Assembly (NCBI RefSeq): GCF_016428875.1
Contig: NZ_JAELTO010000001.1
Coordinates: forward strand, 1 to 64,000
Source of the DNA: Xylophilus sp. ASV27
GTDB lineage: Bacteria > Pseudomonadota > Gammaproteobacteria > Burkholderiales > Burkholderiaceae_C
Reading direction: 5' to 3'
Length of the DNA stretch: 64,000 nt
The notes under the pieces were generated by a model. The model saw only the letters and a program-made list of their open reading frames with translations. It was not told the origin of the DNA and made no database searches. The position numbers and the translations under genes were made by a program. This document shows positions 1-64,000 of this stretch, in pieces. The first letter of the stretch is position 1. The number at the start of each line of letters is the position of its first letter.

Positions 1-77
<77 letters not shown>

Positions 78-998
78 ATCCCGCCCGGCGCCGACGCCGT
101 CGTGATGCAGGAGCAGTGCACCGCGCTGCCCGAAACCGAATCCGTGCGCATCACCATCGCGCCGCAGCCCGGCCTGGCGATCCGCCGCGCGGGCGAAGAC
201 GTCGCGCGCGGCGCCGTCGTGCTCGCGCGCGGCACCCGCCTGGGGCCGGCCGCCCTCGGCCTGGCCGCAAGCATCGGCCGCGCGCAACTGCGCGTGGCGC
301 GGCGCCCGCGCGTGGCGCTGTTTTCCACCGGCGACGAACTGCTCATGCCCGGCGACCTGCCGCCCGCGCAGATGCCGCCCGGCGCCATCTACAACTCCAA
401 CCGCTTCCTGCTGCGCGCGCTGCTGCTGCGCGCCGGCTGCGAGGTCAGCGACCTGGGCATCGTGCCCGATCGCCTCGACGCCACGGTGCAGACCCTGCGC
501 GGCGCGGCCGCAGAGCACGACCTGATCCTGACCAGCGGCGGCGTCTCGGTCGGCGAAGAAGACCATGTCAAGCCGGCCGTGCAGTCGCTCGGCACGCTCA
601 CGCTGTGGCAGATGGCGATCAAGCCGGGCAAGCCCTTTGCCTACGGCCGGATCGGGCCGGCCCACTTCATCGGTCTGCCGGGCAACCCGGTATCGAGCTT
701 CGTCACCTTCCTGATGCTGGTGCGGCCCTTCCTGCTCCAACTGCAGGGCGCCGCGCGGCTCACGCCCGAGCCGCTGCGGCTACCAGCGCACTTCAACTGG
801 GGCAAGGCCGAGCGACGGCGCGAATTCCTGCGCGTCGCGCGCAACGCCCAGGGCGGCCTCGACCTGTTCGGCCACCAGGGCTCGGGCGTGCTCACCTCCA
901 TGGTCTGGGGCGACGGCCTGGTCGACAACCCCGCCGGCACCGCCATTGCGCACGGCGACCTGGTGCGCTTCCTGCCGTTCGCGGAGCTGATGGCATGA
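78..998 (+). CDS. moeA: Molybdopterin molybdotransferase MoeA, 5'-truncated at contig end
   Basis: MoeA inserts molybdenum into adenylated molybdopterin, the last step of molybdenum-cofactor synthesis in the cytosol. About 306 residues remain. The fragment opens with IPPGADAVVMQE, a segment normally near residue 100 of MoeA, so roughly the first quarter is missing. Retained MoeA motifs are FSTGDELLMPGD, TSGGVSVGEEDHVK and GLPGNPVSS, followed by the C-terminal beta-barrel domain IV. The reading frame enters from adapter sequence, so the apparent ATG at 63 is not a start codon. The stop overlaps the moaD start (ATGA), indicating translational coupling. Confidence 0.95.
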   Translation: MPPGADAVVMQEQCTALPETESVRITIAPQPGLAIRRAGEDVARGAVVLARGTRLGPAALGLAASIGRAQLRVARRPRVALFSTGDELLMPGDLPPAQMPPGAIYNSNRFLLRALLLRAGCEVSDLGIVPDRLDATVQTLRGAAAEHDLILTSGGVSVGEEDHVKPAVQSLGTLTLWQMAIKPGKPFAYGRIGPAHFIGLPGNPVSSFVTFLMLVRPFLLQLQGAARLTPEPLRLPAHFNWGKAERRREFLRVARNAQGGLDLFGHQGSGVLTSMVWGDGLVDNPAGTAIAHGDLVRFLPFAELMA

Positions 999-1249
999 AG
1001 ACGCTCACCGTGCGCTACTTCGCCTCGGTGCGCGAAGCCGTCGGCACCGCCCAGGAAACGCTGCGCACCGACGCCGCCACCGCCGGCGCCCTGCGCGACC
1101 AACTCATCGCCCGCGGCGGCGCCTGGGCCGAAAGCCTGTCGCGCAGCCGCGCCGTGCGCGTGGCCGTGGCGCAGGAACTGTGCGACGAGGCCGCCGTGCT
1201 GCAAGACGGCGCGGAAGTGGCGTTCTTTCCGCCGGTGACGGGCGGCTGA
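995..1249 (+). CDS. moaD: Molybdopterin synthase small subunit MoaD
   Basis: This is the ubiquitin-like sulfur carrier of molybdopterin synthase. Its C-terminal Gly-Gly is thiocarboxylated and donates sulfur to cyclic pyranopterin monophosphate in complex with MoaE. The 84-residue product starts MKTLTVRYFASVREAVG and ends VTGG, the expected length and tail. The ATG overlaps the moeA stop. The partner moaE lies 3.7 kb downstream at 4959, although the two are usually adjacent; the intervening DNA includes a decayed low-GC block. The last 46 bases of the gene are repeated at 2784-2828. Confidence 0.93.
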   Translation: MKTLTVRYFASVREAVGTAQETLRTDAATAGALRDQLIARGGAWAESLSRSRAVRVAVAQELCDEAAVLQDGAEVAFFPPVTGG

Positions 1250-1440
1250 AGTGCGCGGACGGTACCCTGGGAACAACTCTTTGCAGGGGCCGAAAAAAAC
1301 GTGGCTGTGCTTGATTTTTGTCAAAGAAGGCTTCCTGAGTGGGAGGTTTTCTGCATCCGCGGTCCTGTATGGGAAAGTAATTTCTTCAAAAGATAAAGCA
1401 ACATACAGTGCAGTTCCGAACCAGCGAAAGGTCGCGCCAT

Positions 1441-2658
1441 ATGAATATCGATAGGTTCGCAGGGTTTTTCTCTTTGCTTCGTCCTCGAAAAAACGCGGGG
1501 CTCATGAAAATTGCAGCCATTGCAATGGCGCCCTTCTTTTCTTCAGGCGCGGCGGCGATCGAGCCGGTCTATCTTGACGTGGTGAAATCAATCGTCGATT
1601 CCGCACCACCGAACAGCAAGTATTTTCACATCTCGGTCGGCTTGAATGTGAAGAACTCCATAGCGGATCTGGTTGCAGGGAATTACAAGGACAGGATGCC
1701 AGACTTTTCCGATACGGAAAATGCGGTGCTGGCTTCCATCAAGGGGGAGTATGTCGAGTCAGCCGTCTGGCGAAAAAATCTGGGTGGCATGAGCCTCTAT
1801 GTCACCAGGGCCGGGCTCGATGCGATCCTGGCGAACCAGAACGTTCGCTCCATCATGCCGGCGAATGAAAGAGGAACTATCTTTGATCCTTATGGCGATC
1901 TGAAAAAAATCGAGCAGGAGATCTCAGTCAAAGGCGTGGCCAGGGTCAATATCATCCCGGCGAGCACGGCCTGGACATGGGAGTTGGGGCGCGACGGGAT
2001 GTCGGTGTTCAAGATTCGAGAGGGCGCAGTGCCGCAGGCGATTGCCGCCAAGGAGAACATTGTCAAAGTGCTGGCGCCTTGGGGTATCAAAGATTATTCC
2101 ATCACTGGAAACGAGTCGGTAGGCAGCGGTGGAAAGATCGTCTCTCTTGATGCCACGATCAATATGGAAGGTTTTTATGCCCTGAATAACAGGGCAGACA
2201 TAGTTTCCCTTCGGCCTATTGATGTAGTGGGCAATAGAGTTATTTTGTCTAACGCTGTGCAGAAGTTTGACGAAGAGGCACTGAACGAGGCCAAGGTGGG
2301 AGGCCATGCTACAGTTCTGATTGATCTGAAGCGGCAGCCTGGCTACCTCCCTGGGGGTGGTATTCTGGGGCCTGATGTTCAACGGTCGCAAGAAGAGTCC
2401 TTGAGGAAGGCTTTTGACGAAATATTGGCGGGGCTAAGCGAGGATGGAAAAAAGTCAATATCGTATTTCACGCGATGGGCTTCGGTTGCGGCGCGGCTCT
2501 CTTATGCGGATCTGCTGTTGTTGTATAAAAATGCTGACCCACGCATAGATAGAGTTGATTTGAGCCGGCCCCTGGCAACTGTGTCGCTGAATGTCAGCAC
2601 TGGCAATGAATTCGGCTCGTCCCCACCGCCCAGGTGGATCAGGTCGTTGACTTCTTAA
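1441..2658 (+). CDS. Exported hypothetical protein with subtilisin-propeptide-like repeats, C-terminus frameshifted
   Basis: Not a gene I can name. From ATG 1441 (GAAAGG about 10 nt upstream) it encodes 405 residues. A second ATG at 1504 would give a clean signal peptide (MKIAAIAMAPFFSSGAAA), so export is likely from either start. Three stretches, around residues 45-145, 165-215 and 290-385, end in patterns such as AGLDAILANQNVRSIMP and ADLLLLYKNADPRIDRVDL. These resemble the inhibitor I9 propeptide of subtilases, but no protease domain follows. The visible frame ends in an unlikely tail at 2658. Restoring one base in the C run near 2626 continues the protein to a TGA at 2736-2738 with a sensible sequence. 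GC is clearly below that of neighbouring genes, which suggests foreign origin. The I9 assignment is by eye. Confidence 0.6.
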   Translation: MNIDRFAGFFSLLRPRKNAGLMKIAAIAMAPFFSSGAAAIEPVYLDVVKSIVDSAPPNSKYFHISVGLNVKNSIADLVAGNYKDRMPDFSDTENAVLASIKGEYVESAVWRKNLGGMSLYVTRAGLDAILANQNVRSIMPANERGTIFDPYGDLKKIEQEISVKGVARVNIIPASTAWTWELGRDGMSVFKIREGAVPQAIAAKENIVKVLAPWGIKDYSITGNESVGSGGKIVSLDATINMEGFYALNNRADIVSLRPIDVVGNRVILSNAVQKFDEEALNEAKVGGHATVLIDLKRQPGYLPGGGILGPDVQRSQEESLRKAFDEILAGLSEDGKKSISYFTRWASVAARLSYADLLLLYKNADPRIDRVDLSRPLATVSLNVSTGNEFGSSPPPRWIRSLTS

Positions 2659-2783
2659 CGCTCACCTATTCCACAACTGCGTTCGTTCCGATGGGTGGTG
2701 GGGTATATGCGGTTATTCCAAGAATCAAGTTTTTCTGAATGCTGCGAATTTAGTCGTTGATTTCGTGGCGCAGCCCCGCGATT

Positions 2784-2828
2784 GACGGCGCGGAGTGGCG
2801 TTCTTTCCGCCGGTGGCGGGCGGCTGAA
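2784..2828 (+). repeat. Duplicated 3' end of moaD (direct repeat of 1205-1250)
   Basis: These 45 bases match the last 46 bases of moaD (1205-1250, through the stop codon) except for one deleted A and one A-to-G change. The copy has no upstream moaD sequence. The repeats bound 1251-2783, which holds the low-GC hypothetical gene, as expected if that DNA arrived by insertion or recombination that duplicated the gene end. Confidence 0.85.
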
Positions 2829-2853
2829 TGCAAAGCCTGCCCGGAGGGCCTCA

Positions 2854-3633
2854 ATGAAGAATGGAAGATATCGACGTGCGCTCATCCTGGTCGCTTGAGC
2901 ATCGGTGAGCGTCGCCCTCTATTTCCTTTACTCCGCGAGCCAATGGGGCGCAATCAGAGCCTTCGCTCCGGTGTAGGATTCTGCGGATGGAAAGACCCTA
3001 AAAAGAATCCTGCGGGAGTATGTGGCCAGGCGGGAGTCCTCAGTCCTCGACCGGCTGGGGGAAGTGAGGGATCATTTTCATGCCTATTCCAGGTCCGGAA
3101 ACGGCAGGAGCCCCAGGGAGGTTCTGCTGGAGGCGCGGCACGGGAGGATAATAAGTGGCAACGAGTATTTTGGAGAAATCGCTCACATGCTGGGCGTCGA
3201 TGTGGAAAATCCTGTGGAACTGGTCCAGGAAATCGTCGGCTCAGGCAACAGGTATGGCCTTGATGTGATGTGCTGGACGCTGCGCAGCGCGCCATGGATA
3301 AAGGATTCGTCCTTGGATGAGAAGCGGCGGATTTTTGATTTGATCGCCGCGGCCGCGCCGAAGTTTGCAGGCGACATGTTGCGCCTTAGTATTTCGGATG
3401 TTGGATTTTATTCGGCCTGGATAATCGCGCAGGAACAGTTCTACACGGGCGATGATTTTCTTGGCTATCTTGACGACTTCATCGTGATCAAGACAACGGA
3501 GCCACGGGAGCTGTTTGTCATTCTCGATGCGGGATACGACGGAAAATTGTCGAACGCCGGTAAATACCGCTTGGTGCAATTCATCGGCAAGGTCACGAAG
3601 GACTACGTTACCAGCTACCTGAACAATGGGTAG
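2854..3633 (+). pseudogene. Hypothetical membrane-anchored protein with two in-frame stops
   Basis: The only strong start is ATG 2854, with GGAGGG at 2843-2848 and a 5-nt spacer. The frame begins MKNGRYRRALILVA, meets TGA at 2896-2898, continues as a hydrophobic stretch ending ALYFLYSAS, meets TAG at 2974-2976, and then runs open to 3633. The first part therefore looks like a cytoplasmic lead and one membrane helix, with a soluble acidic domain of about 210 residues behind it. An uninterrupted ORF exists only from GTG 3022, whose putative ribosome site sits too close. Two nonsense mutations, or sequencing errors, are implied. I do not recognise the soluble domain (it contains GNEYFGEIAHMLGVDVE and GLDVMCWTLRSAPW). 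Its composition resembles that of the damaged gene upstream, and both lie next to the moaD duplication. Confidence 0.6.
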
Positions 3634-3818
3634 GCGCAAGCCATCCTGTCCAGGAGTCCGAGGCCACAGGTCCGTCAGTAGACTTTCCCCGTGGCCTTTG
3701 GCGTATTTTGTTTCCCCTATCAGCCACGGGGGCGACGTCATGATCCAGCAGGACTCCTGGCGACCTATTTCATTGCTTCACCGCAGAAGTGGCAGGGGGC
3801 TCAAGGGAGTTGCCGGGC

Positions 3819-4694
3819 TTATCCCAGGCCGGCCAGCCGCGTGCAGAGCGCGGCCGAGGCCGGCACCATCGGCGCGCGCAACTCGTTGCGCAGCCAGCCC
3901 GCCTGCGCCAGCAGTGCCTTGATCGGCGCGGGATTGGGCTCCGCCGCCAGCGCCTCGATCCTGGGCAGCAGCGCGTGCCACAGCTGTCGCGCGTCGTCCA
4001 GCCGTTGCTGCGCCAGCCGTTGCAGCACTTGCACGAAGCGTTCGGTCTGCCAGTGCGCGCTGGCCGCGATCGCGCCTGCGGCGCCCAGCGCCACGCTGCC
4101 GAAGATCTGCGCATCCTCGCCGGCGAGCACCTGCAGCCGGCCGTCGGCGATCAGGGCTGCGGTCTTCGACGGGTCGCCGCCGCAGTCCTTCACGGCCCGG
4201 ATGTTGGGGTGCGCGGCCAGCGCCAGCAGGGTTTCGCGCGCCAGCGTGACGCCGGTGCGGTAGGGGATGTCGTAGACGATCAGCGGCGCCGGGCTGGCGT
4301 CGGCCAGGCTGCGGAACCAGTGCCGCAGGCCGTCCTGGGCCGGCCGCACATAGCTGGGCGCGGACAGCAGCAGGCCGGCCAGCGGGCGCGTGGCCAGGGT
4401 GGCGATCCAGTCCCGCATCTGGCCCAGGTGGCAGCCGCTGGCGCCCATCACCACGGGCATTCCGGCGGCGGCGTCGAGCACCGTGTCCAGCACGGCGAGC
4501 TGCTCCTGGCGGTCGAGCGCGGCGGCCTCGGCGGTCGAGCCGCAGGCGACGAAGCCGGCGATGCCGCTGGGCTTCAAGCGCCGCACCAGCGCGCGCAGCG
4601 CGGCATGGTCCACCGCGCCATCGGCGAAGGGGGTGACAAGGGGAATCCACAGGCCGGCAAAGCCAGGGGCGGAAGGGGCGGTTGAGGTAGGCAC
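3819..4694 (-). CDS. Dihydrodipicolinate synthase / N-acetylneuraminate lyase family protein
   Basis: A TIM-barrel class I aldolase of 291 residues, the usual family size. GTG 4694 is chosen as the start because AAAGGA precedes it by about 8 nt and the conserved barrel begins soon after (GLWIPLVTPF). Upstream in-frame ATGs would add an unrelated basic leader. The Schiff-base lysine is in IRAVKDCGGD and the catalytic tyrosine in YDIPYRTG. The pyruvate-carboxylate loop, GTTGE in true DapA, reads GSTAE here. Together with its isolation from lysine genes, this points to another 2-oxo-acid aldolase or lyase rather than the housekeeping DapA. It lies opposite to and between moaD and moaE. Confidence 0.82.
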   Translation of the reverse strand: MPTSTAPSAPGFAGLWIPLVTPFADGAVDHAALRALVRRLKPSGIAGFVACGSTAEAAALDRQEQLAVLDTVLDAAAGMPVVMGASGCHLGQMRDWIATLATRPLAGLLLSAPSYVRPAQDGLRHWFRSLADASPAPLIVYDIPYRTGVTLARETLLALAAHPNIRAVKDCGGDPSKTAALIADGRLQVLAGEDAQIFGSVALGAAGAIAASAHWQTERFVQVLQRLAQQRLDDARQLWHALLPRIEALAAEPNPAPIKALLAQAGWLRNELRAPMVPASAALCTRLAGLG

Positions 4695-4958
4695 GCTGTC
4701 ATCCTTTGCAGGAAAACGACCGAGGGACAACCGCCATCGGAGTGCGCGTACGAAAAGCCCGGAGAGAGGGAGAAGGGGAGAAAGGGCGGTTCCATCGCTC
4801 ATCCGAGGACGGAACCGCAGCTCCGGTCAGATGAGCTGGAGTTTTTTGGCTTTGGCCGCAGCACGCAGGCCGGCCGCCGCGTGCGGGGCGGCGGTGCGAA
4901 GGGCTTGCGGGTGGCGCGACATGGGGCGATTCTAGGCCCCAGTGCCACAATCCGCCGC

Positions 4959-5486
4959 ATGACGTCCTCGCGCAACAGCCCCCGTGTCTCGATCCAGAGC
5001 GCCGACTTCGACCTGTCCGCCGAAGTCGCGGCCCTGCGCGTGGGCGATGGCGGCGTGGGCGCGGTGTGCAGCTTTGTCGGCACGGTGCGCGGCCACAGCG
5101 AGGGGGCGGCCGTGGCCTCGATGGAGCTGGAGCACTACCCCGGCATGACCGAGAAGGCGATCGAGGCGATGATCGACGCGGCCCATGCGCGCTTCAACAT
5201 CCGCTGCGCGCGCGTCATCCACCGCGTGGGCCTGCTGCAGCCGGGCGAGCAGATCGTGCTGGTGGCGGTGGCCTCGGCGCACCGGGGCGAGGCGTTCCAG
5301 GCCTGCGAATTCCTGATGGACTTCCTCAAGACCCGGGCGCCGTTCTGGAAGAAGGAGCAGACGCCGGCCGGCGCCCGCTGGGTCGATGCCCGCGCGAGCG
5401 ACGATGCGGCGCTGGCGCGCTGGCGCGCCGAGCATGGGCCGGCACCGGGCACTGAGGCCTCGAATATGGGTCGAGAAGGCCTGTAG
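4959..5486 (+). CDS. moaE: Molybdopterin synthase catalytic subunit MoaE
   Basis: This large subunit of molybdopterin synthase transfers sulfur from thiocarboxylated MoaD to precursor Z. The product has 175 residues, slightly longer than the usual 150 or so because of a C-terminal tail. Family landmarks are LEHYPGMTEKAI, the active-site ASAHRGEAF and RAPFWKKEQT with the conserved lysines. It is separated from moeA-moaD by 3.7 kb of unrelated genes, so it may need its own promoter in 4695-4958. Its TAG stop (5484-5486) is supplied by the double-hairpin repeat at 5482-5526. Confidence 0.94.
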   Translation: MTSSRNSPRVSIQSADFDLSAEVAALRVGDGGVGAVCSFVGTVRGHSEGAAVASMELEHYPGMTEKAIEAMIDAAHARFNIRCARVIHRVGLLQPGEQIVLVAVASAHRGEAFQACEFLMDFLKTRAPFWKKEQTPAGARWVDARASDDAALARWRAEHGPAPGTEASNMGREGL

Positions 5487-5526
5487 CCCAGGTACCATCT
5501 GGGCTTGTTGCTATAATTTATATAGC
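5482..5526 (+). repeat. Double-hairpin repeat family 1, copy a
   Basis: Two consecutive inverted repeats. AGCCCAG (5485-5491) pairs with CTGGGCT (5499-5505), and GCTATA (5510-5515) pairs with TATAGC (5521-5526). The same layout recurs at 14874, 48663 and 59590, and in reverse or degraded form near 10985, 28045 and 33765. The moaE stop codon lies inside it. Confidence 0.85.
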
Positions 5527-5536
5527 ATTCTGTGCG

Positions 5537-6511
5537 TCACTGCGGCTGGAATCCCGAGGTCTTGATGATGCGTGTCCAGGCCTGGGTGTAGGCCTTCTCG
5601 CGTGCGGCGAAGCTGCGCTGGGGCATGTACTGCACCGCCAGGCCCAGGCCGACGAAGCGCTCGAGCACTTCCGGCTGCGCCAGCACCTTGGCCAGTGCGT
5701 CGGAGAAGCGGTCGATCACTGGCTGCGGCGTGCCGGCCGGCGCGAACACGCCGTAGTAGGGCATGTCTTCGAGCCCGCTCAGGCCCAGTTCGCTGAAGGT
5801 GGGCACGTTGGGTAGCAGCGTCTGGCGCTTGTCGCCGACCACGGCCACGATGCGCAGCTTGCCGGCCTTCTGGTTCTCGATGAAGTCGGGCACCGAGCCG
5901 ATGCCCGCGGCGATCTGGCTGCCCAGCATGTCGGCCAGCATGGGCGCGCTGCCGCGGTAGGGCACGGGTTGCAGGTCCAGATGGTACTTGTCGGCCACCA
6001 GCTTGACGGTGAATTCGGGCGTGCTGGCCGGCGCCGGAATGCCCACGCTGCTCTTGCCGCCTTGGGCCTTGACCCAGGCCACGTACTCGGTGAAGGTCTG
6101 CGCCGGCGTGCTGCCCGACACCGCCAGCGCGTTGGCGAAGGTGGCAAAGCCGGCCACCGGCACGAAGTCGCGCGCCGGGTCGAAGCCCGGGTTCTTCACG
6201 ACCTGAGGCAGCACCGAGATGGTGTGGTCGTGGGTGACGAAGAAGGTGTGGCCATCGGGCGCGGCGGCCTTCAGTGCCTGCGCGGCGATCTGCCCGCCGG
6301 CGCCGGCGCGGTTTTCCACGATGACGGTGGTGCCCAGCAGGGGCTGCAGCCGCTCGGCCAGCGTGCGGGCGATGGCGTCGGTGCCGCCGCCCGGGGGGAA
6401 ACCGACCAGCAGCCGGACCGGCGTCTGGGTCTGCGCCAGGGCCAGGCCCGAGGCGAGGCCGCAGGCCAGCAGGGCGCCAAGGGCCAGGGCGCGTCGTTGC
6501 AGAGAGATCAT
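5537..6511 (-). CDS. Bug/TctC-family tripartite tricarboxylate receptor, orphan
   Basis: A periplasmic solute-binding protein of the Bug family, typically for carboxylates or aromatic acids. The product has 324 residues. ATG 6511 is chosen because it has GGAG 8 nt upstream and opens a signal peptide ending in ALAQTQT; the frame continues to 6571 without a better start. Family landmarks are VRLLVGFPPGGGTDAIAR near the mature N-terminus, VENRAGAGGQIAAQ, and FAPAGTPQPVIDR in the C-terminal lobe. No TctA or TctB membrane genes are adjacent, as is common for the many orphan Bug proteins of Burkholderiales. Confidence 0.92.
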   Translation of the reverse strand: MISLQRRALALGALLACGLASGLALAQTQTPVRLLVGFPPGGGTDAIARTLAERLQPLLGTTVIVENRAGAGGQIAAQALKAAAPDGHTFFVTHDHTISVLPQVVKNPGFDPARDFVPVAGFATFANALAVSGSTPAQTFTEYVAWVKAQGGKSSVGIPAPASTPEFTVKLVADKYHLDLQPVPYRGSAPMLADMLGSQIAAGIGSVPDFIENQKAGKLRIVAVVGDKRQTLLPNVPTFSELGLSGLEDMPYYGVFAPAGTPQPVIDRFSDALAKVLAQPEVLERFVGLGLAVQYMPQRSFAAREKAYTQAWTRIIKTSGFQPQ

Positions 6512-6614
6512 GGAAAAGCTCCGGGTGAAAAGGAAGGGCAGGCCGGCCGCGCGGGCGCGGGCCTGAAACATACAGCCACGAGCGTACAGTCATCAAGTCC
6601 AGCAGGCCGCCGCG

Positions 6615-6642
6615 CTTGAATCATGCCCCGCGATCCCCAATT
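6615..6642 (+). promoter_or_regulatory. Sigma-32-type heat-shock promoter of clpB
   Basis: CTTGAA at 6615-6620 and CCCCAATT at 6635-6642 are separated by 14 nt, matching the RpoH consensus (CTTGAA, spacer, CCCCAT-T). Transcription would start a few bases downstream, ahead of the GGAGG at 6655-6659 and ATG 6670. This also argues against the in-frame alternative start at 6616, which falls inside the promoter. Confidence 0.75.
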
Positions 6643-6669
6643 GCCCTGGCAACCGGAGGTTCATTCCCA

Positions 6670-9273
<2,604 letters not shown>

Positions 9274-9310
9274 GGCGGGCGCGGCCCGCCGCCAACAGGA
9301 AAGAGTTTCA

Positions 9311-9631
9311 GTGACAGGTCTGGACAACTTCATCGCGGGCGTGGTCCGCGTCGTGCTGCGGCTGGCCCTGGTGGCCGCCGCGGCAGTGCTCGCCATCTGC
9401 GTGCTGTTCGTTCTGGCCGTGCTGCTGTGCCTGTGGGGCCTGCGCCAGCTCTGGGCGCGGCTCACCGGGCGCCCGGTCGGCCCCTGGCACATGGGATTCG
9501 ATCCGGGGGCGCGCTTCCAGCAGGCCCGGCGCGCCTACAGCGCGGCGGGCCAGTGGTCGCCCCGGCGCCCCGAGGGGGCCGCGCGCAAGGCCGAGGACGT
9601 GACCGACGTGGTCCCGCGCGAGCTGCCCTGA
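9311..9631 (+). CDS. Small membrane protein of unknown function
   Basis: A 106-residue product starting at GTG 9311, 37 nt after clpB, behind AGGAAAGAG. Residues about 8-45 form one long hydrophobic helix or a tight hairpin (RLALVAAAAVLAICVLFVLA), followed by a basic, soluble C-terminal half (MGFDPGARFQQARRAY). I do not recognise a family. Codon usage and the third-position GC pattern look native. It could be read through from clpB, but nothing in the sequence ties it to heat shock. Confidence 0.6.
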   Translation: MTGLDNFIAGVVRVVLRLALVAAAAVLAICVLFVLAVLLCLWGLRQLWARLTGRPVGPWHMGFDPGARFQQARRAYSAAGQWSPRRPEGAARKAEDVTDVVPRELP

Positions 9632-9643
9632 AGCGGCACTGAA

Positions 9644-11017
9644 ATGCTCCCGACCATTGCCACCCTGCGCGCGCGCATCGCGCGCGGCGAACTCACGCAC
9701 GAGGCGCTGGTGCGGCAGGCCCTGGAAGGCGCCGCCGCACCTGCCGCACGGCACGTCTTCACCACCCTGTACGCCGACGCCGCGCTGGCCGCCGCGCGCC
9801 ATGCCGATGCCGCCCAGGCCGCCGGCGTGGCGCTGCCGCCGCTGGCCGGGCTGCCGGTATCGGTGAAGGACCTGTTCGACGTGGCCGGCGCCACCACGCT
9901 GGCCGGCTCCATCGCCTGCCGCGGCGAGCCCGCCGCCACGGCCGACGCCGCCGCCGTGGCGCGCCTGCGGGCGCAGGGCGCGGCCCTCATCGGGCGCACC
10001 AACATGAGCGAGTTCGCGTTCTCGGGCGTGGGCCTGAACCCGCACTACGGCACGCCGCGCAATCCGGCCGATGCGCAGGTGGCGCGCGTGCCGGGCGGCT
10101 CGTCGTCCGGGGCGGCGGTGTCGGTGGCGCTGGGGCTGGCGGTGGCCGGGCTCGGGTCCGACACCGGCGGCTCGATCCGCGTGCCGGCGGCGCTGTGCGG
10201 GCTGGTCGGCTTCAAGAGCACGCAGTCGCGCGTGCCGCTCAGCGGGGCGTTCGAGCTGTCGCGCACGCTCGACACGGTCTGCGCCATGGCGCGCAGCGTG
10301 CAGGACTGCCTGCTGGCCGACGCCGCCATGGCCGACACGCCGCTGGCCGTGCGCCGCCGCCCGCTCGACGGCCTGCGGCTGGCCGTGCCGCAGGTGCTGG
10401 TGCTCGACGGCCTGGAGCCCGCCGTGGCCCGCGCCTTCGAGCGCGCGCTGCAGCGCCTGTCGGCGGCCGGCGCGCGGGTGCTCGAACTGCCGCTGGCCGA
10501 ACTGGTGGAGATCGCGCGCATCAACGCGCTGGGCGGTTTTGCCGCGGTCGAGGCGCATGCCGTGCACCGCCGGCGCCTGGCCGAGCGGCGCGCGCAGTTC
10601 GATCCGCGCGTGGCCCTGCGCATCGACACCGGCGCCGGCGCCAGCGCGGCCGACTACATCGCCATGCACGACGCGCGGCGCGACTGGATCGCGCGCGTCG
10701 AGCAGCGGCTCGAAGGCTTCGACGCGCTGGTCTGCCCCACGGTGCCCATGGTGGCGCCCGAGACTGCCGCGCTGCTGGAGTCGGACGAAGCCTTCTTCCG
10801 CGCCAACGGCCTGCTGCTGCGCAACACCTTCGCCATCAACTTCCTGGACGGCTGCGCCTTCAGCCTGCCGTGCCAGGGCGCGGGCGAACTGCCGGTGGGG
10901 CTGATGCTGGCCTCGGTGCGCGGCGACGATGCGCGGCTGGCGGCGGTCGCGCTGGCGGTCGAGGCAGAGCTGGAGCCGATCGTTGCTATGGGTCAGATAG
11001 CGCGAAGCCCTGGTTGA
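9644..11017 (+). CDS. Amidase-signature family amidase
   Basis: Hydrolyses an amide bond with a Ser-cisSer-Lys triad. The 457-residue product has the catalytic Lys in SVKDLFDV, the glycine/serine-rich signature in PGGSSSGAAVS, and the nucleophile loop GSDTGGSIRVP. That is the standard order for GatA-like amidases, but there are no GatB/GatC neighbours, so the substrate is a small amide and is unknown. The last codons (VAMGQIARSPG) run through a GCTAT...ATAGC inverted repeat at 10985-11001. That repeat looks like a degraded family-1 element and may have replaced the original C-terminus. Confidence 0.9.
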   Translation: MLPTIATLRARIARGELTHEALVRQALEGAAAPAARHVFTTLYADAALAAARHADAAQAAGVALPPLAGLPVSVKDLFDVAGATTLAGSIACRGEPAATADAAAVARLRAQGAALIGRTNMSEFAFSGVGLNPHYGTPRNPADAQVARVPGGSSSGAAVSVALGLAVAGLGSDTGGSIRVPAALCGLVGFKSTQSRVPLSGAFELSRTLDTVCAMARSVQDCLLADAAMADTPLAVRRRPLDGLRLAVPQVLVLDGLEPAVARAFERALQRLSAAGARVLELPLAELVEIARINALGGFAAVEAHAVHRRRLAERRAQFDPRVALRIDTGAGASAADYIAMHDARRDWIARVEQRLEGFDALVCPTVPMVAPETAALLESDEAFFRANGLLLRNTFAINFLDGCAFSLPCQGAGELPVGLMLASVRGDDARLAAVALAVEAELEPIVAMGQIARSPG

Positions 11018-11140
11018 ACGTGCGTTTCAGGTGGTTTTCATCGTGAAACAAAGATCCTTCCAGGGCTGATTGCTATATTTTGTGCAGCAATTTGGCTCCG
11101 TAGAATTTCTCCTGCACTCTCACACAAGCAGGAGAACGAC

Positions 11141-12325
11141 TTGACCCCACGCGAGATCTTCATCGTCGGCAGCGCCCGCACGGCCATCGGCACCTTCGGC
11201 GGCGCGCTGAAGGACGTGCCCAACACGCAGCTCGCCACCACGGCGGTCAAGGCCGCCATCGAACGCAGCGGCGTGGCGCCCGACGCCATCGGCCACGTGG
11301 TCATGGGCAACGTGATCCCGACCGACGTCAAGGACGCCTACCTCAGCCGCGTCGCGGCCATCGACGCCGGCTGTCCGGTGGAGACGCCGGCCTTCAACGT
11401 CAACCGCCTGTGCGGCTCGGGCCTGCAGGCCATCGTGTCGGCGGCGCAGGCGATCGCGCTGGGCGACTGCGACATCGCCATCGGCGGCGGCTCGGAATCC
11501 ATGAGCCGCGGCCCGTACTTCGACACCGCCGCGCGCCACGGCGCGCGCATGGGCGACGCGGTGCTGCTCGATTACATGCTCGGCATCCTGCACGACCCGT
11601 GGGAGAAGATCCACATGGGCATCACCGCCGAGAACGTGGCCGCGCGCTACGGCATCACGCGCGAGCAGATGGACGCGCTGGCCGCCACCAGTCAGCAGCG
11701 CGCGGCGGCGGCCATCGCGGCCGGCCGCTTCAAGGAGCAGATCGTGGCGGTCGAGGTGAAGACGCGCAAGGGCGTGGTGCCGTTCGACACCGACGAGCAC
11801 GTGCGCGCCGACACCACCCTCGACACGCTGGCCAAGATGAGGCCCGCTTTCAAGAAGGACGGCCTGGTCACCGCCGGCAATGCCTCGGGCATCAACGACG
11901 GCGCCGCCGCCGTGGTGCTGGCCGAGGGCGGCCGCGTGCGGGCGCTGGGCCTGAAGCCGCTGGCGCGCCTGGTGGGCTACGCGCACGCTGGCGTGGAGCC
12001 GGCCTACATGGGCATCGGCCCGGTGCCGGCCACGCGCAAGGTGCTGGAGCGCACCGGGCTCAAGGTCGGCGACTTCGACGTGATCGAGTCGAACGAGGCC
12101 TTCGCGGCGCAGGCCTGCGCGGTCATGCAGGAGCTGGGCTTCGACCCGGCCAGGGTCAACCCCAACGGCTCGGGCATTTCGCTCGGCCACCCGGTCGGCG
12201 CCACCGGCGCCATCATCACCACCAAGGCCATCGCCGAGCTGCAGCGCACCGGCGGGCGCTATGCGCTGGTGACCATGTGCATCGGCGGCGGGCAGGGGAT
12301 CGCGGCGGTGTTCGAGCGGGTGTAG
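11141..12325 (+). CDS. Acetyl-CoA acetyltransferase / thiolase
   Basis: A cytosolic thiolase of 394 residues that condenses or cleaves acyl-CoA with CoA. TTG 11141 is the start: AGGAG lies 6-8 nt upstream, no ATG fits, and the product then opens MTPREIFIVGSARTAIG as thiolases do. The nucleophilic Cys is in NRLCGSGLQ near residue 90, with NEAFAAQ, the base in GHPVGATGA near 350, and the second Cys in CIGGGQG near 380. Closest in feel to the PhaA/BktB biosynthetic group; a beta-oxidation role cannot be excluded. It is alone, with an AraC regulator convergent downstream. Confidence 0.93.
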   Translation: MTPREIFIVGSARTAIGTFGGALKDVPNTQLATTAVKAAIERSGVAPDAIGHVVMGNVIPTDVKDAYLSRVAAIDAGCPVETPAFNVNRLCGSGLQAIVSAAQAIALGDCDIAIGGGSESMSRGPYFDTAARHGARMGDAVLLDYMLGILHDPWEKIHMGITAENVAARYGITREQMDALAATSQQRAAAAIAAGRFKEQIVAVEVKTRKGVVPFDTDEHVRADTTLDTLAKMRPAFKKDGLVTAGNASGINDGAAAVVLAEGGRVRALGLKPLARLVGYAHAGVEPAYMGIGPVPATRKVLERTGLKVGDFDVIESNEAFAAQACAVMQELGFDPARVNPNGSGISLGHPVGATGAIITTKAIAELQRTGGRYALVTMCIGGGQGIAAVFERV

Positions 12326-12327
12326 GG

Positions 12328-13215
12328 CTACGCCTTGTTCTGGAAGTGCCGCGGCGAGCGGCCCAGCGCGGCGCGGAACATGGCGGTAAAGGCGCTGTCG
12401 CTCGCGTAGCCGCTGACCGCCGCCACGTGGCCGACCGGCGCGCCGCGCGCCAGCAGCGGCAATGCATGGGCCAGCAGCGCCTGCTGGCGCCACTGCTGCC
12501 AGCTGGTGCCGAGTTCGTCGCGGAACAGCCGGGCCATGGTGCGCTCGCTGGCGCCGGCCTCGCGCGCCCAGTCGGCCAGGGTGGCGCGCCGCGCGGGCGC
12601 CTGCAGCACCGCCTCGCACAGCGCGCGCAGGCGCTTGTCGCCGTGCTCGGCATGCGGCAGCGGCACGCCCATGCGCACCTGCGGCGCGCGCTGCAGTTCG
12701 TCGCACAGCAGCGGCCAGACCAGCGCCTCGCGCCGGCGCAGGGCCTCGCGCGCGGCGGCATCGAGCCAGGGCGCGCCGTCGGGAGTGGTGTCCAGGGCCA
12801 GCGCCAGCGCGCGCAGCAGCTCGCTCACCTCCAGCACCAGGCACTGCCGCCAGCAGGGGGCCCAGGCGGCGTCGTCGAGCTGCAGGTAGACGGTGCGCAG
12901 CTCGGCGTCTTCCATCACGGTGACCGAGTGCTCCACGCCCGCCGGCACCCAGACCGCGCGCGTGGGCGGCACGATGTAGGTGCCGCTCTGCGTGCCCATG
13001 CGCACCAGCCCGGTGGTGGAAAACGTCAGTTGCGGCCAGGGGTGGTGGTGCGGCTGCACCACGGTCTCGGCCACCAGCATGCGCTGCTTGGCGCGTACCG
13101 GGCGCTCGTCCGTGGGCAGGAACAGGTGCGGCGTGAGCGAGCCCAACTGCGGGCCGGCGGGCTCGCGCGCGGGCTGGGCGCGGCGTGGACGGGCGCGAGG
13201 GGCGTGGGTTGGCAT
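12328..13215 (-). CDS. AraC-family transcriptional regulator (cupin-type sensor)
   Basis: A 295-residue regulator with an N-terminal cupin-like sensor (HHHPWPQLTFSTTG, then AVWVPAGVEHSVTV) and a C-terminal double helix-turn-helix (ATLADWAREAGASERTMAR, then VSGYASDSAFTAMFR, LGRSPRHFQ). ATG 13215 is preferred over extending to 13533, because the upstream frame reads through the palindromic element at 13270-13537. It ends three bases from the thiolase stop and converges on it. A plausible target is the divergent MFS gene at 13588, with the palindrome between them; this is inference. Confidence 0.88.
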   Translation of the reverse strand: MPTHAPRARPRRAQPAREPAGPQLGSLTPHLFLPTDERPVRAKQRMLVAETVVQPHHHPWPQLTFSTTGLVRMGTQSGTYIVPPTRAVWVPAGVEHSVTVMEDAELRTVYLQLDDAAWAPCWRQCLVLEVSELLRALALALDTTPDGAPWLDAAAREALRRREALVWPLLCDELQRAPQVRMGVPLPHAEHGDKRLRALCEAVLQAPARRATLADWAREAGASERTMARLFRDELGTSWQQWRQQALLAHALPLLARGAPVGHVAAVSGYASDSAFTAMFRAALGRSPRHFQNKA

Positions 13216-13269
13216 GTTTCCGATGGAAGTTGTCGCTTTGTCGCAATTCTGCCGCAGCCCGACGGCCTG

Positions 13270-13537
13270 GGGCGTGTCATCATTTATTTCGTCCCCGCGA
13301 AAGCCTGTAGCGCGGTGCAGTGCAAGGCGCCCTGAGCGCTGCGTAGCTCTGCTACGTGAGCGAAGGGCAACGCCGCAATGCGCCGCGCTACAGGCTTTCC
13401 CTGCGGGCTGGCCCCGGCATGCGGCGTCTGCTTTGTCGCACGGCTTGCCAATAGCGGTGCTATTGGCGGCGCCGCGCTTCGCGCATCCATCCGCATGCCG
13501 GGGCCAGCGCGGGGGTGAAATAAATGATGACACGCCC
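13270..13537. repeat. 268-bp nested palindromic element A
   Basis: The ends are perfect 21-bp inverted repeats (13270-13290 and 13517-13537), extended inward to about 30 bp with a few mismatches. Inside are two further perfect inverted repeats: 16 bp at 13300-13315/13383-13398 and 18 bp at 13407-13424/13491-13508. The second arm encloses GCCAATAGC-GGT-GCTATTGGC at 13447-13467. The first arm encloses CGTAG-CTCTG-CTACG. No coding frame in it is convincing. The outer termini and nested arms look like a MITE-type element or a highly structured transcript. It fills most of the 372-bp gap between the AraC and MFS genes. Confidence 0.85.
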
Positions 13538-13587
13538 TAGCATTGGAGCTTTCCGAATGCCCCCTCTGCGCATCGCCGCATTTCCGT

Positions 13588-14829
13588 ATGGCCCACTCCT
13601 CTAACGGCCCCGTGCCTTCCGTCCCCGCATTGCGCCAGGACGCCACTTTGATCGGTCTGGTCGGCCTGGCGCACGGCATCAGCCATTTCAGCCAGTTGCT
13701 GCTGGCGCCGCTGTTTCCCTGGCTCAAGGAGGCGTTCGGCGTGGGCTATGCCGAGCTGGGCTTCGTGCTGACCGTGTTCTTCGTCGTCTCCTGCGCGGTG
13801 CAGGCGCTGTCGGGCTTCATCGTGGACCGCTACAGCCCGCGCCCGGTGCTGTTCGCCGGGCTGGGCCTGCTGGCGCTGGCGGCGTTCTGCTATGCGCTGG
13901 CGCAGAGCTACGCGATGCTGCTGGTCTGCGCGGTGGTGGGCGGCATCGGCAACGGCGTGTTCCACCCGGTGGACTACACCCTGTTCAACCGCAAGGTGGC
14001 GGCGACGCGGCTGGGCCATGCCTACAGCGTGCACGGCATCACCGGCAGCCTGGGCTGGGCGCTGGCGCCGGCCTTCGTGGTGCCGCTGGCCGTGGCGTTC
14101 TCGTGGCGCGTGGCCATGGGCGCGGCCGGCGCGCTGGCGCTGGCGGTGCTGCTGGTGCTGTGGCTCAAGCGCGGCCATCTGGTGTTGCAGAAGGCGGCGG
14201 TGCAGAAGGCCGCCGGCCCCGCCGGCCCAGCCGAGCACAGCATGGCCTTCCTGCGCATTCCGGCGGTGTGGATGTGCTTTGCCTTCTTCTTTTTCTACGC
14301 CGCCTCGCTCAGCGTGGTGCAGGCCTTCGCGCCCGAGGCCGCGCGCCAGCTGCATGCGGTGCCGGTGGCGCTGGTGGCGACCTGCCTGAGCATCTACATG
14401 GTCTGCAGCGCGGGCGGCATGGTGCTGGGCGGCTTCCTGGCGGCCGACCCGACGCGCTGCGAGCGCATCGTGGGCGTGGGCTTCGGCGTGGCGGCCTGCG
14501 TGGCGCTGGCGCTGGGCTTTCTGGACATGCCCGCGCTGGCGGTGCCGGTGCTGTTCGGGGTGATGGGCTTTGCCGCCGGCATCGCCGGGCCCTCGCGCGA
14601 CCTGCTGGTCAAGCGCTCCACGCCCGAGAACGCGACCGGCCGCGTCTACGGCGTGGTGTATGCGGGGCTGGACATCGGCCAGGCGCTGTCGCCGCTGCTG
14701 TTCGGCGCGCTGATGGACCACGGGCAGTACAGCGGCGTGCTGCTGGGGCTGGCGCTGGTGCAGGGGGTGCTGATCGCCAGCGCCTTCAACGTGCGGCGGG
14801 TGCGCAGGAGCCCGCTGGTGCCGGCTTGA
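13588..14829 (+). CDS. MFS transporter
   Basis: An inner-membrane secondary carrier of 413 residues with about 12 hydrophobic helices and the usual central cytoplasmic loop (residues about 200-225). The loop-2/3 motif appears as GFIVDRYSPRPVLFAG, and GGIGNGVFHPVDYTLF is characteristic of the Fsr/CynX-like part of the superfamily. ATG 13588 gives a short cytoplasmic lead. An in-frame TTG at 13543 would place the start at the edge of the palindromic element. The substrate is unknown. Neighbouring AraC regulator in opposite orientation. Confidence 0.88.
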   Translation: MAHSSNGPVPSVPALRQDATLIGLVGLAHGISHFSQLLLAPLFPWLKEAFGVGYAELGFVLTVFFVVSCAVQALSGFIVDRYSPRPVLFAGLGLLALAAFCYALAQSYAMLLVCAVVGGIGNGVFHPVDYTLFNRKVAATRLGHAYSVHGITGSLGWALAPAFVVPLAVAFSWRVAMGAAGALALAVLLVLWLKRGHLVLQKAAVQKAAGPAGPAEHSMAFLRIPAVWMCFAFFFFYAASLSVVQAFAPEAARQLHAVPVALVATCLSIYMVCSAGGMVLGGFLAADPTRCERIVGVGFGVAACVALALGFLDMPALAVPVLFGVMGFAAGIAGPSRDLLVKRSTPENATGRVYGVVYAGLDIGQALSPLLFGALMDHGQYSGVLLGLALVQGVLIASAFNVRRVRRSPLVPA

Positions 14830-14873
14830 GCGGGTTTGGGGGCTTTTTCTCTGGTTTTTGAAGAAAAAGTGCC

Positions 14874-14918
14874 TGTAGCCCAGGTAAATTCTGGGCTTAT
14901 AGCTATCGATTTGATAGC
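14874..14918 (+). repeat. Double-hairpin repeat family 1, copy b
   Basis: Opens TGTAGCCCAGG, with AGCCCAG pairing to CTGGGCT and then GCTATC pairing to GATAGC, same spacing as at 5482. It lies 45 nt after the MFS stop on the same strand. On the other strand it forms the last codons and the stop of the GAF-Fis regulator. Confidence 0.85.
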
Positions 14919-16030
14919 GTTTTCTGGTTCTTCCTGCCGAGCCGCCCGAGTTTGCGGTACACCGTCGCGCGGCTGATGCCCAGGGCGCGCGCGGCCTGCT
15001 GCACGTTGCCGTGGGCGTCCTCCACCGCCTGGTGGATCAGCGCGGTTTCGATGTCGCGCAGCGGCGCGGTGGCGACGCTCGGTGCATGGCCGTCAGGCAC
15101 CGATGGCAACGCATGCACGCGCAGGCCGGACCACAGCGGCATGGCCAGCGGCGCGGCGCCGGCCGTACTGCGCGCGCGGTCGAACAGGATTTCCCAGGGC
15201 AGGGCGAACAGCTCACTGCAATGCGCGCGTGTGGCGGGTCGGGCCAGTCCGGAGACGATCTGGCGCGCGGTGGTGTTGCCGCCGACCACCCAGCCCTCGG
15301 CGTCCAGGCAGAGCAGGCCGTCGGCGTCGTCGCCCGCGAGCCGGCCGGGCCAGTTCAGCCGCACCCGCAGCGCATGCGGCTGCGCCAGCACCAGGGCGTT
15401 TTCGATGCTGTGCGCGGACTGCGCGGCCAGGTGCATCAGCTCGGGCCGCTCGGGCGTGTCGATGCCGGTGAGGTCCAGCATGCCGACGCAGCGGCCATCG
15501 GGCCCGGACACCGGCGCGCCGGCGCAGCTGTAGGCGGCGTTGTCGTCGAAGAAGTGCTCGCCGCGGTGCAGCCACACCGGCTGTAGTTCCGCCAGGGCCG
15601 CGCCGATGGCCGAGGTGCCGATGGCCGCTTCGGACAGGTCGGTGCCGATGCGCGTGAGCACTCGCGCCCGGCGGTCCCCGGGCCCGGGCGCGCCGTGCAC
15701 GTCGAGCACGATGCCCTGGGCGTCGGTCAGCACCGCGAAGTAGCGCGTGCCGGCAATGGCCGGGCCGAGCCGCTCGAGCGTGGGCCGGGCGGCTGCCACC
15801 AGCGCCTGCCCGGCGTCGCGCACGCGCCGCGCCTGCGCGTCGGGCACGAGGTTGAAGTCCACGCGCCGGCGCGGGTCGTGGCCCTGCTGCAGGCAGCGCC
15901 GCCAGGAGCGCTCGATCCAGGCCGGTGTCCGTGTGTCGGGCAGGGGCCGGCCCTCGAACAGCACGGCCTGGCGTGCCGCATGGATGGCGTGCAGGCGCGG
16001 CTGCGCGCCGGGGGCGGATGGGGTTTGCAT
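14903..16030 (-). CDS. GAF-Fis transcriptional regulator lacking the AAA+ domain
   Basis: A 375-residue protein related to the AcoR group: a GAF-type sensor (about residues 60-230, with AIGTSAIGAALAELQPV and CAGAPVSGPDGRCVG), a PAS-like stretch (LLCLDAEGWVVGGNTTARQ), and a C-terminal Fis helix-turn-helix (NVQQAARALGISRATVYRK). The central AAA+ sigma-54-activating module with GAFTGA is absent, so it probably acts on a sigma-70 promoter. ATG 16030 has GGAG 8 nt upstream. It is divergent from the molybdenum hydroxylase operon at 16207, its likely target. The stop and final codons lie inside a family-1 repeat. Confidence 0.82.
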   Translation of the reverse strand: MQTPSAPGAQPRLHAIHAARQAVLFEGRPLPDTRTPAWIERSWRRCLQQGHDPRRRVDFNLVPDAQARRVRDAGQALVAAARPTLERLGPAIAGTRYFAVLTDAQGIVLDVHGAPGPGDRRARVLTRIGTDLSEAAIGTSAIGAALAELQPVWLHRGEHFFDDNAAYSCAGAPVSGPDGRCVGMLDLTGIDTPERPELMHLAAQSAHSIENALVLAQPHALRVRLNWPGRLAGDDADGLLCLDAEGWVVGGNTTARQIVSGLARPATRAHCSELFALPWEILFDRARSTAGAAPLAMPLWSGLRVHALPSVPDGHAPSVATAPLRDIETALIHQAVEDAHGNVQQAARALGISRATVYRKLGRLGRKNQKTLSNR

Positions 16031-16071
16031 CGTGGGTTCTCCGGGGCCGCGCGGGGCGGGCCGACTGTTGC

Positions 16072-16082
16072 ATTCTGAGAAT
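16072..16082. promoter_or_regulatory. Possible operator between regulator and molybdoenzyme operon
   Basis: ATTCTGAGAAT is an 11-bp palindrome, and a looser TTGCA...TGCAA pair surrounds it. It sits in the 176-bp divergent region between the GAF-Fis regulator (start 16030) and the 2Fe-2S subunit gene (start 16207). Assignment as a binding site is inference from position and symmetry. Confidence 0.3.
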
Positions 16083-16206
16083 TTCCGTGGGCCGGTGCAA
16101 TGAACCACGGGTTTTGCCTAGGGTTGCCGCCACGAGGGGCTTCAACAATGGCCTGCCGACCGCCCGCCTCCCGAAGCGGGCGCGCACCACAAGGAGACAC
16201 GCCCCC

Positions 16207-16680
16207 ATGTCCATCGAACTCACCGTCAATGGCCGGCCGCGGCGCATCGATGCGCCGGCCCATACCTTGCTGGTGCAGGCGCTGCGCGAGCAGTTGCAAC
16301 TCACCGGCACCCACGTCGGCTGCGACACCGCGCAGTGCGGCGCCTGCACCGTGCTGGTGGACGGCCGCGCCATCAAGTCGTGCAACGTGCTGCTGGCCCA
16401 GGTCGCGGGGGCGCAGGTCACCACCATCGAAGGCCTGGCGCAGCCCGACGGCACGCTGCACCCGATGCAGGCGGCGTTCAAGGAGTGCCACGGCCTGCAG
16501 TGCGGCTTCTGCACCCCGGGCATGGTGCTGAGCGCGGTGGACCTGTGCCGCCGCCATCCGCAGGCCGACGCGCGCGAGATCCGCGAGCAGCTCGAAGGCA
16601 ATATCTGCCGCTGCACCGGCTACCAGAACATCGTGCGCGCGGTGCAGCAGGCCCAGGCCGCCACCGCCGCCGCAGCCTGA
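16207..16680 (+). CDS. CO dehydrogenase-like small subunit, 2Fe-2S ferredoxin (CoxS-like)
   Basis: The iron-sulfur subunit of a xanthine-oxidase-family molybdenum hydroxylase, passing electrons from the molybdenum site to FAD. The 157 residues carry both clusters: a plant-type domain ([16 protein letters not shown]) and an alpha-helical domain (CGFCTPGM with CRCTGY). ATG 16207 follows AAGGAGA. It is the first gene of a seven-gene operon in which the large subunit follows after 10 nt and the FAD subunit comes third. Confidence 0.94.
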
Positions 16681-16690
16681 GGAGATTGTC

Positions 16691-19084
<2,394 letters not shown>

Positions 19085-19107
19085 GCATCGGCGCAGAAAG
19101 GATTGCC

Positions 19108-19905
19108 ATGTACCCCTTCACCCTGGAACGACCCAACTCCCTGGCCGAGGCGCGGCAGCGCGCCGCATCCGGCGCCCAGCCGCTCGCCGGCGGCCAGACC
19201 CTGCTGGCCTCGATGAAGCTGCGCTTGTCCGCGCCCGAGCAGTTGCTGGACCTGGGCGGCATTGCCGAACTCGCAGGCATCCGGCGCGAAGGCGACGCCT
19301 TCGTCATCGGCGCCATGACGCGCCATGCCGACGTGGCGGCCGACGCTGCTCTGCAACGCGACTTCCCGGCCCTGGCCGGCCTGGCCGGCAGCATTGGCGA
19401 CCGGCAGGTGCGCGCCATGGGCACGCTGGGCGGCTCGGTCGCCAACAACGACCCGGCCGCCTGCTATCCCAGCGCGGTGCTGGGCAGCGGCGCCACCGTT
19501 GTCACCACGCAGCGCGAGATCGCGGCGGACGACTTCTTCACCGACCTGTTCTCCACCGCGCTGGAGCCGGGCGAACTGATCACCGCCATCCGCTTCCCGG
19601 TGCCGCAGCGCGCCGCCTACGAAAAGCTGCGCCAGCCGGCCTCGCACTTCCCGCTGGCGGGCGTGTTCGTGGCCCAGTACCCGGGCGGCGTGCGCGTGGC
19701 GATCACCGGCGCCGGCAACGGCGTGTTCCGCCACGCGGGGCTGGAGGCGGCGCTGTCCAGCCGCTTCGCCCCGGAATCGGTGGAGGGCGTCGCGGTCGAT
19801 TACAGCGGCTTCGGTTCCGACCTGCATGCCTCGGCCGAATACCGCGCGCACCTGGTCGGCGTGCTGGCGCGGCGCGCCGTGGCACGGGCGCTGGATGCCG
19901 GCTGA
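19108..19905 (+). CDS. FAD-binding medium subunit (CoxM-like)
   Basis: The flavin subunit of the molybdenum hydroxylase, taking electrons from CoxS. The 265-residue length is typical. FAD-binding motifs are PLAGGQTLLASMKLR near residue 30 and the second loop MGTLGGSVANNDPAACYP near 105. The C-terminal CO_deh_flav_C-type domain follows from about 165. ATG 19108 follows GAAAGGA by about 6 nt. The subunit order S-L-M differs from the M-S-L order of classical form I cox operons. Confidence 0.93.
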   Translation: MYPFTLERPNSLAEARQRAASGAQPLAGGQTLLASMKLRLSAPEQLLDLGGIAELAGIRREGDAFVIGAMTRHADVAADAALQRDFPALAGLAGSIGDRQVRAMGTLGGSVANNDPAACYPSAVLGSGATVVTTQREIAADDFFTDLFSTALEPGELITAIRFPVPQRAAYEKLRQPASHFPLAGVFVAQYPGGVRVAITGAGNGVFRHAGLEAALSSRFAPESVEGVAVDYSGFGSDLHASAEYRAHLVGVLARRAVARALDAG

Positions 19906-19924
19906 GCCGGCCGGCGCGGGCGCC

Positions 19925-20824
19925 ATGCCCTTTGCCGACATCGGTGCGCTCGTGGCCGCGCTGCAGGCCGAGGGCTACTTTGCCGAGCGGGGCCTGGCCA
20001 CGGCGGTTTACCTGGCGCTGCGGCTGCAGCGCCCGCTGCTTTTGGAGGGCGACCCGGGCGTCGGCAAGACCGCCCTGGCCCAGGCGCTGGCCCGCGCGCT
20101 GCGGCGCCGGCTGCTGCGCCTGCAGTGCTACGACGGCCTGGAGCAGCGCGAGGCGCTGTACGAGTGGAACTACGCCGCGCAACTGCTGCACATGCGCGCG
20201 GCCGAGCACGCCGGCACGGCCGGCGCCGAGGCGCTGGAGCGCGAGGTCTACCAGCCGCGCTACCTGGTGCGGCGCCCGCTGCTGCAGGCGCTGGAGGCGC
20301 CCGCGCCCGGTGCCGTGCTGCTGATCGACGAGGTCGACCGCGCCGACGAGCCCTTCGAGGCCTTCCTGCTCGAATACCTGGGCGAATACCAGGTCAGCAT
20401 CCCCGAGCTGGGCACCGTCCGCGCCCAGGCCGCGCCGGTTACCCTGCTCACCAGCAACCGCACCCGCGAACTGCACGACGCGGTGCGCCGCCGCTGCCTC
20501 TACCACTGGCTGGACTACCCGGACCGTGAGCGCGAACTGGCCATACTGCACGTCCGCGTGCCCGAGGCCGGCACGGCGCTGGCCGCCCAGGTGGCGGACT
20601 TCGTCGCGCGGCTGCGCAGCGCGCCCTTTGCCGGCGGCTTCCAGCGCGTGCCGGGCATTGCCGAGAGTGTGGAATGGGCGCGCGCGCTGGTGGCGCTGGA
20701 CGCCCTGGCGCTCGACCCGGAGGTGGTCGGCCACACCGCCGGCGTGCTGTTCAAGCACCGCGAGGACGTGGCTGCGCTGACGCAGGACCTGGCCGCCCGG
20801 TTGTTGCAGCCCGAACCGAGCTGA
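19925..20824 (+). CDS. coxD: MoxR-type AAA+ ATPase (CoxD)
   Basis: A cytoplasmic AAA+ chaperone of the MoxR/CoxD group, which helps mature the molybdenum-site sulfur and metal in CO-dehydrogenase systems. About 299 residues: Walker A GDPGVGKT near residue 41, Walker B LLIDEVDRAD near 132, sensor 1 LLTSNRTRELHDAVRRR. An in-frame ATG at 19895 would overlap coxM by 11 nt and add a Pro/Ala-rich leader; neither start has a strong ribosome site. The VWA partner follows after 7 nt, the usual MoxR-VWA pairing. Confidence 0.9.
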   Translation: MPFADIGALVAALQAEGYFAERGLATAVYLALRLQRPLLLEGDPGVGKTALAQALARALRRRLLRLQCYDGLEQREALYEWNYAAQLLHMRAAEHAGTAGAEALEREVYQPRYLVRRPLLQALEAPAPGAVLLIDEVDRADEPFEAFLLEYLGEYQVSIPELGTVRAQAAPVTLLTSNRTRELHDAVRRRCLYHWLDYPDRERELAILHVRVPEAGTALAAQVADFVARLRSAPFAGGFQRVPGIAESVEWARALVALDALALDPEVVGHTAGVLFKHREDVAALTQDLAARLLQPEPS

Positions 20825-20831
20825 GGCCACC

Positions 20832-22019
20832 ATGCAACTCGGCGACGCGCGCAGCGGCAAGCTGGCGGACAACATCGCAGGCTTTGGCCGCACCCTGCGC
20901 CGCGCCGGCGTCCCCACCGACAGCGCCCGCGTGGCGCTGGCCTGCGAGGCGGCGCTGGTGGTGGGCGTGGCCGACCGCAGCGACCTGCGCGCGGCGCTGG
21001 AGGCGGTGCTGGTGCAGCGCGCACAAGACATAGCGGTGTTCCGCGAGCTGTTCGACGCCTACTTCCGCGACCCGGAGATCGCGCACAAGCTGCTCGCCCA
21101 GATGCTGCCGCGCGCCGAGGGCCGCGCCGATCCGCCCAAGCGGCGCCCGCGCGTGCGAGAGGCCCTGGCCGCGCCCACCGGCACCCCGCGCGCGGCCCCG
21201 GACGAGCGCATCGACCTGGACGCCGCCATGAGCGCCAGCCGCCTGCGGCAGCTGCGCCATGCCGACTTCGCCGGCCTGGGCGCGGCCGAATACCGGCTGG
21301 TGCAGCGGCTGGCGCGCGACATTCCCTTGCCGCTGCCGCAGGTGGCCGGCCGCCGTACCCAAGCCGGCCCGCGCGGCGCCCGGCCCGACTGGCCGGCCGC
21401 TCTGCGCCAGGCCGTGCGCAGCGGCGGCGAACTGATGCAACTGCCGCGGCGCGCGCGCCGTCCCCAGCCGCCGCCGCTATTGCTGCTGGTCGATGTGTCG
21501 GGCTCGATGGAGCGCTATGCGCGGCTGTTGCTGGCTTTTCTGCATGCGGCCACGCGTGGGCTGCGCGCCGGCGGTGCGGGCCGCTGCGACGTGTTCGCCT
21601 TTGGCACCGGGCTGACCGACCTCACGCCCGCATTTCGCCTGGCCGATACCGACGCCATGCTGGCCGCGGCGGGCGAGCGCATCGACGACTACGCCGGCGG
21701 CACGCGCCTGGGCGAGGCCCTGTCCGCGCTGGGCCGGCAGCATGCGCGGCGCCTGGTGGGCCGCCGCACGCTGGTGCTGCTGGTCACCGACGGACTGGAC
21801 ACCGGCGAGCCGGCAGAGCTGGACGCCGCGCTGGCCCGGCTGCGCAGGCACACCGGCCCGTTGCTGTGGCTGAATCCGCTGCTGCGCTTTGACGGCTATG
21901 CGCCGCTCGCGCGCGGCGCCGCCGTGCTGCACCGCCATGCCGACGGCATGCTGGCGGTGCACAACCTCGCGCGCCTGGACGCGCTGGCCGCCGGCATCGC
22001 CGCTGTGCTGAGAACCTGA
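20832..22019 (+). CDS. coxE: VWA domain protein (CoxE)
   Basis: Partner of the MoxR ATPase. 395 residues with an N-terminal helical region, a Pro/Arg-rich linker (about 95-125 and 200-215), and a C-terminal von Willebrand A domain with the metal-ion site DVSGS near residue 221 and TDGLDTGE near 318. This is the CoxE/YeaD2 architecture. In CO-dehydrogenase systems CoxD and CoxE together activate the apo-enzyme. It is the fifth gene of the operon. Confidence 0.9.
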   Translation: MQLGDARSGKLADNIAGFGRTLRRAGVPTDSARVALACEAALVVGVADRSDLRAALEAVLVQRAQDIAVFRELFDAYFRDPEIAHKLLAQMLPRAEGRADPPKRRPRVREALAAPTGTPRAAPDERIDLDAAMSASRLRQLRHADFAGLGAAEYRLVQRLARDIPLPLPQVAGRRTQAGPRGARPDWPAALRQAVRSGGELMQLPRRARRPQPPPLLLLVDVSGSMERYARLLLAFLHAATRGLRAGGAGRCDVFAFGTGLTDLTPAFRLADTDAMLAAAGERIDDYAGGTRLGEALSALGRQHARRLVGRRTLVLLVTDGLDTGEPAELDAALARLRRHTGPLLWLNPLLRFDGYAPLARGAAVLHRHADGMLAVHNLARLDALAAGIAAVLRT

Positions 22020-22040
22020 AGACATCCGAAGGAGACCCCC

Positions 22041-22493
22041 ATGGACATGCACGGCAGCCGCCGCCTCGCCGCCACCCGGCAACAGGCCTGGGAGGCGCTC
22101 AACGACCCCGACATCCTCCAGGCCTGCATCCCCGGCTGCGACAAGGTCGAGGCCACGGGCCCGGGCGAGTACGCGATGGGCATGGCGCTCAAGATCGGCC
22201 CGGTGTCGGCGCGGTTCGCCGGCCGCATCACCCTCACCGACGTGGCGGCGCCCGAGCGCTACACGCTCAACTTCGAAGGGCAGGGCGGCGTCGCCGGCTT
22301 CGGCAAGGGCAGCGCCCAGGTATCCCTCACGCCCGAGGACGAGGGCTGCACCCTGGCCTACGTGGTCAACGCCCAGGTCGGCGGCAAGGTGGCGCAACTG
22401 GGTCAGCGGCTGGTGGACGGCGCCTCGCGCTCCCTGGCCGAGAAGTTCTTCGAGCGTTTCGATGCGGCTTTGCAGGAGCGGCTGCAGGCGTGA
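22041..22493 (+). CDS. coxG: CoxG-like SRPBCC protein
   Basis: A 150-residue SRPBCC (START-like) fold protein. The opening GSRRLAATRQQAWEALND and the phrase LQACIPGCDKVEA are characteristic of CoxG, which in CO oxidisers helps anchor the enzyme to the membrane. Here it probably supports assembly or location of the form II enzyme. AAGGAGA precedes ATG 22041. It lies between coxE and the XdhC-like gene. Confidence 0.9.
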   Translation: MDMHGSRRLAATRQQAWEALNDPDILQACIPGCDKVEATGPGEYAMGMALKIGPVSARFAGRITLTDVAAPERYTLNFEGQGGVAGFGKGSAQVSLTPEDEGCTLAYVVNAQVGGKVAQLGQRLVDGASRSLAEKFFERFDAALQERLQA

Positions 22494-22524
22494 GCCGCAG
22501 GCTGCAGAATGTCCCGTGGCTACT

Positions 22525-23520
22525 ATGGAAAACCTCGACCTGAGCGTTCTGCGGACCCTGCGCGACTGGCGCGTGACGGGCCGGCGCGCGCTGCTGGCCA
22601 CCGTGGTGCGCACCTGGGGCTCCTCGCCGCGCCCGGTCGGCTCCACGCTGGCGCTGCGCGACGATGGCGCGGTGATGGGATCGGTGTCGGGTGGTTGCAT
22701 AGAGGACGATCTGATCGAGCGCTATGCGAGGCAGGGCGGCATGGCCGGCGGCAAGCCCGTCTTCGTGCGTTACGGCATCACCGCCGACGAGGCCCACCGC
22801 TTCGGCCTGCCCTGCGGCGGCACGCTGGAACTGCTGCTGGAATTCGACCCCGACGCCGCCGCGCTGTCGCAATTGGTGGCGCGGCTGGAGGCCGGCCGGC
22901 TGGTGCGCCGGCGCGTGGCCCTGGCCGACGGCCTGGTCACCCTGGAAGACGCCATCGAGCCTTCCGAACTGGCGCTGGCGCCAGACAGCCTTGCCAACAC
23001 CTTCGGGCCCGAGTACCGCATGCTCATCATCGGCGCCGGCCAGATGGCCGAATACCTGGCCACCATGGCGCTTTTCAGCGGATTTGCCGTGACCGTGTGC
23101 GACCCGCGCGAGGAGTACCGCGGCAGTTGGTCGGTCGCCGGCGCGGCGATCACCTCCGACATGCCCGACGACACCGTGCGCGCCTTCCGCCCCGACCGCC
23201 GCAGTTGCGTGGTGGCGCTCACGCACGACCCCAAGCTCGACGACCTGGCCCTGCTCGAAGCCCTGCACACAGAGGCCTTCTACGTCGGCGGCATAGGCTC
23301 GCGCCGCAACAACGCGGCGCGCCGCCAGCGCATGATCGAGCACTTCGACGAAACCGAGGCCTCGCTCGCCCGGCTGCGCGGCCCGATCGGCATCTACATC
23401 GGCAGCAAGACCCCGCCCGAGATCGCAGTGAGCGTCATGGCCGAGATCCTGGCCGTGAAAAACGGCGTGGCGCTGCCGCGCGATGTGGACGTGGCGGTGG
23501 CGAAGGCGGGGCAGGCCTAG
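22525..23520 (+). CDS. XdhC/CoxF-family molybdenum-cofactor maturation protein
   Basis: 331 residues. XdhC-type proteins bind sulfurated molybdenum cofactor and insert it into the large subunit. The N-terminal XdhC domain has TWGSSPRPVGSTLA and GSVSGGCIEDD, and the C-terminal Rossmann domain has IIGAGQMAEYLA near residue 172 and YVGGIGSRRNNAAR. ATG 22525 is used; an in-frame GTG sits 9 nt earlier. It is the last gene of the operon, which has no dedicated MocA-type cytidylyltransferase. Confidence 0.9.
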   Translation: MENLDLSVLRTLRDWRVTGRRALLATVVRTWGSSPRPVGSTLALRDDGAVMGSVSGGCIEDDLIERYARQGGMAGGKPVFVRYGITADEAHRFGLPCGGTLELLLEFDPDAAALSQLVARLEAGRLVRRRVALADGLVTLEDAIEPSELALAPDSLANTFGPEYRMLIIGAGQMAEYLATMALFSGFAVTVCDPREEYRGSWSVAGAAITSDMPDDTVRAFRPDRRSCVVALTHDPKLDDLALLEALHTEAFYVGGIGSRRNNAARRQRMIEHFDETEASLARLRGPIGIYIGSKTPPEIAVSVMAEILAVKNGVALPRDVDVAVAKAGQA

Positions 23521-23631
23521 GGTTTTGCGGTCACCTTGGATCCTGGCGGCCAGCGCTTCGCACAGTGGATGTTCAATGATCCCCCGCAGCCTGCCTGAGG
23601 GGGCGGGAGAGAACCGGCCCGCCTGCCTTGA

Positions 23632-24417
23632 TCAGCCAAGGCGACGACGGCGTGCCATAAAACTGCCTACAACACCCAAAACGGCGGCAAGGCTCAGCAG
23701 ACCAAGGGTGCCCGTCGTTGGTACAGCGGTTGGTGCGGGGCTATTCAACACACGCAGATAAGCCAGGCCGTGCCAGAAGCTTGTTCCACCTGCCACGTTT
23801 GCCGGGAATCCTTTGCCGGTCAAGACTAACTGACTGCCCGTATAAGTACAGGGCACAGCCGCATATTGGTTATAACGATTGACTGGCAAACCGGGACCAC
23901 CAAGATACTGCAGCACGGCCAGACCCGATCCGTTGTCAGGTGTGAAAGAGAATATTGGGTTACCAAGTGTACCATCCGTGGCTCCTGCAGGAAATACGTA
24001 TGCGGGGTTGCTGATATCGCATTGAGTACCTACAGGCAAGCCTATCGCTTCTCTCTGAGTGCCATTAGAATCAAGCCACGCATCGATTCCGCTAATGGCA
24101 AATGCGAGATTCACTGTTGCGGGGGCCCCATTTCTCGTGAACTTCCATCTTTGCACGCCTGCGTAAACATGATAACTCGTGGTGGCGGGTACGGCGCCTG
24201 GAGTGGCTGGATCCGCAGGGTCGGCAGTAACCGCCCAATCCAGATTCAGTTCGGGAATCGAACCCGAGGTGCCAGGAAAAGTTCCCTGGTCGTTACCAGC
24301 GGCCCCCGTGCCGGTGACGATGGAGTAAGGGGGTTGAGCCGCGTGCGCAGACCCAAGGCCGAGGCCAAACAAAGCAGACACAGCGGCTGCAGCCACCACG
24401 GCGCGGGAACTCCTCAT
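23632..24417 (-). CDS. Exported protein with VPTT/IPTL-CTERM-type sorting signal
   Basis: A 261-residue secreted protein of unknown function. It has a cleavable signal peptide (SALFGLGLGSAHA at about residues 14-26) and a Thr/Gly/Asn-rich middle. The C-terminus has a VPTTGTLGLLSL motif, one hydrophobic helix and a basic end (MARRRRLG). That is the layout of exosortase-type CTERM sorting signals, closest to the IPTL variant. ATG 24417 has AAGGAG 7 nt upstream; the frame upstream of it is low-GC non-coding DNA. GC content is below neighbouring genes. No sortase gene is in the window. Confidence 0.75.
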   Translation of the reverse strand: MRSSRAVVAAAAVSALFGLGLGSAHAAQPPYSIVTGTGAAGNDQGTFPGTSGSIPELNLDWAVTADPADPATPGAVPATTSYHVYAGVQRWKFTRNGAPATVNLAFAISGIDAWLDSNGTQREAIGLPVGTQCDISNPAYVFPAGATDGTLGNPIFSFTPDNGSGLAVLQYLGGPGLPVNRYNQYAAVPCTYTGSQLVLTGKGFPANVAGGTSFWHGLAYLRVLNSPAPTAVPTTGTLGLLSLAAVLGVVGSFMARRRRLG

Positions 24418-24569
24418 TGCAAACTCCTTCAAGGTAATGAACACCGCTCGTAAAAATTGGAACGATCTTTCGGCGAATTCGAGCATGGCCTATGGTTTGG
24501 ATGCTTTGCTTTTTTGTCGTCTTATTTGCTTATGGAGGCGGCCGAGAGATTTTCAAAAGATATTCTCAA

Positions 24570-24960
24570 AAAAACAACGAATGGCGGAGCGGGAGGCCTG
24601 GAGCGCCCAGGCTGCCGGCGTTCAGGCGTACCGCGAAGGGCCCACGGGCATGGCCCCGTCCGCCAGGACATGCGTCTTCTTGAAGCCCTTGACCAGTTTG
24701 CTGGGACCACGTCGTTGGCCCGCCCCGGCGTGAGAGCCCGCCGCAAGGGTCTGCCTGGGCCATTGCTGACCATGAGGATCTTCGTGCCCAGGCCTCCGTG
24801 GGGACGCCCCGGAGCCGTACTTGTTCACTTGCGGCCGGAGCAGTGTGTGCGTCCCGGCACGACCTGGTGCGCCCGCTGGGTGCCGGGGGCGAATCCGTTC
24901 CGCTGCTGAAGGCTGCGCGCCTCATGGCGACGCTTCCGAAGCGCGGGCTTCAGATTGCGC
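24570..24960 (-). pseudogene. Remnant of an IS5-family (IS427-like) transposase
   Basis: Read on the minus strand in shifting frames, this stretch gives pieces of an IS5-type DDE transposase: a TKILMVSNGPGRPLRRALTP segment, then, after a shift, LVKGFKKTHVLADGA, which would sit just before the second catalytic Asp region. No frame stays open, both ends are missing, and I found no terminal inverted repeats. It fills most of the 552-bp gap between the CTERM gene and ribH. The rest (24418-24569) is AT-rich upstream sequence of the CTERM gene. Confidence 0.55.
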
Positions 24961-24969
24961 GCTTCGATG

Positions 24970-25539
<570 letters not shown>

Positions 25540-25624
25540 TCAGGGCGCACGCGAGCCGCCACGGCCGGCGCAGCGGCAGCCCCGGTTGCACGGGGAGCGC
25601 TTGCTGGCGGCCATGGGCGGCGCG

Positions 25625-25777
25625 CGTTCTCTTTCATCCGGACTGTGACCGTCGGCCCCGGGATCGCACCGGGTCTGCTGACCCGGCCACCCTGGCGGGC
25701 GGCCGGCGCTCGCGGGCTTGTGCGGGACTTGGCCCGCCATCACCGCCGGTAGGGAATTCCACCCTGCCCTGAGAACG
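25625..25777 (-). ncRNA. FMN riboswitch (RFN element) upstream of ribH
   Basis: On the minus strand the element opens with CGTTCTCAGGGCAGGGTG near 25777 and closes with GTCCGGATGAAAGAGAACG at 25625. Between them are the conserved ATTCCCTACCGGCGGT, an AGCCCGCGAGCG segment and GACGGTCACAGTCCGG. GTTCTC and GAGAAC form the P1 closing stem. A CCCCG...CGGGG hairpin between the aptamer and ribH could be part of the expression platform. Confidence 0.93.
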
Positions 25778-25842
25778 CTTGTGCCCCGGCTGGATGCCGG
25801 GGCGGGTCCATTGTAGGTCTTGCCCTGCCGGACAATGCGCCC

Positions 25843-26307
<465 letters not shown>

Positions 26308-26332
26308 CACCACCCCCATTGAAAGAGAACCC

Positions 26333-28042
26333 ATGACCCGCCAACTCGCAGGCCACCTGATCGTCGAATGCCTCGCCGCGCAAGGCACCACCCACGTCTT
26401 CGGCGTGCCCGGCGAAAGCTATCTGGCCGTGCTCGACGGCTTCCACGCCTACCAGGACTGCATCCGCTTCGTCACCTGCCGGCAGGAGGGCGGCGCGGCC
26501 TTCATGGCCGAGGCCCACGGCAAGCTCACCAACCGCCCCGGCGTGTGCTTCGTCACGCGCGGGCCGGGGGCGACCAATGCCTCGATCGGCGTGCATTCGG
26601 CGTTCCAGGATTCGACGCCGATGGTGCTGTTCATCGGCGACGTGGGCAGTGACTTCCGCGACCGCGAGGCCTTCCAGGAGGTGGACTTCCAGAGCTTCTT
26701 CGGCCCCAGCACCAAGGGCATGGCCAAGCGGGTCGAGCGCATCGACGACGCCGCGCGCATCCCCGAGTACATAGCGCGCGCCTTCGCCACCGCCATGGCG
26801 GGCCGGCCCGGGCCGGTGGTGCTGGTGCTGCCCGAAGACATGCTGCGCCAGACGGTCGACGCACGGCCGCTGCCGCGCGTGGAGCCGGTGCCGGTGGGGG
26901 CCGATGCCGGCGCCGTCGCCCGCCTGCGCGGGCTGCTGCTGCAGGCGCAGCGGCCCTTCGTCATCGCCGGCGGCCCGGGCTGGACGCCGGCCGCCGCGCA
27001 GGACCTGCAGCGCTTTGCCGAGGCCTGGCAACTGCCGGTGGGCAACGCCTTCCGCTTCCAGGACACGTTCGACAACCACCACCCGCTGTACGCGGGCGAC
27101 GTGGGCATTGGCATCAACCCGGCGCTGGCGCAGCGCGTGCGCGATGCCGACCTGATCCTGGCGCTGGGCCCGCGCCTGGGCGAGATGACCACCAGCGGCT
27201 ACACCCTGCTGGCCGCGCCGCGCCCGGCGCAGACGCTGGTGCATGCGCACGCCGGCGCCGATGAGCTGAACCGCGTCTACCAAGCCGACCTGGCGATCAA
27301 CGCCAGCCCGGTGCCGCTGGCCGCCGCGCTCGCCGCGCTGGAGGCGCCCCCGGCTGTCCCTTGGGCCGAATGGACGCGCGCTGCCGCCGCCGACTACCTG
27401 GCCAACCTGCAGCCGCAGGCGCTGCCGGGCGACATCGACATGCCGGCCATCGTCGCCACGCTGCAGAAGCACCTGCCGGCCGATGCGGTGCTGAGCAATG
27501 GCGCCGGCAACTTCGCCAGTTGGCTGCACCGCTTCTTCCGCTACCACGGCATCGCCAAGGGCCACAAGACGCAACTGGCGCCCACCTCGGGCGCCATGGG
27601 CTACGGCGTGCCGGCCGGCATCGGCGCCAGCATTGCCACCGGCCGCACCGTCTTCACCATTGCCGGCGACGGCGACTTCCTCATGAACGGGCAGGAGCTG
27701 GCCACCGCCGTGCAGCACGGCGGCAGGAGCATCGTGCTGCTGCTGGACAACGGCATGTTCGGCACCATCCGCATGCACCAGGAGCGCGAGTACCCAACCC
27801 ACGTCGGCGGCAACAGCGGGACGCGCCTGCACAACCCCGACTTCTGCCTGCTGGCCCAGGCCTACGGCTACGCGGCCGAGAAGGTGCTGCGCACCGAGGC
27901 GTTCGAGCCCGCGCTGCTGCGCGCGCTGGCGCGCGACGGCGGCACGCTGATCCTGGTGCCGCTGGACCCGGAGGTGATCACCACGCGCGGCACGCTGAGC
28001 GCGATCACGCAGAAGGCGCTGGACGCGGCCGCGAACCGGTAG
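26333..28042 (+). CDS. Thiamine-diphosphate-dependent acetolactate synthase-like enzyme
   Basis: 569 residues with the three domains of the ALS/pyruvate-decarboxylase superfamily. The catalytic Glu is residue 52 (CRQEGGAAF), the PP-domain motif GDGDFLMNGQE lies near 445, and GYGVPAGIGAS precedes it. The start ATG 26333 follows AAAGAGA. There is no regulatory (IlvH) partner, so it is unlikely to be the biosynthetic acetolactate synthase. Benzoylformate-decarboxylase-like or oxalyl-CoA-decarboxylase-like chemistry is possible. It converges on the Rieske ferredoxin of the oxygenase locus. A family-1 repeat starts 3 nt after its stop. Confidence 0.87.
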   Translation: MTRQLAGHLIVECLAAQGTTHVFGVPGESYLAVLDGFHAYQDCIRFVTCRQEGGAAFMAEAHGKLTNRPGVCFVTRGPGATNASIGVHSAFQDSTPMVLFIGDVGSDFRDREAFQEVDFQSFFGPSTKGMAKRVERIDDAARIPEYIARAFATAMAGRPGPVVLVLPEDMLRQTVDARPLPRVEPVPVGADAGAVARLRGLLLQAQRPFVIAGGPGWTPAAAQDLQRFAEAWQLPVGNAFRFQDTFDNHHPLYAGDVGIGINPALAQRVRDADLILALGPRLGEMTTSGYTLLAAPRPAQTLVHAHAGADELNRVYQADLAINASPVPLAAALAALEAPPAVPWAEWTRAAAADYLANLQPQALPGDIDMPAIVATLQKHLPADAVLSNGAGNFASWLHRFFRYHGIAKGHKTQLAPTSGAMGYGVPAGIGASIATGRTVFTIAGDGDFLMNGQELATAVQHGGRSIVLLLDNGMFGTIRMHQEREYPTHVGGNSGTRLHNPDFCLLAQAYGYAAEKVLRTEAFEPALLRALARDGGTLILVPLDPEVITTRGTLSAITQKALDAAANR

Positions 28043-28044
28043 TT

Positions 28045-28089
28045 GCTATTATTTTTGTAGCTAATGGCCCAGATGATTCATGGGCTGCA
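28045..28089 (-). repeat. Double-hairpin repeat family 1, copy c (reverse orientation, diverged)
   Basis: Reads GCTATT...TAGCT then GGCCCAG...TGGGCT, the mirror order of the copies at 5482 and 14874. It fills the gap between the convergent ThDP enzyme (ends 28042) and Rieske ferredoxin (ends 28122). Confidence 0.6.
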
Positions 28090-28121
28090 GGCATTTTTCA
28101 TGCAAATTGTGCCGCGCCGCA

Positions 28122-28442
28122 TCATTCCAGCGCCACATACACCCGCCCCGACTCGATCTTCACCGGATAGGTTCGCAGGCCCTGCGTGAGCGGCGCGCAC
28201 AGCGCCTTGCCGCTGCGGATGTCGAAGCGGCCCTGGTGCAGCGGGCATTCGATCTCGTGGCCTTCCAGGAAGCCGTCGCACAGGCGGCCGGGGCCGTGGG
28301 TGCAGGCGTTGGCGGTGGCCCAGACCTCGTCGCCCAGGCGGTAGAAGGCGACCTCGTGGCCGCCCTCGAAGTCCAGCGCCATCACCTCGCCGGGAAACAG
28401 TTCGTCCAGCGCGGCGGCGTCGGTCCAGGTCATGGTGCCCAT
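28122..28442 (-). CDS. Rieske 2Fe-2S ferredoxin
   Basis: A 106-residue soluble Rieske protein that carries electrons to a ring-hydroxylating oxygenase. Cluster ligands are in CTHGPG (about residue 47) and CPLHQGRFD (about 66), the spacing of NagAb/NahAb-type ferredoxins. It is the last gene of the minus-strand oxygenase locus that starts at 31149. No flavin reductase is present in this locus, so electrons must come from a reductase elsewhere. Confidence 0.92.
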   Translation of the reverse strand: MGTMTWTDAAALDELFPGEVMALDFEGGHEVAFYRLGDEVWATANACTHGPGRLCDGFLEGHEIECPLHQGRFDIRSGKALCAPLTQGLRTYPVKIESGRVYVALE

Positions 28443-28460
28443 CTGCGTATCCTTGTTCGC

Positions 28461-29034
28461 TCAGTTGTCGGGTTTCAGGCCGGCGCGCTCGATCACCGGC
28501 TTCCAGCGGCGCAGTTCCTCCGCCATGAACTTCTGCAGCGCCTCGGGCGTGCTGCCCACCGGGTCGAAGTACGCGGTCTGCAGGCGCTTCTGCGTCTCGG
28601 GCTCCCTCAGCACCGCGGCGATCTCGCGGCTCATGCGCTGCACCACCTCATCCGGCGTGCCCTTGGGCGCCATGTAGGCAAACCGGGGCTCGGCCTGGAT
28701 GTCGGGCAGGCCTGATTCGCGCAGCGTTAGGCAGGATGGTGTTATGGACCAGTGGCGCGTTCACCGACAGAAGAAAGGTGTAGCCGTCGGGCGGCGCCTT
28801 GGCGGCCTGGTCGGTGCCGGTGTTGCCGCCCGCGCCGGGCCGGTTGTCGACGATCAGCGGCTGGCCGAGGCGCGCGGCCAGCCTGTCGTTGACGATGCGC
28901 GCGAGGATGTCGGGCGAGGCGCCGGCGGCAAACGGCACCACGATGCGGATCGGGCGCTGCGGCCAGTCCTGCGCCTGGGCGGCCGCCGCCATGGCCAGCG
29001 CCGTGAGGGCGATGGCAAGCCGGGCGGACATCAT
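28461..29034 (-). pseudogene. Bug/TctC-family receptor with internal deletion and frameshift
   Basis: The N-terminal third is intact: a signal peptide from MMSARLAIALT, then RIVVPFAAGASPDILAR, VDNRPGAGGNTG and LLSVNAPLVHNTIL. The C-terminal part is intact in another frame: TLRESGLPDIQAEPRFAY, MAPKGTPDEVVQRM, through to the stop at 28461. They meet near 28730, with roughly 150 central residues missing and a frame change at the join. A normal Bug protein has about 320 residues, so this one cannot fold. It overlaps the AroQ-like stop (ATGA). Confidence 0.85.
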
Positions 29035-29396
29035 GCCGCCTCCACCGCGACCATGCCCAGGTGGTCCTGCTGCTCGCACGCGATGAAGCCGGCGATCAGC
29101 GCGCGGTAGGCGGCCTCCACCACCTCCGGATAGGCGCCCATCTGCTCGGCCAGCGCCCTGACCTTGTCGATCACCTCCTGCTGGCGCTGCGGTGCCGAGA
29201 TCTGGAAGGCGTCGCGCTTGAAGCGCGCGGCGTCCTTCACGTAGCGGCCGCGCTCGGCCAGCAGCGCGACGATCTGGCGGTCGAGCCGGTCGATGTTCCC
29301 GCGCACCTCGGCGAGGCTGGCGCACAGCGGCACATAGCCCGGGTCGGTGAAGCGGCGCAGCGGCGCGCCGTGGGGCTCGGGTTCCTTTTCCTGCAT
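29031..29396 (-). CDS. AroQ-fold chorismate mutase / isochorismate pyruvate-lyase-like protein
   Basis: A 121-residue all-helical protein of the AroQ class. The conserved positions are visible: Arg in EVRGNIDRLDRQIV, Arg in LAERGRYVKDAARFK with its Lys, and Gln in ACEQQDH. The family includes chorismate mutases and PchB, which makes salicylate from isochorismate. Position inside a ring-hydroxylating oxygenase operon, directly after the beta subunit, suggests a role with an aromatic acid rather than phenylalanine synthesis. ATG 29396 follows GGAGA. Which reaction it performs cannot be read from the sequence. Confidence 0.82.
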   Translation of the reverse strand: MQEKEPEPHGAPLRRFTDPGYVPLCASLAEVRGNIDRLDRQIVALLAERGRYVKDAARFKRDAFQISAPQRQQEVIDKVRALAEQMGAYPEVVEAAYRALIAGFIACEQQDHLGMVAVEAA

Positions 29397-29410
29397 GCGT
29401 GTCTCCAGTG

Positions 29411-29893
29411 TCAGATCGGGTAGATGATGGAATTGGGGATCATCTCGCTGTCGAACACGCACAGGCGCGAGGCGAACTTCAATCCCTCGGGCGTGGGCAC
29501 CACGGTGTCGATGTAGCGGCCGACGTTGAACACGGTGGAGGGCTGGTCGAGCTTGGTGCGGAACACCGCGTAGTTCGCCTCGCTGTGGATGGCGCCATCC
29601 GCATCGACCGCGTGCACCAGCGGCAGGCCGAGCACGTGGCGCTGGTAGTACGGGTCGTGGAACAGCGTCTCCTGAATGCCGTAGACCCGGTCTTCGAGCA
29701 TGCCCCGGCTCTCGAACGAGAGCGTGGCCAGCGGCAGGCCGCGCTCGTGGTTCTCGCGCGGCTGCAGGCGGTAGCTGCACTGCTCGGTGAAGAAGCCGGG
29801 CCACAGGTCCCACTGGCCGGAATCGACGGCGTGCGCGTAGGCGGCGTAGAGGCGCGAGAGTTCGAGGTAGGTGTCGGCGTCGAGCTTCATCAT
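29411..29893 (-). CDS. Aromatic ring-hydroxylating oxygenase, beta subunit
   Basis: The small structural subunit (160 residues, NTF2-like fold) of a Rieske non-heme iron oxygenase. It opens [20 protein letters not shown] and contains [18 protein letters not shown] and [19 protein letters not shown], consistent with NagH/salicylate 5-hydroxylase-like small subunits. The ATG at 29893 overlaps the alpha-subunit stop (ATGA), so the two are translationally coupled. Confidence 0.9.
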
Positions 29894-31149
29894 GCCTCCA
29901 TCACCGCGCGCCAGTAGCGGTACATGCCGCGAATCAGTGTCTCGGTCACCATGTGGTCGGCGTCGCCGACCTCGCGCCCGCCCAGCTCGGCCAGCGCGCG
30001 GTGGCCGGGCCGGCTCTCGAAGCTCTGCTGCGAGAACTCGATCACCTCGCCGTCGTCGGCCGAGACGAAGCCCGCGGGCCCGAACAGATTGGCCTGGCGC
30101 AGGCGGCGCTGGGTCATGTCCTCGGTGTCGTCCTCGAAGCCGAAGTGCGTCCAGACAAAGTCGAAGGCGCCATGGCCCACCGGCTGGATGTGGCGGGTCG
30201 AGACGCTGTTGACTTGCTGCTGCAAAACCACGCTCGGGAACAGCGTCATCATCACGGCCGTCGGGCCGCCCCACCAAGGCTCAGGCACGATGTCCAGAAA
30301 GCGCGGGTCTTTCAGCTGCAGGCTCTCCTTGAAGCTCGACACCTGCGTCACCTGCGCGGCCCGGCCGGCGCTGCCGCGCGTGGAAATCATGGCCGCGTGG
30401 CGGCCGTGCGCGTCCATCTTCAGCTCGGACTTGTTGTCGGCGCGCCAGAGCCCGAAGGTGACGAACCAGGTGTGCAGCAGGCCCGGGTGATACGGGTCCT
30501 TGATGTTCTCCTGCATCAGCTTCCAGTTGCCCGGAATGCGCTGGCGGTTGTAGCCCAGGATCTTCAGCCGCCGGCCGTTGAAAAGCCGGTCGAAGTAGCC
30601 CAGGATCACCGGGCCCATGAAGTCCTCCAGCGGCTCCACGTCGTGGTCGAAAGACGCAAACACCACGCCACCGCGCACAGCCACCTTGAGCTTGTTCAGG
30701 CCATGCTCGGCGATATTGAAGTCTGCCGGCATGCCGCCGTTGACCTTGCCGTCTTGCTTCACGCCACGACGAAAAGGCACGCCTTGCAGGTCGCCCTCCA
30801 GCGTGTAGCTCCACTGGTGGTAGGGGCAGACGAACTGCGCAGCGTTGCCATGCCGCGCGCGGCAGAAGCGCATGCCGCGGTGGGCGCAGACGTTCTCCAC
30901 CACGTGCACCGCGCCATCGGCGGCGCGCGTCATGATCACCGAGCGCTCGCCGATCACGCTGCGCTTGAAGTCGCCCGGCTGCGGGATCTCGGCCTCCAGG
31001 CCCACGTAGCACCAGTGCGCGCGGTAGAAGAAGCGCTCCAGCTCGCGCTGGTGCTGCTCCTGGCCGGTGTAGGCCATGAAGGGGATGCGGCTGGTGCGCC
31101 CGTCTTCCCAGCGCAGGGCCGGGGGGAACACGGTGCTCGGCTCGGTCAT
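29890..31149 (-). CDS. Aromatic ring-hydroxylating oxygenase, alpha subunit (NagG-like)
   Basis: Catalytic subunit of 419 residues. The Rieske cluster is in CAHRGMRFC and CPYHQWSY (about residues 88-112), and the mononuclear iron ligands are in [11 protein letters not shown] near 220. The long C-terminal stretch ([42 protein letters not shown]) reminds me of salicylate 5-hydroxylase NagG and its relatives. That assignment is from memory and moderate. First gene of the minus-strand operon; a LysR gene diverges from it at 31260. Confidence 0.92.
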
Positions 31150-31215
31150 GGGGCGCCCTTGTCTCTCGTGGTAGGCCGTCCGATGATGCGGAGCCGCGCC
31201 GCATTGGCCAATAGG

Positions 31216-31247
31216 ATTCCGTGAATTGTCGCTATCACCTTCGTGAA
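31216..31247. promoter_or_regulatory. Likely LysR operator between oxygenase and regulator
   Basis: ATTCCGTGAAT (31216-31226) is an 11-bp palindrome, and CGTGAAT recurs at 31241-31247, both within the 110-bp divergent region. Paired half-sites of this kind are typical for LysR activators of the NahR/NagR group. Function is inferred from position. Confidence 0.4.
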
Positions 31248-31259
31248 TAAAGGCACGGC

Positions 31260-32168
31260 ATGGAACTCAAGGACATCGACCTCAACCTGCTGCTGGTGTT
31301 CGAGCGCATGCTGGTGGAAAAGCGCGTGTCGGCGGTGGCCGAATCGCTCGGCCTGTCGCAGCCGGCCATCAGCAATGCGCTGGCGCGGCTGCGCCGGTTG
31401 TTGGGCGACGAGCTGTTCCTGCGCACCGCGCGCGGCATGGAGCCCACCGCCTTCGCGCTGCAACTGGCCGAGCCGGTGGCCTGCGCCATGGGCACGCTGC
31501 ACAGCGCGCTGAACCAGCAGTCGGTCTTCGAGCCCGCCACCAGCACGCGCGGCTTCACCGTGGCCATGACCGACATCGGCGAGATCTACTTCACGCCGCT
31601 GCTGATGGAGGCCCTGTCACGCGCCGCGCCGGGCGTGACCATCAGCACCGTGCGCAACACGGCGGTCAACCTGCGCGACGAGATGGAAGCGGCGCGGGTG
31701 GACCTGGCCATCGGCCTCCTGCCGCAGCTCAAGGCCGGCATGTTCCAGCGCCGCCTGTTCCGCCAGCGCTACGTCTGCCTGTTCGGCCAGGGGCATCCGC
31801 TGGCCGCGCGCAAGAAGATCACGCAGAAGGACTTCAGCGCCGCCGAGCACCTGCTGGTCAAGGCCGCCGGCACCGGCCACGGCCAGGCCGACGAGCTGAT
31901 GGCCGCCCAGGGCATCGTGCGGCGCGTGCGGCTCACCGTGCCGCATTACGTGGCCATCGGCCACATCCTGCGCTCGACGCACATGGTGGCCACCGTGCCC
32001 GAGCGGCTGGCGCAGAGCCTGGCCGAGCCCTTCGGCCTGGTGTGGCGGCCGCACCCGGTGCCGCTGCCGCAGATCGGCATCAACGTGTTCTGGCATGCGC
32101 GCTTCCACCGCGACCCGGGCAACCAGTGGCTGCGGGGGCTGCTGGTGGAGCGGTTTTCGGAGGGATGA
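31260..32168 (+). CDS. LysR-family regulator (NahR/NagR/LinR-like)
   Basis: A 302-residue LysR protein: helix-turn-helix at residues 1-65 (DLNLLLVFERMLVEKRV, GLSQPAISNALARLRRLLGD), then a periplasmic-binding-like effector domain. The opening DLNLL and the phrase TPLLMEALSRAAPGV fit the NahR-like subgroup, which responds to salicylate, nitrotoluenes and related aromatics. It diverges from the oxygenase alpha gene and most likely activates it. A family-2 repeat starts within two bases of its stop. Confidence 0.9.
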   Translation: MELKDIDLNLLLVFERMLVEKRVSAVAESLGLSQPAISNALARLRRLLGDELFLRTARGMEPTAFALQLAEPVACAMGTLHSALNQQSVFEPATSTRGFTVAMTDIGEIYFTPLLMEALSRAAPGVTISTVRNTAVNLRDEMEAARVDLAIGLLPQLKAGMFQRRLFRQRYVCLFGQGHPLAARKKITQKDFSAAEHLLVKAAGTGHGQADELMAAQGIVRRVRLTVPHYVAIGHILRSTHMVATVPERLAQSLAEPFGLVWRPHPVPLPQIGINVFWHARFHRDPGNQWLRGLLVERFSEG

Positions 32169-32169
32169 C

Positions 32170-32262
32170 CACCCCAGGCTTCGCGCTCCGCGTCTTCGCC
32201 AACCCCCTTCGAGAGGGTACCGCCGGCGGCCTGGCAAAGCCAGTTCCGAGGCGGTTCACTTC
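32170..32262 (+). repeat. Multi-hairpin repeat family 2, copy a (diverged)
   Basis: Begins CACCCCAGGCTTCGCGCT directly after the LysR stop, continues GTCTTCGCC, a CCCCTTCGAGAGGG hairpin, then CTGGCAAAGCCAGTTCC. The same sequence of blocks occurs at 42936, 50363, 51702, 61367 and 61542. Confidence 0.7.
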
Positions 32263-32371
32263 GGCAGTTCCATGTTGCCGCAGACGGCATCAACTCATGG
32301 TGCGACCGAGCCCGCATTACGGCGTGGAAAAACTTGACTCAATCCAATTCACATTCAGTTGGGTCAAGGAA

Positions 32372-32668
32372 TCAGCGTCCGCCCGGCAACTGCGCCTGCA
32401 GGTGGCGCAACTGCTGCTCCAGCGCCTCGATGCGGTCGATGTAGCGCAGGCAGACCGATACCGCGTACAGGTCCAGGTCGAGGTCGCTGCGCAGCCGGCC
32501 GGCGGTGCGCACGGTGAGGGTGCTGTGGCTGCTGAAGGTCCAGTGCGTGGCTTCGGGCTCGCGCGGAACCAGGGCGCCGTAGCCTACCAGGTCGCGCACT
32601 TCGGCTTCGCTCAGGCCCGATGCCTGGGCCAGTTCTTCCAGCGATACGCTGGTGGTGTCGGCATTCAT
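32372..32668 (-). CDS. cbpM: CbpM chaperone modulator
   Basis: A 98-residue MerR-like protein that binds and inhibits the J-domain co-chaperone CbpA. SLEELAQASGLSEAEVRDLV is the helix-turn-helix part, and the C-terminal LRYIDRIEALEQQLRHLQ is the helix that contacts the J domain. The ATG overlaps the cbpA stop by 4 nt, the usual cbpA-cbpM arrangement. It is followed downstream by 110 bp with nothing recognisable and then a family-2 repeat. Confidence 0.9.
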   Translation of the reverse strand: MNADTTSVSLEELAQASGLSEAEVRDLVGYGALVPREPEATHWTFSSHSTLTVRTAGRLRSDLDLDLYAVSVCLRYIDRIEALEQQLRHLQAQLPGGR

Positions 32669-33642
32669 TGCGTGGTCTCCTGGGCAAAGTGGGCGCGGGG
32701 GTTGAAGCTGGAGGCCTTGGCCAGCTCGGCCATGAGTTGCTTCTCGCGTTCGCTGGGGTGGGGCGGAACGTCGATCTGCACGATGGCCAGGATGTCGCCG
32801 GCCACGCCGCCGGCGCGCGGCAGGCCGCGCTTGGCCAGGCGCAGCTTGCGGCCGGCGCGGGTGCCGGGCGGCACCGTCAGCAGCAGTGCGCCGCCGGGCG
32901 CGGGGATTTCCACCTCGGTGCCGAGCACCGCTTCCCAGGGGGTGAGCGGCAGGTCGAGGTACAGGTCGTGGCCGCTGGCGCGGAACAGCGGGTGCGGCTT
33001 GATCGTGACGTGCAGGTAGATGTCGCCGTCGCGCCCGCCGTTGCGGCCCTTGCCGCCGCGGCCGCGCAGGCGCAGCTTCTGGCCTTGCACCGCGCCGGGT
33101 GGCACGCGCACTTCGAGCGTGCGGGTGACTGGGCGCAGGCGGCCCTGGGCGTCGGGCTCGGGCACCGACAGGTCCATGTGCAGGGTGGTGCCGTGGAAGG
33201 CGTCCTCCAGGCTGACCGCCACCTCGGTGTCGAAGTCTTCACCGGGCACGGGCCGGTCCGGCCGCGCGCCAAAGCCGCCGCCGCGCGCCGCGCCCATCTG
33301 CGCGAACAGGTCGGACAGGTCGAGGTCGTCGAACGCGTGGGGGTCGAAGCCGGCGCCCTCGGCCCCGGGCGCGGCGCGCGCGCCGCCATAGTTCCAGCCC
33401 GGCGGCGGGCGGAATTCCTGGCCGGCCGGCTGCTGCCCCAGTGCGTCGTAGGCGGCGCGCTTCTCGGGGTCCTTCAGGGTGGCGTAGGCCTCGCCCACTT
33501 CCTTGAACTTCTCGCCGCTGGCGGCCTCGCCCGAGACGTCCGGGTGGTACTGGCGCGCGAGCTTGCGGTAGGCCTTCTTGATGTCGTCGGCGCTGGCGTC
33601 GCGCGCCACGCCCAGGGTCTGGTAGTAGTCCTTGTACTGCAT
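32665..33642 (-). CDS. cbpA: Curved DNA-binding protein CbpA (DnaJ-class co-chaperone)
   Basis: 325 residues: a J domain (1-70) with HPD at 33-35, a G/F-rich linker (about 75-135) without zinc fingers, and two C-terminal substrate-binding beta domains (DFDTEVAVSLEDAFHGTT onward). This is a type II J-protein that stimulates DnaK and binds curved DNA. The absence of CXXCXGXG repeats separates it from DnaJ. Operon with cbpM, which regulates it. GGAAAG lies upstream of ATG 33642. Confidence 0.94.
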   Translation of the reverse strand: MQYKDYYQTLGVARDASADDIKKAYRKLARQYHPDVSGEAASGEKFKEVGEAYATLKDPEKRAAYDALGQQPAGQEFRPPPGWNYGGARAAPGAEGAGFDPHAFDDLDLSDLFAQMGAARGGGFGARPDRPVPGEDFDTEVAVSLEDAFHGTTLHMDLSVPEPDAQGRLRPVTRTLEVRVPPGAVQGQKLRLRGRGGKGRNGGRDGDIYLHVTIKPHPLFRASGHDLYLDLPLTPWEAVLGTEVEIPAPGGALLLTVPPGTRAGRKLRLAKRGLPRAGGVAGDILAIVQIDVPPHPSEREKQLMAELAKASSFNPRAHFAQETTQ

Positions 33643-33764
33643 TGCGTGCTTTCCGCGGCCTGGAGCGGCCGCGCTTCACGATAGCGTATCCGGCGCGGCC
33701 GGGGCCCTACAAGCGTGCCTGCGCGGGTCGAAATCAGAAAAATTCGAGTGAAAATTGGATGAAT

Positions 33765-33804
33765 CCCATGTTCTACCTGGGTTTGTTGCTATGATTTAAG
33801 GAGC
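33765..33804 (+). repeat. Double-hairpin repeat family 1, degraded copy
   Basis: CCCATGTTCTACCTGGG followed by TTGTTGCTATGATTTAAGGAGC keeps the layout of the 45-bp family-1 repeat with several mismatches in both stems. It lies in the 192-bp gap between cbpA and ilvA. Confidence 0.45.
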
Positions 33805-33834
33805 ATTGAGGGCGAGCCGCCAGGCGCAGGCCCC

Positions 33835-35046
33835 TCACGCCATGTGCTCGGCCGGGCAGCCGTGCGCGCGCAGGGCCGCGACGATCTGCTCCACGTGCGC
33901 GGCGTCGCGCGTCTGCACCACGACTTCGACCTGCACCCGCTCCAGCGACAGTGCGGTGAACGCGCGCTGGTGCTGCAACTGGTCGATGTTGGCGCCGAGT
34001 TCGCCCAGCAGGCGGGCGACGTCGGCCAGCGCTCCGGGCACGTCGCGCACGTCCAGCCGCAGCCGCGCCAGCCGGCCCGAGCGCACCATGCCGCGTTCGA
34101 TGATGCCGGCCAGCACCAGCGGCTGGATGTTGCCGCCCGACAGCACCAGGCCCACGTGCCGGCCGGCGAACAGCGCGCGGTGGCGCAGCAGCGCGGCGAT
34201 GCCGACCGCGCCGGCGCCTTCGACCACCGTCTTTTCGATCTCCAGCAGCATCAGGATGGCCTGCTCGATGTCGTCCTCGGAGGCCAGCAGCACGTCGGCG
34301 ACGTGGGCCTGGATGACCGGCAGCGTCACCGCGCCCGGCGCTTTCACCGCGATGCCGTCGGCGATGGTGGCGTTGCCGCAGGCGCGTGCCTCGCCGCGCA
34401 GTGCGCCCCAGGCCGCGGGGAAGCGCTCGGTCTGCACGCCGTAGACCTTGCAGCCGGGCTTGAGCGCGGCGGCGGCCGCGGCGATGCCGGCGATCAGCCC
34501 GCCGCCGCCGATCGGCACCACCAGCGTGTCGATCTGCGGCTGCGCGGCGAGCATCTCCAGTGCCACGGTGCCCTGGCCGGCCGCGACGGCGGCGTCGTCG
34601 AAGGGGTGGATCACGGTCAGCCCGCGCTCGGCGGCCAGCGCCAGGCCGTGGGCGCGGGCGTCGTCGAAGGTCTCGCCGTGCAGCAGCACCGTGGCGCCGA
34701 AGCGGCGCGTGTTCTCGACCTTGACCGAGGGCGCGAAGCGCGGCATCACGATGGTCACCGGGATGCCCAGGCGCTGCGCGTGGTAGGCCACGCTCTGCGC
34801 ATGGTTGCCGGCCGACACCGCCAGCACGCCGGCCGCGCGCTCGGGCTCGCTCAGTTGCGCCAGCTTGTTGAGTGCGCCGCGCTCCTTGAAGGAGGCGGTG
34901 AACTGCAGGTTCTCGAACTTCAGGTATACGTCGCAGCCGAGCAGGGCCGAGAGGGTGCGCGAATGCAGGCAGGGCGTGTCCTGCACCTCGCCGCGCAGGC
35001 GGTCGGCGGCGGACTGGACGTCGGCAAAGGAAAAGGCCAGGGGCAT
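33835..35046 (-). CDS. ilvA: Threonine ammonia-lyase (short form with ACT domain)
   Basis: A PLP enzyme deaminating threonine to 2-oxobutanoate. 403 residues: the PLP Lys in TASFKERGALNKL near residue 54, SAGNHAQSVAYHA, the phosphate-binding GGGGLIAG near 180, and a single C-terminal ACT domain from about 330 (VRDVPGALADVARLLGELG). The single ACT and length fit the TdcB-like or short IlvA group rather than the 500-residue biosynthetic form with two ACT domains. It may serve either isoleucine supply or threonine breakdown. Stands alone; the next gene upstream is a LysR. Confidence 0.92.
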   Translation of the reverse strand: MPLAFSFADVQSAADRLRGEVQDTPCLHSRTLSALLGCDVYLKFENLQFTASFKERGALNKLAQLSEPERAAGVLAVSAGNHAQSVAYHAQRLGIPVTIVMPRFAPSVKVENTRRFGATVLLHGETFDDARAHGLALAAERGLTVIHPFDDAAVAAGQGTVALEMLAAQPQIDTLVVPIGGGGLIAGIAAAAAALKPGCKVYGVQTERFPAAWGALRGEARACGNATIADGIAVKAPGAVTLPVIQAHVADVLLASEDDIEQAILMLLEIEKTVVEGAGAVGIAALLRHRALFAGRHVGLVLSGGNIQPLVLAGIIERGMVRSGRLARLRLDVRDVPGALADVARLLGELGANIDQLQHQRAFTALSLERVQVEVVVQTRDAAHVEQIVAALRAHGCPAEHMA

Positions 35047-35122
35047 GGGTGGGTCCTTGTGAACTGCGCCGATTGTCTGCTGGCGCGGGGCCGCGTACTT
35101 CCGCGCGGTCGACGGGCAGTGT

Positions 35123-36046
35123 TCAGCGGGGCGGCCTGCTGCGCGGCTTGCGCGGCGCGGTGTAGCGAAGTGCGTCCACCAGGAGCGCGAAGGCCGATGA
35201 GACCTGGCGCCGGCTGGGGTAGTACAGATGGTAGCCAGGGAAGGTGGGGCACCAGTCCTCGAGCACCTGCACGAGCTGGCCCTGGGCGATCGGCTCCGCG
35301 GCCTGGTCCTCCAGCACGCACGCGAGCCCGAATCCCTCGCGGGCCGCCGTCAGCACCATCGACATGTCGTTGAACACCAGCGGGCCATCGACCCGGACGT
35401 TGAGCCTGCGCCCGTTCTTGGCGAATTCCCAGGGATAGAGCCCGCCGGCGGTGGGCAGGCGCACGTTGATGCAAGGATGCTGCGCAAGCGCGTGGGGTGT
35501 GCGCGGCGCCGGGTGCGACAGGAAGTAGCCAGGCGCGCCCACCACGATCATGCGCAGATCGGGGCCGATGCGCACGGCCACCATGTCCTTGTCGACTTCT
35601 TCGCCCAGGCGGATGCCGGCATCGAAGCGATCGGCCACGATGTCGGTCAGTGCGGCATCGACCGAGAGTTCGATCTTCAGCTCCGGATAGTCGGGCAGCA
35701 GCCGGGCAATGGCCGGCCACAGCACCGTGCTGGCGGCATGCGGACTGGCGGTGAGCCTGACGGTGCCCGCGGGCCGCGCGCGCAACCGGCCCAGGGCCGT
35801 GAGCTGGGCCTCGATGCCGGCCAGCGCCGGCCCCAGCGTATCGAGCAACTGCTGGCCGGCTTCGGTCGGCGCAACCCTGCGGGTGGTCCGGCTGAGCAGG
35901 GGCAGGCCCAGCCTGGCCTCCAGCCGGCGCACCGTCTGGCTCAACGAGGACTGCGAGGTGTTCAGCCTGGCAGCGGCGCGGGTGAAGCTGCGCTCCTCGG
36001 CCACCGCCAGGAACACCGCCAGGTCGCTCAGGTCCTCTCGCCTCAT
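35123..36046 (-). CDS. LysR-family regulator adjacent to aldo/keto reductases
   Basis: 307 residues: helix-turn-helix (FTRAAARLNTSQSSLSQTVR) and the effector domain typical of the large LysR group that sits next to oxidoreductases (VDAALTDIVADRFDAGIRLG, PCINVRLPTAGGLYPWEF). It diverges from the aldo/keto reductase at 36145 across 98 bp containing ATGC-N8-GCAT (36070-36085), and probably controls that gene and the next one. Confidence 0.9.
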   Translation of the reverse strand: MRREDLSDLAVFLAVAEERSFTRAAARLNTSQSSLSQTVRRLEARLGLPLLSRTTRRVAPTEAGQQLLDTLGPALAGIEAQLTALGRLRARPAGTVRLTASPHAASTVLWPAIARLLPDYPELKIELSVDAALTDIVADRFDAGIRLGEEVDKDMVAVRIGPDLRMIVVGAPGYFLSHPAPRTPHALAQHPCINVRLPTAGGLYPWEFAKNGRRLNVRVDGPLVFNDMSMVLTAAREGFGLACVLEDQAAEPIAQGQLVQVLEDWCPTFPGYHLYYPSRRQVSSAFALLVDALRYTAPRKPRSRPPR

Positions 36047-36102
36047 TCATCATCCTGGAATATGGATTCATGCATTATTTAGCATCTTATCGCTGGTAAT
36101 GA

Positions 36103-37140
<1,038 letters not shown>

Positions 37141-37177
37141 TCCGGCCCCGTCACCCCAACTTTCAGGAGTCTTCATC

Positions 37178-38074
37178 ATGGCAGGCGCCAGTACTTTTCT
37201 CGCTTTGAACAATGGCGTTCGGATGCCCGCATTGGGCCTGGGCGTGTACCAGAGCAGCCCGGAGCAGACCGTGAACGCGGTGGCCACCGCTCTGGCCTGC
37301 GGCTATCGGCTGATCGACACCGCGGCCGCCTACGGCAACGAGGCCCAGGTGGGCGAGGCCGTGCGCCGGAGCGGCATCGACCGCGCGGAGATTTTCGTCA
37401 CGAGCAAGGCCTGGATCAGTGACTACGGCTACGACGCCACCCTGCATGCCTTCGACCGCAGCCTGCGCAAGCTGGGCCTGGATTCGCTCGATCTGTACCT
37501 GCTGCATTGGCCGATGCCCACCGACTTCGACGCCACCGTGGGTGCCTGGAAGGCCGCCGAGAAGCTGCTGGCGGACGGCCGGGTGCGCGCCATCGGCGTG
37601 AGCAACTTCAGCCCGAAGCACCTGGACGATCTCATCGCGCGCTCGGAAGTGGTGCCCGCGGTCAACCAGGTCGAACTGCACCCGTTCTTTGTTCAGGAGG
37701 CGGTTCGTGCGGCGGACCAGCGGCTCGGTATCGTGACCCAGGCCTGGTCGCCCATCGGCGGCGTCAATCGCTACCGGGATGCGGCGGGCGGCGAAGAGCA
37801 GGACCCGCTGGCCCATCCGGTGGTCGCCGCGCTGGCTGCCCGGTACGGCAAGACGCCCGCGCAGATCGTGCTGCGCTGGCATCTGGAGCTGGGCCTCTCG
37901 GCCATCCCGAAGTCGGTCAGGCCGGCGCGCATTGCCGAGAACATCGGCATCTTCGATTTCTCGCTGACGCGCGACGAAGTGCGCGCGATCTCCGCACTGG
38001 ATACCGGCGCGCGCGGCGGCCCCGATCCCGAGCAGGTGAATACGCGCTTGTTCAGCTTCAGAATCGAGGACTGA
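37178..38074 (+). CDS. Aldo/keto reductase (2,5-diketo-gluconate reductase-like)
   Basis: 298 residues, AKR5-like. Tetrad in LIDTAAAYGNE (Asp, Tyr), VTSKAWISD (Lys) and LLHWPMP (His); the NADPH phosphate contact is in AIPKSVRPARI. ATG 37178 has AGGAG 8 nt upstream. The two neighbouring reductases are only distantly alike, so this is not a recent duplication. The substrate is unknown; plausible targets are small aldehydes or keto sugars. Confidence 0.91.
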   Translation: MAGASTFLALNNGVRMPALGLGVYQSSPEQTVNAVATALACGYRLIDTAAAYGNEAQVGEAVRRSGIDRAEIFVTSKAWISDYGYDATLHAFDRSLRKLGLDSLDLYLLHWPMPTDFDATVGAWKAAEKLLADGRVRAIGVSNFSPKHLDDLIARSEVVPAVNQVELHPFFVQEAVRAADQRLGIVTQAWSPIGGVNRYRDAAGGEEQDPLAHPVVAALAARYGKTPAQIVLRWHLELGLSAIPKSVRPARIAENIGIFDFSLTRDEVRAISALDTGARGGPDPEQVNTRLFSFRIED

Positions 38075-38107
38075 CGCGGCCTCGCCGGGGGAGCGCCGGC
38101 ATCCAAG

Positions 38108-38128
38108 AAAAAGGGGCCCGAAGGCCCC
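38108..38128 (-). terminator. Rho-independent terminator of bfr
   Basis: On the minus strand GGGGCC-TTCG-GGCCCC is followed directly by TTTTT, a classic GC stem with a UUCG tetraloop and U run. It lies 37 nt after the bfr stop. On the plus strand the hairpin also sits after the aldo/keto reductase but lacks a T run. Confidence 0.9.
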
Positions 38129-38164
38129 GCTCTGCATCATCGTGGGACGAGTCCCGCCGCGTGC

Positions 38165-38641
38165 CTATTCGATCTCCCCCATCTGCGACTGCAGGTAGTT
38201 CTGGATGCCGACCTTGCCGGACAGCTCGATCTGGGTTTCGAGGAAGTCGATGTGCTCCTCGGTGTCGTCCAGGATCTTCTGCAGCAGATCGCGCGAGACG
38301 TAGTCGCGCACGCTCTCGCAGTGGGCCATGCCGGCCTTGATGGTGGCCTGGGCGCCATACTCCAGGCCCAGGTCGGCGCGCAGGATCTCGGGCACGTCCT
38401 CGCCGATGGTGAGCTTGCCCAGGTCCTGCAGGTTGGGCAGGCCGTCGAGCATGAAGATGCGGTCCATGAGCCAGTCGGCGTGCTTCATCTCGCCGATGGA
38501 TTCCGAATACTCTTTCTTGGCCAGCTTGTCCAGGCCCCAGTGCTTGAGCATCCGGTAGTGCAGGAAGTACTGGTTGATGGCCGTCAGTTCGTTCTTGAGC
38601 TGGGCCTGCAGATGCTGGATGACCTGTGCATCGCCTTTCAT
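38165..38641 (-). CDS. bfr: Bacterioferritin
   Basis: A 24-meric haem-containing iron store of 158 residues. The ferroxidase ligands are at the canonical positions: Glu18 (KNELTAINQY), Glu51 and His54 (GEMKHADWLMDR), with His and Glu in DDTEEHIDF. The haem ligand Met52 is also present, so this is Bfr rather than ferritin. ATG 38641 lies behind AAGAGGAAG. It ends with a strong terminator at 38108-38128. No bacterioferritin-associated ferredoxin gene is in the window. Confidence 0.96.
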   Translation of the reverse strand: MKGDAQVIQHLQAQLKNELTAINQYFLHYRMLKHWGLDKLAKKEYSESIGEMKHADWLMDRIFMLDGLPNLQDLGKLTIGEDVPEILRADLGLEYGAQATIKAGMAHCESVRDYVSRDLLQKILDDTEEHIDFLETQIELSGKVGIQNYLQSQMGEIE

Positions 38642-38949
38642 GTTCTTCCTCTTGTGTAGTGTCTGGATTGGCGGGATTGTGAGGGCTGTCCCTGGGCACC
38701 ACAAGGCAATCCCATGCGCGGGCAGTGTGGCTGCGGGTGAGGTTGATAGGCGTTATCGCCTGGAAAGACTGTTTCAATAAGTCAGGCCCACGCATTGCAC
38801 GCCTCGGGGCAGCCCCGCGCAGGCGGCACCACGGCCCTTCGTCCATCACGGGCTTGCGGCGGGGCATCGCCGCAGCACTGCTTCACGTTGGCCAGGCGCC
38901 GGTGTGGCCAGAGGGTGAATGGCAGGCTTACCTGTTCGACGCAGCAATG
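38642..38949. other. Intergenic region, bfr promoter side
   Basis: 308 bases between bfr and the TRAP binding protein, both on the minus strand. The part next to bfr must hold its promoter, but I see no clear Fur box. The remainder (about 38760-38949) is GC-rich with short inverted repeats and no supported ORF. I see no copy of either dispersed repeat family. Confidence 0.5.
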
Positions 38950-39960
38950 TCAGCGCATCTTCGCCAGCTCCGCGCCCAGTCTCTGCATCCAGTCGCCGCC
39001 GATGATGCCGGCGTACTTGTCCACGACCGGCTGCAGCTTCTCGGCCAGGCGCTGCTTCTCGGCGGGAGTGACCTCGTTGACCTGCATGCCGTCCTTCTTG
39101 AGCTTGTCCAGCAGCGAGCCGTTGAGCTGGCGGCTGACGCCGCGCTCGTACAGGGCGGCCTCGCGGGCCGCGTCGGCCACCAGCTTGCGCTCCTCGCCGT
39201 TGAGCTTGTCCCAGGTCTTGCGGGAGGCCAGCAAGGCCACCGCGTTGTAGGCGTGTCCGGTCAGGCTCAGGTACTTCTGCACCTCCTGGAAGCGGTTGGA
39301 GTTGATGGCCGCCAGGCTGTTCTCGTGGCCGTCGATGGCCTTGGTCTCCATCGCGGTGTAGACCTCGTTGATGGTCATCGGCACCGCGTTGGCGCCCAGC
39401 GCGTTGAACATGTCCACGTAGAAAGCCGAGGGCTGGACGCGGATCTTCAGGCCCTTGAAGTCTTCCCACTTCGCCACCGGGTGGCGGCTGTTGGTGGTAT
39501 GGCGAAAGCCCTGCTCCATGTAGGCCAGCCCGACCAGACCCTTGGGCGGGAGCAGGCCGAACAACTGCTGGCCGATCGCGCCGTCGAGCACCGCGTCGGC
39601 CTCGGAGGTGGTGCGGAACAGGTAGGGCATGTCGAACAGCGAATACTCCTTGACCATGCCGACCAGCGTGGTGGTGGTCGCGACCGAGAAGTCCTGCACG
39701 CCGCCCTGCAGCGCCGCCTGCATCTGCATCTCGTTGCCGAGCGCGGCGGAGCCGTAGACCCGCACCTTGATCCGGCCGCCGCTTTTGGCCTGCAGCAGCT
39801 CGGCGAACTTGCGGGCGCCCTGGGTGATGGGGTGGTCGTCGGGCAGGGTGGTGCCGACCTTGAAGTTGTACTCGCGCACCTCGGCGGCGGCCGGGCCTGC
39901 GGCCAGCAGGGTGCCGGCCAGCGCGGCGGCCAGGGGAATCAGGGCGAAACGTCGTTGCAT
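38950..39960 (-). CDS. TRAP transporter solute-binding protein (DctP family), copy 1
   Basis: A periplasmic binding protein of 336 residues with a signal peptide (LAAGPAAAEV at about residues 19-28). DctP landmarks: GGRIKVRVYGSAALGN, MPYLFRTTSEAD, and WEDFKGLKIRV with NALGANAVPM. It is clearly paralogous to the protein at 40925-41938. Its ATG overlaps the end of the amidohydrolase gene by 22 nt. Last gene of the six-gene TRAP/amidohydrolase operon read from 44895. Likely ligand class: carboxylates. Confidence 0.93.
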   Translation of the reverse strand: MQRRFALIPLAAALAGTLLAAGPAAAEVREYNFKVGTTLPDDHPITQGARKFAELLQAKSGGRIKVRVYGSAALGNEMQMQAALQGGVQDFSVATTTTLVGMVKEYSLFDMPYLFRTTSEADAVLDGAIGQQLFGLLPPKGLVGLAYMEQGFRHTTNSRHPVAKWEDFKGLKIRVQPSAFYVDMFNALGANAVPMTINEVYTAMETKAIDGHENSLAAINSNRFQEVQKYLSLTGHAYNAVALLASRKTWDKLNGEERKLVADAAREAALYERGVSRQLNGSLLDKLKKDGMQVNEVTPAEKQRLAEKLQPVVDKYAGIIGGDWMQRLGAELAKMR

Positions 39961-40928
39961 GGTGTGTCTCCGGTGTCGTTGGGAAGATCGTCAGGAAGCG
40001 CGATGCGGTAGAACGCCAGCGCATTGCGCCGGAAGAAGGCGTCGCGCTGGCTGGGCGTGAAGGGCGCGAGGATGTCCTGCATGGCGGCCACCAGCGTGTC
40101 GTAGCCGATGCGCAGCCCGGCCACGGGAAAGTTGCTGGCGAACATGCAGCGCTCCATGCCGAAGATGCGGATCGTGTCCAGCACCACCTCGCGGTTGGAC
40201 GCCACGGTCCAGGGCGCGTCGCGCAGGCCCAGCTCCGACACCTTGACGTGGACGTTGGACTCGCGCGCCAGCGCCTCCATGGCGCGGCGCCAGGCCGCCA
40301 GGCCCGCGGCGCTGCGGTCCCAGGGAAAGCCCGTGTGGTTGAGCACCACCGGCGTGCGCGGGAACAGGCGTGCCACGCCGGCAGCCTCCTCCAGGTGCCA
40401 CCAGGGCACGCGCAGGTCCCAGGACAGGCCATGGCGCTCCAGCAGCGCGTAGCCGCGCAGCCAGGCCTCGTCGTGCATCGAGCCTTCGCCGCGCGGGCGC
40501 GGCGCGTCGGGCGTGGCGGCGGTGGCCGGCTTGCTGCGGATGCCGCGCACCAGCGGGAACGCGGCCTGGGCCGCCAGTATCTCGGCGCAGTCGGGCCGGT
40601 GGAACCAGGCGTGGGCCACCACCGCGTTGGGAAATCCGTGGCGGGCCTGCACCTCGTGCAGCCAGGCGGTCTCGCCCAGTTGCTCGTCGCGGGCGCGTTC
40701 GGCTTCCACGTGCACCGTGGCCAGCACCCGCTGGCGCGCGGTGTCGGCCCGGTAGCCGGCGGGCAGGTAGTCGCGCCGCAGCGGAGCGTAGTCCCCAAGG
40801 AAGAAGCCGGGCTCGACCGCCTCCTGCAGCCAGGGGTAGCGGTACCGCCCCAAATCCCACAGGTGGTGGTGCGCGTCCACCAGCGGCGGGGGCGGCGGCA
40901 GTCCGGCCGCGCCGGCCGCCGGGCTCAT
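39939..40928 (-). CDS. Amidohydrolase-2 family metal-dependent hydrolase, copy 1
   Basis: A 329-residue TIM-barrel protein of the amidohydrolase_2 (COG3618) group, which includes lactonases and decarboxylases. The metal-binding motif is VDAHHHLWDLGRY near residue 17, with PVVLNHTGFPWDRS and MFASNFPV in the barrel. It overlaps the TRAP binding-protein genes on both sides (4 nt upstream, 22 nt downstream), so translation is tightly coupled. It probably hydrolyses the compound imported by the TRAP system or its first product; inference from context. Confidence 0.9.
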   Translation of the reverse strand: MSPAAGAAGLPPPPPLVDAHHHLWDLGRYRYPWLQEAVEPGFFLGDYAPLRRDYLPAGYRADTARQRVLATVHVEAERARDEQLGETAWLHEVQARHGFPNAVVAHAWFHRPDCAEILAAQAAFPLVRGIRSKPATAATPDAPRPRGEGSMHDEAWLRGYALLERHGLSWDLRVPWWHLEEAAGVARLFPRTPVVLNHTGFPWDRSAAGLAAWRRAMEALARESNVHVKVSELGLRDAPWTVASNREVVLDTIRIFGMERCMFASNFPVAGLRIGYDTLVAAMQDILAPFTPSQRDAFFRRNALAFYRIALPDDLPNDTGDTPCNDVSP

Positions 40929-41938
40929 TTGGCGCCGGCGCGCACCTTGTCGAGCGCGGCGAACCAGTCATGCACGAAGTCCTCGCCGATGGCGGCGGAG
41001 AACTTGGCGCGCACGGGCCTGGCCTTCTCGGCGAAGCGGGCCAGTTCGGCGGCGCTGGGTTCGTTCACCGTCATCTGCTTGCGCAGCTCCTCCAGCAGTG
41101 CGGTGTTCTGGCTGCGCGCGAGCTGGCGCTCGAAGCCGCCGGCCTGGGCTGCGGCGGTGGCGATGATGCGGCGCTCGTCGTCGCTCAGCTTGTCCCAGGT
41201 CCTCTTGCTGGCCATGAGCACGTAGGAGGTGTAGATGTGGCTGGTCAGCGAGAGGTAGTTCTGCACCTCGAAGAACTTCTGGGTCGAAACGATCGAGGGC
41301 GGGTTCTCCTGCGCGTCGATGGCCCTGGTCTCCAGCGCGGTGTAGACCTCGTTGATGGCCATGGGCGTGGCGTTGGCGCCCAGGCCGTTGAAGAAGTCCA
41401 GGAACACCGGGCTCTGCACGGTACGGATCTTCAGGCCGGCCATGTCCTCCCACCGGGTGATCGGGCGGCGGCTGTTAGTGACCTGGCGAAAGCCGATCTC
41501 CCAGAAGCCCAGGCCGACCAGGCCCTTGGGCTCCAGCTTCTTCAGCAGGGCCTGGCCCATGGGGCCGTCGAGCAGGGCGTCGGCCTCCTGTGCGGTGCGG
41601 AAGCTGTAGGGAAAGTCGAGCACCCCGAATTCCTTGACCAGGCCGACCAGGGTAGGCGCGCCCACCAGGGCAAAATCCACCGTGCCGCCCTGCAGCATGC
41701 CCTGCATCTGCACGTCGTTGCCGAGCATGGCCGAGTGGTAGGTCTTGATCTTGATCTTGCCGCCGCTGGCTTTGTCCACCAGCTCGGCGAAGCGCTTGTT
41801 GGCGGTGGGCCCGGGCGAAGCCTCCGGGTCGCCGGTGCTCAGGCGCATTGAATGCTCGCGCACCTGGGCGGTGGCCAGCGGCGCGGCCAGGACGGTGGCC
41901 AGGGCGGCCAGGATGGCGATGAGGGGGCGTCGTTGCAT
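40925..41938 (-). CDS. TRAP transporter solute-binding protein (DctP family), copy 2
   Basis: 337 residues with a signal peptide ending in APLATAQ. Shares with copy 1 the phrases TNSRRPITRWEDMAGLKIR, NEVYTALETRAID and SKRTWDKLSDDER. ATG 41938 starts MQRRPLIAIL; the frame upstream to 41968 adds nothing signal-like. The stop overlaps the start of amidohydrolase copy 1. The two binding proteins differ enough to suggest different ligands for the same membrane pair. Confidence 0.93.
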   Translation of the reverse strand: MQRRPLIAILAALATVLAAPLATAQVREHSMRLSTGDPEASPGPTANKRFAELVDKASGGKIKIKTYHSAMLGNDVQMQGMLQGGTVDFALVGAPTLVGLVKEFGVLDFPYSFRTAQEADALLDGPMGQALLKKLEPKGLVGLGFWEIGFRQVTNSRRPITRWEDMAGLKIRTVQSPVFLDFFNGLGANATPMAINEVYTALETRAIDAQENPPSIVSTQKFFEVQNYLSLTSHIYTSYVLMASKRTWDKLSDDERRIIATAAAQAGGFERQLARSQNTALLEELRKQMTVNEPSAAELARFAEKARPVRAKFSAAIGEDFVHDWFAALDKVRAGAK

Positions 41939-41980
41939 GGCGTGTGTCTCTTGTCTTTGTCGATGCATAAAAAGCGTGGC

Positions 41981-42895
41981 TCAGAGCCGGTAGATGCGCA
42001 CCGCGTTGTCATGGAACAGCGCGCGCTGCTGCCACGGTGGCAGGTGGGCGACGGCGGCGGCAAAGCCGCGGTAGAGGGTGTCGAAGCCGACCACCACCTT
42101 GTCCACCGGGAAGTTGCTGGCGAACATGCAGCGCTCCACGCCGAAGATGGCGATGGCGTCGCGGATGACGGGGGCGTTGTCCTGCACGCGCCAGGGCTGG
42201 CCCTTCAGGCCCAGGCCCGAGATCTTGCAGCTCGCGTTCGGCTCGCGCGCCAGCCGCTCCATGGCGGCACGCCAGCCGGCCAGGCCCTGCGGGCTGCGGT
42301 CGGCCGGCAGGCCCGTGTGGTTAAGCACCAGCGGCGTGGCCGGGAAGTCGCGCGCCAGCTCGGCCGCCGCGTCCAGGTGCCACCAGGGGGTCTGCAGGTC
42401 GAACATCAGGCCATGGCGGCCGAGCGCGGCGTAGCCTTCGCGCCAGCGCGGGTCGTCCATGCCGCCGGCCTGGCCGCGCCGTGCGTCGGCAGGGGTGGCC
42501 GCGGCGGCCGGCTTGTGGCGCACGCTGCGCACCAGCGGGAAGGCGGCCTGCCGCGCCAGCAGTTCGGCCGCGTCCGCGTGGTGCAGCCAGGCCTGCGCCA
42601 CCACGGCATGCGGGTAGCCATGCTCCTGCGCCAGTTCGTGGACGTAGCGGGTCTCGCCCAGCGGGTCGGCGGGGTCCCACTCGGTCTCGACATAGACCGT
42701 CTTGACCACGTTCCAGCCGGCCGTCTCGCGCAGGTAGTCCGGCGGCAGGAAGCGCGTGCGGATCGCCGAGTAGTCGCCATAGCGGAACGGCACCATCGGC
42801 TCGTCGCGCAGCCACGGATGGTAGTTGCGCACCGGGTCCCAGAAATGCTGGTGCGCGTCGACGATCGGCAGGTCGAATGCGGGGAGGATGTTCAT
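41981..42895 (-). CDS. Amidohydrolase-2 family metal-dependent hydrolase, copy 2
   Basis: 304 residues, paralogous to copy 1: VDAHQHFWDPVRNYHPWL near residue 12, PLVLNHTGLPADRS and ERCMFASNFPVDKV. ATG 42895 is taken as the start; an ATG 24 nt upstream is also in frame and neither has a strong ribosome site. It lies between dctM (with a family-2 repeat in the 177-nt gap) and binding protein copy 2, giving the order DctQ-DctM-hydrolase-DctP-hydrolase-DctP. Confidence 0.9.
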   Translation of the reverse strand: MNILPAFDLPIVDAHQHFWDPVRNYHPWLRDEPMVPFRYGDYSAIRTRFLPPDYLRETAGWNVVKTVYVETEWDPADPLGETRYVHELAQEHGYPHAVVAQAWLHHADAAELLARQAAFPLVRSVRHKPAAAATPADARRGQAGGMDDPRWREGYAALGRHGLMFDLQTPWWHLDAAAELARDFPATPLVLNHTGLPADRSPQGLAGWRAAMERLAREPNASCKISGLGLKGQPWRVQDNAPVIRDAIAIFGVERCMFASNFPVDKVVVGFDTLYRGFAAAVAHLPPWQQRALFHDNAVRIYRL

Positions 42896-42935
42896 TCCGC
42901 TATCTGTGGAGCTGTGCATCGCCGGCCGCGCACAA

Positions 42936-43068
42936 AGCCCAAAGCCTCCGAAGGCCACGGAGCCGGCCATGCGCAAACATCCGCGGAGCCGGCTCCGCCG
43001 GTCCGCTGGATGTGCCCCCGACAAGGGGGTGGGCGAAGCGACACGCAGTGCGCGAAGCCTGGGGGTGT
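42936..43068 (-). repeat. Multi-hairpin repeat family 2, copy b
   Basis: Reverse orientation: on the minus strand it starts CACCCCCAGGCTTCGCGC five bases after the DctM stop, continues through a CCCCCTTGTCGGGGG hairpin and TCCGCGGATG, and ends near GGCCTTCGGAGGC. It separates dctM from the hydrolase and binding-protein genes. Confidence 0.75.
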
Positions 43069-43072
43069 GCCA

Positions 43073-44350
43073 TCACATCCACCACTTCATGGGCACCAGT
43101 ACCAGCTGCGGGAACAGCGTGAGCGCGGCCAGCAGCAGCAGGTGCGCCAGCAGGAAGGGCCAGACGCCCTTCATCACGTCGTCCATGGTGATCTTGCTCA
43201 CGCCGCAGATCACGTTGAGCACCGTGCCCACCGGCGGCGTGATCAGGCCGATGGCGTTGTTCATGATGAACAGCACGCCGAAGTAGACCGGGTCGATGCC
43301 GGCCTGCTTGACCACCGGCATCAGCACCGGCGTCAGGATCAGGATGGTGGGGACCAGGTCGAGCGCAGTGCCCACCACCACCACGATGACCATGATCACG
43401 ATCATCAGCAGGATCTTGTTGCCGATCAGCGGCTCCAGCAGCGAGATGACGGCCTGCGGCAGGTCCGCCACGGTGATCAGCCAGGCCGACACGCCGGCGG
43501 CGGCCACCAGGAACATGACCACCGCCGTGGTCTTGCCCGCGGCCAGGAACAGGCCGTAGAGCTGCGACAGTTTGAGCTCGCGGTAGACGAAGGTGGCGAC
43601 GACGAAGGAATAGACCGCCGCCACCACGCCCGCCTCGGTCGGCGTGAACACGCCCAGCTTGATGCCGCCCACGATGATCAGCGGGATCATCAGCGCCCAG
43701 AAGCCGCGCACGAAGCAGCGGCCCACCTCGCGCATCGACTGGCGAGGCGATACGGTGAGGGTCTCCTTGCGCGTCACCAGCCACCAGGTGAAGACCAGCA
43801 CCACGCCCATCATCAGGCCCGGCACGATGCCCGCGAGGAACAGCTTGCTGATCGACACCCCGCCGGCCACGCCGAAGATGATGAAGGGGATCGATGGCGG
43901 CAACACCGGCGCGATGATGCCGCCCGAGGCGATCAGCCCGGCCGAGCGGTTAACGTCGTAGCCGGCCTTGCGCATCATCGGGATCAGCAGCGCGCCCACG
44001 GCGGCGGTATCGGCCACGGCCGAGCCCGACATGCTGGCCATGATGATGGCCGCGAACACCGCCACGTAGCCCAGGCCGCCACGCTTGTGGCCGATGATGG
44101 CCATGGCCAGGTCCACGATGCGCCGCGACAGCCCGCCGGCGTTCATGAACTCGCCCGCCAGCATGAAGAAGGGCACGGCCAGCAGCGGAAAGCTGTCGGC
44201 GCCGTTGACCAGGTTCTGCGCGACGATCTGCGCGTCGAAGTTGTCGAGCTGGAACATCAGCGCGACGCCGCAGACCACCAGCGCGAAGGCGATCGGCATG
44301 CCCAGCGCCATGGCGCCCAGCAGCGCGAAGAGGAAGACGGCGATGGTCAT
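43073..44350 (-). CDS. dctM: TRAP transporter large permease (DctM family)
   Basis: An inner-membrane sodium symporter subunit of 425 residues with about 12 hydrophobic helices. Landmarks: VPFFMLAGEFMNAGGLSRR, MASMSGSAVADTAAVGALLIP, GIIAPVLPPSIPFIIFG and LITPPVGTVLNV. It couples the sodium gradient to uptake of ligand delivered by the DctP proteins. Overlaps dctQ by 4 nt. Confidence 0.95.
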   Translation of the reverse strand: MTIAVFLFALLGAMALGMPIAFALVVCGVALMFQLDNFDAQIVAQNLVNGADSFPLLAVPFFMLAGEFMNAGGLSRRIVDLAMAIIGHKRGGLGYVAVFAAIIMASMSGSAVADTAAVGALLIPMMRKAGYDVNRSAGLIASGGIIAPVLPPSIPFIIFGVAGGVSISKLFLAGIVPGLMMGVVLVFTWWLVTRKETLTVSPRQSMREVGRCFVRGFWALMIPLIIVGGIKLGVFTPTEAGVVAAVYSFVVATFVYRELKLSQLYGLFLAAGKTTAVVMFLVAAAGVSAWLITVADLPQAVISLLEPLIGNKILLMIVIMVIVVVVGTALDLVPTILILTPVLMPVVKQAGIDPVYFGVLFIMNNAIGLITPPVGTVLNVICGVSKITMDDVMKGVWPFLLAHLLLLAALTLFPQLVLVPMKWWM

Positions 44351-44895
44351 CGACGCGCCTCCGCCGGGGCCGCCGCGGACTCGGGCAGGCGGTCCTCGCT
44401 CTCGACCACCTGCACCAGGTCCCGCTCGCTGGCGCGCCCGCTCAGGACGCGCAGCAGATGCAGGCCGATCACGATGAACAGTCCGACGCTGGCCACCACG
44501 CCGGCCAGGTGCATCACGCCGACCGGGATGCCCGACACCGGCGCCGCATTGCCCATGTTGATGCTCGTCTGCTGAAGGCTGCCGGCGAACAGCAGTCCGC
44601 AGCAGCCCAGCATCAGGAGGTCGGCGGCCACGGCACAGAACTTCTTGCCGGCGGCCGGCAGGCGTGACACCAGCGTGTCCACGCCCAGGTGGCTGTGTTC
44701 GTGCATCGCGACCACCGCCCCGATGAAGGTGAGCCAGACGAACAGATAGCGCGAGGCTTCTTCGGAAATGCTGATGCCGGAGTTGAAGCCGTAGCGCAGC
44801 ACTACGTTGCCGAACACCAGCACGACCATGAGCCCGAGGCTCGCGACGATGCAGACGCGCAGCACCCGCAGGATGCCGCGACCAATTGAGTCCAT
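44347..44895 (-). CDS. dctQ: TRAP transporter small permease (DctQ family)
   Basis: The 182-residue, four-helix partner of DctM. Landmarks: NVVLRYGFNSGISISEEASR and FIGAVVAMHEHSHLGVD, the standard DctQ motifs. First gene of the TRAP/amidohydrolase operon. The 222-bp region upstream (44896-45117) should hold the promoter, but no regulator gene adjoins it. Confidence 0.94.
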   Translation of the reverse strand: MDSIGRGILRVLRVCIVASLGLMVVLVFGNVVLRYGFNSGISISEEASRYLFVWLTFIGAVVAMHEHSHLGVDTLVSRLPAAGKKFCAVAADLLMLGCCGLLFAGSLQQTSINMGNAAPVSGIPVGVMHLAGVVASVGLFIVIGLHLLRVLSGRASERDLVQVVESEDRLPESAAAPAEARR

Positions 44896-45117
44896 GTGTG
44901 TTGTCTCCTGTTGCAGGCCTCCTCGCTTGGATGGCCGGTGCAGGATTACAAGGCGGCAATCAATAGCCGTCCAATCGTTTCTTGGAAGCGAATGATCGCC
45001 TGTGGTTATCGGCCGTATGACCTTCCGCGGATCGCCGCGGCCGTGTCAGGCGCGGCTCATTCCGCTTGCGTCATTGCGACTTCTCGGCACGAGCAGGGTC
45101 CGGGGCCGCATCTCCTG

Positions 45118-46629
45118 CTAGCGCCGCAGCGACCGCTCCAGCCACTCGAACAGACCTTCGCTCAGCAGTGCCAGCAGCGCGGCCGGCAGTGCACCGGCCA
45201 GCAGCAGGCCGCGGTCGTTCAGCGCCAGGCCGGTGACGATGCGCTCGCCGTAGCCGCCCGCGCCGATGAAGGCCGCAATGGTGGCGGTGCCGATGGAGAT
45301 CGAGGTTGCCGTGCGCACCCCGGCCAGCAGCACCGGCAGCGCCAGCGGCAGTTCGACCTGCCGCATGCGCTGGGCGGGCGTCAAGCCCAGGGCCAGCGCG
45401 GCGGCGCGCAGGCCCTCGGGCACGCTGGCCAGGCCGGTGGCGGTGTTGCGCATCACCGGCAGCAGCGCGTAGAGCGCCAGTGCGGTGAGGGCAGGCACCG
45501 TGCCGATCACCCCCATCCAGGAGATCAGCATGGCCAGCAGCGCCAGCGATGGCACGGTCTGCAGCAGGCCGGCCGTGCCCAGCAGCAGCCCACGCAGGCG
45601 CGGGCGCTCGGCGGCGAAGACCGCCAGCGGCACCCCGGCGAGCACCGCCAGCGCCACGGCCGCCACGACCAGGGTCAGGTGCTGGCGCGTGAGCCGCCAG
45701 AGGTCCGGCCCCAGCAGTTTGCCGAGAAAGCCGCGGCCGGCCGTGCCCGCGTCCTGGGCGGCGGGCGCAAGGGCCTCGCGCGCCAGCACGTCGAAGGGCA
45801 CGCCGTCGACCTCGGCGCGCGCGTTCAGCTGCGCCATGCGCGTCTCGTCGATGCGCCCCTCCAGTCGCTGCAGGGCGGCCCAGGCGGCGGGGAAGCGCTG
45901 CGCAACGTCCAGCCGGTACAGCACCACCGCGTCATAGCGCGGGAAATAGCCGTCTTCGTCCCGCAGCACCTGCAGGCCGCGCCGCGCTATCTGCGCGTCG
46001 GTGGTGTAGATGTCGATCACGTCCACCTGCCGCCGCCCCAGGGCGTCGTAGGCCAGGCCGTGGTCGAGCGCCTGCGGCGTCTGCGGCAGCCGGTAGTGGG
46101 CGGCCAGGCCCTTCCAGCCATCGGCGCGGCCCAGGAATTCGTGGGACAGCCCCAGCCGCAGCGCGGGGTGGCGCGCCAGATCGGCCAGCGTGCGCAACTG
46201 CAGGCGCCGGGCATCGTCGGCGCGCACGGCCAGAGCGTAGCCGTCGTTGAAGCCCAGCGGGATCGCCACGCCCAGGCCCAGCGGCGCCAGCGCCTGCTGC
46301 AGCGCGGACAGGCTGGTGGCCTGCGGCCGGCGCAGGATCTCCTGCGCAATGGTGCCGGTGTACTCCGGGTAGAGGTCGATGCTGCCGCCTTGCAGCGCGG
46401 CGTAGACGATGGCGGTATTGCCCAGCCCCTGCGACACGCGCGTGGCCGTGCCGGTGGCCTCTGCCTGCCGGGCCAGCAGCGCGGCCAGGATGTAGCTCTC
46501 GGTGAAGCGCTTGGAGCCGATGCGCAGCGTGTCGGCGGCCTGCGCGCACGCCGCCGCCAGCATGAGCAGGACCAGCAGCCCGGCTTGCCACGCCATGCCA
46601 CGGGGAGTGTGGAGGCGGGCAGCGGGCAC
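45118..46629 (-). CDS. Fused substrate-binding/permease protein of an osmoprotectant ABC importer
   Basis: A 503-residue fusion. After a signal-like helix (LLVLLMLAAACAQAAD), residues about 32-285 are an OpuAC/YehZ-type binding domain (RIGSKRFTESYILAALL, IDLYPEYTGTIAQEIL, DVIDIYTTDAQI). From about 300 it is a BPD-type permease with the EAA-like loop AAALALGLTPAQRMRQVELP and TATIAAFIGAGGYGE. Fusion of binding protein and permease is known for glycine-betaine/choline importers of the OpuF type. The ATPase gene is not adjacent in this window. The gene downstream on the same strand order is unrelated. Confidence 0.9.
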   Translation of the reverse strand: MPAARLHTPRGMAWQAGLLVLLMLAAACAQAADTLRIGSKRFTESYILAALLARQAEATGTATRVSQGLGNTAIVYAALQGGSIDLYPEYTGTIAQEILRRPQATSLSALQQALAPLGLGVAIPLGFNDGYALAVRADDARRLQLRTLADLARHPALRLGLSHEFLGRADGWKGLAAHYRLPQTPQALDHGLAYDALGRRQVDVIDIYTTDAQIARRGLQVLRDEDGYFPRYDAVVLYRLDVAQRFPAAWAALQRLEGRIDETRMAQLNARAEVDGVPFDVLAREALAPAAQDAGTAGRGFLGKLLGPDLWRLTRQHLTLVVAAVALAVLAGVPLAVFAAERPRLRGLLLGTAGLLQTVPSLALLAMLISWMGVIGTVPALTALALYALLPVMRNTATGLASVPEGLRAAALALGLTPAQRMRQVELPLALPVLLAGVRTATSISIGTATIAAFIGAGGYGERIVTGLALNDRGLLLAGALPAALLALLSEGLFEWLERSLRR

Positions 46630-46630
46630 G

Positions 46631-47185
46631 TCACGCCATCCGGATATGGCGTATGGCCACCACCAGCCCGATCACCAGCGCCACGCCGATCAGCACCAGC
46701 TCGTAAGGGTGCAGGCTGCCCACCAGCGACTTGAGCGCCTCGCTCACCCAGACGCCCACGCTGGCCACGGTGGTGGCCCAGATGACCGCCGCGGCCGCGC
46801 TCAAGGGCACGTAGACGGCCGCGCGCATGCGGCTCATGCCCAGCGTCACCGGGAGCACGATGCGCAGGCCCCAGGCGAAGCGCATCAGCAGCACCGTGGC
46901 CACCGGGTGCCGGCCGACGAAGCGAAAGGCCTTGTCGAAGCGCTTCTGCAACCGCGGGTGGCGCTGCAGCAGTTCCTGTCCCTTGCGCCGGCCGAGGAAG
47001 AAGTAGAACTGGTCCGTCAGGAAGGCCGCCCCGGCGCCGCAGGCGATCAGCGGCAGCAGGCGCAGGTAGCCCGCGTGCACCGCGTAGGCGCCCAGCAGCA
47101 GCATGGTTTCGCCCTCGATCAGGCCGGCAAGGAAGACGGCGTAGTAGCCGTAGTTCTGGAGCAGTTCGGCAGGGTGCAGGCTCAT
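46631..47185 (-). CDS. DedA-family membrane protein
   Basis: 184 residues with four to five hydrophobic helices. DedA landmarks: NYGYYAVFLAGLIEGETML at the N-terminus, TDQFYFFLGRRKGQELL, and FRFVGRHPVATVLLMRFAWG with GLRIVLPVTLGMSRM. DedA proteins act in lipid-carrier recycling and envelope homeostasis. The start overlaps the stop of the cardiolipin synthase (ATGA), so the two are coupled, consistent with a shared role in membrane lipids. Confidence 0.92.
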   Translation of the reverse strand: MSLHPAELLQNYGYYAVFLAGLIEGETMLLLGAYAVHAGYLRLLPLIACGAGAAFLTDQFYFFLGRRKGQELLQRHPRLQKRFDKAFRFVGRHPVATVLLMRFAWGLRIVLPVTLGMSRMRAAVYVPLSAAAAVIWATTVASVGVWVSEALKSLVGSLHPYELVLIGVALVIGLVVAIRHIRMA

Positions 47186-48552
47186 AGCTGGAACGCGATG
47201 GTCAACAGCAGGCCTTCGCTGATGTCGCGCATCAGGCCCGGCGGCTGGGGGTCGAAGTCGGCGCCGGTGGCCGCCAGCGCGGTGATCCAGCGGGCCAGCC
47301 ATTCGATCTCGGCCTGGCTGTAGAACACCACCGCCGCCTCGTGGTTGAGCAGCAGGCTGCGCAGGTCCAGGTTGATCGAGCCGCACAGGGCCAGCGTGTC
47401 GTCCACCACCACCGCCTTGGCGTGCGCCATGGCCGGCAGCAGGCTGAAGCGCACGCCGGTCTGCGCCAGGTCGCGCATGGAGCGGGTGCGCACGAAGTCG
47501 GCCAGCCGGTGGTTGGACTGCGTGGGCAGCGCCACCGTGATCCGCACCCCGCGCCGCGCGGCCAGCCGCATGGCGTCGCGCAGGCCGTTGTCCGGCACGA
47601 AGTAGGGCGTGACGATCAGGATGCGCTGCCGCGCCCGGAAGCAGGCGTCGATCAGCAGGGCCTGCGCCGTGTCTTCCAACTGGTCCGGGCCGCTCGGCAG
47701 GAACTGGGCCAGCGCGCCATGCGGCGCTTCGGGCGGGCGGGCCGCCGGGCGCGGCGCCTGGCGCCGGGCGGCGGCCCAGTCCTGCTCGAACTGGTGCGCC
47801 GCGGCCGCCGCCACGCCGCCATGCAGGTCGAAGGACAGGTCGGTCCATGCCGCCTCGCCCGGCCGGCCGGTGAAGTATTCCGCCGCCAGGTTGCGGCCGC
47901 CGCACCAGAGCCAGGCGTTGTCGGCGATCAGCAGCTTGCGGTGGTTGCGCAGGTTGCGCGGGCCCACGCTGCGCAGGCTGAAGAAGGGGCGGAACACCGC
48001 CACCTCGGCCCCGGCGGCGCGCAGCGCGTCGAAGTAGCGGCGCGGCGCCACCAGCGCGCCGAAGCCGTCGAGCAGCAGGCGCACGCGCAGGCCCTCGCGC
48101 GCGCGCGCGGCCAGCCGCTCCACGGTATCGCGGCCGATCTCGTCGTCGCCGATCAGGAAGGTGCACACGTCCAGCCGGCTGCGCGCCTGCGCGATCGTGT
48201 CCCGCAGGGCCGCCAGGGCCGCGCTGCCGTCCTGGTGCAGGCGCACGCTGCAGGCCGAAGGCGGCGCCAGCCCGAAGCTGCCGATCAGCTCGGCCGCCCA
48301 GTGGCCCGAGGGTATGGCCACGCGCGCGCGCGGCAGCCCGGCCGGCCGCAGCTTGCGCGAGCCGAACATCAGGTACATGGGCAGTACGACGTAGGGCATG
48401 AGCGCCAGGCCCATGACCCAGGCGATGGCGCTGGAGGGCGCGCGCTGCTCGCGCCGGGCCCGGGTGGTGACCACGTAGGCCAGCACCGCAAGGGAGCCGA
48501 ACAGCAGGTGCTCGGGAATGGTCGGCAGCCAGTCGAGAAGCGGGCGCAGCAT
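47182..48552 (-). CDS. Cardiolipin synthase, phospholipase-D type
   Basis: A membrane enzyme joining two phosphatidylglycerols. 456 residues: two N-terminal transmembrane helices (about 14-30 and 42-62), then two HKD motifs, NHRKLLIADNAWLWCGGRN near residue 205 and AHAKAVVVDDTLALCGSIN near 385. The layout fits ClsA-type enzymes. Coupled to the DedA gene downstream. The 182-bp gap behind its start holds a family-1 repeat. Confidence 0.93.
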   Translation of the reverse strand: MLRPLLDWLPTIPEHLLFGSLAVLAYVVTTRARREQRAPSSAIAWVMGLALMPYVVLPMYLMFGSRKLRPAGLPRARVAIPSGHWAAELIGSFGLAPPSACSVRLHQDGSAALAALRDTIAQARSRLDVCTFLIGDDEIGRDTVERLAARAREGLRVRLLLDGFGALVAPRRYFDALRAAGAEVAVFRPFFSLRSVGPRNLRNHRKLLIADNAWLWCGGRNLAAEYFTGRPGEAAWTDLSFDLHGGVAAAAAHQFEQDWAAARRQAPRPAARPPEAPHGALAQFLPSGPDQLEDTAQALLIDACFRARQRILIVTPYFVPDNGLRDAMRLAARRGVRITVALPTQSNHRLADFVRTRSMRDLAQTGVRFSLLPAMAHAKAVVVDDTLALCGSINLDLRSLLLNHEAAVVFYSQAEIEWLARWITALAATGADFDPQPPGLMRDISEGLLLTIAFQL

Positions 48553-48662
48553 GGCTTGCAGTATCGCGCAAGCGGCTGGCGTGCCGGTAGGACGGGACCC
48601 ACTGTGGCGCGCCGCGAGGCCCGTGGCGGGGGATGGGGCCTGGATTCTGGATGAAAAACGGC

Positions 48663-48707
48663 TGTAGCCCAGGTATTTTATTGGCTTTTAGCTATGTATT
48701 TTATAGC
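48663..48707 (+). repeat. Double-hairpin repeat family 1, copy d
   Basis: TGTAGCCCAGG, a weakened first stem (AGCC...GGCT), then GCTAT...ATAGC with the usual spacing. It lies between the cardiolipin synthase and diguanylate cyclase genes, both on the minus strand, so it is antisense to both. Confidence 0.75.
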
Positions 48708-48734
48708 GAAGGAGCTGGGCGCCGAGCCGGACGC

Positions 48735-50258
48735 CTACCCCAGCATCACCCGGTTCTTGCCCGCGCGCTTGGCCAGGTACATGGCCTGGTCGGCGCGGCG
48801 CAGCGCGTCGGCCAGGTCTTCTTCGCCGGCCAGGGCCGAGACGCCGGCGCTGAAGGTGATCAGCACTTTTTCGTTGTTGGCCAGGAAGAAATGCTTGGTC
48901 AGTTCGCGCTGCAGGCGCTGCAGCACTTCGACGGCGACGGTGGGCGCGGTGTCGGGCATGAGCACCACGAATTCCTCGCCGCCGTAACGCGCCAGCGAGT
49001 CCTGCGCGCGCAGGGCGGCGCGCGCCACGTTGGCCAGGTGCAGCAGTGCCGCGTCGCCGCTGTCGTGGCCGTGGTGGTCGTTGATCTTCTTGAAGTTGTC
49101 GATGTCCAGCATGCCCAGGCACAGCGGCGTGCTGGCGCGGCGCGCGCGCGCGAGCTCGCGCTCCATGGCCTCGTCCAGGCCCTTGCGGTTGAGCGCGCCG
49201 GTCAGCGGGTCGTGGCGCGCCTGGGCGCTCGCCTGCACCAGTTCCTGCTGCAGCCGCGCGATCTCGGCCTGGGTGGCGGTGGTGCGTTCCTGCAGCGCCT
49301 GCAGTTCGTCGCGGTGCACGCGGCTGTCCAGCGCCATGGCGCGGGTGGCGGCGATGACTTCCTGCAGCACGGGCGCGATCTCCTCCAGCGAGGTGGCGGC
49401 GCCCAGCCGCTGGGCGCAGCCCTCGACCATGTCGTGGTAGATGCCGCTGTTCTCGGACATCTGCGACAGGCGCTCGATGAAGCTGGCGAGCATCTGCTTC
49501 ATCTGCTCCTGGGCGTCGAGCTGGCGCGCCTTGGCTTCGGACTGCTTGAAGATCACGTCCTTGAGGCGTACCTGCAGCTCGTCGAGCCGGCGCAGCGACA
49601 GTGGCGGCGTGGCCGCTTCGCGCAGTGCTTCTGCCTGGCCGCGCAGCCAGCGGTCGTCGCTGCTGAGCTCGCCGATGTTCTGGAACACCAGTTGCAGCGA
49701 CGCCAGCAAGGTGCGCTGCACGGCGGCCTGCTCCTCGGCCGCGAAGGAGAGGCGAAACGCTAGGTTGCCCAGCATGGCGGGCAGGGCCGCGGTGTCGGGC
49801 GTGGGATGGCGCAGCGCCTGCAACACCTGGGCGGCGCTCTCGTGCAGGCGGGCGTCATCGGCGGGCAGGGCCGGCAGGATGTACTCCACCAGCCGCGCCG
49901 TCTGCTCCAGCCATTCCGCAGGCAGGGCGGGCGCCGCGGGCTCGGGCGGCTCCGCGTCCGCCGCCGCCGCGCCCAGGCCCAGTTGGGCGTAGCCATGCAG
50001 CGCGCGCTGCAACTCGGACCAGCTGCGCTGCTCGACCGCGGCGCTGAACTGCGTCAGCAGGCGTTTCTGCACCGGGGTCTGCCCAGGCAGCGCCTGGGCG
50101 ATGCGGCGCAGCGCGGCATCAGGAAAAGGCCCGGAGGAGAGCGTGCCGCCGATCTCGTCGTACAGCGCCTGGTAGTTCTCGGGCGTCGGAGTCAGCTTGC
50201 GGACCGCCAGTTGCTTGAGCGTTTCGCGGGCGATTTCGGAAGGCGAGCGTTCGTGCAT
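48735..50258 (-). CDS. Diguanylate cyclase (GGDEF domain)
   Basis: Makes the second messenger c-di-GMP from two GTP. 507 residues: an N-terminal, mostly helical sensor region of unknown type (RKLTPTPENYQALYDEIGG at the start), a coiled-coil stretch (about 300-345, HRDELQALQERTTATQ) and a C-terminal GGDEF domain with RYGGEEFVVLMPDT near 430 and DIDNFKKINDHHGHDSGD. The active-site GGEEF variant is catalytically competent in the family. No transmembrane helix, so the protein is cytosolic. Stands alone. Confidence 0.94.
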   Translation of the reverse strand: MHERSPSEIARETLKQLAVRKLTPTPENYQALYDEIGGTLSSGPFPDAALRRIAQALPGQTPVQKRLLTQFSAAVEQRSWSELQRALHGYAQLGLGAAAADAEPPEPAAPALPAEWLEQTARLVEYILPALPADDARLHESAAQVLQALRHPTPDTAALPAMLGNLAFRLSFAAEEQAAVQRTLLASLQLVFQNIGELSSDDRWLRGQAEALREAATPPLSLRRLDELQVRLKDVIFKQSEAKARQLDAQEQMKQMLASFIERLSQMSENSGIYHDMVEGCAQRLGAATSLEEIAPVLQEVIAATRAMALDSRVHRDELQALQERTTATQAEIARLQQELVQASAQARHDPLTGALNRKGLDEAMERELARARRASTPLCLGMLDIDNFKKINDHHGHDSGDAALLHLANVARAALRAQDSLARYGGEEFVVLMPDTAPTVAVEVLQRLQRELTKHFFLANNEKVLITFSAGVSALAGEEDLADALRRADQAMYLAKRAGKNRVMLG

Positions 50259-50362
50259 GAAGGTGGCCGCGGGCGCGGCGGGGAGGGGCAGTGCTTCGAG
50301 TGTAGGCCGGGTCGGTCCTCCAGAGCGCTACGCGCCGCCCGCAGCGCATGAAATGTAAAAGC

Positions 50363-50557
50363 TCAGGAGGCCGCGGAGCAGGCCATGCGCAGACATCCGC
50401 GGAGCCGGCTGCGCCGGTTCGCAGGAGAGGTCTTGCAGACCGCGCCGGGCCAGCGGCGCGGCTCTTCGCCAGTCACGAAAGGTCCACCGGACCTTTCGTG
50501 CACGGGCTCAGCCCCCTCGCAGGGGGAAGGCGAAGACGCGAAGCGCGCAGCCTGGGG
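50363..50557 (-). repeat. Multi-hairpin repeat family 2, copy c (interrupted)
   Basis: On the minus strand it starts CACCCCCAGGCTGCGCGC six bases after the MetE-like stop, with the CCCCCTGCGAGGGGG hairpin. It is then interrupted by about 90 bp, and resumes with the CCGGCTCCGCGGATG and GGCCTGCTCCGCGG blocks. Confidence 0.75.
50474..50500. repeat. Perfect 12-bp stem hairpin
   Basis: CACGAAAGGTCC (50474-50485), loop ACC, GGACCTTTCGTG (50489-50500). No T run on either side, so a standard terminator is unlikely. It lies within the DNA that interrupts the family-2 repeat downstream of the MetE-like gene. Confidence 0.8.
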
Positions 50558-50562
50558 GTGCT

Positions 50563-51681
50563 TCAGTCCTCGCCCCAGACCTCGCGCGCGGTTTCGATCA
50601 CCAGGCGCAGCTTGGCGCGCTGGGCCTCCACCGCGATGTCGTTGCCGTGAACGGTGCTGCTGAAGCCGCACTGCGGCGACAGCGCCAATTGCTCCAGCGG
50701 CGCGTAGCGGGCGGCGCCGTCGATGCGGCGCTTGAGCTCGTCCTTGTCCTCCAGCGCGCCGAACTTGGTGGTGACCAGGCCCAGCACCACCATCTTGCCC
50801 TTGGGCAGGTAGCGCAGGGGCTTGAAGTCGCCGCTGCGGTGGTCGTCGTATTCGAGGAAGTAGGCGTCCAGGTCCATCTCCTGCAGCAGGGCCTCGGCCA
50901 CGGGCTCGTAGTTGCCGGCGGCGGCGTGGGTGCTCTTGAAGTTGCCGCGGCACAGGTGCATGGCCAGGGTCATGCCGCCGGGCTTCTGCGCGACCACCTT
51001 GTTGATGAAGGCGGCGTAGCGGTGCGGCAGTTCGTTGGGGTCGTCGCCGCGCTGGCGGGCTGCTTCGCGCATCTTCTCGTCGCACAGATAGGCCAGGTTG
51101 GTGTCGTCCATCTGCACGTAGGTGCAGCCGGCGGCCGCCAGGCTGCGCAGCTCGTCGCCATAGGCCTGGGCCACGTCGTCGTAGAAGGCCGGGTCCAGCT
51201 CGGGGTAGTGCTGCTGGCTGATGCCCGCGCGGCCGCCGCGAAAGTGCAGCATGGTGGGCGAGGGGATGGTGACCTTGGGCGTGCTGCCGGCCGACACCTG
51301 GCTCTTGAGGTACCGGAAGTCGGCCAGTTGGATGTCCTTGACGTGGCGAACCTTGTCCACCACGCGCATCACCGGCGGTGCCAGTTCCTGCGTGCCGTCG
51401 GCCTTCTGGATGGTCACGGGGATGTCGGTCTTGACGCCGCCGATCTGCTCCAGGAAGTCGATGTGGAAGTAGGTGCGGCGGAACTCGCCGTCGGTGATGC
51501 TCTTCAAGCCCACGTCTTCCTGGAACTTCACGATCTCGGTGATCGCCTTGTCTTCGACCGCGCGCAACTGCTCGGCGTTGATCGTGCCCTGGGCCTTCTG
51601 CTCGCGCGCCTCCAGCAGGTAGCGGGGGCGCAGGAAGCTGCCAACGTGGTCGTAGCGGGCGGGCAGGACGGGGTGGGTCAT
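50563..51681 (-). CDS. MetE C-terminal-domain-like methyltransferase (cobalamin-independent methionine synthase family)
   Basis: 372 residues forming only the UROD/MetE-type catalytic barrel; full MetE has about 750. The start reads PARYDHVGSFLRPRYLLEAR. Candidate zinc ligands are in LAMHLCRGNF (His, Cys) and SPQCGFSST (Cys), with TYVQMDDTNLAYL and LDAYFLEYD between. Such short homologues act on methionine or in side pathways (YxjG/YxjH type); the methyl donor is not evident. ATG 51681 follows GGAGATTCC. The stop is followed at once by a family-2 repeat. Confidence 0.88.
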   Translation of the reverse strand: MTHPVLPARYDHVGSFLRPRYLLEAREQKAQGTINAEQLRAVEDKAITEIVKFQEDVGLKSITDGEFRRTYFHIDFLEQIGGVKTDIPVTIQKADGTQELAPPVMRVVDKVRHVKDIQLADFRYLKSQVSAGSTPKVTIPSPTMLHFRGGRAGISQQHYPELDPAFYDDVAQAYGDELRSLAAAGCTYVQMDDTNLAYLCDEKMREAARQRGDDPNELPHRYAAFINKVVAQKPGGMTLAMHLCRGNFKSTHAAAGNYEPVAEALLQEMDLDAYFLEYDDHRSGDFKPLRYLPKGKMVVLGLVTTKFGALEDKDELKRRIDGAARYAPLEQLALSPQCGFSSTVHGNDIAVEAQRAKLRLVIETAREVWGED

Positions 51682-51701
51682 GGAATCTCCAGGTAGTTGC
51701 G

Positions 51702-51829
51702 CACCCCCAGTCTTCGCGCACGTCATGTCGCTACGCCAACCCCCTTGCAGGGGGCACCGCCTGCGGCCTGGCAAAGCCAGTTCCGCGGCGGTTTGCGCTT
51801 GGCCTGCTTCGCGGCTTTTGGAGCTGAGC
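51702..51829 (+). repeat. Multi-hairpin repeat family 2, copy d
   Basis: CACCCCCAGTCTTCGCGC, a short insertion, the CCCCCTTGCAGGGGG palindrome, CTGGCAAAGCCAGTTCCGC and GGCCTGCTTCGCGGC. Unlike the other copies it does not follow a stop codon on its own strand. Confidence 0.75.
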
Positions 51830-51968
51830 GGTTGCAGGGACTCTGCGCAATGGGAAAACTGGGACTAAACGTCCATGATCGTAGAACATCAATTCGCGAC
51901 ACGTGTGAATACAGAGTTATAGAGTTTTTCCTTGTATTGGCTAAATTTTCTGGATTCTTTGGCATCTC

Positions 51969-51976
51969 TGTATACA
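51969..51976. promoter_or_regulatory. Possible GntR/FCD operator TGTATACA
   Basis: A perfect 8-bp palindrome 10 nt before the oxygenase start codon, inside the AT-rich promoter stretch. TGTATACA-like cores are common binding sites of FCD-type GntR repressors, and such a repressor is encoded by the next gene (53071-53829). Inferred from core and context only. Confidence 0.4.
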
Positions 51977-51986
51977 TTGGGTATTC

Positions 51987-53081
51987 ATGAACACGCCCAC
52001 GCCGTCCTTTCCGCTGAATGCCTGGTACGCCGCCGCCTATGACGTCGACGTCGGGCGCGCCCTGCTGCCACGCACCGTCTGCAAGCAGAAAATGGTGCTC
52101 CACCGCACCGCCGCCGGCCAGATCGCCGCGCTCGAAGACGCCTGCTGGCAACGGCTGGTGCCCTTGTCGATGGGGCGGCTGGAGGGCGACGAGGTGGTCT
52201 GCGGCTACCACGGGCTGGTCTACAACGCCCAGGGCCGCTGCACCCAGATGCCGAGCCAGGAGACGCTCAACCCCTCGGCCTGCGTGCGCGCATTCCCGGT
52301 GGTGGAGCGGCACCGCTTGGCCTGGGTCTGGCCCGGCGATCCGGCCAGGGCCGACCCGGCGCTGATCCCCGACATGCACTGGAACGACGATCCGGCCTGG
52401 GCCGGCGACGGCAAGATGATCCGCGTGCACTGCGACTACCGGCTGGTGGTCGACAACCTGATGGACCTGACGCACGAGACCTTCGTGCACGGCTGCTCCA
52501 TCGGCAAGCGCGCGGTGGCCGAGGCGCCCTTCGTCGCCACCCACGGCGAGCGCAGCGCCACCGTCACGCGCTGGATGGACAACATCGATGCGCCGCCGTT
52601 CTGGGCCGGCCAGATCCGCCATGCGCGTGGCTACACCGGCAAGGTGGACCGCTGGCAGATCATCCGCTTCGATGCGCAGTGCACCGTCAACATCGACGTC
52701 GGCGTGGCCGAGGCGGGCGGCGGCGCGGTGCCGCGCGGCGACGATCCGGGCGACCGCAGCCGCGGCGTCAACGGCTACGTGCTCAACACGATCACGCCCG
52801 AAACCGACAGGACCTGCCTGTATTTCTGGGCCTTCGCGCGCAACTACTGCCTGGGCGAGCAGCGCCTGACGCACGAACTGCGCGAAGGCGTGGCCGGCAT
52901 CTTCCGCGAGGACGAACTGGTGCTCGAAGCCCAGCAGAGGGCCATGGACGAGCACCCGGACCGCGAGTTCCACAACCTCAACATCGACGCCGGCGCGCTG
53001 TGGGCGCGCAGGCTGATCGATGCCATGGTGGCCAGGGAGCGTCCCGCAACCCCGGTCATCCCCATCCGCCGTGCGGCCTGA
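51987..53081 (+). CDS. Vanillate demethylase-like Rieske oxygenase with substituted cluster ligand
   Basis: A VanA-type oxygenase of 364 residues. The Rieske motif, normally C-X-H...C-X2-H, reads Cys53-Trp-Gln55 ... Cys72-Gly-Tyr-His75 ([10 protein letters not shown] and [11 protein letters not shown]). The first cluster histidine is therefore Gln, encoded CAA at 52149-52151; CAC or CAT would restore it. The mononuclear iron ligands look normal ([15 protein letters not shown], near residue 155). Without that His the cluster would probably not assemble or would have an altered potential. In an operon with a GntR regulator and a reductase that lacks its NAD domain, so the system may be inactive or repurposed; a base-call error is also possible. 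Confidence 0.88.
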
Positions 53082-53829
53082 CCCCGCCCCGAAACCAGAC
53101 GACGCCGCCGGCTCCAGCCAGGCCGTCAAGGCGCAGTTGCGGCTGCGCGAGATGGTGCTGGCCGGCGAGCTGCCCGGCGGTGCGCGCATTGCCGAGCTGG
53201 CGCTGGTGGAGAAGCTGGGCGTGTCGCGCACGCCGATCCGCGCCGCGCTGATGCGGCTGGAGCAGGAAGGACTGCTGCAGGCGCTGCCCAATGGCGGCTA
53301 CGCGGTCAAGACCTTTTCCGAGCGCGACGTGGCCGAGGCGATCGAGCTGCGGGGCACGGTCGAGGGCCTGGCCGCGCGCCTGGCGGCCGAGCGCGGCGTG
53401 GCCGCGGTGGTGCTGGCCGAGGCGCGCCAGTGCCTGCGCCAGATCGATGCGCTGCTGCAGCCGCCGGTGCTGGGCGACGACGCCTTCACGCGCTACGTGG
53501 CGCTGAATGCGCAGTTCCATGCGCTGCTCGGCGAAATGGCCGACAGCCCGTTCCTCACGCGCGAACTCGATCGCATCACGCACCTGCCGTTCGCCTCGCC
53601 TTCGGGCTTCGTCGTGGTGCAGGCGCATTCGCCCGCCGCGCGCGACATGCTGGTGGTGGCGCAGGACCAGCACCAGCAGGTGCTCGACGCCATCGAGCGG
53701 CGCGAAGGCGGCAGGGCCGAAGCCATCATGCGCGAGCACTCGCGCATCGCCCAGCGCAACCTGCGCGAGGCGGTGACCCGCCCGCAGGTGCACCAGATGC
53801 CCGGCGTGCAGCTGATCCGCCGCCGCTGA
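53071..53829 (+). CDS. GntR-family regulator with FCD ligand domain
   Basis: 252 residues from GTG 53071, which overlaps the oxygenase stop by 11 nt. The winged helix spans about residues 10-80 ([38 protein letters not shown]), and the all-helical FCD domain follows ([19 protein letters not shown], then [13 protein letters not shown] and [15 protein letters not shown] with the metal-binding histidines). It probably represses the operon and responds to an aromatic acid. A TGTATACA palindrome lies upstream of the operon. Confidence 0.9.
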
Positions 53830-53860
53830 CCGTTTCCCCGGATTCCCACGAGACATTCCC

Positions 53861-54340
53861 ATGCGTACCCATGCCCACTGGAGCGAGGCCGTCGTCACGG
53901 CCGTGCGCGAGCTGACCCCGAGCGTGCGCGAGATCCTGCTGCGCCCCGCGCACGACGGCGCCGCCGGCTGCGGCGACTGGGCGCCCGGCAGCGACCTGCA
54001 GGTGCTGGTGCTGGTCGGCGGCCGGCCGCAGACCCGCTCCTATTCGCTGGTCGGCGCGCCCGACGACGGCGCCTGGCGCATCGCCGTCAAGCGGCTGGAC
54101 GACGGCCGTGGCGGCTCGCTCGCCATGTTCGAAGGCGCCGGCGTGCAGACGCTGTCGGACTGCCGCCGTGGCGAATGCGGCCTGTGCGCCATGGACGTGC
54201 TGGCGCTGGAGGGCGAGATCGACCACCGCGACGTGTTCCCGAGCGAGCACGAGAAGGCCGAAAACCGCCGCATCTGCGCCTGCGTCTCGCGCGTGGTCGG
54301 GGCGGTGACGCTGGATTCGGCCTTTCGCCCCGATGACTGA
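53861..54340 (+). CDS. Shortened oxygenase reductase: flavin and 2Fe-2S parts without NAD domain
   Basis: VanB-type reductases have about 315 residues in the order flavin, NAD, 2Fe-2S. This one has 159. The flavin part ends normally (TRSYSLVGAPDDGAWRIAVK, then RLDDGRGGS). It continues directly into the plant-type 2Fe-2S part (LAMFEGAGVQTLSDCR, CRRGECGLC, RRICACVSR). The missing piece, about 155 residues, is the NAD-binding domain, removed in frame. Either it is a non-functional deletion product or a flavodoxin-like electron carrier needing another donor. All four cluster cysteines remain. Confidence 0.88.
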   Translation: MRTHAHWSEAVVTAVRELTPSVREILLRPAHDGAAGCGDWAPGSDLQVLVLVGGRPQTRSYSLVGAPDDGAWRIAVKRLDDGRGGSLAMFEGAGVQTLSDCRRGECGLCAMDVLALEGEIDHRDVFPSEHEKAENRRICACVSRVVGAVTLDSAFRPDD

Positions 54341-54345
54341 GTCCC

Positions 54346-54370
54346 GCCCCGGTCCACAATGGACCGGGGC
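54346..54370. repeat. Perfect 10-bp stem hairpin between reductase and livK-like gene
   Basis: GCCCCGGTCC (54346-54355), loop ACAAT, GGACCGGGGC (54361-54370), 6 nt after the reductase stop. No T run follows, so it may act as a 3' end stabiliser or pause rather than a full terminator. Confidence 0.7.
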
Positions 54371-54434
54371 CGATACCCGGCCCTGAAGCGACGAGAATCA
54401 GAGGCCTTTGGCCCACACTTTGGAGACCCGACCC

Positions 54435-55613
54435 ATGCACAAGAGAGCCTTCCTCCGCACCGCCGCGTCCGCCGCCGTGATCGCGCTGGCCACGCTGCCG
54501 GCGCTGGCGCAGACGACGCCCTTCAAGATCGGCCTGATCCTGCCCATGACCGGCCAGGCCGCCAGCACCGGCCGCCAGATCGAGGCCGCCGCGCGCCTGT
54601 ACATGGCGCAGAACGGCGACACCGTGGCCGGCCGCAAGGTCGAGCTGATCATCAAGGACGACACCGGCCTGCCCGACGTCAGCAAGCGCATTGCCCAGGA
54701 ACTGGTGGTCAACGACAAGGTCGGCGTGCTGGCCGGCTTCGGCCTCACGCCGCTGGCGCTGGCCGTGGCGCTGATCGCCACGCAGTCCAAGACGCCCGAG
54801 ATCGTCATGGCCGCGGCCACCTCCAGCATCACCGAGGCCTCGCCCTTCGTGGTGCGCTCGAGCTTCACGCTGCCGCAGGTGACCGTCTCCATGGCCGACT
54901 GGGCGCCGAAGAACGGCATCAAGAAAGTCGTCACCCTGGTGTCGGACTACGGCCCGGGCCTGGACGCCGAGAAGTTCTTCAAGGAGCGCTTCACCGCCAA
55001 TGGCGGCGAGGTGACCGAATCCCTGCGCGTACCGCTGCGCAACCCGGATTTCGCGCCCTTCCTGCAGAAGGTGCGCGACGCCAGGCCCGATGCGCTGTTC
55101 GTCTTCGTGCCCTCGGGCAACGGCGCGGCGGTCATGAAGCAGTTCCTGGAGCGCGGCCTGGACAAGGCCGGCATCCGGATGATCGCCACCGGCGACGTCA
55201 CGGACGACGATCAGCTCAACGACATGGGCGACGGCGCGCTCGGCGTGGTCACCTCGCACCACTACTCCGCCGCGCACCCGTCGGAGGTGAACCGGAAATT
55301 CGTCGCCGCCTTCGAGCAGGCCAACAAGGGCATGCGCCCCAACTTCATGGCCGTGGGCGGCTATGACGGCATGCACCTGATCTACCAGGCGCTCAAGGCC
55401 ACCGATGGCAAGGGCGACGGCCCGGCGCTGCTGGCGGCCATGAAGGGCCTGAGCTTCGAGAGCCCGCGCGGCCCGGTCACCATCGACCCGCAGACACGCG
55501 ACGTGATCCAGGACGTCTACCTGCGCAAGGTTGAGAAGAAGGACGGCAAGCTCTACAACGTCGAATTTGATTCGATCAAGCAGGTCAAGGATCCAGCAAA
55601 AGCAGGCAAGTAA
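54435..55613 (+). CDS. Liv-type ABC importer, substrate-binding protein
   Basis: A periplasmic type I binding protein of 392 residues with a signal peptide (AVIALATLPALAQ). Landmarks: KIGLILPMTGQAASTGRQIE, VELIIKDDTGLPDVSKR and VVTLVSDYGPGLDAEKFF. Such proteins with Liv-type permeases in aromatic-degradation loci usually bind aromatic or short carboxylic acids rather than leucine. ATG 54435 follows TGGAGA. First gene of the five-gene importer set; a 169-bp palindromic element separates it from the permease. Confidence 0.92.
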   Translation: MHKRAFLRTAASAAVIALATLPALAQTTPFKIGLILPMTGQAASTGRQIEAAARLYMAQNGDTVAGRKVELIIKDDTGLPDVSKRIAQELVVNDKVGVLAGFGLTPLALAVALIATQSKTPEIVMAAATSSITEASPFVVRSSFTLPQVTVSMADWAPKNGIKKVVTLVSDYGPGLDAEKFFKERFTANGGEVTESLRVPLRNPDFAPFLQKVRDARPDALFVFVPSGNGAAVMKQFLERGLDKAGIRMIATGDVTDDDQLNDMGDGALGVVTSHHYSAAHPSEVNRKFVAAFEQANKGMRPNFMAVGGYDGMHLIYQALKATDGKGDGPALLAAMKGLSFESPRGPVTIDPQTRDVIQDVYLRKVEKKDGKLYNVEFDSIKQVKDPAKAGK

Positions 55614-55631
55614 GGCGGCGCGCGGCAGGGT

Positions 55632-55800
55632 TTAAGGCAACGCTGAACAAGTCCCTCGCGTGTCGCGCATCCCTGCTGTGGGCGGTCTGCGGCGTTGCAA
55701 ATCCTCGCCATAGCTGCGGCTATGGCTGCGGTTTGCGCCTTGCATCCCATCCCACACCAGGGCGCGCGCCACCACGCGGACTTATTCAGCGTTACCTTAA
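55632..55800. repeat. 169-bp palindromic element B
   Basis: The ends are 23-bp inverted repeats matching at 21 positions (55632-55654 and 55778-55800). The left end reads TTAAGGCAACGCTGAAC and the right end closes GTTACCTTAA. The flanking arms are imperfect inverted repeats, and the centre is GCCATAGC-TGCG-GCTATGGC (55707-55726). The design parallels element A at 13270-13537, but the sequence is different. It lies between the binding-protein and permease genes. No transposase or convincing ORF inside. Confidence 0.85.
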
Positions 55801-55879
55801 GCGCCGCCGTACCATGCCGAATTCCGGTTGCGCCCTTGGGCCCATGGTGGGCAAGGGCGCTTGTTTTTCCGTCAGCACC

Positions 55880-56752
55880 ATGCTCACCATACTTTTCGAC
55901 GGCATCGCCTACGGCATGCTGCTGTTCGTGCTTGCGGTCGGGCTGGCTGTGACGCTGGGGCTGATGAACTTCATCAACCTGGCGCATGGCGCCTTTGCCA
56001 TGGCGGGGGGCTACATCACGGTGCTGGCCATGCAGCGCCTGGGCGTGCCCTTCCTGGCCTGCCTGCCGCTGGCCTTCGTGCTGACGGCGGCCTTGGGCGC
56101 CCTGCTGGAGTGCACGCTGTACCGGCCCATGTACAAGAAGCCGCACCTGGACCAGGTGATGTTCTCCATCGGGCTGGCCTTCATGGCCGTGGCGGCGGTG
56201 GACTACTTCGTCGGCGGCTCGCAGCAGAACGTGCAGATACCGCAGTGGCTGCGCGGGCGCACCGAGATCGGCGAGGGCGCGCTGCTGCTGGGCATGGGCC
56301 ACTACCGGCTGTTCATCATCGCCATCTGTGCGGTGCTGACCGTGGTGCTGCAACTGCTGCTGTCCAGGACCCGCTTCGGCAGCCGCCTGCGCGCCGCGGT
56401 GGACGACCCGCGCGTGGCCGCGGGCCTGGGCATCAACGTCAACGTGGTGTTCCTGCTGACCTTCGCCATGGGCTCGGGCCTGGCCGGCCTGGGCGGCGCG
56501 CTGGGCGCCGAGATCCTGGGGCTGGACCCGACCTTCCCTCTCAAGTACATGATCTACTTCCTGATCGTGGTGGCCGTGGGCGGCACCTCTTCCATCACCG
56601 GCCCGCTGGCAGCCGCGCTGCTGCTGGGCATTGCCGACGTGGCCGGCAAATACTACATCCCGAAGATGGGGGCCTTCACGGTCTACCTGCTGATGATCCT
56701 GATCCTGCTCTGGCGCCCGCAAGGCCTGTTCACCCGTGGGGGCCGCCGCTGA
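55880..56752 (+). CDS. livH: Liv-type ABC importer, permease LivH
   Basis: An inner-membrane permease of 290 residues with about eight helices. LivH landmarks: GLMNFINLAHGAFAMAGGY, YRPMYKKPHLDQVMFSIG and AVGGTSSITGPLAAALLLG. ATG 55880 is 79 nt past the palindromic element; an in-frame frame upstream runs through that element and is not credible. Its stop overlaps the livM start. Confidence 0.94.
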   Translation: MLTILFDGIAYGMLLFVLAVGLAVTLGLMNFINLAHGAFAMAGGYITVLAMQRLGVPFLACLPLAFVLTAALGALLECTLYRPMYKKPHLDQVMFSIGLAFMAVAAVDYFVGGSQQNVQIPQWLRGRTEIGEGALLLGMGHYRLFIIAICAVLTVVLQLLLSRTRFGSRLRAAVDDPRVAAGLGINVNVVFLLTFAMGSGLAGLGGALGAEILGLDPTFPLKYMIYFLIVVAVGGTSSITGPLAAALLLGIADVAGKYYIPKMGAFTVYLLMILILLWRPQGLFTRGGRR

Positions 56753-57732
56753 TGGACGCGCCACGCTACCTGGCGGCATTGCGTGCCGGTTCGCGCCCTC
56801 GCGCGTGGGAATTCGTGTTGTGGGCGCTGGCCTTTGCCGCGCCGCTGCTGGTGCCGCAGCATGCGCTGATGGTGAACGAGATCGCCATCGTCGCGCTGTT
56901 CGCGGTGTCGCTGGACCTGATCCTGGGCTACACCGGCATCGTCTCGCTGGGCCATGCGGGCTTCTTCGGCTTTGGCGCTTACGTCGCGGCGCTGTTCGCC
57001 AAGCACGTCATGCCCGACCCCACCGTGGGCCTGCTGGTGGCCATGGCCGCGACGGCGCTGCTGGGCGCGGTGGCCAGCCTCACCATCCTGCGCGGCAGCG
57101 ACCTGACCCGGCTCATGGTCACGCTGGGCACGGCGCTGCTGCTGCTGGAACTCGCCAACAAGCTCGACTGGCTCACCGGCGGCGCCGACGGCCTGCAGGG
57201 CGTGGTGCTGGGCCCGGTGCTGGGCCTGTTCGACTTCGACCTGTACGGCCGCACGGCGGCCTGGTATTCGCTCAGCGTGTTCCTGCTGCTATTCGTGCTG
57301 ATGCGCCGCATCGTGCATTCGCCCTTCGGCGCCACGCTGATGGCGATCCGCGACAACCGCCTGCGCGCCTCGGCCATCGGCATCCCCGTGGTGTCGCGGC
57401 TGGCCGTGGTCTACACCGTGGCGGCGGCCATCGCGGGCGCCGCCGGCGCGCTGCTGTCGCAGACCACGGGCTTTGCCTCGCTCGACGTGCTGGCCTTCGA
57501 CCGCTCGGCCGACGTGCTGCTGATGCTGGTCATCGGCGGCATCGGCTGGCTCTATGGCGGCATTGCCGGCGCCATCGTGTTCAAGGTGCTGCAGGACAGC
57601 CTATCGTCCATCACGCCCCAGTACTGGATGTTCTGGATCGGCCTGATCCTGGTGCTGCTGGTGCTGGTCGGCCGCGACCGCCTGCTGCGGCCGCAGACCT
57701 GGTTCCGCGGAGCGAAGGGGACCAAGGCATGA
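56752..57732 (+). CDS. livM: Liv-type ABC importer, permease LivM
   Basis: The second permease subunit, 326 residues. Landmarks: SLDLILGYTGIVSLGHAGFF, SPFGATLMAIRDNRLRASAI and LLMLVIGGIGWLYGGIAGA. The ATG overlaps the livH stop (TGATG), and the stop overlaps livG, so livHMGF are tightly coupled. Confidence 0.94.
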   Translation: MDAPRYLAALRAGSRPRAWEFVLWALAFAAPLLVPQHALMVNEIAIVALFAVSLDLILGYTGIVSLGHAGFFGFGAYVAALFAKHVMPDPTVGLLVAMAATALLGAVASLTILRGSDLTRLMVTLGTALLLLELANKLDWLTGGADGLQGVVLGPVLGLFDFDLYGRTAAWYSLSVFLLLFVLMRRIVHSPFGATLMAIRDNRLRASAIGIPVVSRLAVVYTVAAAIAGAAGALLSQTTGFASLDVLAFDRSADVLLMLVIGGIGWLYGGIAGAIVFKVLQDSLSSITPQYWMFWIGLILVLLVLVGRDRLLRPQTWFRGAKGTKA

Positions 57733-58514
57733 GCGCGGTACTTTCGGCCAAGGGCCTGGTGATGCGCTTTGGCGGCATCGTCGCCACCAACGACGTCAGC
57801 CTGGACTTGGAGCACGGCGCGCGCCATGCGCTGATCGGCCCCAACGGCGCGGGCAAGACCACGCTGATCAATATCCTGACCGGCGTGCTGCGGCCCAGCG
57901 AAGGTCGCATTCTGCTGGAGGGCGAGGACGTCACCGCCCTTGCGCCGCACCAGCGCGTGCAGCGCGGCATGGTGCGCACCTTCCAGATCAACCAGTTGTT
58001 CGACAGCATGACGCCGCTGCAGACGCTGGCCCTGGTGGTGGGGCAGCGGCGCGGCCTGGGCGGCAGGTGGTGGCAGCCGGTCGGCAGCGACGCCGGCGTG
58101 GCCGCCCGCGCCGGCGAACTGCTGGAGCAGTTCCGCCTGGCCGAGGTGGCAACGCAGCCCACGCGCCACCTGGCCTATGGCAAGCGCCGCCTGCTGGAAA
58201 TCGCCATCGCCCTGGCCTGCGAGCCGCGCGTGCTGCTGCTGGACGAGCCGGTGGCGGGCGTGCCGGCCGGCGAGCGCGAGGAGCTGCTGCAGACCGTCGC
58301 CGCGCTGCCGGCCGATGTCTCGGTGCTGCTGATCGAGCACGACATGGACCTGGTCTTCAGCTTCGCCAGGCGCATGACGGTGCTGGTCAATGGCACGCTC
58401 CTCACCGAGGGCAGCCCCGAGCAGATCGCCGCCGACCCGCGCGTGAAGGAGGTCTATCTCGGCCACGGCAGCGCGCATGCAGCGCCCCACGGAACGGAAC
58501 TCCAGCATGGCTGA
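57729..58514 (+). CDS. livG: Liv-type ABC importer, ATPase LivG
   Basis: Cytoplasmic ATPase of 261 residues: Walker A GPNGAGKTTL near residue 38, a signature region reading LAYGKRRLLEIA (typical of LivG, where LSGGQ is replaced), Walker B VLLLDEPVAG and the switch His in IEHDMDLVF. Overlaps livM by 4 nt and livF by 8 nt. Confidence 0.94.
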   Translation: MSAVLSAKGLVMRFGGIVATNDVSLDLEHGARHALIGPNGAGKTTLINILTGVLRPSEGRILLEGEDVTALAPHQRVQRGMVRTFQINQLFDSMTPLQTLALVVGQRRGLGGRWWQPVGSDAGVAARAGELLEQFRLAEVATQPTRHLAYGKRRLLEIAIALACEPRVLLLDEPVAGVPAGEREELLQTVAALPADVSVLLIEHDMDLVFSFARRMTVLVNGTLLTEGSPEQIAADPRVKEVYLGHGSAHAAPHGTELQHG

Positions 58515-59211
58515 ACTGCTACGGGTAGAGAGGCTGCGCGCCGGCTACGGCGAGGCGGTGGTGATCGACGGCGTGTCGCTCGGCCTGGGCGCGGGCGAAA
58601 CCCTGGCGCTGCTGGGCCGCAACGGCACCGGCAAGACCACCTTGATCAACACCCTGGCCGGCGCCACCCGGCAGCACGGCGGCAGCATCATGCTCAACGG
58701 CGCGGCCCTGCACACGCTGGCACCGCACCAGCGCGCCGCCGCCGGCATCGGCTGGGTGCCGCAGGAGCGCAACATCTTCAAGTCGCTCACGGTGCACGAG
58801 AACCTGAGCGCCGTCGCGCGCCCCGGCAAGTGGACGCCGGAGGGCGTCTACCGCATGTTCCCGCGCCTGGCCGAGCGCAGGGGCAACCTGGGCAACCAGT
58901 TGTCGGGCGGCGAGCAGCAGATGCTGGCGGTCGGCCGCGCGCTGGTGCTCAACCCGCAACTGCTGCTGCTGGACGAGCCGCTGGAGGGCCTGGCGCCGAT
59001 CCTCGTGGAGGAGCTGCTGCGCGCCATCCGCCGCATCACCCGCGAGGAGCGCCTGGCGGCCATCATCGTGGAGCAGCATCCCCAGGCGATCCTGGCCATC
59101 TCCGACCGGGCCGTGGTGCTCGACCATGGCACGGTGGTGCATGCGGGCACGGCGCGGCAGTTGCGCGATGCGCCCGAACTGCTCGAACGCCTGCTCGGCG
59201 TGTCGCGCTGA
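58507..59211 (+). CDS. livF: Liv-type ABC importer, ATPase LivF
   Basis: The second ATPase, 234 residues: Walker A GRNGTGKTTL near 37, signature LSGGEQQMLAVGRAL, Walker B LLLDEPLEGLAP, switch VEQHPQAILAI. ATG 58507 lies inside the end of livG. With it the importer (binding protein, H, M, G, F) is complete. Confidence 0.94.
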   Translation: MAELLRVERLRAGYGEAVVIDGVSLGLGAGETLALLGRNGTGKTTLINTLAGATRQHGGSIMLNGAALHTLAPHQRAAAGIGWVPQERNIFKSLTVHENLSAVARPGKWTPEGVYRMFPRLAERRGNLGNQLSGGEQQMLAVGRALVLNPQLLLLDEPLEGLAPILVEELLRAIRRITREERLAAIIVEQHPQAILAISDRAVVLDHGTVVHAGTARQLRDAPELLERLLGVSR

Positions 59212-59227
59212 GGCCGGGGCATCGGGG

Positions 59228-59551
59228 GTGCCGCGGATCGTTGCGCTGTCGCTGCTGCTTGCGCTGGCGGCCGCACCGGTCGCGGCGCAGGAGCCGGCAC
59301 CGGCGCTGGCGCGCAAGAACGGCTGCATGGCCTGCCACGGCATGGTGCACAAGCAGGTCGGACCGGGCTTCGCGCAGGTCGCGGAGCGCTACCGCCATGA
59401 CCCGGCCGCGCCGGCACGGCTCGCCGCGAAGATCCGCAGCGGCAGCGTGGGCACCTGGGGCCGGGTCATCATGCCGCGCCAGTCCCATGTGAGCGAGGCC
59501 GACGCGAAGCTGCTGGCGCAGTGGGTGCTGTCGCAGCCGCCGGTGCCGTGA
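59228..59551 (+). CDS. Small periplasmic cytochrome c, class I
   Basis: 107 residues from GTG 59228: a signal peptide (LSLLLALAAAPVAAQ), the haem motif CMACHGM near residue 37, and the Met ligand in VIMPRQS near 81. It resembles cytochrome c551-type electron carriers (about 80 mature residues). It follows livF after 16 nt and may be read through from the importer operon, although no redox partner is in that operon. Confidence 0.88.
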   Translation: MPRIVALSLLLALAAAPVAAQEPAPALARKNGCMACHGMVHKQVGPGFAQVAERYRHDPAAPARLAAKIRSGSVGTWGRVIMPRQSHVSEADAKLLAQWVLSQPPVP

Positions 59552-59589
59552 ATCCGGCGCTTTGGGATCGATTTTTGAGGAAAAGTGGA

Positions 59590-59634
59590 TGTAGCCCAGG
59601 TTCCATCTAGGCTGTGTGCTATATATTTCATAGC
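59590..59634 (+). repeat. Double-hairpin repeat family 1, copy e
   Basis: TGTAGCCCAGG, a slightly imperfect AGCCCAG...CTAGGCT stem, then GCTATA...CATAGC. It begins 38 nt after the cytochrome c stop, on the same strand. Confidence 0.8.
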
Positions 59635-59835
59635 TAACGTGGCCTGCGGCGATTCCCGGAAAACCGGGCCATGCTTCGCGAACTGGCGCACGTGGGGCCA
59701 GCGCTCCGCGTCGCCCCCGCTCAGCGCATCGGGGGGAGTGCGTCTGCACCTGCAGCGCTCCGTAGCAGGGCGCGCCCCGCACTCTACCCGCTGGCGACGG
59801 CACCGGTTCCGGCGGCGCGCGAAATCCGGTCCAAT

Positions 59836-60057
59836 ATGCCGATGGATTCCACCCGCACCACCGACCAGCGCCTGACCGATCTCGAGGTCAAGGCCAGCTT
59901 CACCGAAGACCTGCTGGACCAGCTCAACCTCACCATCTACCAGCAACAGCAGCAGATCGACCGTCTCGTGCGGCAGGTGGGCCAACTGCGTCAGCAGATG
60001 CCCGAAGGTGGCGGCGCCGCGCGCAACCTGCGCGACGAGCTGCCGCCGCACTATTGA
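59836..60057 (+). CDS. slyX: SlyX-family protein
   Basis: A 73-residue coiled-coil protein. The SlyX pattern is DQRLTDLEVKASFTEDLL, then LNLTIYQQQQQIDRLVRQ, and the conserved end DELPPHY. Function is unknown in the family. ATG 59836 is used; the frame is open further upstream but lacks SlyX-like sequence. Confidence 0.93.
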   Translation: MPMDSTRTTDQRLTDLEVKASFTEDLLDQLNLTIYQQQQQIDRLVRQVGQLRQQMPEGGGAARNLRDELPPHY

Positions 60058-60138
60058 CGCCCGCGCGGCTCGCCTGGCGTGCAACGGCCGGAAGTTCCGG
60101 CACCCCAGACTGAACCCGACCGAACCTGCCATCCCCGC

Positions 60139-61359
60139 ATGACCCCCACCGACACCGTTCCTACCGACACTCCCCGCCGCCTGCCGCTGCAAGGCATCCG
60201 CGTCGTCGAATTCACCCACATGGTCATGGGACCGACCTGCGGCATGGTGCTGGCCGACATGGGCGCGGAGGTGATCAAGGTCGAACCGATCGAGGGCGAC
60301 CGCACCCGCCATCTGCTGGGGGCGGGTGCGGGCTTCTTCCCCATGTTCAACCGCAACAAGAAGAGCATCGCCCTGGACCTGCGCACGCCCGGCGGGCTGG
60401 AGGTGGCGCACAGGCTCTGCGGCAGCGCAGACGTGGTGACCGAGAACTTCAAGCCCGGCACCATGGCCAAGTACGGGCTGGACTACGCCGCGCTGAGCCG
60501 GGTCCACCCGCGCGTGGTCTACGTCAGCCACAAGGGCTTCCTGCCCGGCCCCTACGAGCACCGCACCGCGCTGGACGAAGTCGTGCAGATGATGGGCGGC
60601 CTGGCCTACATGACCGGCCGCCCGGGCGACCCGCTGCGCGCGGGCAGCAGCGTCAACGACATCATGGGCGGCATGTTCGGCGCCATCGGTGCCCTGGGCG
60701 CGCTGATGCAGCGCATGGGTACGGGCGTGGGGCAGGAGGTGCAGTCCGCGCTGTTCGAGAACAACGTGTTCCTGGTCGGCCAGCACATGCTGCAGTACGC
60801 CATCACCGGCCAGGCCGCCGCGCCCATGCCCGAGCGCATCTCGGCCTGGGCCGTGTACGACGTGTTCACGGTGAAGGACGGCGGCCAGATATTCCTGGCC
60901 GCGGTCAGCGACGCGCAATGGGCCATCTTCTGCGACGCCTTCGGCTTTGCCGACCTCAAGGCCGACCCGGCGCTGGCCACCAACAACCTGCGGGTGCAGG
61001 CGCGTGCCACCATGATGCCCATGCTGCGGGCGCGGCTGGCTGCGTTCACGGTGCAGGAACTGTCGGACATCTTCGAGGCGCGCGGCCTGCCGTTCGCGCC
61101 CATCGCCAAGCCCGAAGAGCTGTTCGACGACCCGCACCTGCAGGCCACCGGCGGCCTGGCCGACATCCGGCTGCCCGACGGCGCGCGCGCGGGGGAAACG
61201 GCCCAGGCCGCGCTGCTGCCCTTCAACATGGCCGGGCAGCGCCTGGGCGTGCGCCTGCAGCCCCCCACGCTGGGCGAGCACACGCACGAACTGCTCGCAG
61301 GGCTGGGCTATGGCGCCGCAGCCATCGCCGCGCTGCGGGAGGGCGGGGCTGTGGGGTGA
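60139..61359 (+). CDS. CaiB/BaiF-family CoA-transferase
   Basis: A class III CoA-transferase moving CoA between carboxylic acids. 406 residues: the N-terminal GIRVVEFTHMVMGPTCGMVL and ADMGAEVIKVEPIEGD, NRNKKSIALDLRTPGG, and the nucleophilic Asp in GSSVNDIMGGMFG near residue 175. ATG 60139 is chosen because the conserved domain begins about 20 residues later. The substrate acid is unknown. Two family-2 repeats follow directly after its stop. Confidence 0.92.
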   Translation: MTPTDTVPTDTPRRLPLQGIRVVEFTHMVMGPTCGMVLADMGAEVIKVEPIEGDRTRHLLGAGAGFFPMFNRNKKSIALDLRTPGGLEVAHRLCGSADVVTENFKPGTMAKYGLDYAALSRVHPRVVYVSHKGFLPGPYEHRTALDEVVQMMGGLAYMTGRPGDPLRAGSSVNDIMGGMFGAIGALGALMQRMGTGVGQEVQSALFENNVFLVGQHMLQYAITGQAAAPMPERISAWAVYDVFTVKDGGQIFLAAVSDAQWAIFCDAFGFADLKADPALATNNLRVQARATMMPMLRARLAAFTVQELSDIFEARGLPFAPIAKPEELFDDPHLQATGGLADIRLPDGARAGETAQAALLPFNMAGQRLGVRLQPPTLGEHTHELLAGLGYGAAAIAALREGGAVG

Positions 61360-61366
61360 GACGGGG

Positions 61367-61479
61367 CCACCCCCAGGCTACGCGCTTCGCGTCTTCGCCT
61401 TCCCCCTCAAGGGGACATATCCTGCGGCCCGGCAAAGCCGGTTCCGCGGATGTCTGCGCATGGCCTGCTCCGCGGCCTT
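61367..61479 (+). repeat. Multi-hairpin repeat family 2, copy e
   Basis: CACCCCCAGGCTACGCGC, CTTCGCGTCTTCGCC, the CCCCTCAAGGGG hairpin, CCGGCAAAGCCGGTTCCGCG and GGCCTGCTCCGCGGCC. Starts within 10 nt of the CoA-transferase stop. Nearly identical to the next copy. Confidence 0.85.
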
Positions 61480-61541
61480 TCGTTCCTTTGTGTTTCGCGC
61501 GCTGCGGGTGGCAAGTCAGCGCAGTGAATAGCTGAAATGAA

Positions 61542-61662
61542 ACACCCCCAGGCTACGCGCTTCGCGTCTTCGCCTTCCCCCTCAAGGGGACACATCCTGC
61601 GGCCCGGCAAAGCCGGTTCCGCGGATGTCCGCGCAGGCCAGGCCTGCTCCGCGGTCTTTCGT
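61542..61662 (+). repeat. Multi-hairpin repeat family 2, copy f
   Basis: Same blocks in the same order as copy e with very few differences, about 175 bp downstream in direct orientation, so the pair looks like a recent tandem duplication. Confidence 0.85.
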
Positions 61663-61756
61663 TGCCTTGGGCTTCCTGTGCTGCGGGCGGCGCGTGCGCG
61701 CCACGGACAACCGGCATGGCAACCCGGGCATCTCGGCTTTGGTATGATTGTTCAAA

Positions 61757-61774
61757 TTTCAGTAATTACTGAAA
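61757..61774. promoter_or_regulatory. 18-bp perfect palindrome upstream of cydD
   Basis: TTTCAGTAATTACTGAAA lies 13 nt before the cydD start codon, in AT-rich sequence where the promoter must be. Its position suggests a repressor site that blocks RNA polymerase. It does not look like an FNR/ANR box (TTGAT-N4-ATCAA). The regulator is not known from this window. Confidence 0.6.
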
Positions 61775-61787
61775 ATACGTAAGAGTA

Positions 61788-63485
61788 ATGAACAAGCCAC
61801 CACCCCGGTCGCCGTTCCATGCCTTCACGTCGCCCGACGTGGGTGGGGTGGTGCAGGGCGCTGCCGCCTTGTTCTGGCTGCCGCAGGCCGCGTTGCTCGG
61901 GCTGGCGGTCCAGGGGCTGGCGTCGGGGCAGGGCTTCGCGGCGGTGCTGTGGCCGGCTGCCGCCATCCTGGTGCTGGGCCTGCTGCGTGCGGGCTGCGAG
62001 GCCTGGGGCGCGCGCCGCACCTTTGTTCGCGCGCGTGCGCAACTCAGTGCCCTGCGCGCGCAGGCGGTGCAGTCGTTGGCCGCCGGTTCCCCCCTCGACC
62101 GCAGCCGCGCGCACTCGGGCGAGGCCGCCAGCATGCTCGCCGAGCAGGCCGAGGCGCTGGTGCCCTACCTGGTGCGCTACCAGCCGGCGCGCTGGCGCGC
62201 GATGGTGGTGCCGCTGGTCATCCTCTGCGCGGTGGCCGCCTTCTCCTGGGTTGCCGCGCTGGTGCTGCTGATCGCGGCGCCCCTGATTCCGATCTTCATG
62301 GCCGTCGTCGGCTGGCGCGCCAAGGCCGCGAGCGAGGCGCAGATGGTGGAGATGGGCGGCATGAACGCCTTCCTGCTCGACCGGCTGCGCGGCCTGGCAA
62401 CGCTGCGCGCGCTCGGCGCGGTGGACGCCACGGCGCAGCGCCTGGGCGACGCCGCGCAGTCGCTGCGCCGGCGGACCATGGCGGTGCTGCGCATCGCATT
62501 TCTCTCGTCGGCGGTGTTGGAGCTGTTCTCGGCGCTGGGCGTCGCGATGGTGGCGGCCTACGTCGGCTTCCATCTGCTGGGCACGCTGGGCTTCGGCACC
62601 TGGGGGCGTCAACTCAGCCTGGGCGAGGGGCTCTTCGTGCTGCTGCTGGCGCCGGCCTTCTTCGAGCCGCTGCGCGAACTCTCGGCCGTGTGGCACGACC
62701 GGGCGGCGGGTGAAGCCGCCAGGGAGTCGCTCGATCGGCTGCAGCGCCACAGCTTGCCGCTGCCGGGCGCGAACGCCGTGCTCACGCGCGCGCCAGTGGG
62801 CGGGAAGGGCGCTGCGCTGGCGCTGCACCAGCTGCATTTTTCCTGGCCCGGCAAGCCGGCAGGGGCGCAAGAAGGGCAGCAGGTTTTCGACGGCTTCGAG
62901 CTTCGCGTCGCCGCTGGCGAGCACGTCGCGCTGAGCGGCCCGAGCGGCTGCGGCAAGACGGTGCTGCTGTCGCTAATCGCCGGGCTGATTCCGGCCAGCC
63001 GCGGCGACATCGTGATCGGCGGCGTGACGCTCGGCGAGCACACCGCAGCCGGCCTGCGCCAGCGCATGGCCTGGATGGGGCAGGCGCCGCATGTCTTCGC
63101 CGGTTCGGTGCAGGCCAACGTGGCGCTGGGCCGCGCAGGCGTGGAGGCGCCTCAGGTCACGGCTGCGATGCGCCTGGCCGCGCTCGAACCGGTGGCGCAG
63201 GCACACCCGGGCGCGGCGCTGGGCGAGGGCGGCAGCGGCCTGTCGGGTGGCGAGGCGGTGCGGCTCGCGCTCGCGCGCATCGCGGTGCATGCGCAGGCCG
63301 ATCTGCTGCTGGTCGACGAGCCGACCGCGCACCTGGACACCGAGACCGCCGAGCGCGTGGCCGACGCGCTGGTCACGCTGGCGCGCGGCAAGACCCTGAT
63401 CGTCGCCACGCACGACCCGGTGCTCGCCGCGCGCATGCACCGCACGGTGCACCTCGGCAAGGAAACGATGGAGCAGGCCGCATGA
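61788..63485 (+). CDS. cydD: Thiol reductant ABC exporter subunit CydD
   Basis: One half of the CydDC heterodimer, which exports glutathione and cysteine and is needed to assemble cytochrome bd oxidase. 565 residues: a six-helix membrane domain (to about 320) with LLRAGCEAWGARRTFVRAR near the start, then the ATPase domain with Walker A GPSGCGKTVLL near 385, LSGGEAVRLALAR and LLVDEPTAHLDTETAE. ATG 61788 follows a palindromic site. The stop overlaps the cydC start. Confidence 0.93.
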   Translation: MNKPPPRSPFHAFTSPDVGGVVQGAAALFWLPQAALLGLAVQGLASGQGFAAVLWPAAAILVLGLLRAGCEAWGARRTFVRARAQLSALRAQAVQSLAAGSPLDRSRAHSGEAASMLAEQAEALVPYLVRYQPARWRAMVVPLVILCAVAAFSWVAALVLLIAAPLIPIFMAVVGWRAKAASEAQMVEMGGMNAFLLDRLRGLATLRALGAVDATAQRLGDAAQSLRRRTMAVLRIAFLSSAVLELFSALGVAMVAAYVGFHLLGTLGFGTWGRQLSLGEGLFVLLLAPAFFEPLRELSAVWHDRAAGEAARESLDRLQRHSLPLPGANAVLTRAPVGGKGAALALHQLHFSWPGKPAGAQEGQQVFDGFELRVAAGEHVALSGPSGCGKTVLLSLIAGLIPASRGDIVIGGVTLGEHTAAGLRQRMAWMGQAPHVFAGSVQANVALGRAGVEAPQVTAAMRLAALEPVAQAHPGAALGEGGSGLSGGEAVRLALARIAVHAQADLLLVDEPTAHLDTETAERVADALVTLARGKTLIVATHDPVLAARMHRTVHLGKETMEQAA

Positions 63486-64000
63486 AGGGCGCCTCGTCTT
63501 CGTCCTCCAACTGGCGCGATCTGCGCCTGGTGCTGCGCCCTTTCCTCGCAGCGCAGCCGCGTCCGTTGCTGCTGGGCTGCCTGCTCGCGGCCGTCACCGT
63601 GCTCGCCGCAATGGCACTGCTGGGCCTGTCGGGCTGGTTCATCACCGCGACCGCCCTGGCCGGCCTGCATGCGGCTACCGCGTTCACCTTCGACGTGTTC
63701 ATGCCCTCGGCCGGCATCCGCCTGCTGGCGCTCGGGCGCACCGCGTCGCGCTACGGCGAGCGCCTCGTGACGCACGATGCGACCTTCGCCGTGCTCGCGA
63801 CGCTGCGGGTGCGGCTGTTCCGTGGCTGGGCCCAGGCCGGCGCCGCGCGCGCGCTGCTCATGCGTCCGGCCCGCCTGTTGTTTCGCCTGACCTCGGACAT
63901 CGACGCGCTCGAGTCGCTCTACCTGCGCCTGTTCGTGCCGGCCGCCGCGGCGCTGGGGGCCGCCCTGCTGGCCGGCGCGGTGCTCGGCTTCATGCACGCT
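63482..64000 (+). CDS. cydC: Thiol reductant ABC exporter subunit CydC (3' end beyond window)
   Basis: The frame opens at ATG 63482, overlapping the cydD stop (ATGA), and stays open to the window end, giving 173 residues. CydC-type features: LRPFLAAQPRPLLLGCLL, the phrase ALLGLSGWFITATALAG, and SAGIRLLALGRTASRYGERL leading into SDIDALESLYLR. Only the first transmembrane segments are covered; the ATPase domain lies outside. Structural genes cydA and cydB would be expected further downstream. Confidence 0.93.
   Translation, partial: MKGASSSSSNWRDLRLVLRPFLAAQPRPLLLGCLLAAVTVLAAMALLGLSGWFITATALAGLHAATAFTFDVFMPSAGIRLLALGRTASRYGERLVTHDATFAVLATLRVRLFRGWAQAGAARALLMRPARLLFRLTSDIDALESLYLRLFVPAAAALGAALLAGAVLGFMHA

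Follow-up and report, generated by a model that had tools for sequence, protein, structure and literature searches.

We analysed a 64,000-nucleotide stretch of DNA from Xylophilus sp. ASV27 (contig NZ_JAELTO010000001.1, positions 1 to 64,000), referred to below as the window. A Rieske oxygenase gene and its neighbours lie in its last quarter:

50563-51774, minus strand: divergent B12-independent methionine-synthase-like gene (Pfam/NCBIfam), apparently intact, 0 deviations at 212 invariant columns
51987-53081, plus strand: VanA-type Rieske oxygenase gene, 364 aa, ATG start, matches to PF00355 and PF19112
52143-52211, plus strand: Rieske motif C-X-Q-X16-C-X2-H, with ligands C53, C72 and H75 kept
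52149-52151, plus strand: codon 55, CAA for Gln; the relatives encode His here with CAC or CAT, and that His is a Rieske [2Fe-2S] cluster ligand
52455-52490, plus strand: presumed mononuclear-iron region from the DdmC alignment, with N157, bridging D160, H163 and H168 (D309 lies farther along)
53020-53829, plus strand: GntR/FCD regulator (Pfam), located between the oxygenase and reductase genes; apparently intact, with no departure at any of 81 invariant columns
53861-54340, plus strand: remnant of a VanB-type reductase, 159 aa (333 aa in the sister), with a 519-bp in-frame deletion and four Fer2 cysteines kept
54408-59211, plus strand: branched-chain-amino-acid-type ABC transporter (binding protein, permeases, ATPases), open

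The oxygenase reading frame carries a Rieske domain (Pfam E 1.6e-14, 54.0 bits against a cut-off of 20.3) followed by a VanA_C domain (E 4.9e-44, 151.2 bits against 23.5), the domain order of the VanA-type family, with both matches above the curated cut-offs. The sole NCBIfam model that matched it reached 90.5 of 600 bits, far under its cut-off. Its nearest solved relative by sequence is the dicamba O-demethylase DdmC (E 8.8e-49), and its nearest named relatives, among the best 80 of 254 loci from a scan of genome contigs, belong to Variovorax. Judged by sequence, the protein is a VanA-type Rieske oxygenase; judged by its cluster motif, it is an incomplete one. A protein search of the same genome at E 1e-60 returned this locus only, with no second intact copy. 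The genome has eight other Rieske loci, and the first-loop C-X-H is present in the four that could be aligned there (L001, L002, L004, L006); this count excludes L003 and L007, whose alignments miss the first loop, and L008 and L009, which gave no alignment. Two more Rieske domains lie within the window itself, at 28164-28427 and 30757-31017 (minus strand). The latter sits in a 458-aa open frame, and both are perhaps parts of another ring-hydroxylating system.

The Rieske cluster motif is Cys-X-His-X15-47-Cys-X2-His (excerpts of PMC12445004 and PMC11138216), and its two His residues bind the iron that cycles between the ferric and ferrous states (excerpt of PMC12445004). In the window oxygenase the motif reads C53-W-Q55-R ... 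C72-G-Y-H75, so that the first His is replaced by Gln55 while the three other ligands are present. This is the motif that the original prediction had read from the DNA, and translation of the reading frame bears it out. Its coordinates, 52143-52210, began correctly and ended one base short: Cys53 occupies 52143-52145 and Cys72 52200-52202, and the last base of His75 is 52211. The CAA codon that it placed at 52149-52151, one third base away from the expected CAC/CAT, is likewise confirmed. At this codon, 82 of the 95 relative loci carry CAC and the other 13 carry CAT. Codon 55 is the only CAA among the 12 Gln codons of the oxygenase frame (8 of 89 in six neighbouring frames), which fits the expectation for a single C-to-A change from CAC.

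Alignment with VanA-type homologues, which the original prediction had named as a check, places His at this site throughout. The four cluster positions are C-H-C-H in all 95 relative loci, which give 89 distinct sequences in the alignment and are 61-88% identical to the oxygenase. This set is made up of the 80 best of the 254 loci from the contig scan and 15 from further genomes, namely the sister and 14 drawn from 199 related genomes. The sister (G005, 88% identity) is the only other match at E 1e-60 among seven genomes of the genus, and it has His55. The same four letters occur in all 30 further, more varied VanA_C loci of the phylum, which are the top scorers among 116 matches listed across 299 genomes, and in a distant match with an internal TAG (L107, 48-49% identity) that is not counted among the 95. 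Three solved-structure alignments, of 13 matched sequences, were examined, and these too have His at the site. No clade of Gln-bearing homologues was found among the 95 relatives, which include the best 80 of 254, or among the 30 VanA_C loci, the best of the 116 matches listed. Across all loci compared, the alignments place Gln55 in this genome alone.

The second metal site is intact in its letters. N157, D160, H163, H168 and D309, which we take to be the mononuclear-iron ligands and the bridging Asp, as in DdmC, are all kept in the window oxygenase and are identical in DdmC and in 95 of 95 relatives.

The gene for the partner reductase has lost a large part of its length. The sister reductase is a 333-aa protein with FAD_binding_6, NAD_binding_1 and Fer2 domains, and DNA alignment to it shows that the window gene lacks 519 bp in one internal, in-frame block, with the junction at about 54128-54131. 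The remnant aligns to sister residues 1-90 and 263-332. The whole of NAD_binding_1 (sister residues 118-211) is gone and Fer2 is matched only from profile position 21, so the remnant lacks the full set of flavin, NAD and [2Fe-2S] domains of such a partner. A reductase match lies on the same strand as the oxygenase in 91 of the 94 relatives other than the sister; in 75 of these the reductase is full length (at least 300 of 333 residues) and free of stops. In another 16 the sequence runs out no more than 44 bases past the match, which leaves its length incomplete; the three loci with no match (L056, L069, L106) have only 205, 1087 and 1485 downstream bases covered, so that absence is not implied. 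Three other long reductase matches occur in the window genome (C215, C457 and C122, 33-38% identical over 313, 280 and 266 of the 333 residues), and these might serve as substitute donors.

The transporter region is 92.8% (54484-55597) and 91.7% (55879-59214) identical to the sister DNA; family searches covered its binding protein alone, and the names permease and ATPase come from reading the sequence. Within the DNA compared, matches to the methionine-synthase-like gene, the GntR regulator and the binding protein were present in 86, 88 and 57 of the 94 relatives besides the sister. The first of these counts suggests a conserved link between the methionine-synthase-like gene and the oxygenase, which perhaps concerns demethylation. 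The GntR regulator has a broken gene on either side, yet none of its polarisable amino-acid changes arose in the window lineage; the transporter or the divergent gene may still be under its control. A CaiB/BaiF-type CoA-transferase lies downstream of the transporter (60079-61359, plus strand); none of the seven NCBIfam models that it matched reaches cut-off. A repeat up to about 90 bp long is dispersed over both strands, at 51695-51788, 32172-32248, 42981-43067, 61421-61449 and 61585-61624. Its pieces are 80-93% identical to the first of these copies (51695-51788), and the sister genome region contains similar ones. We found no description of the oxygenase gene neighbourhood in the literature.

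We compared the rate of change in the window lineage with that in the sister, using columns at least 98% invariant among relatives and amino-acid changes polarised by the relatives. Of 190 such columns in the oxygenase, the window differs at 4 (E21D, H55Q, E229D, P231Q) and the sister at none. Departures in the window and the sister number 0 and 1 for the methionine-synthase-like gene (212 columns), 0 and 0 for GntR (81 columns), 7 and 5 for the binding protein (220 columns, 4 departures being common to both) and 1 and 0 for the reductase remnant (19 columns). Four of the 94 relatives (L106, L103, L105 and L091, 61-76% identical) match or exceed the window oxygenase in the number of odd changes at invariant columns. 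With 18 unpolarised changes set aside, 19 changes in the oxygenase fall on the window lineage and 3 on the sister (binomial p 0.0009). The corresponding counts are 9:5 for the methionine-synthase-like gene, 0:3 for GntR and 7:4 for the binding protein, and these three neighbours, which sum to 16 against 12, differ from the oxygenase with a Fisher p of 0.03. The two reductase pieces, left out of that comparison, have 4:1 and 2:0, a total of 6 against 1.

Maximum-likelihood branches, built from 11-16 selected sequences, are 0.089 for the window and 0.046 for the sister in the oxygenase, 0.052 and 0.049 in the methionine-synthase-like gene, 0 and 0.044 in GntR, and 0.047 and 0.012 in the binding protein. 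By these measures the oxygenase is accelerated in the window lineage; the binding protein is asymmetric too, which means that the excess extends beyond the oxygenase. The dN/dS to the sister is 0.20 for the oxygenase and 0.15, 0.08 and 0.08 for its neighbours. Given this value and the open frame, a loss of constraint, if real, would be recent. The marks of a decaying gene, lesions at essential sites together with a lineage-specific excess of change, are both found here, in H55Q and the reductase deletion on the one hand and in the 19:3 against 16:12 changes on the other, with the oxygenase frame still open and the binding-protein asymmetry as noted.

The closest known systems are the VanA-type two-component oxygenases, of which DdmC is the nearest solved. 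The window shares with them the domain order, the C-X-[H]-X16-C-X2-H spacing, the mononuclear-iron ligands and a nearby VanB-type reductase, but it differs in having Gln for the first cluster His and a reductase without its NAD domain. Also close is a VanA-like oxygenase group that spans Variovorax, Polaromonas, Hydrogenophaga and related bacteria; for the best 80 of 254 loci, protein identity to the window oxygenase is about 76-84%. Unlike the window, that comparison set has His55 in all 95 loci and a complete reductase in the sister and in the 75 relatives that are wholly covered. In such relatives, electrons from NADH pass to the VanB-type reductase, with its flavin and plant-type [2Fe-2S] centre, then to the Rieske cluster of the oxygenase and on to the mononuclear iron that activates O2. 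In the window both links are broken, the oxygenase being without one of its two Rieske His ligands and the reductase without its NAD-binding domain.

We therefore consider it highly likely that the window holds a recently inactivated two-component Rieske oxygenase. Two lesions, absent from the readable relatives, are observed, and so is an oxygenase whose amino-acid sequence has changed faster in the window lineage; loss of the cluster in this protein is inferred. The Gln amide is a poor substitute for a His ligand, and a stable Rieske cluster would probably fail to form. An engineered precedent points the same way: a His87-to-Gln change in mitoNEET abolished the cluster signal, according to a review (excerpt of PMC11138216). 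That variant is like the window oxygenase in its His-to-Gln change at a [2Fe-2S] ligand, but mitoNEET is a 3Cys-1His protein and not a Rieske oxygenase, and its change was made in the laboratory and is not natural. The catalytic iron would then receive no electrons by the dedicated reductase route, and the pathway would no longer be used. Because Gln55 is joined by the loss of the reductase NAD domain, the dedicated electron path is broken twice, and the oxygenase frame at 51987-53081 is probably inactive.

The original prediction had called the enzyme probably dead, with an unusual cluster as the alternative. The first of these gains support from the missing NAD domain, the excess change in the oxygenase and the lack of Gln at the site in the 95 and 30 loci. 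We favour inactivation mainly because of the reductase deletion, which lies outside the coordinates given in that prediction. Several observations count against it: the oxygenase frame is open and its dN/dS is 0.20; the mononuclear-iron ligands and the four Fer2 cysteines are all kept; GntR has no window-derived change and the transporter is open; and the excess in the binding protein, the three other reductases and the four relatives with as many odd changes all weigh on the same side.

Could base 52151 be a sequencing or assembly error in a gene that really encodes His55? The assembly is a draft of 468 contigs, and CAA is one third-base difference away from CAC. However, one miscall would not yield a clean 519-bp in-frame deletion in the reductase along with the other lineage-specific changes, and we regard an error as very improbable.

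It also seems very unlikely that the window oxygenase is a working natural enzyme whose iron has been driven by peroxide or another donor since the reductase was lost, whether it holds a cluster through Gln or does without a Rieske cluster. The first form, in which an unusual Rieske-type cluster is ligated by Gln55 or some other group close by and the oxygenase works with a different reductase, is slightly harder still to credit. All other ligands are kept, the three other long reductase matches could be called upon, and the oxygenase carries a new His at position 39 (Y39H), known from its sequence position only. Against this stand the absence of Gln at the site in the 95 and 30 loci, the broken dedicated reductase and the excess amino-acid change in the oxygenase. 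In addition, we recognised no natural Gln ligand in the literature on His-to-Gln, ligand-mutant or ligand-less Rieske proteins, as represented by the titles and beginnings of abstracts listed. Least probable of all is a cluster-less mononuclear-iron enzyme run by hydrogen peroxide or another reductant, for which His and reductase would be dispensable: the five residues of the iron site are intact and the Rieske enzyme CntA is described as having a peroxide shunt (excerpt of PMC10952381), but the catalytic half would have to be under selection, and two of the four invariant-column changes (E229D and P231Q) fall in the C-terminal domain.

Recent inactivation thus remains our preferred reading, and Gln55 probably counts as one symptom of a dying gene group rather than of new cluster chemistry. 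The partner gene is more telling here than the single residue. If the oxygenase works after all, it would be a natural test of a Rieske oxygenase running without one cluster His.
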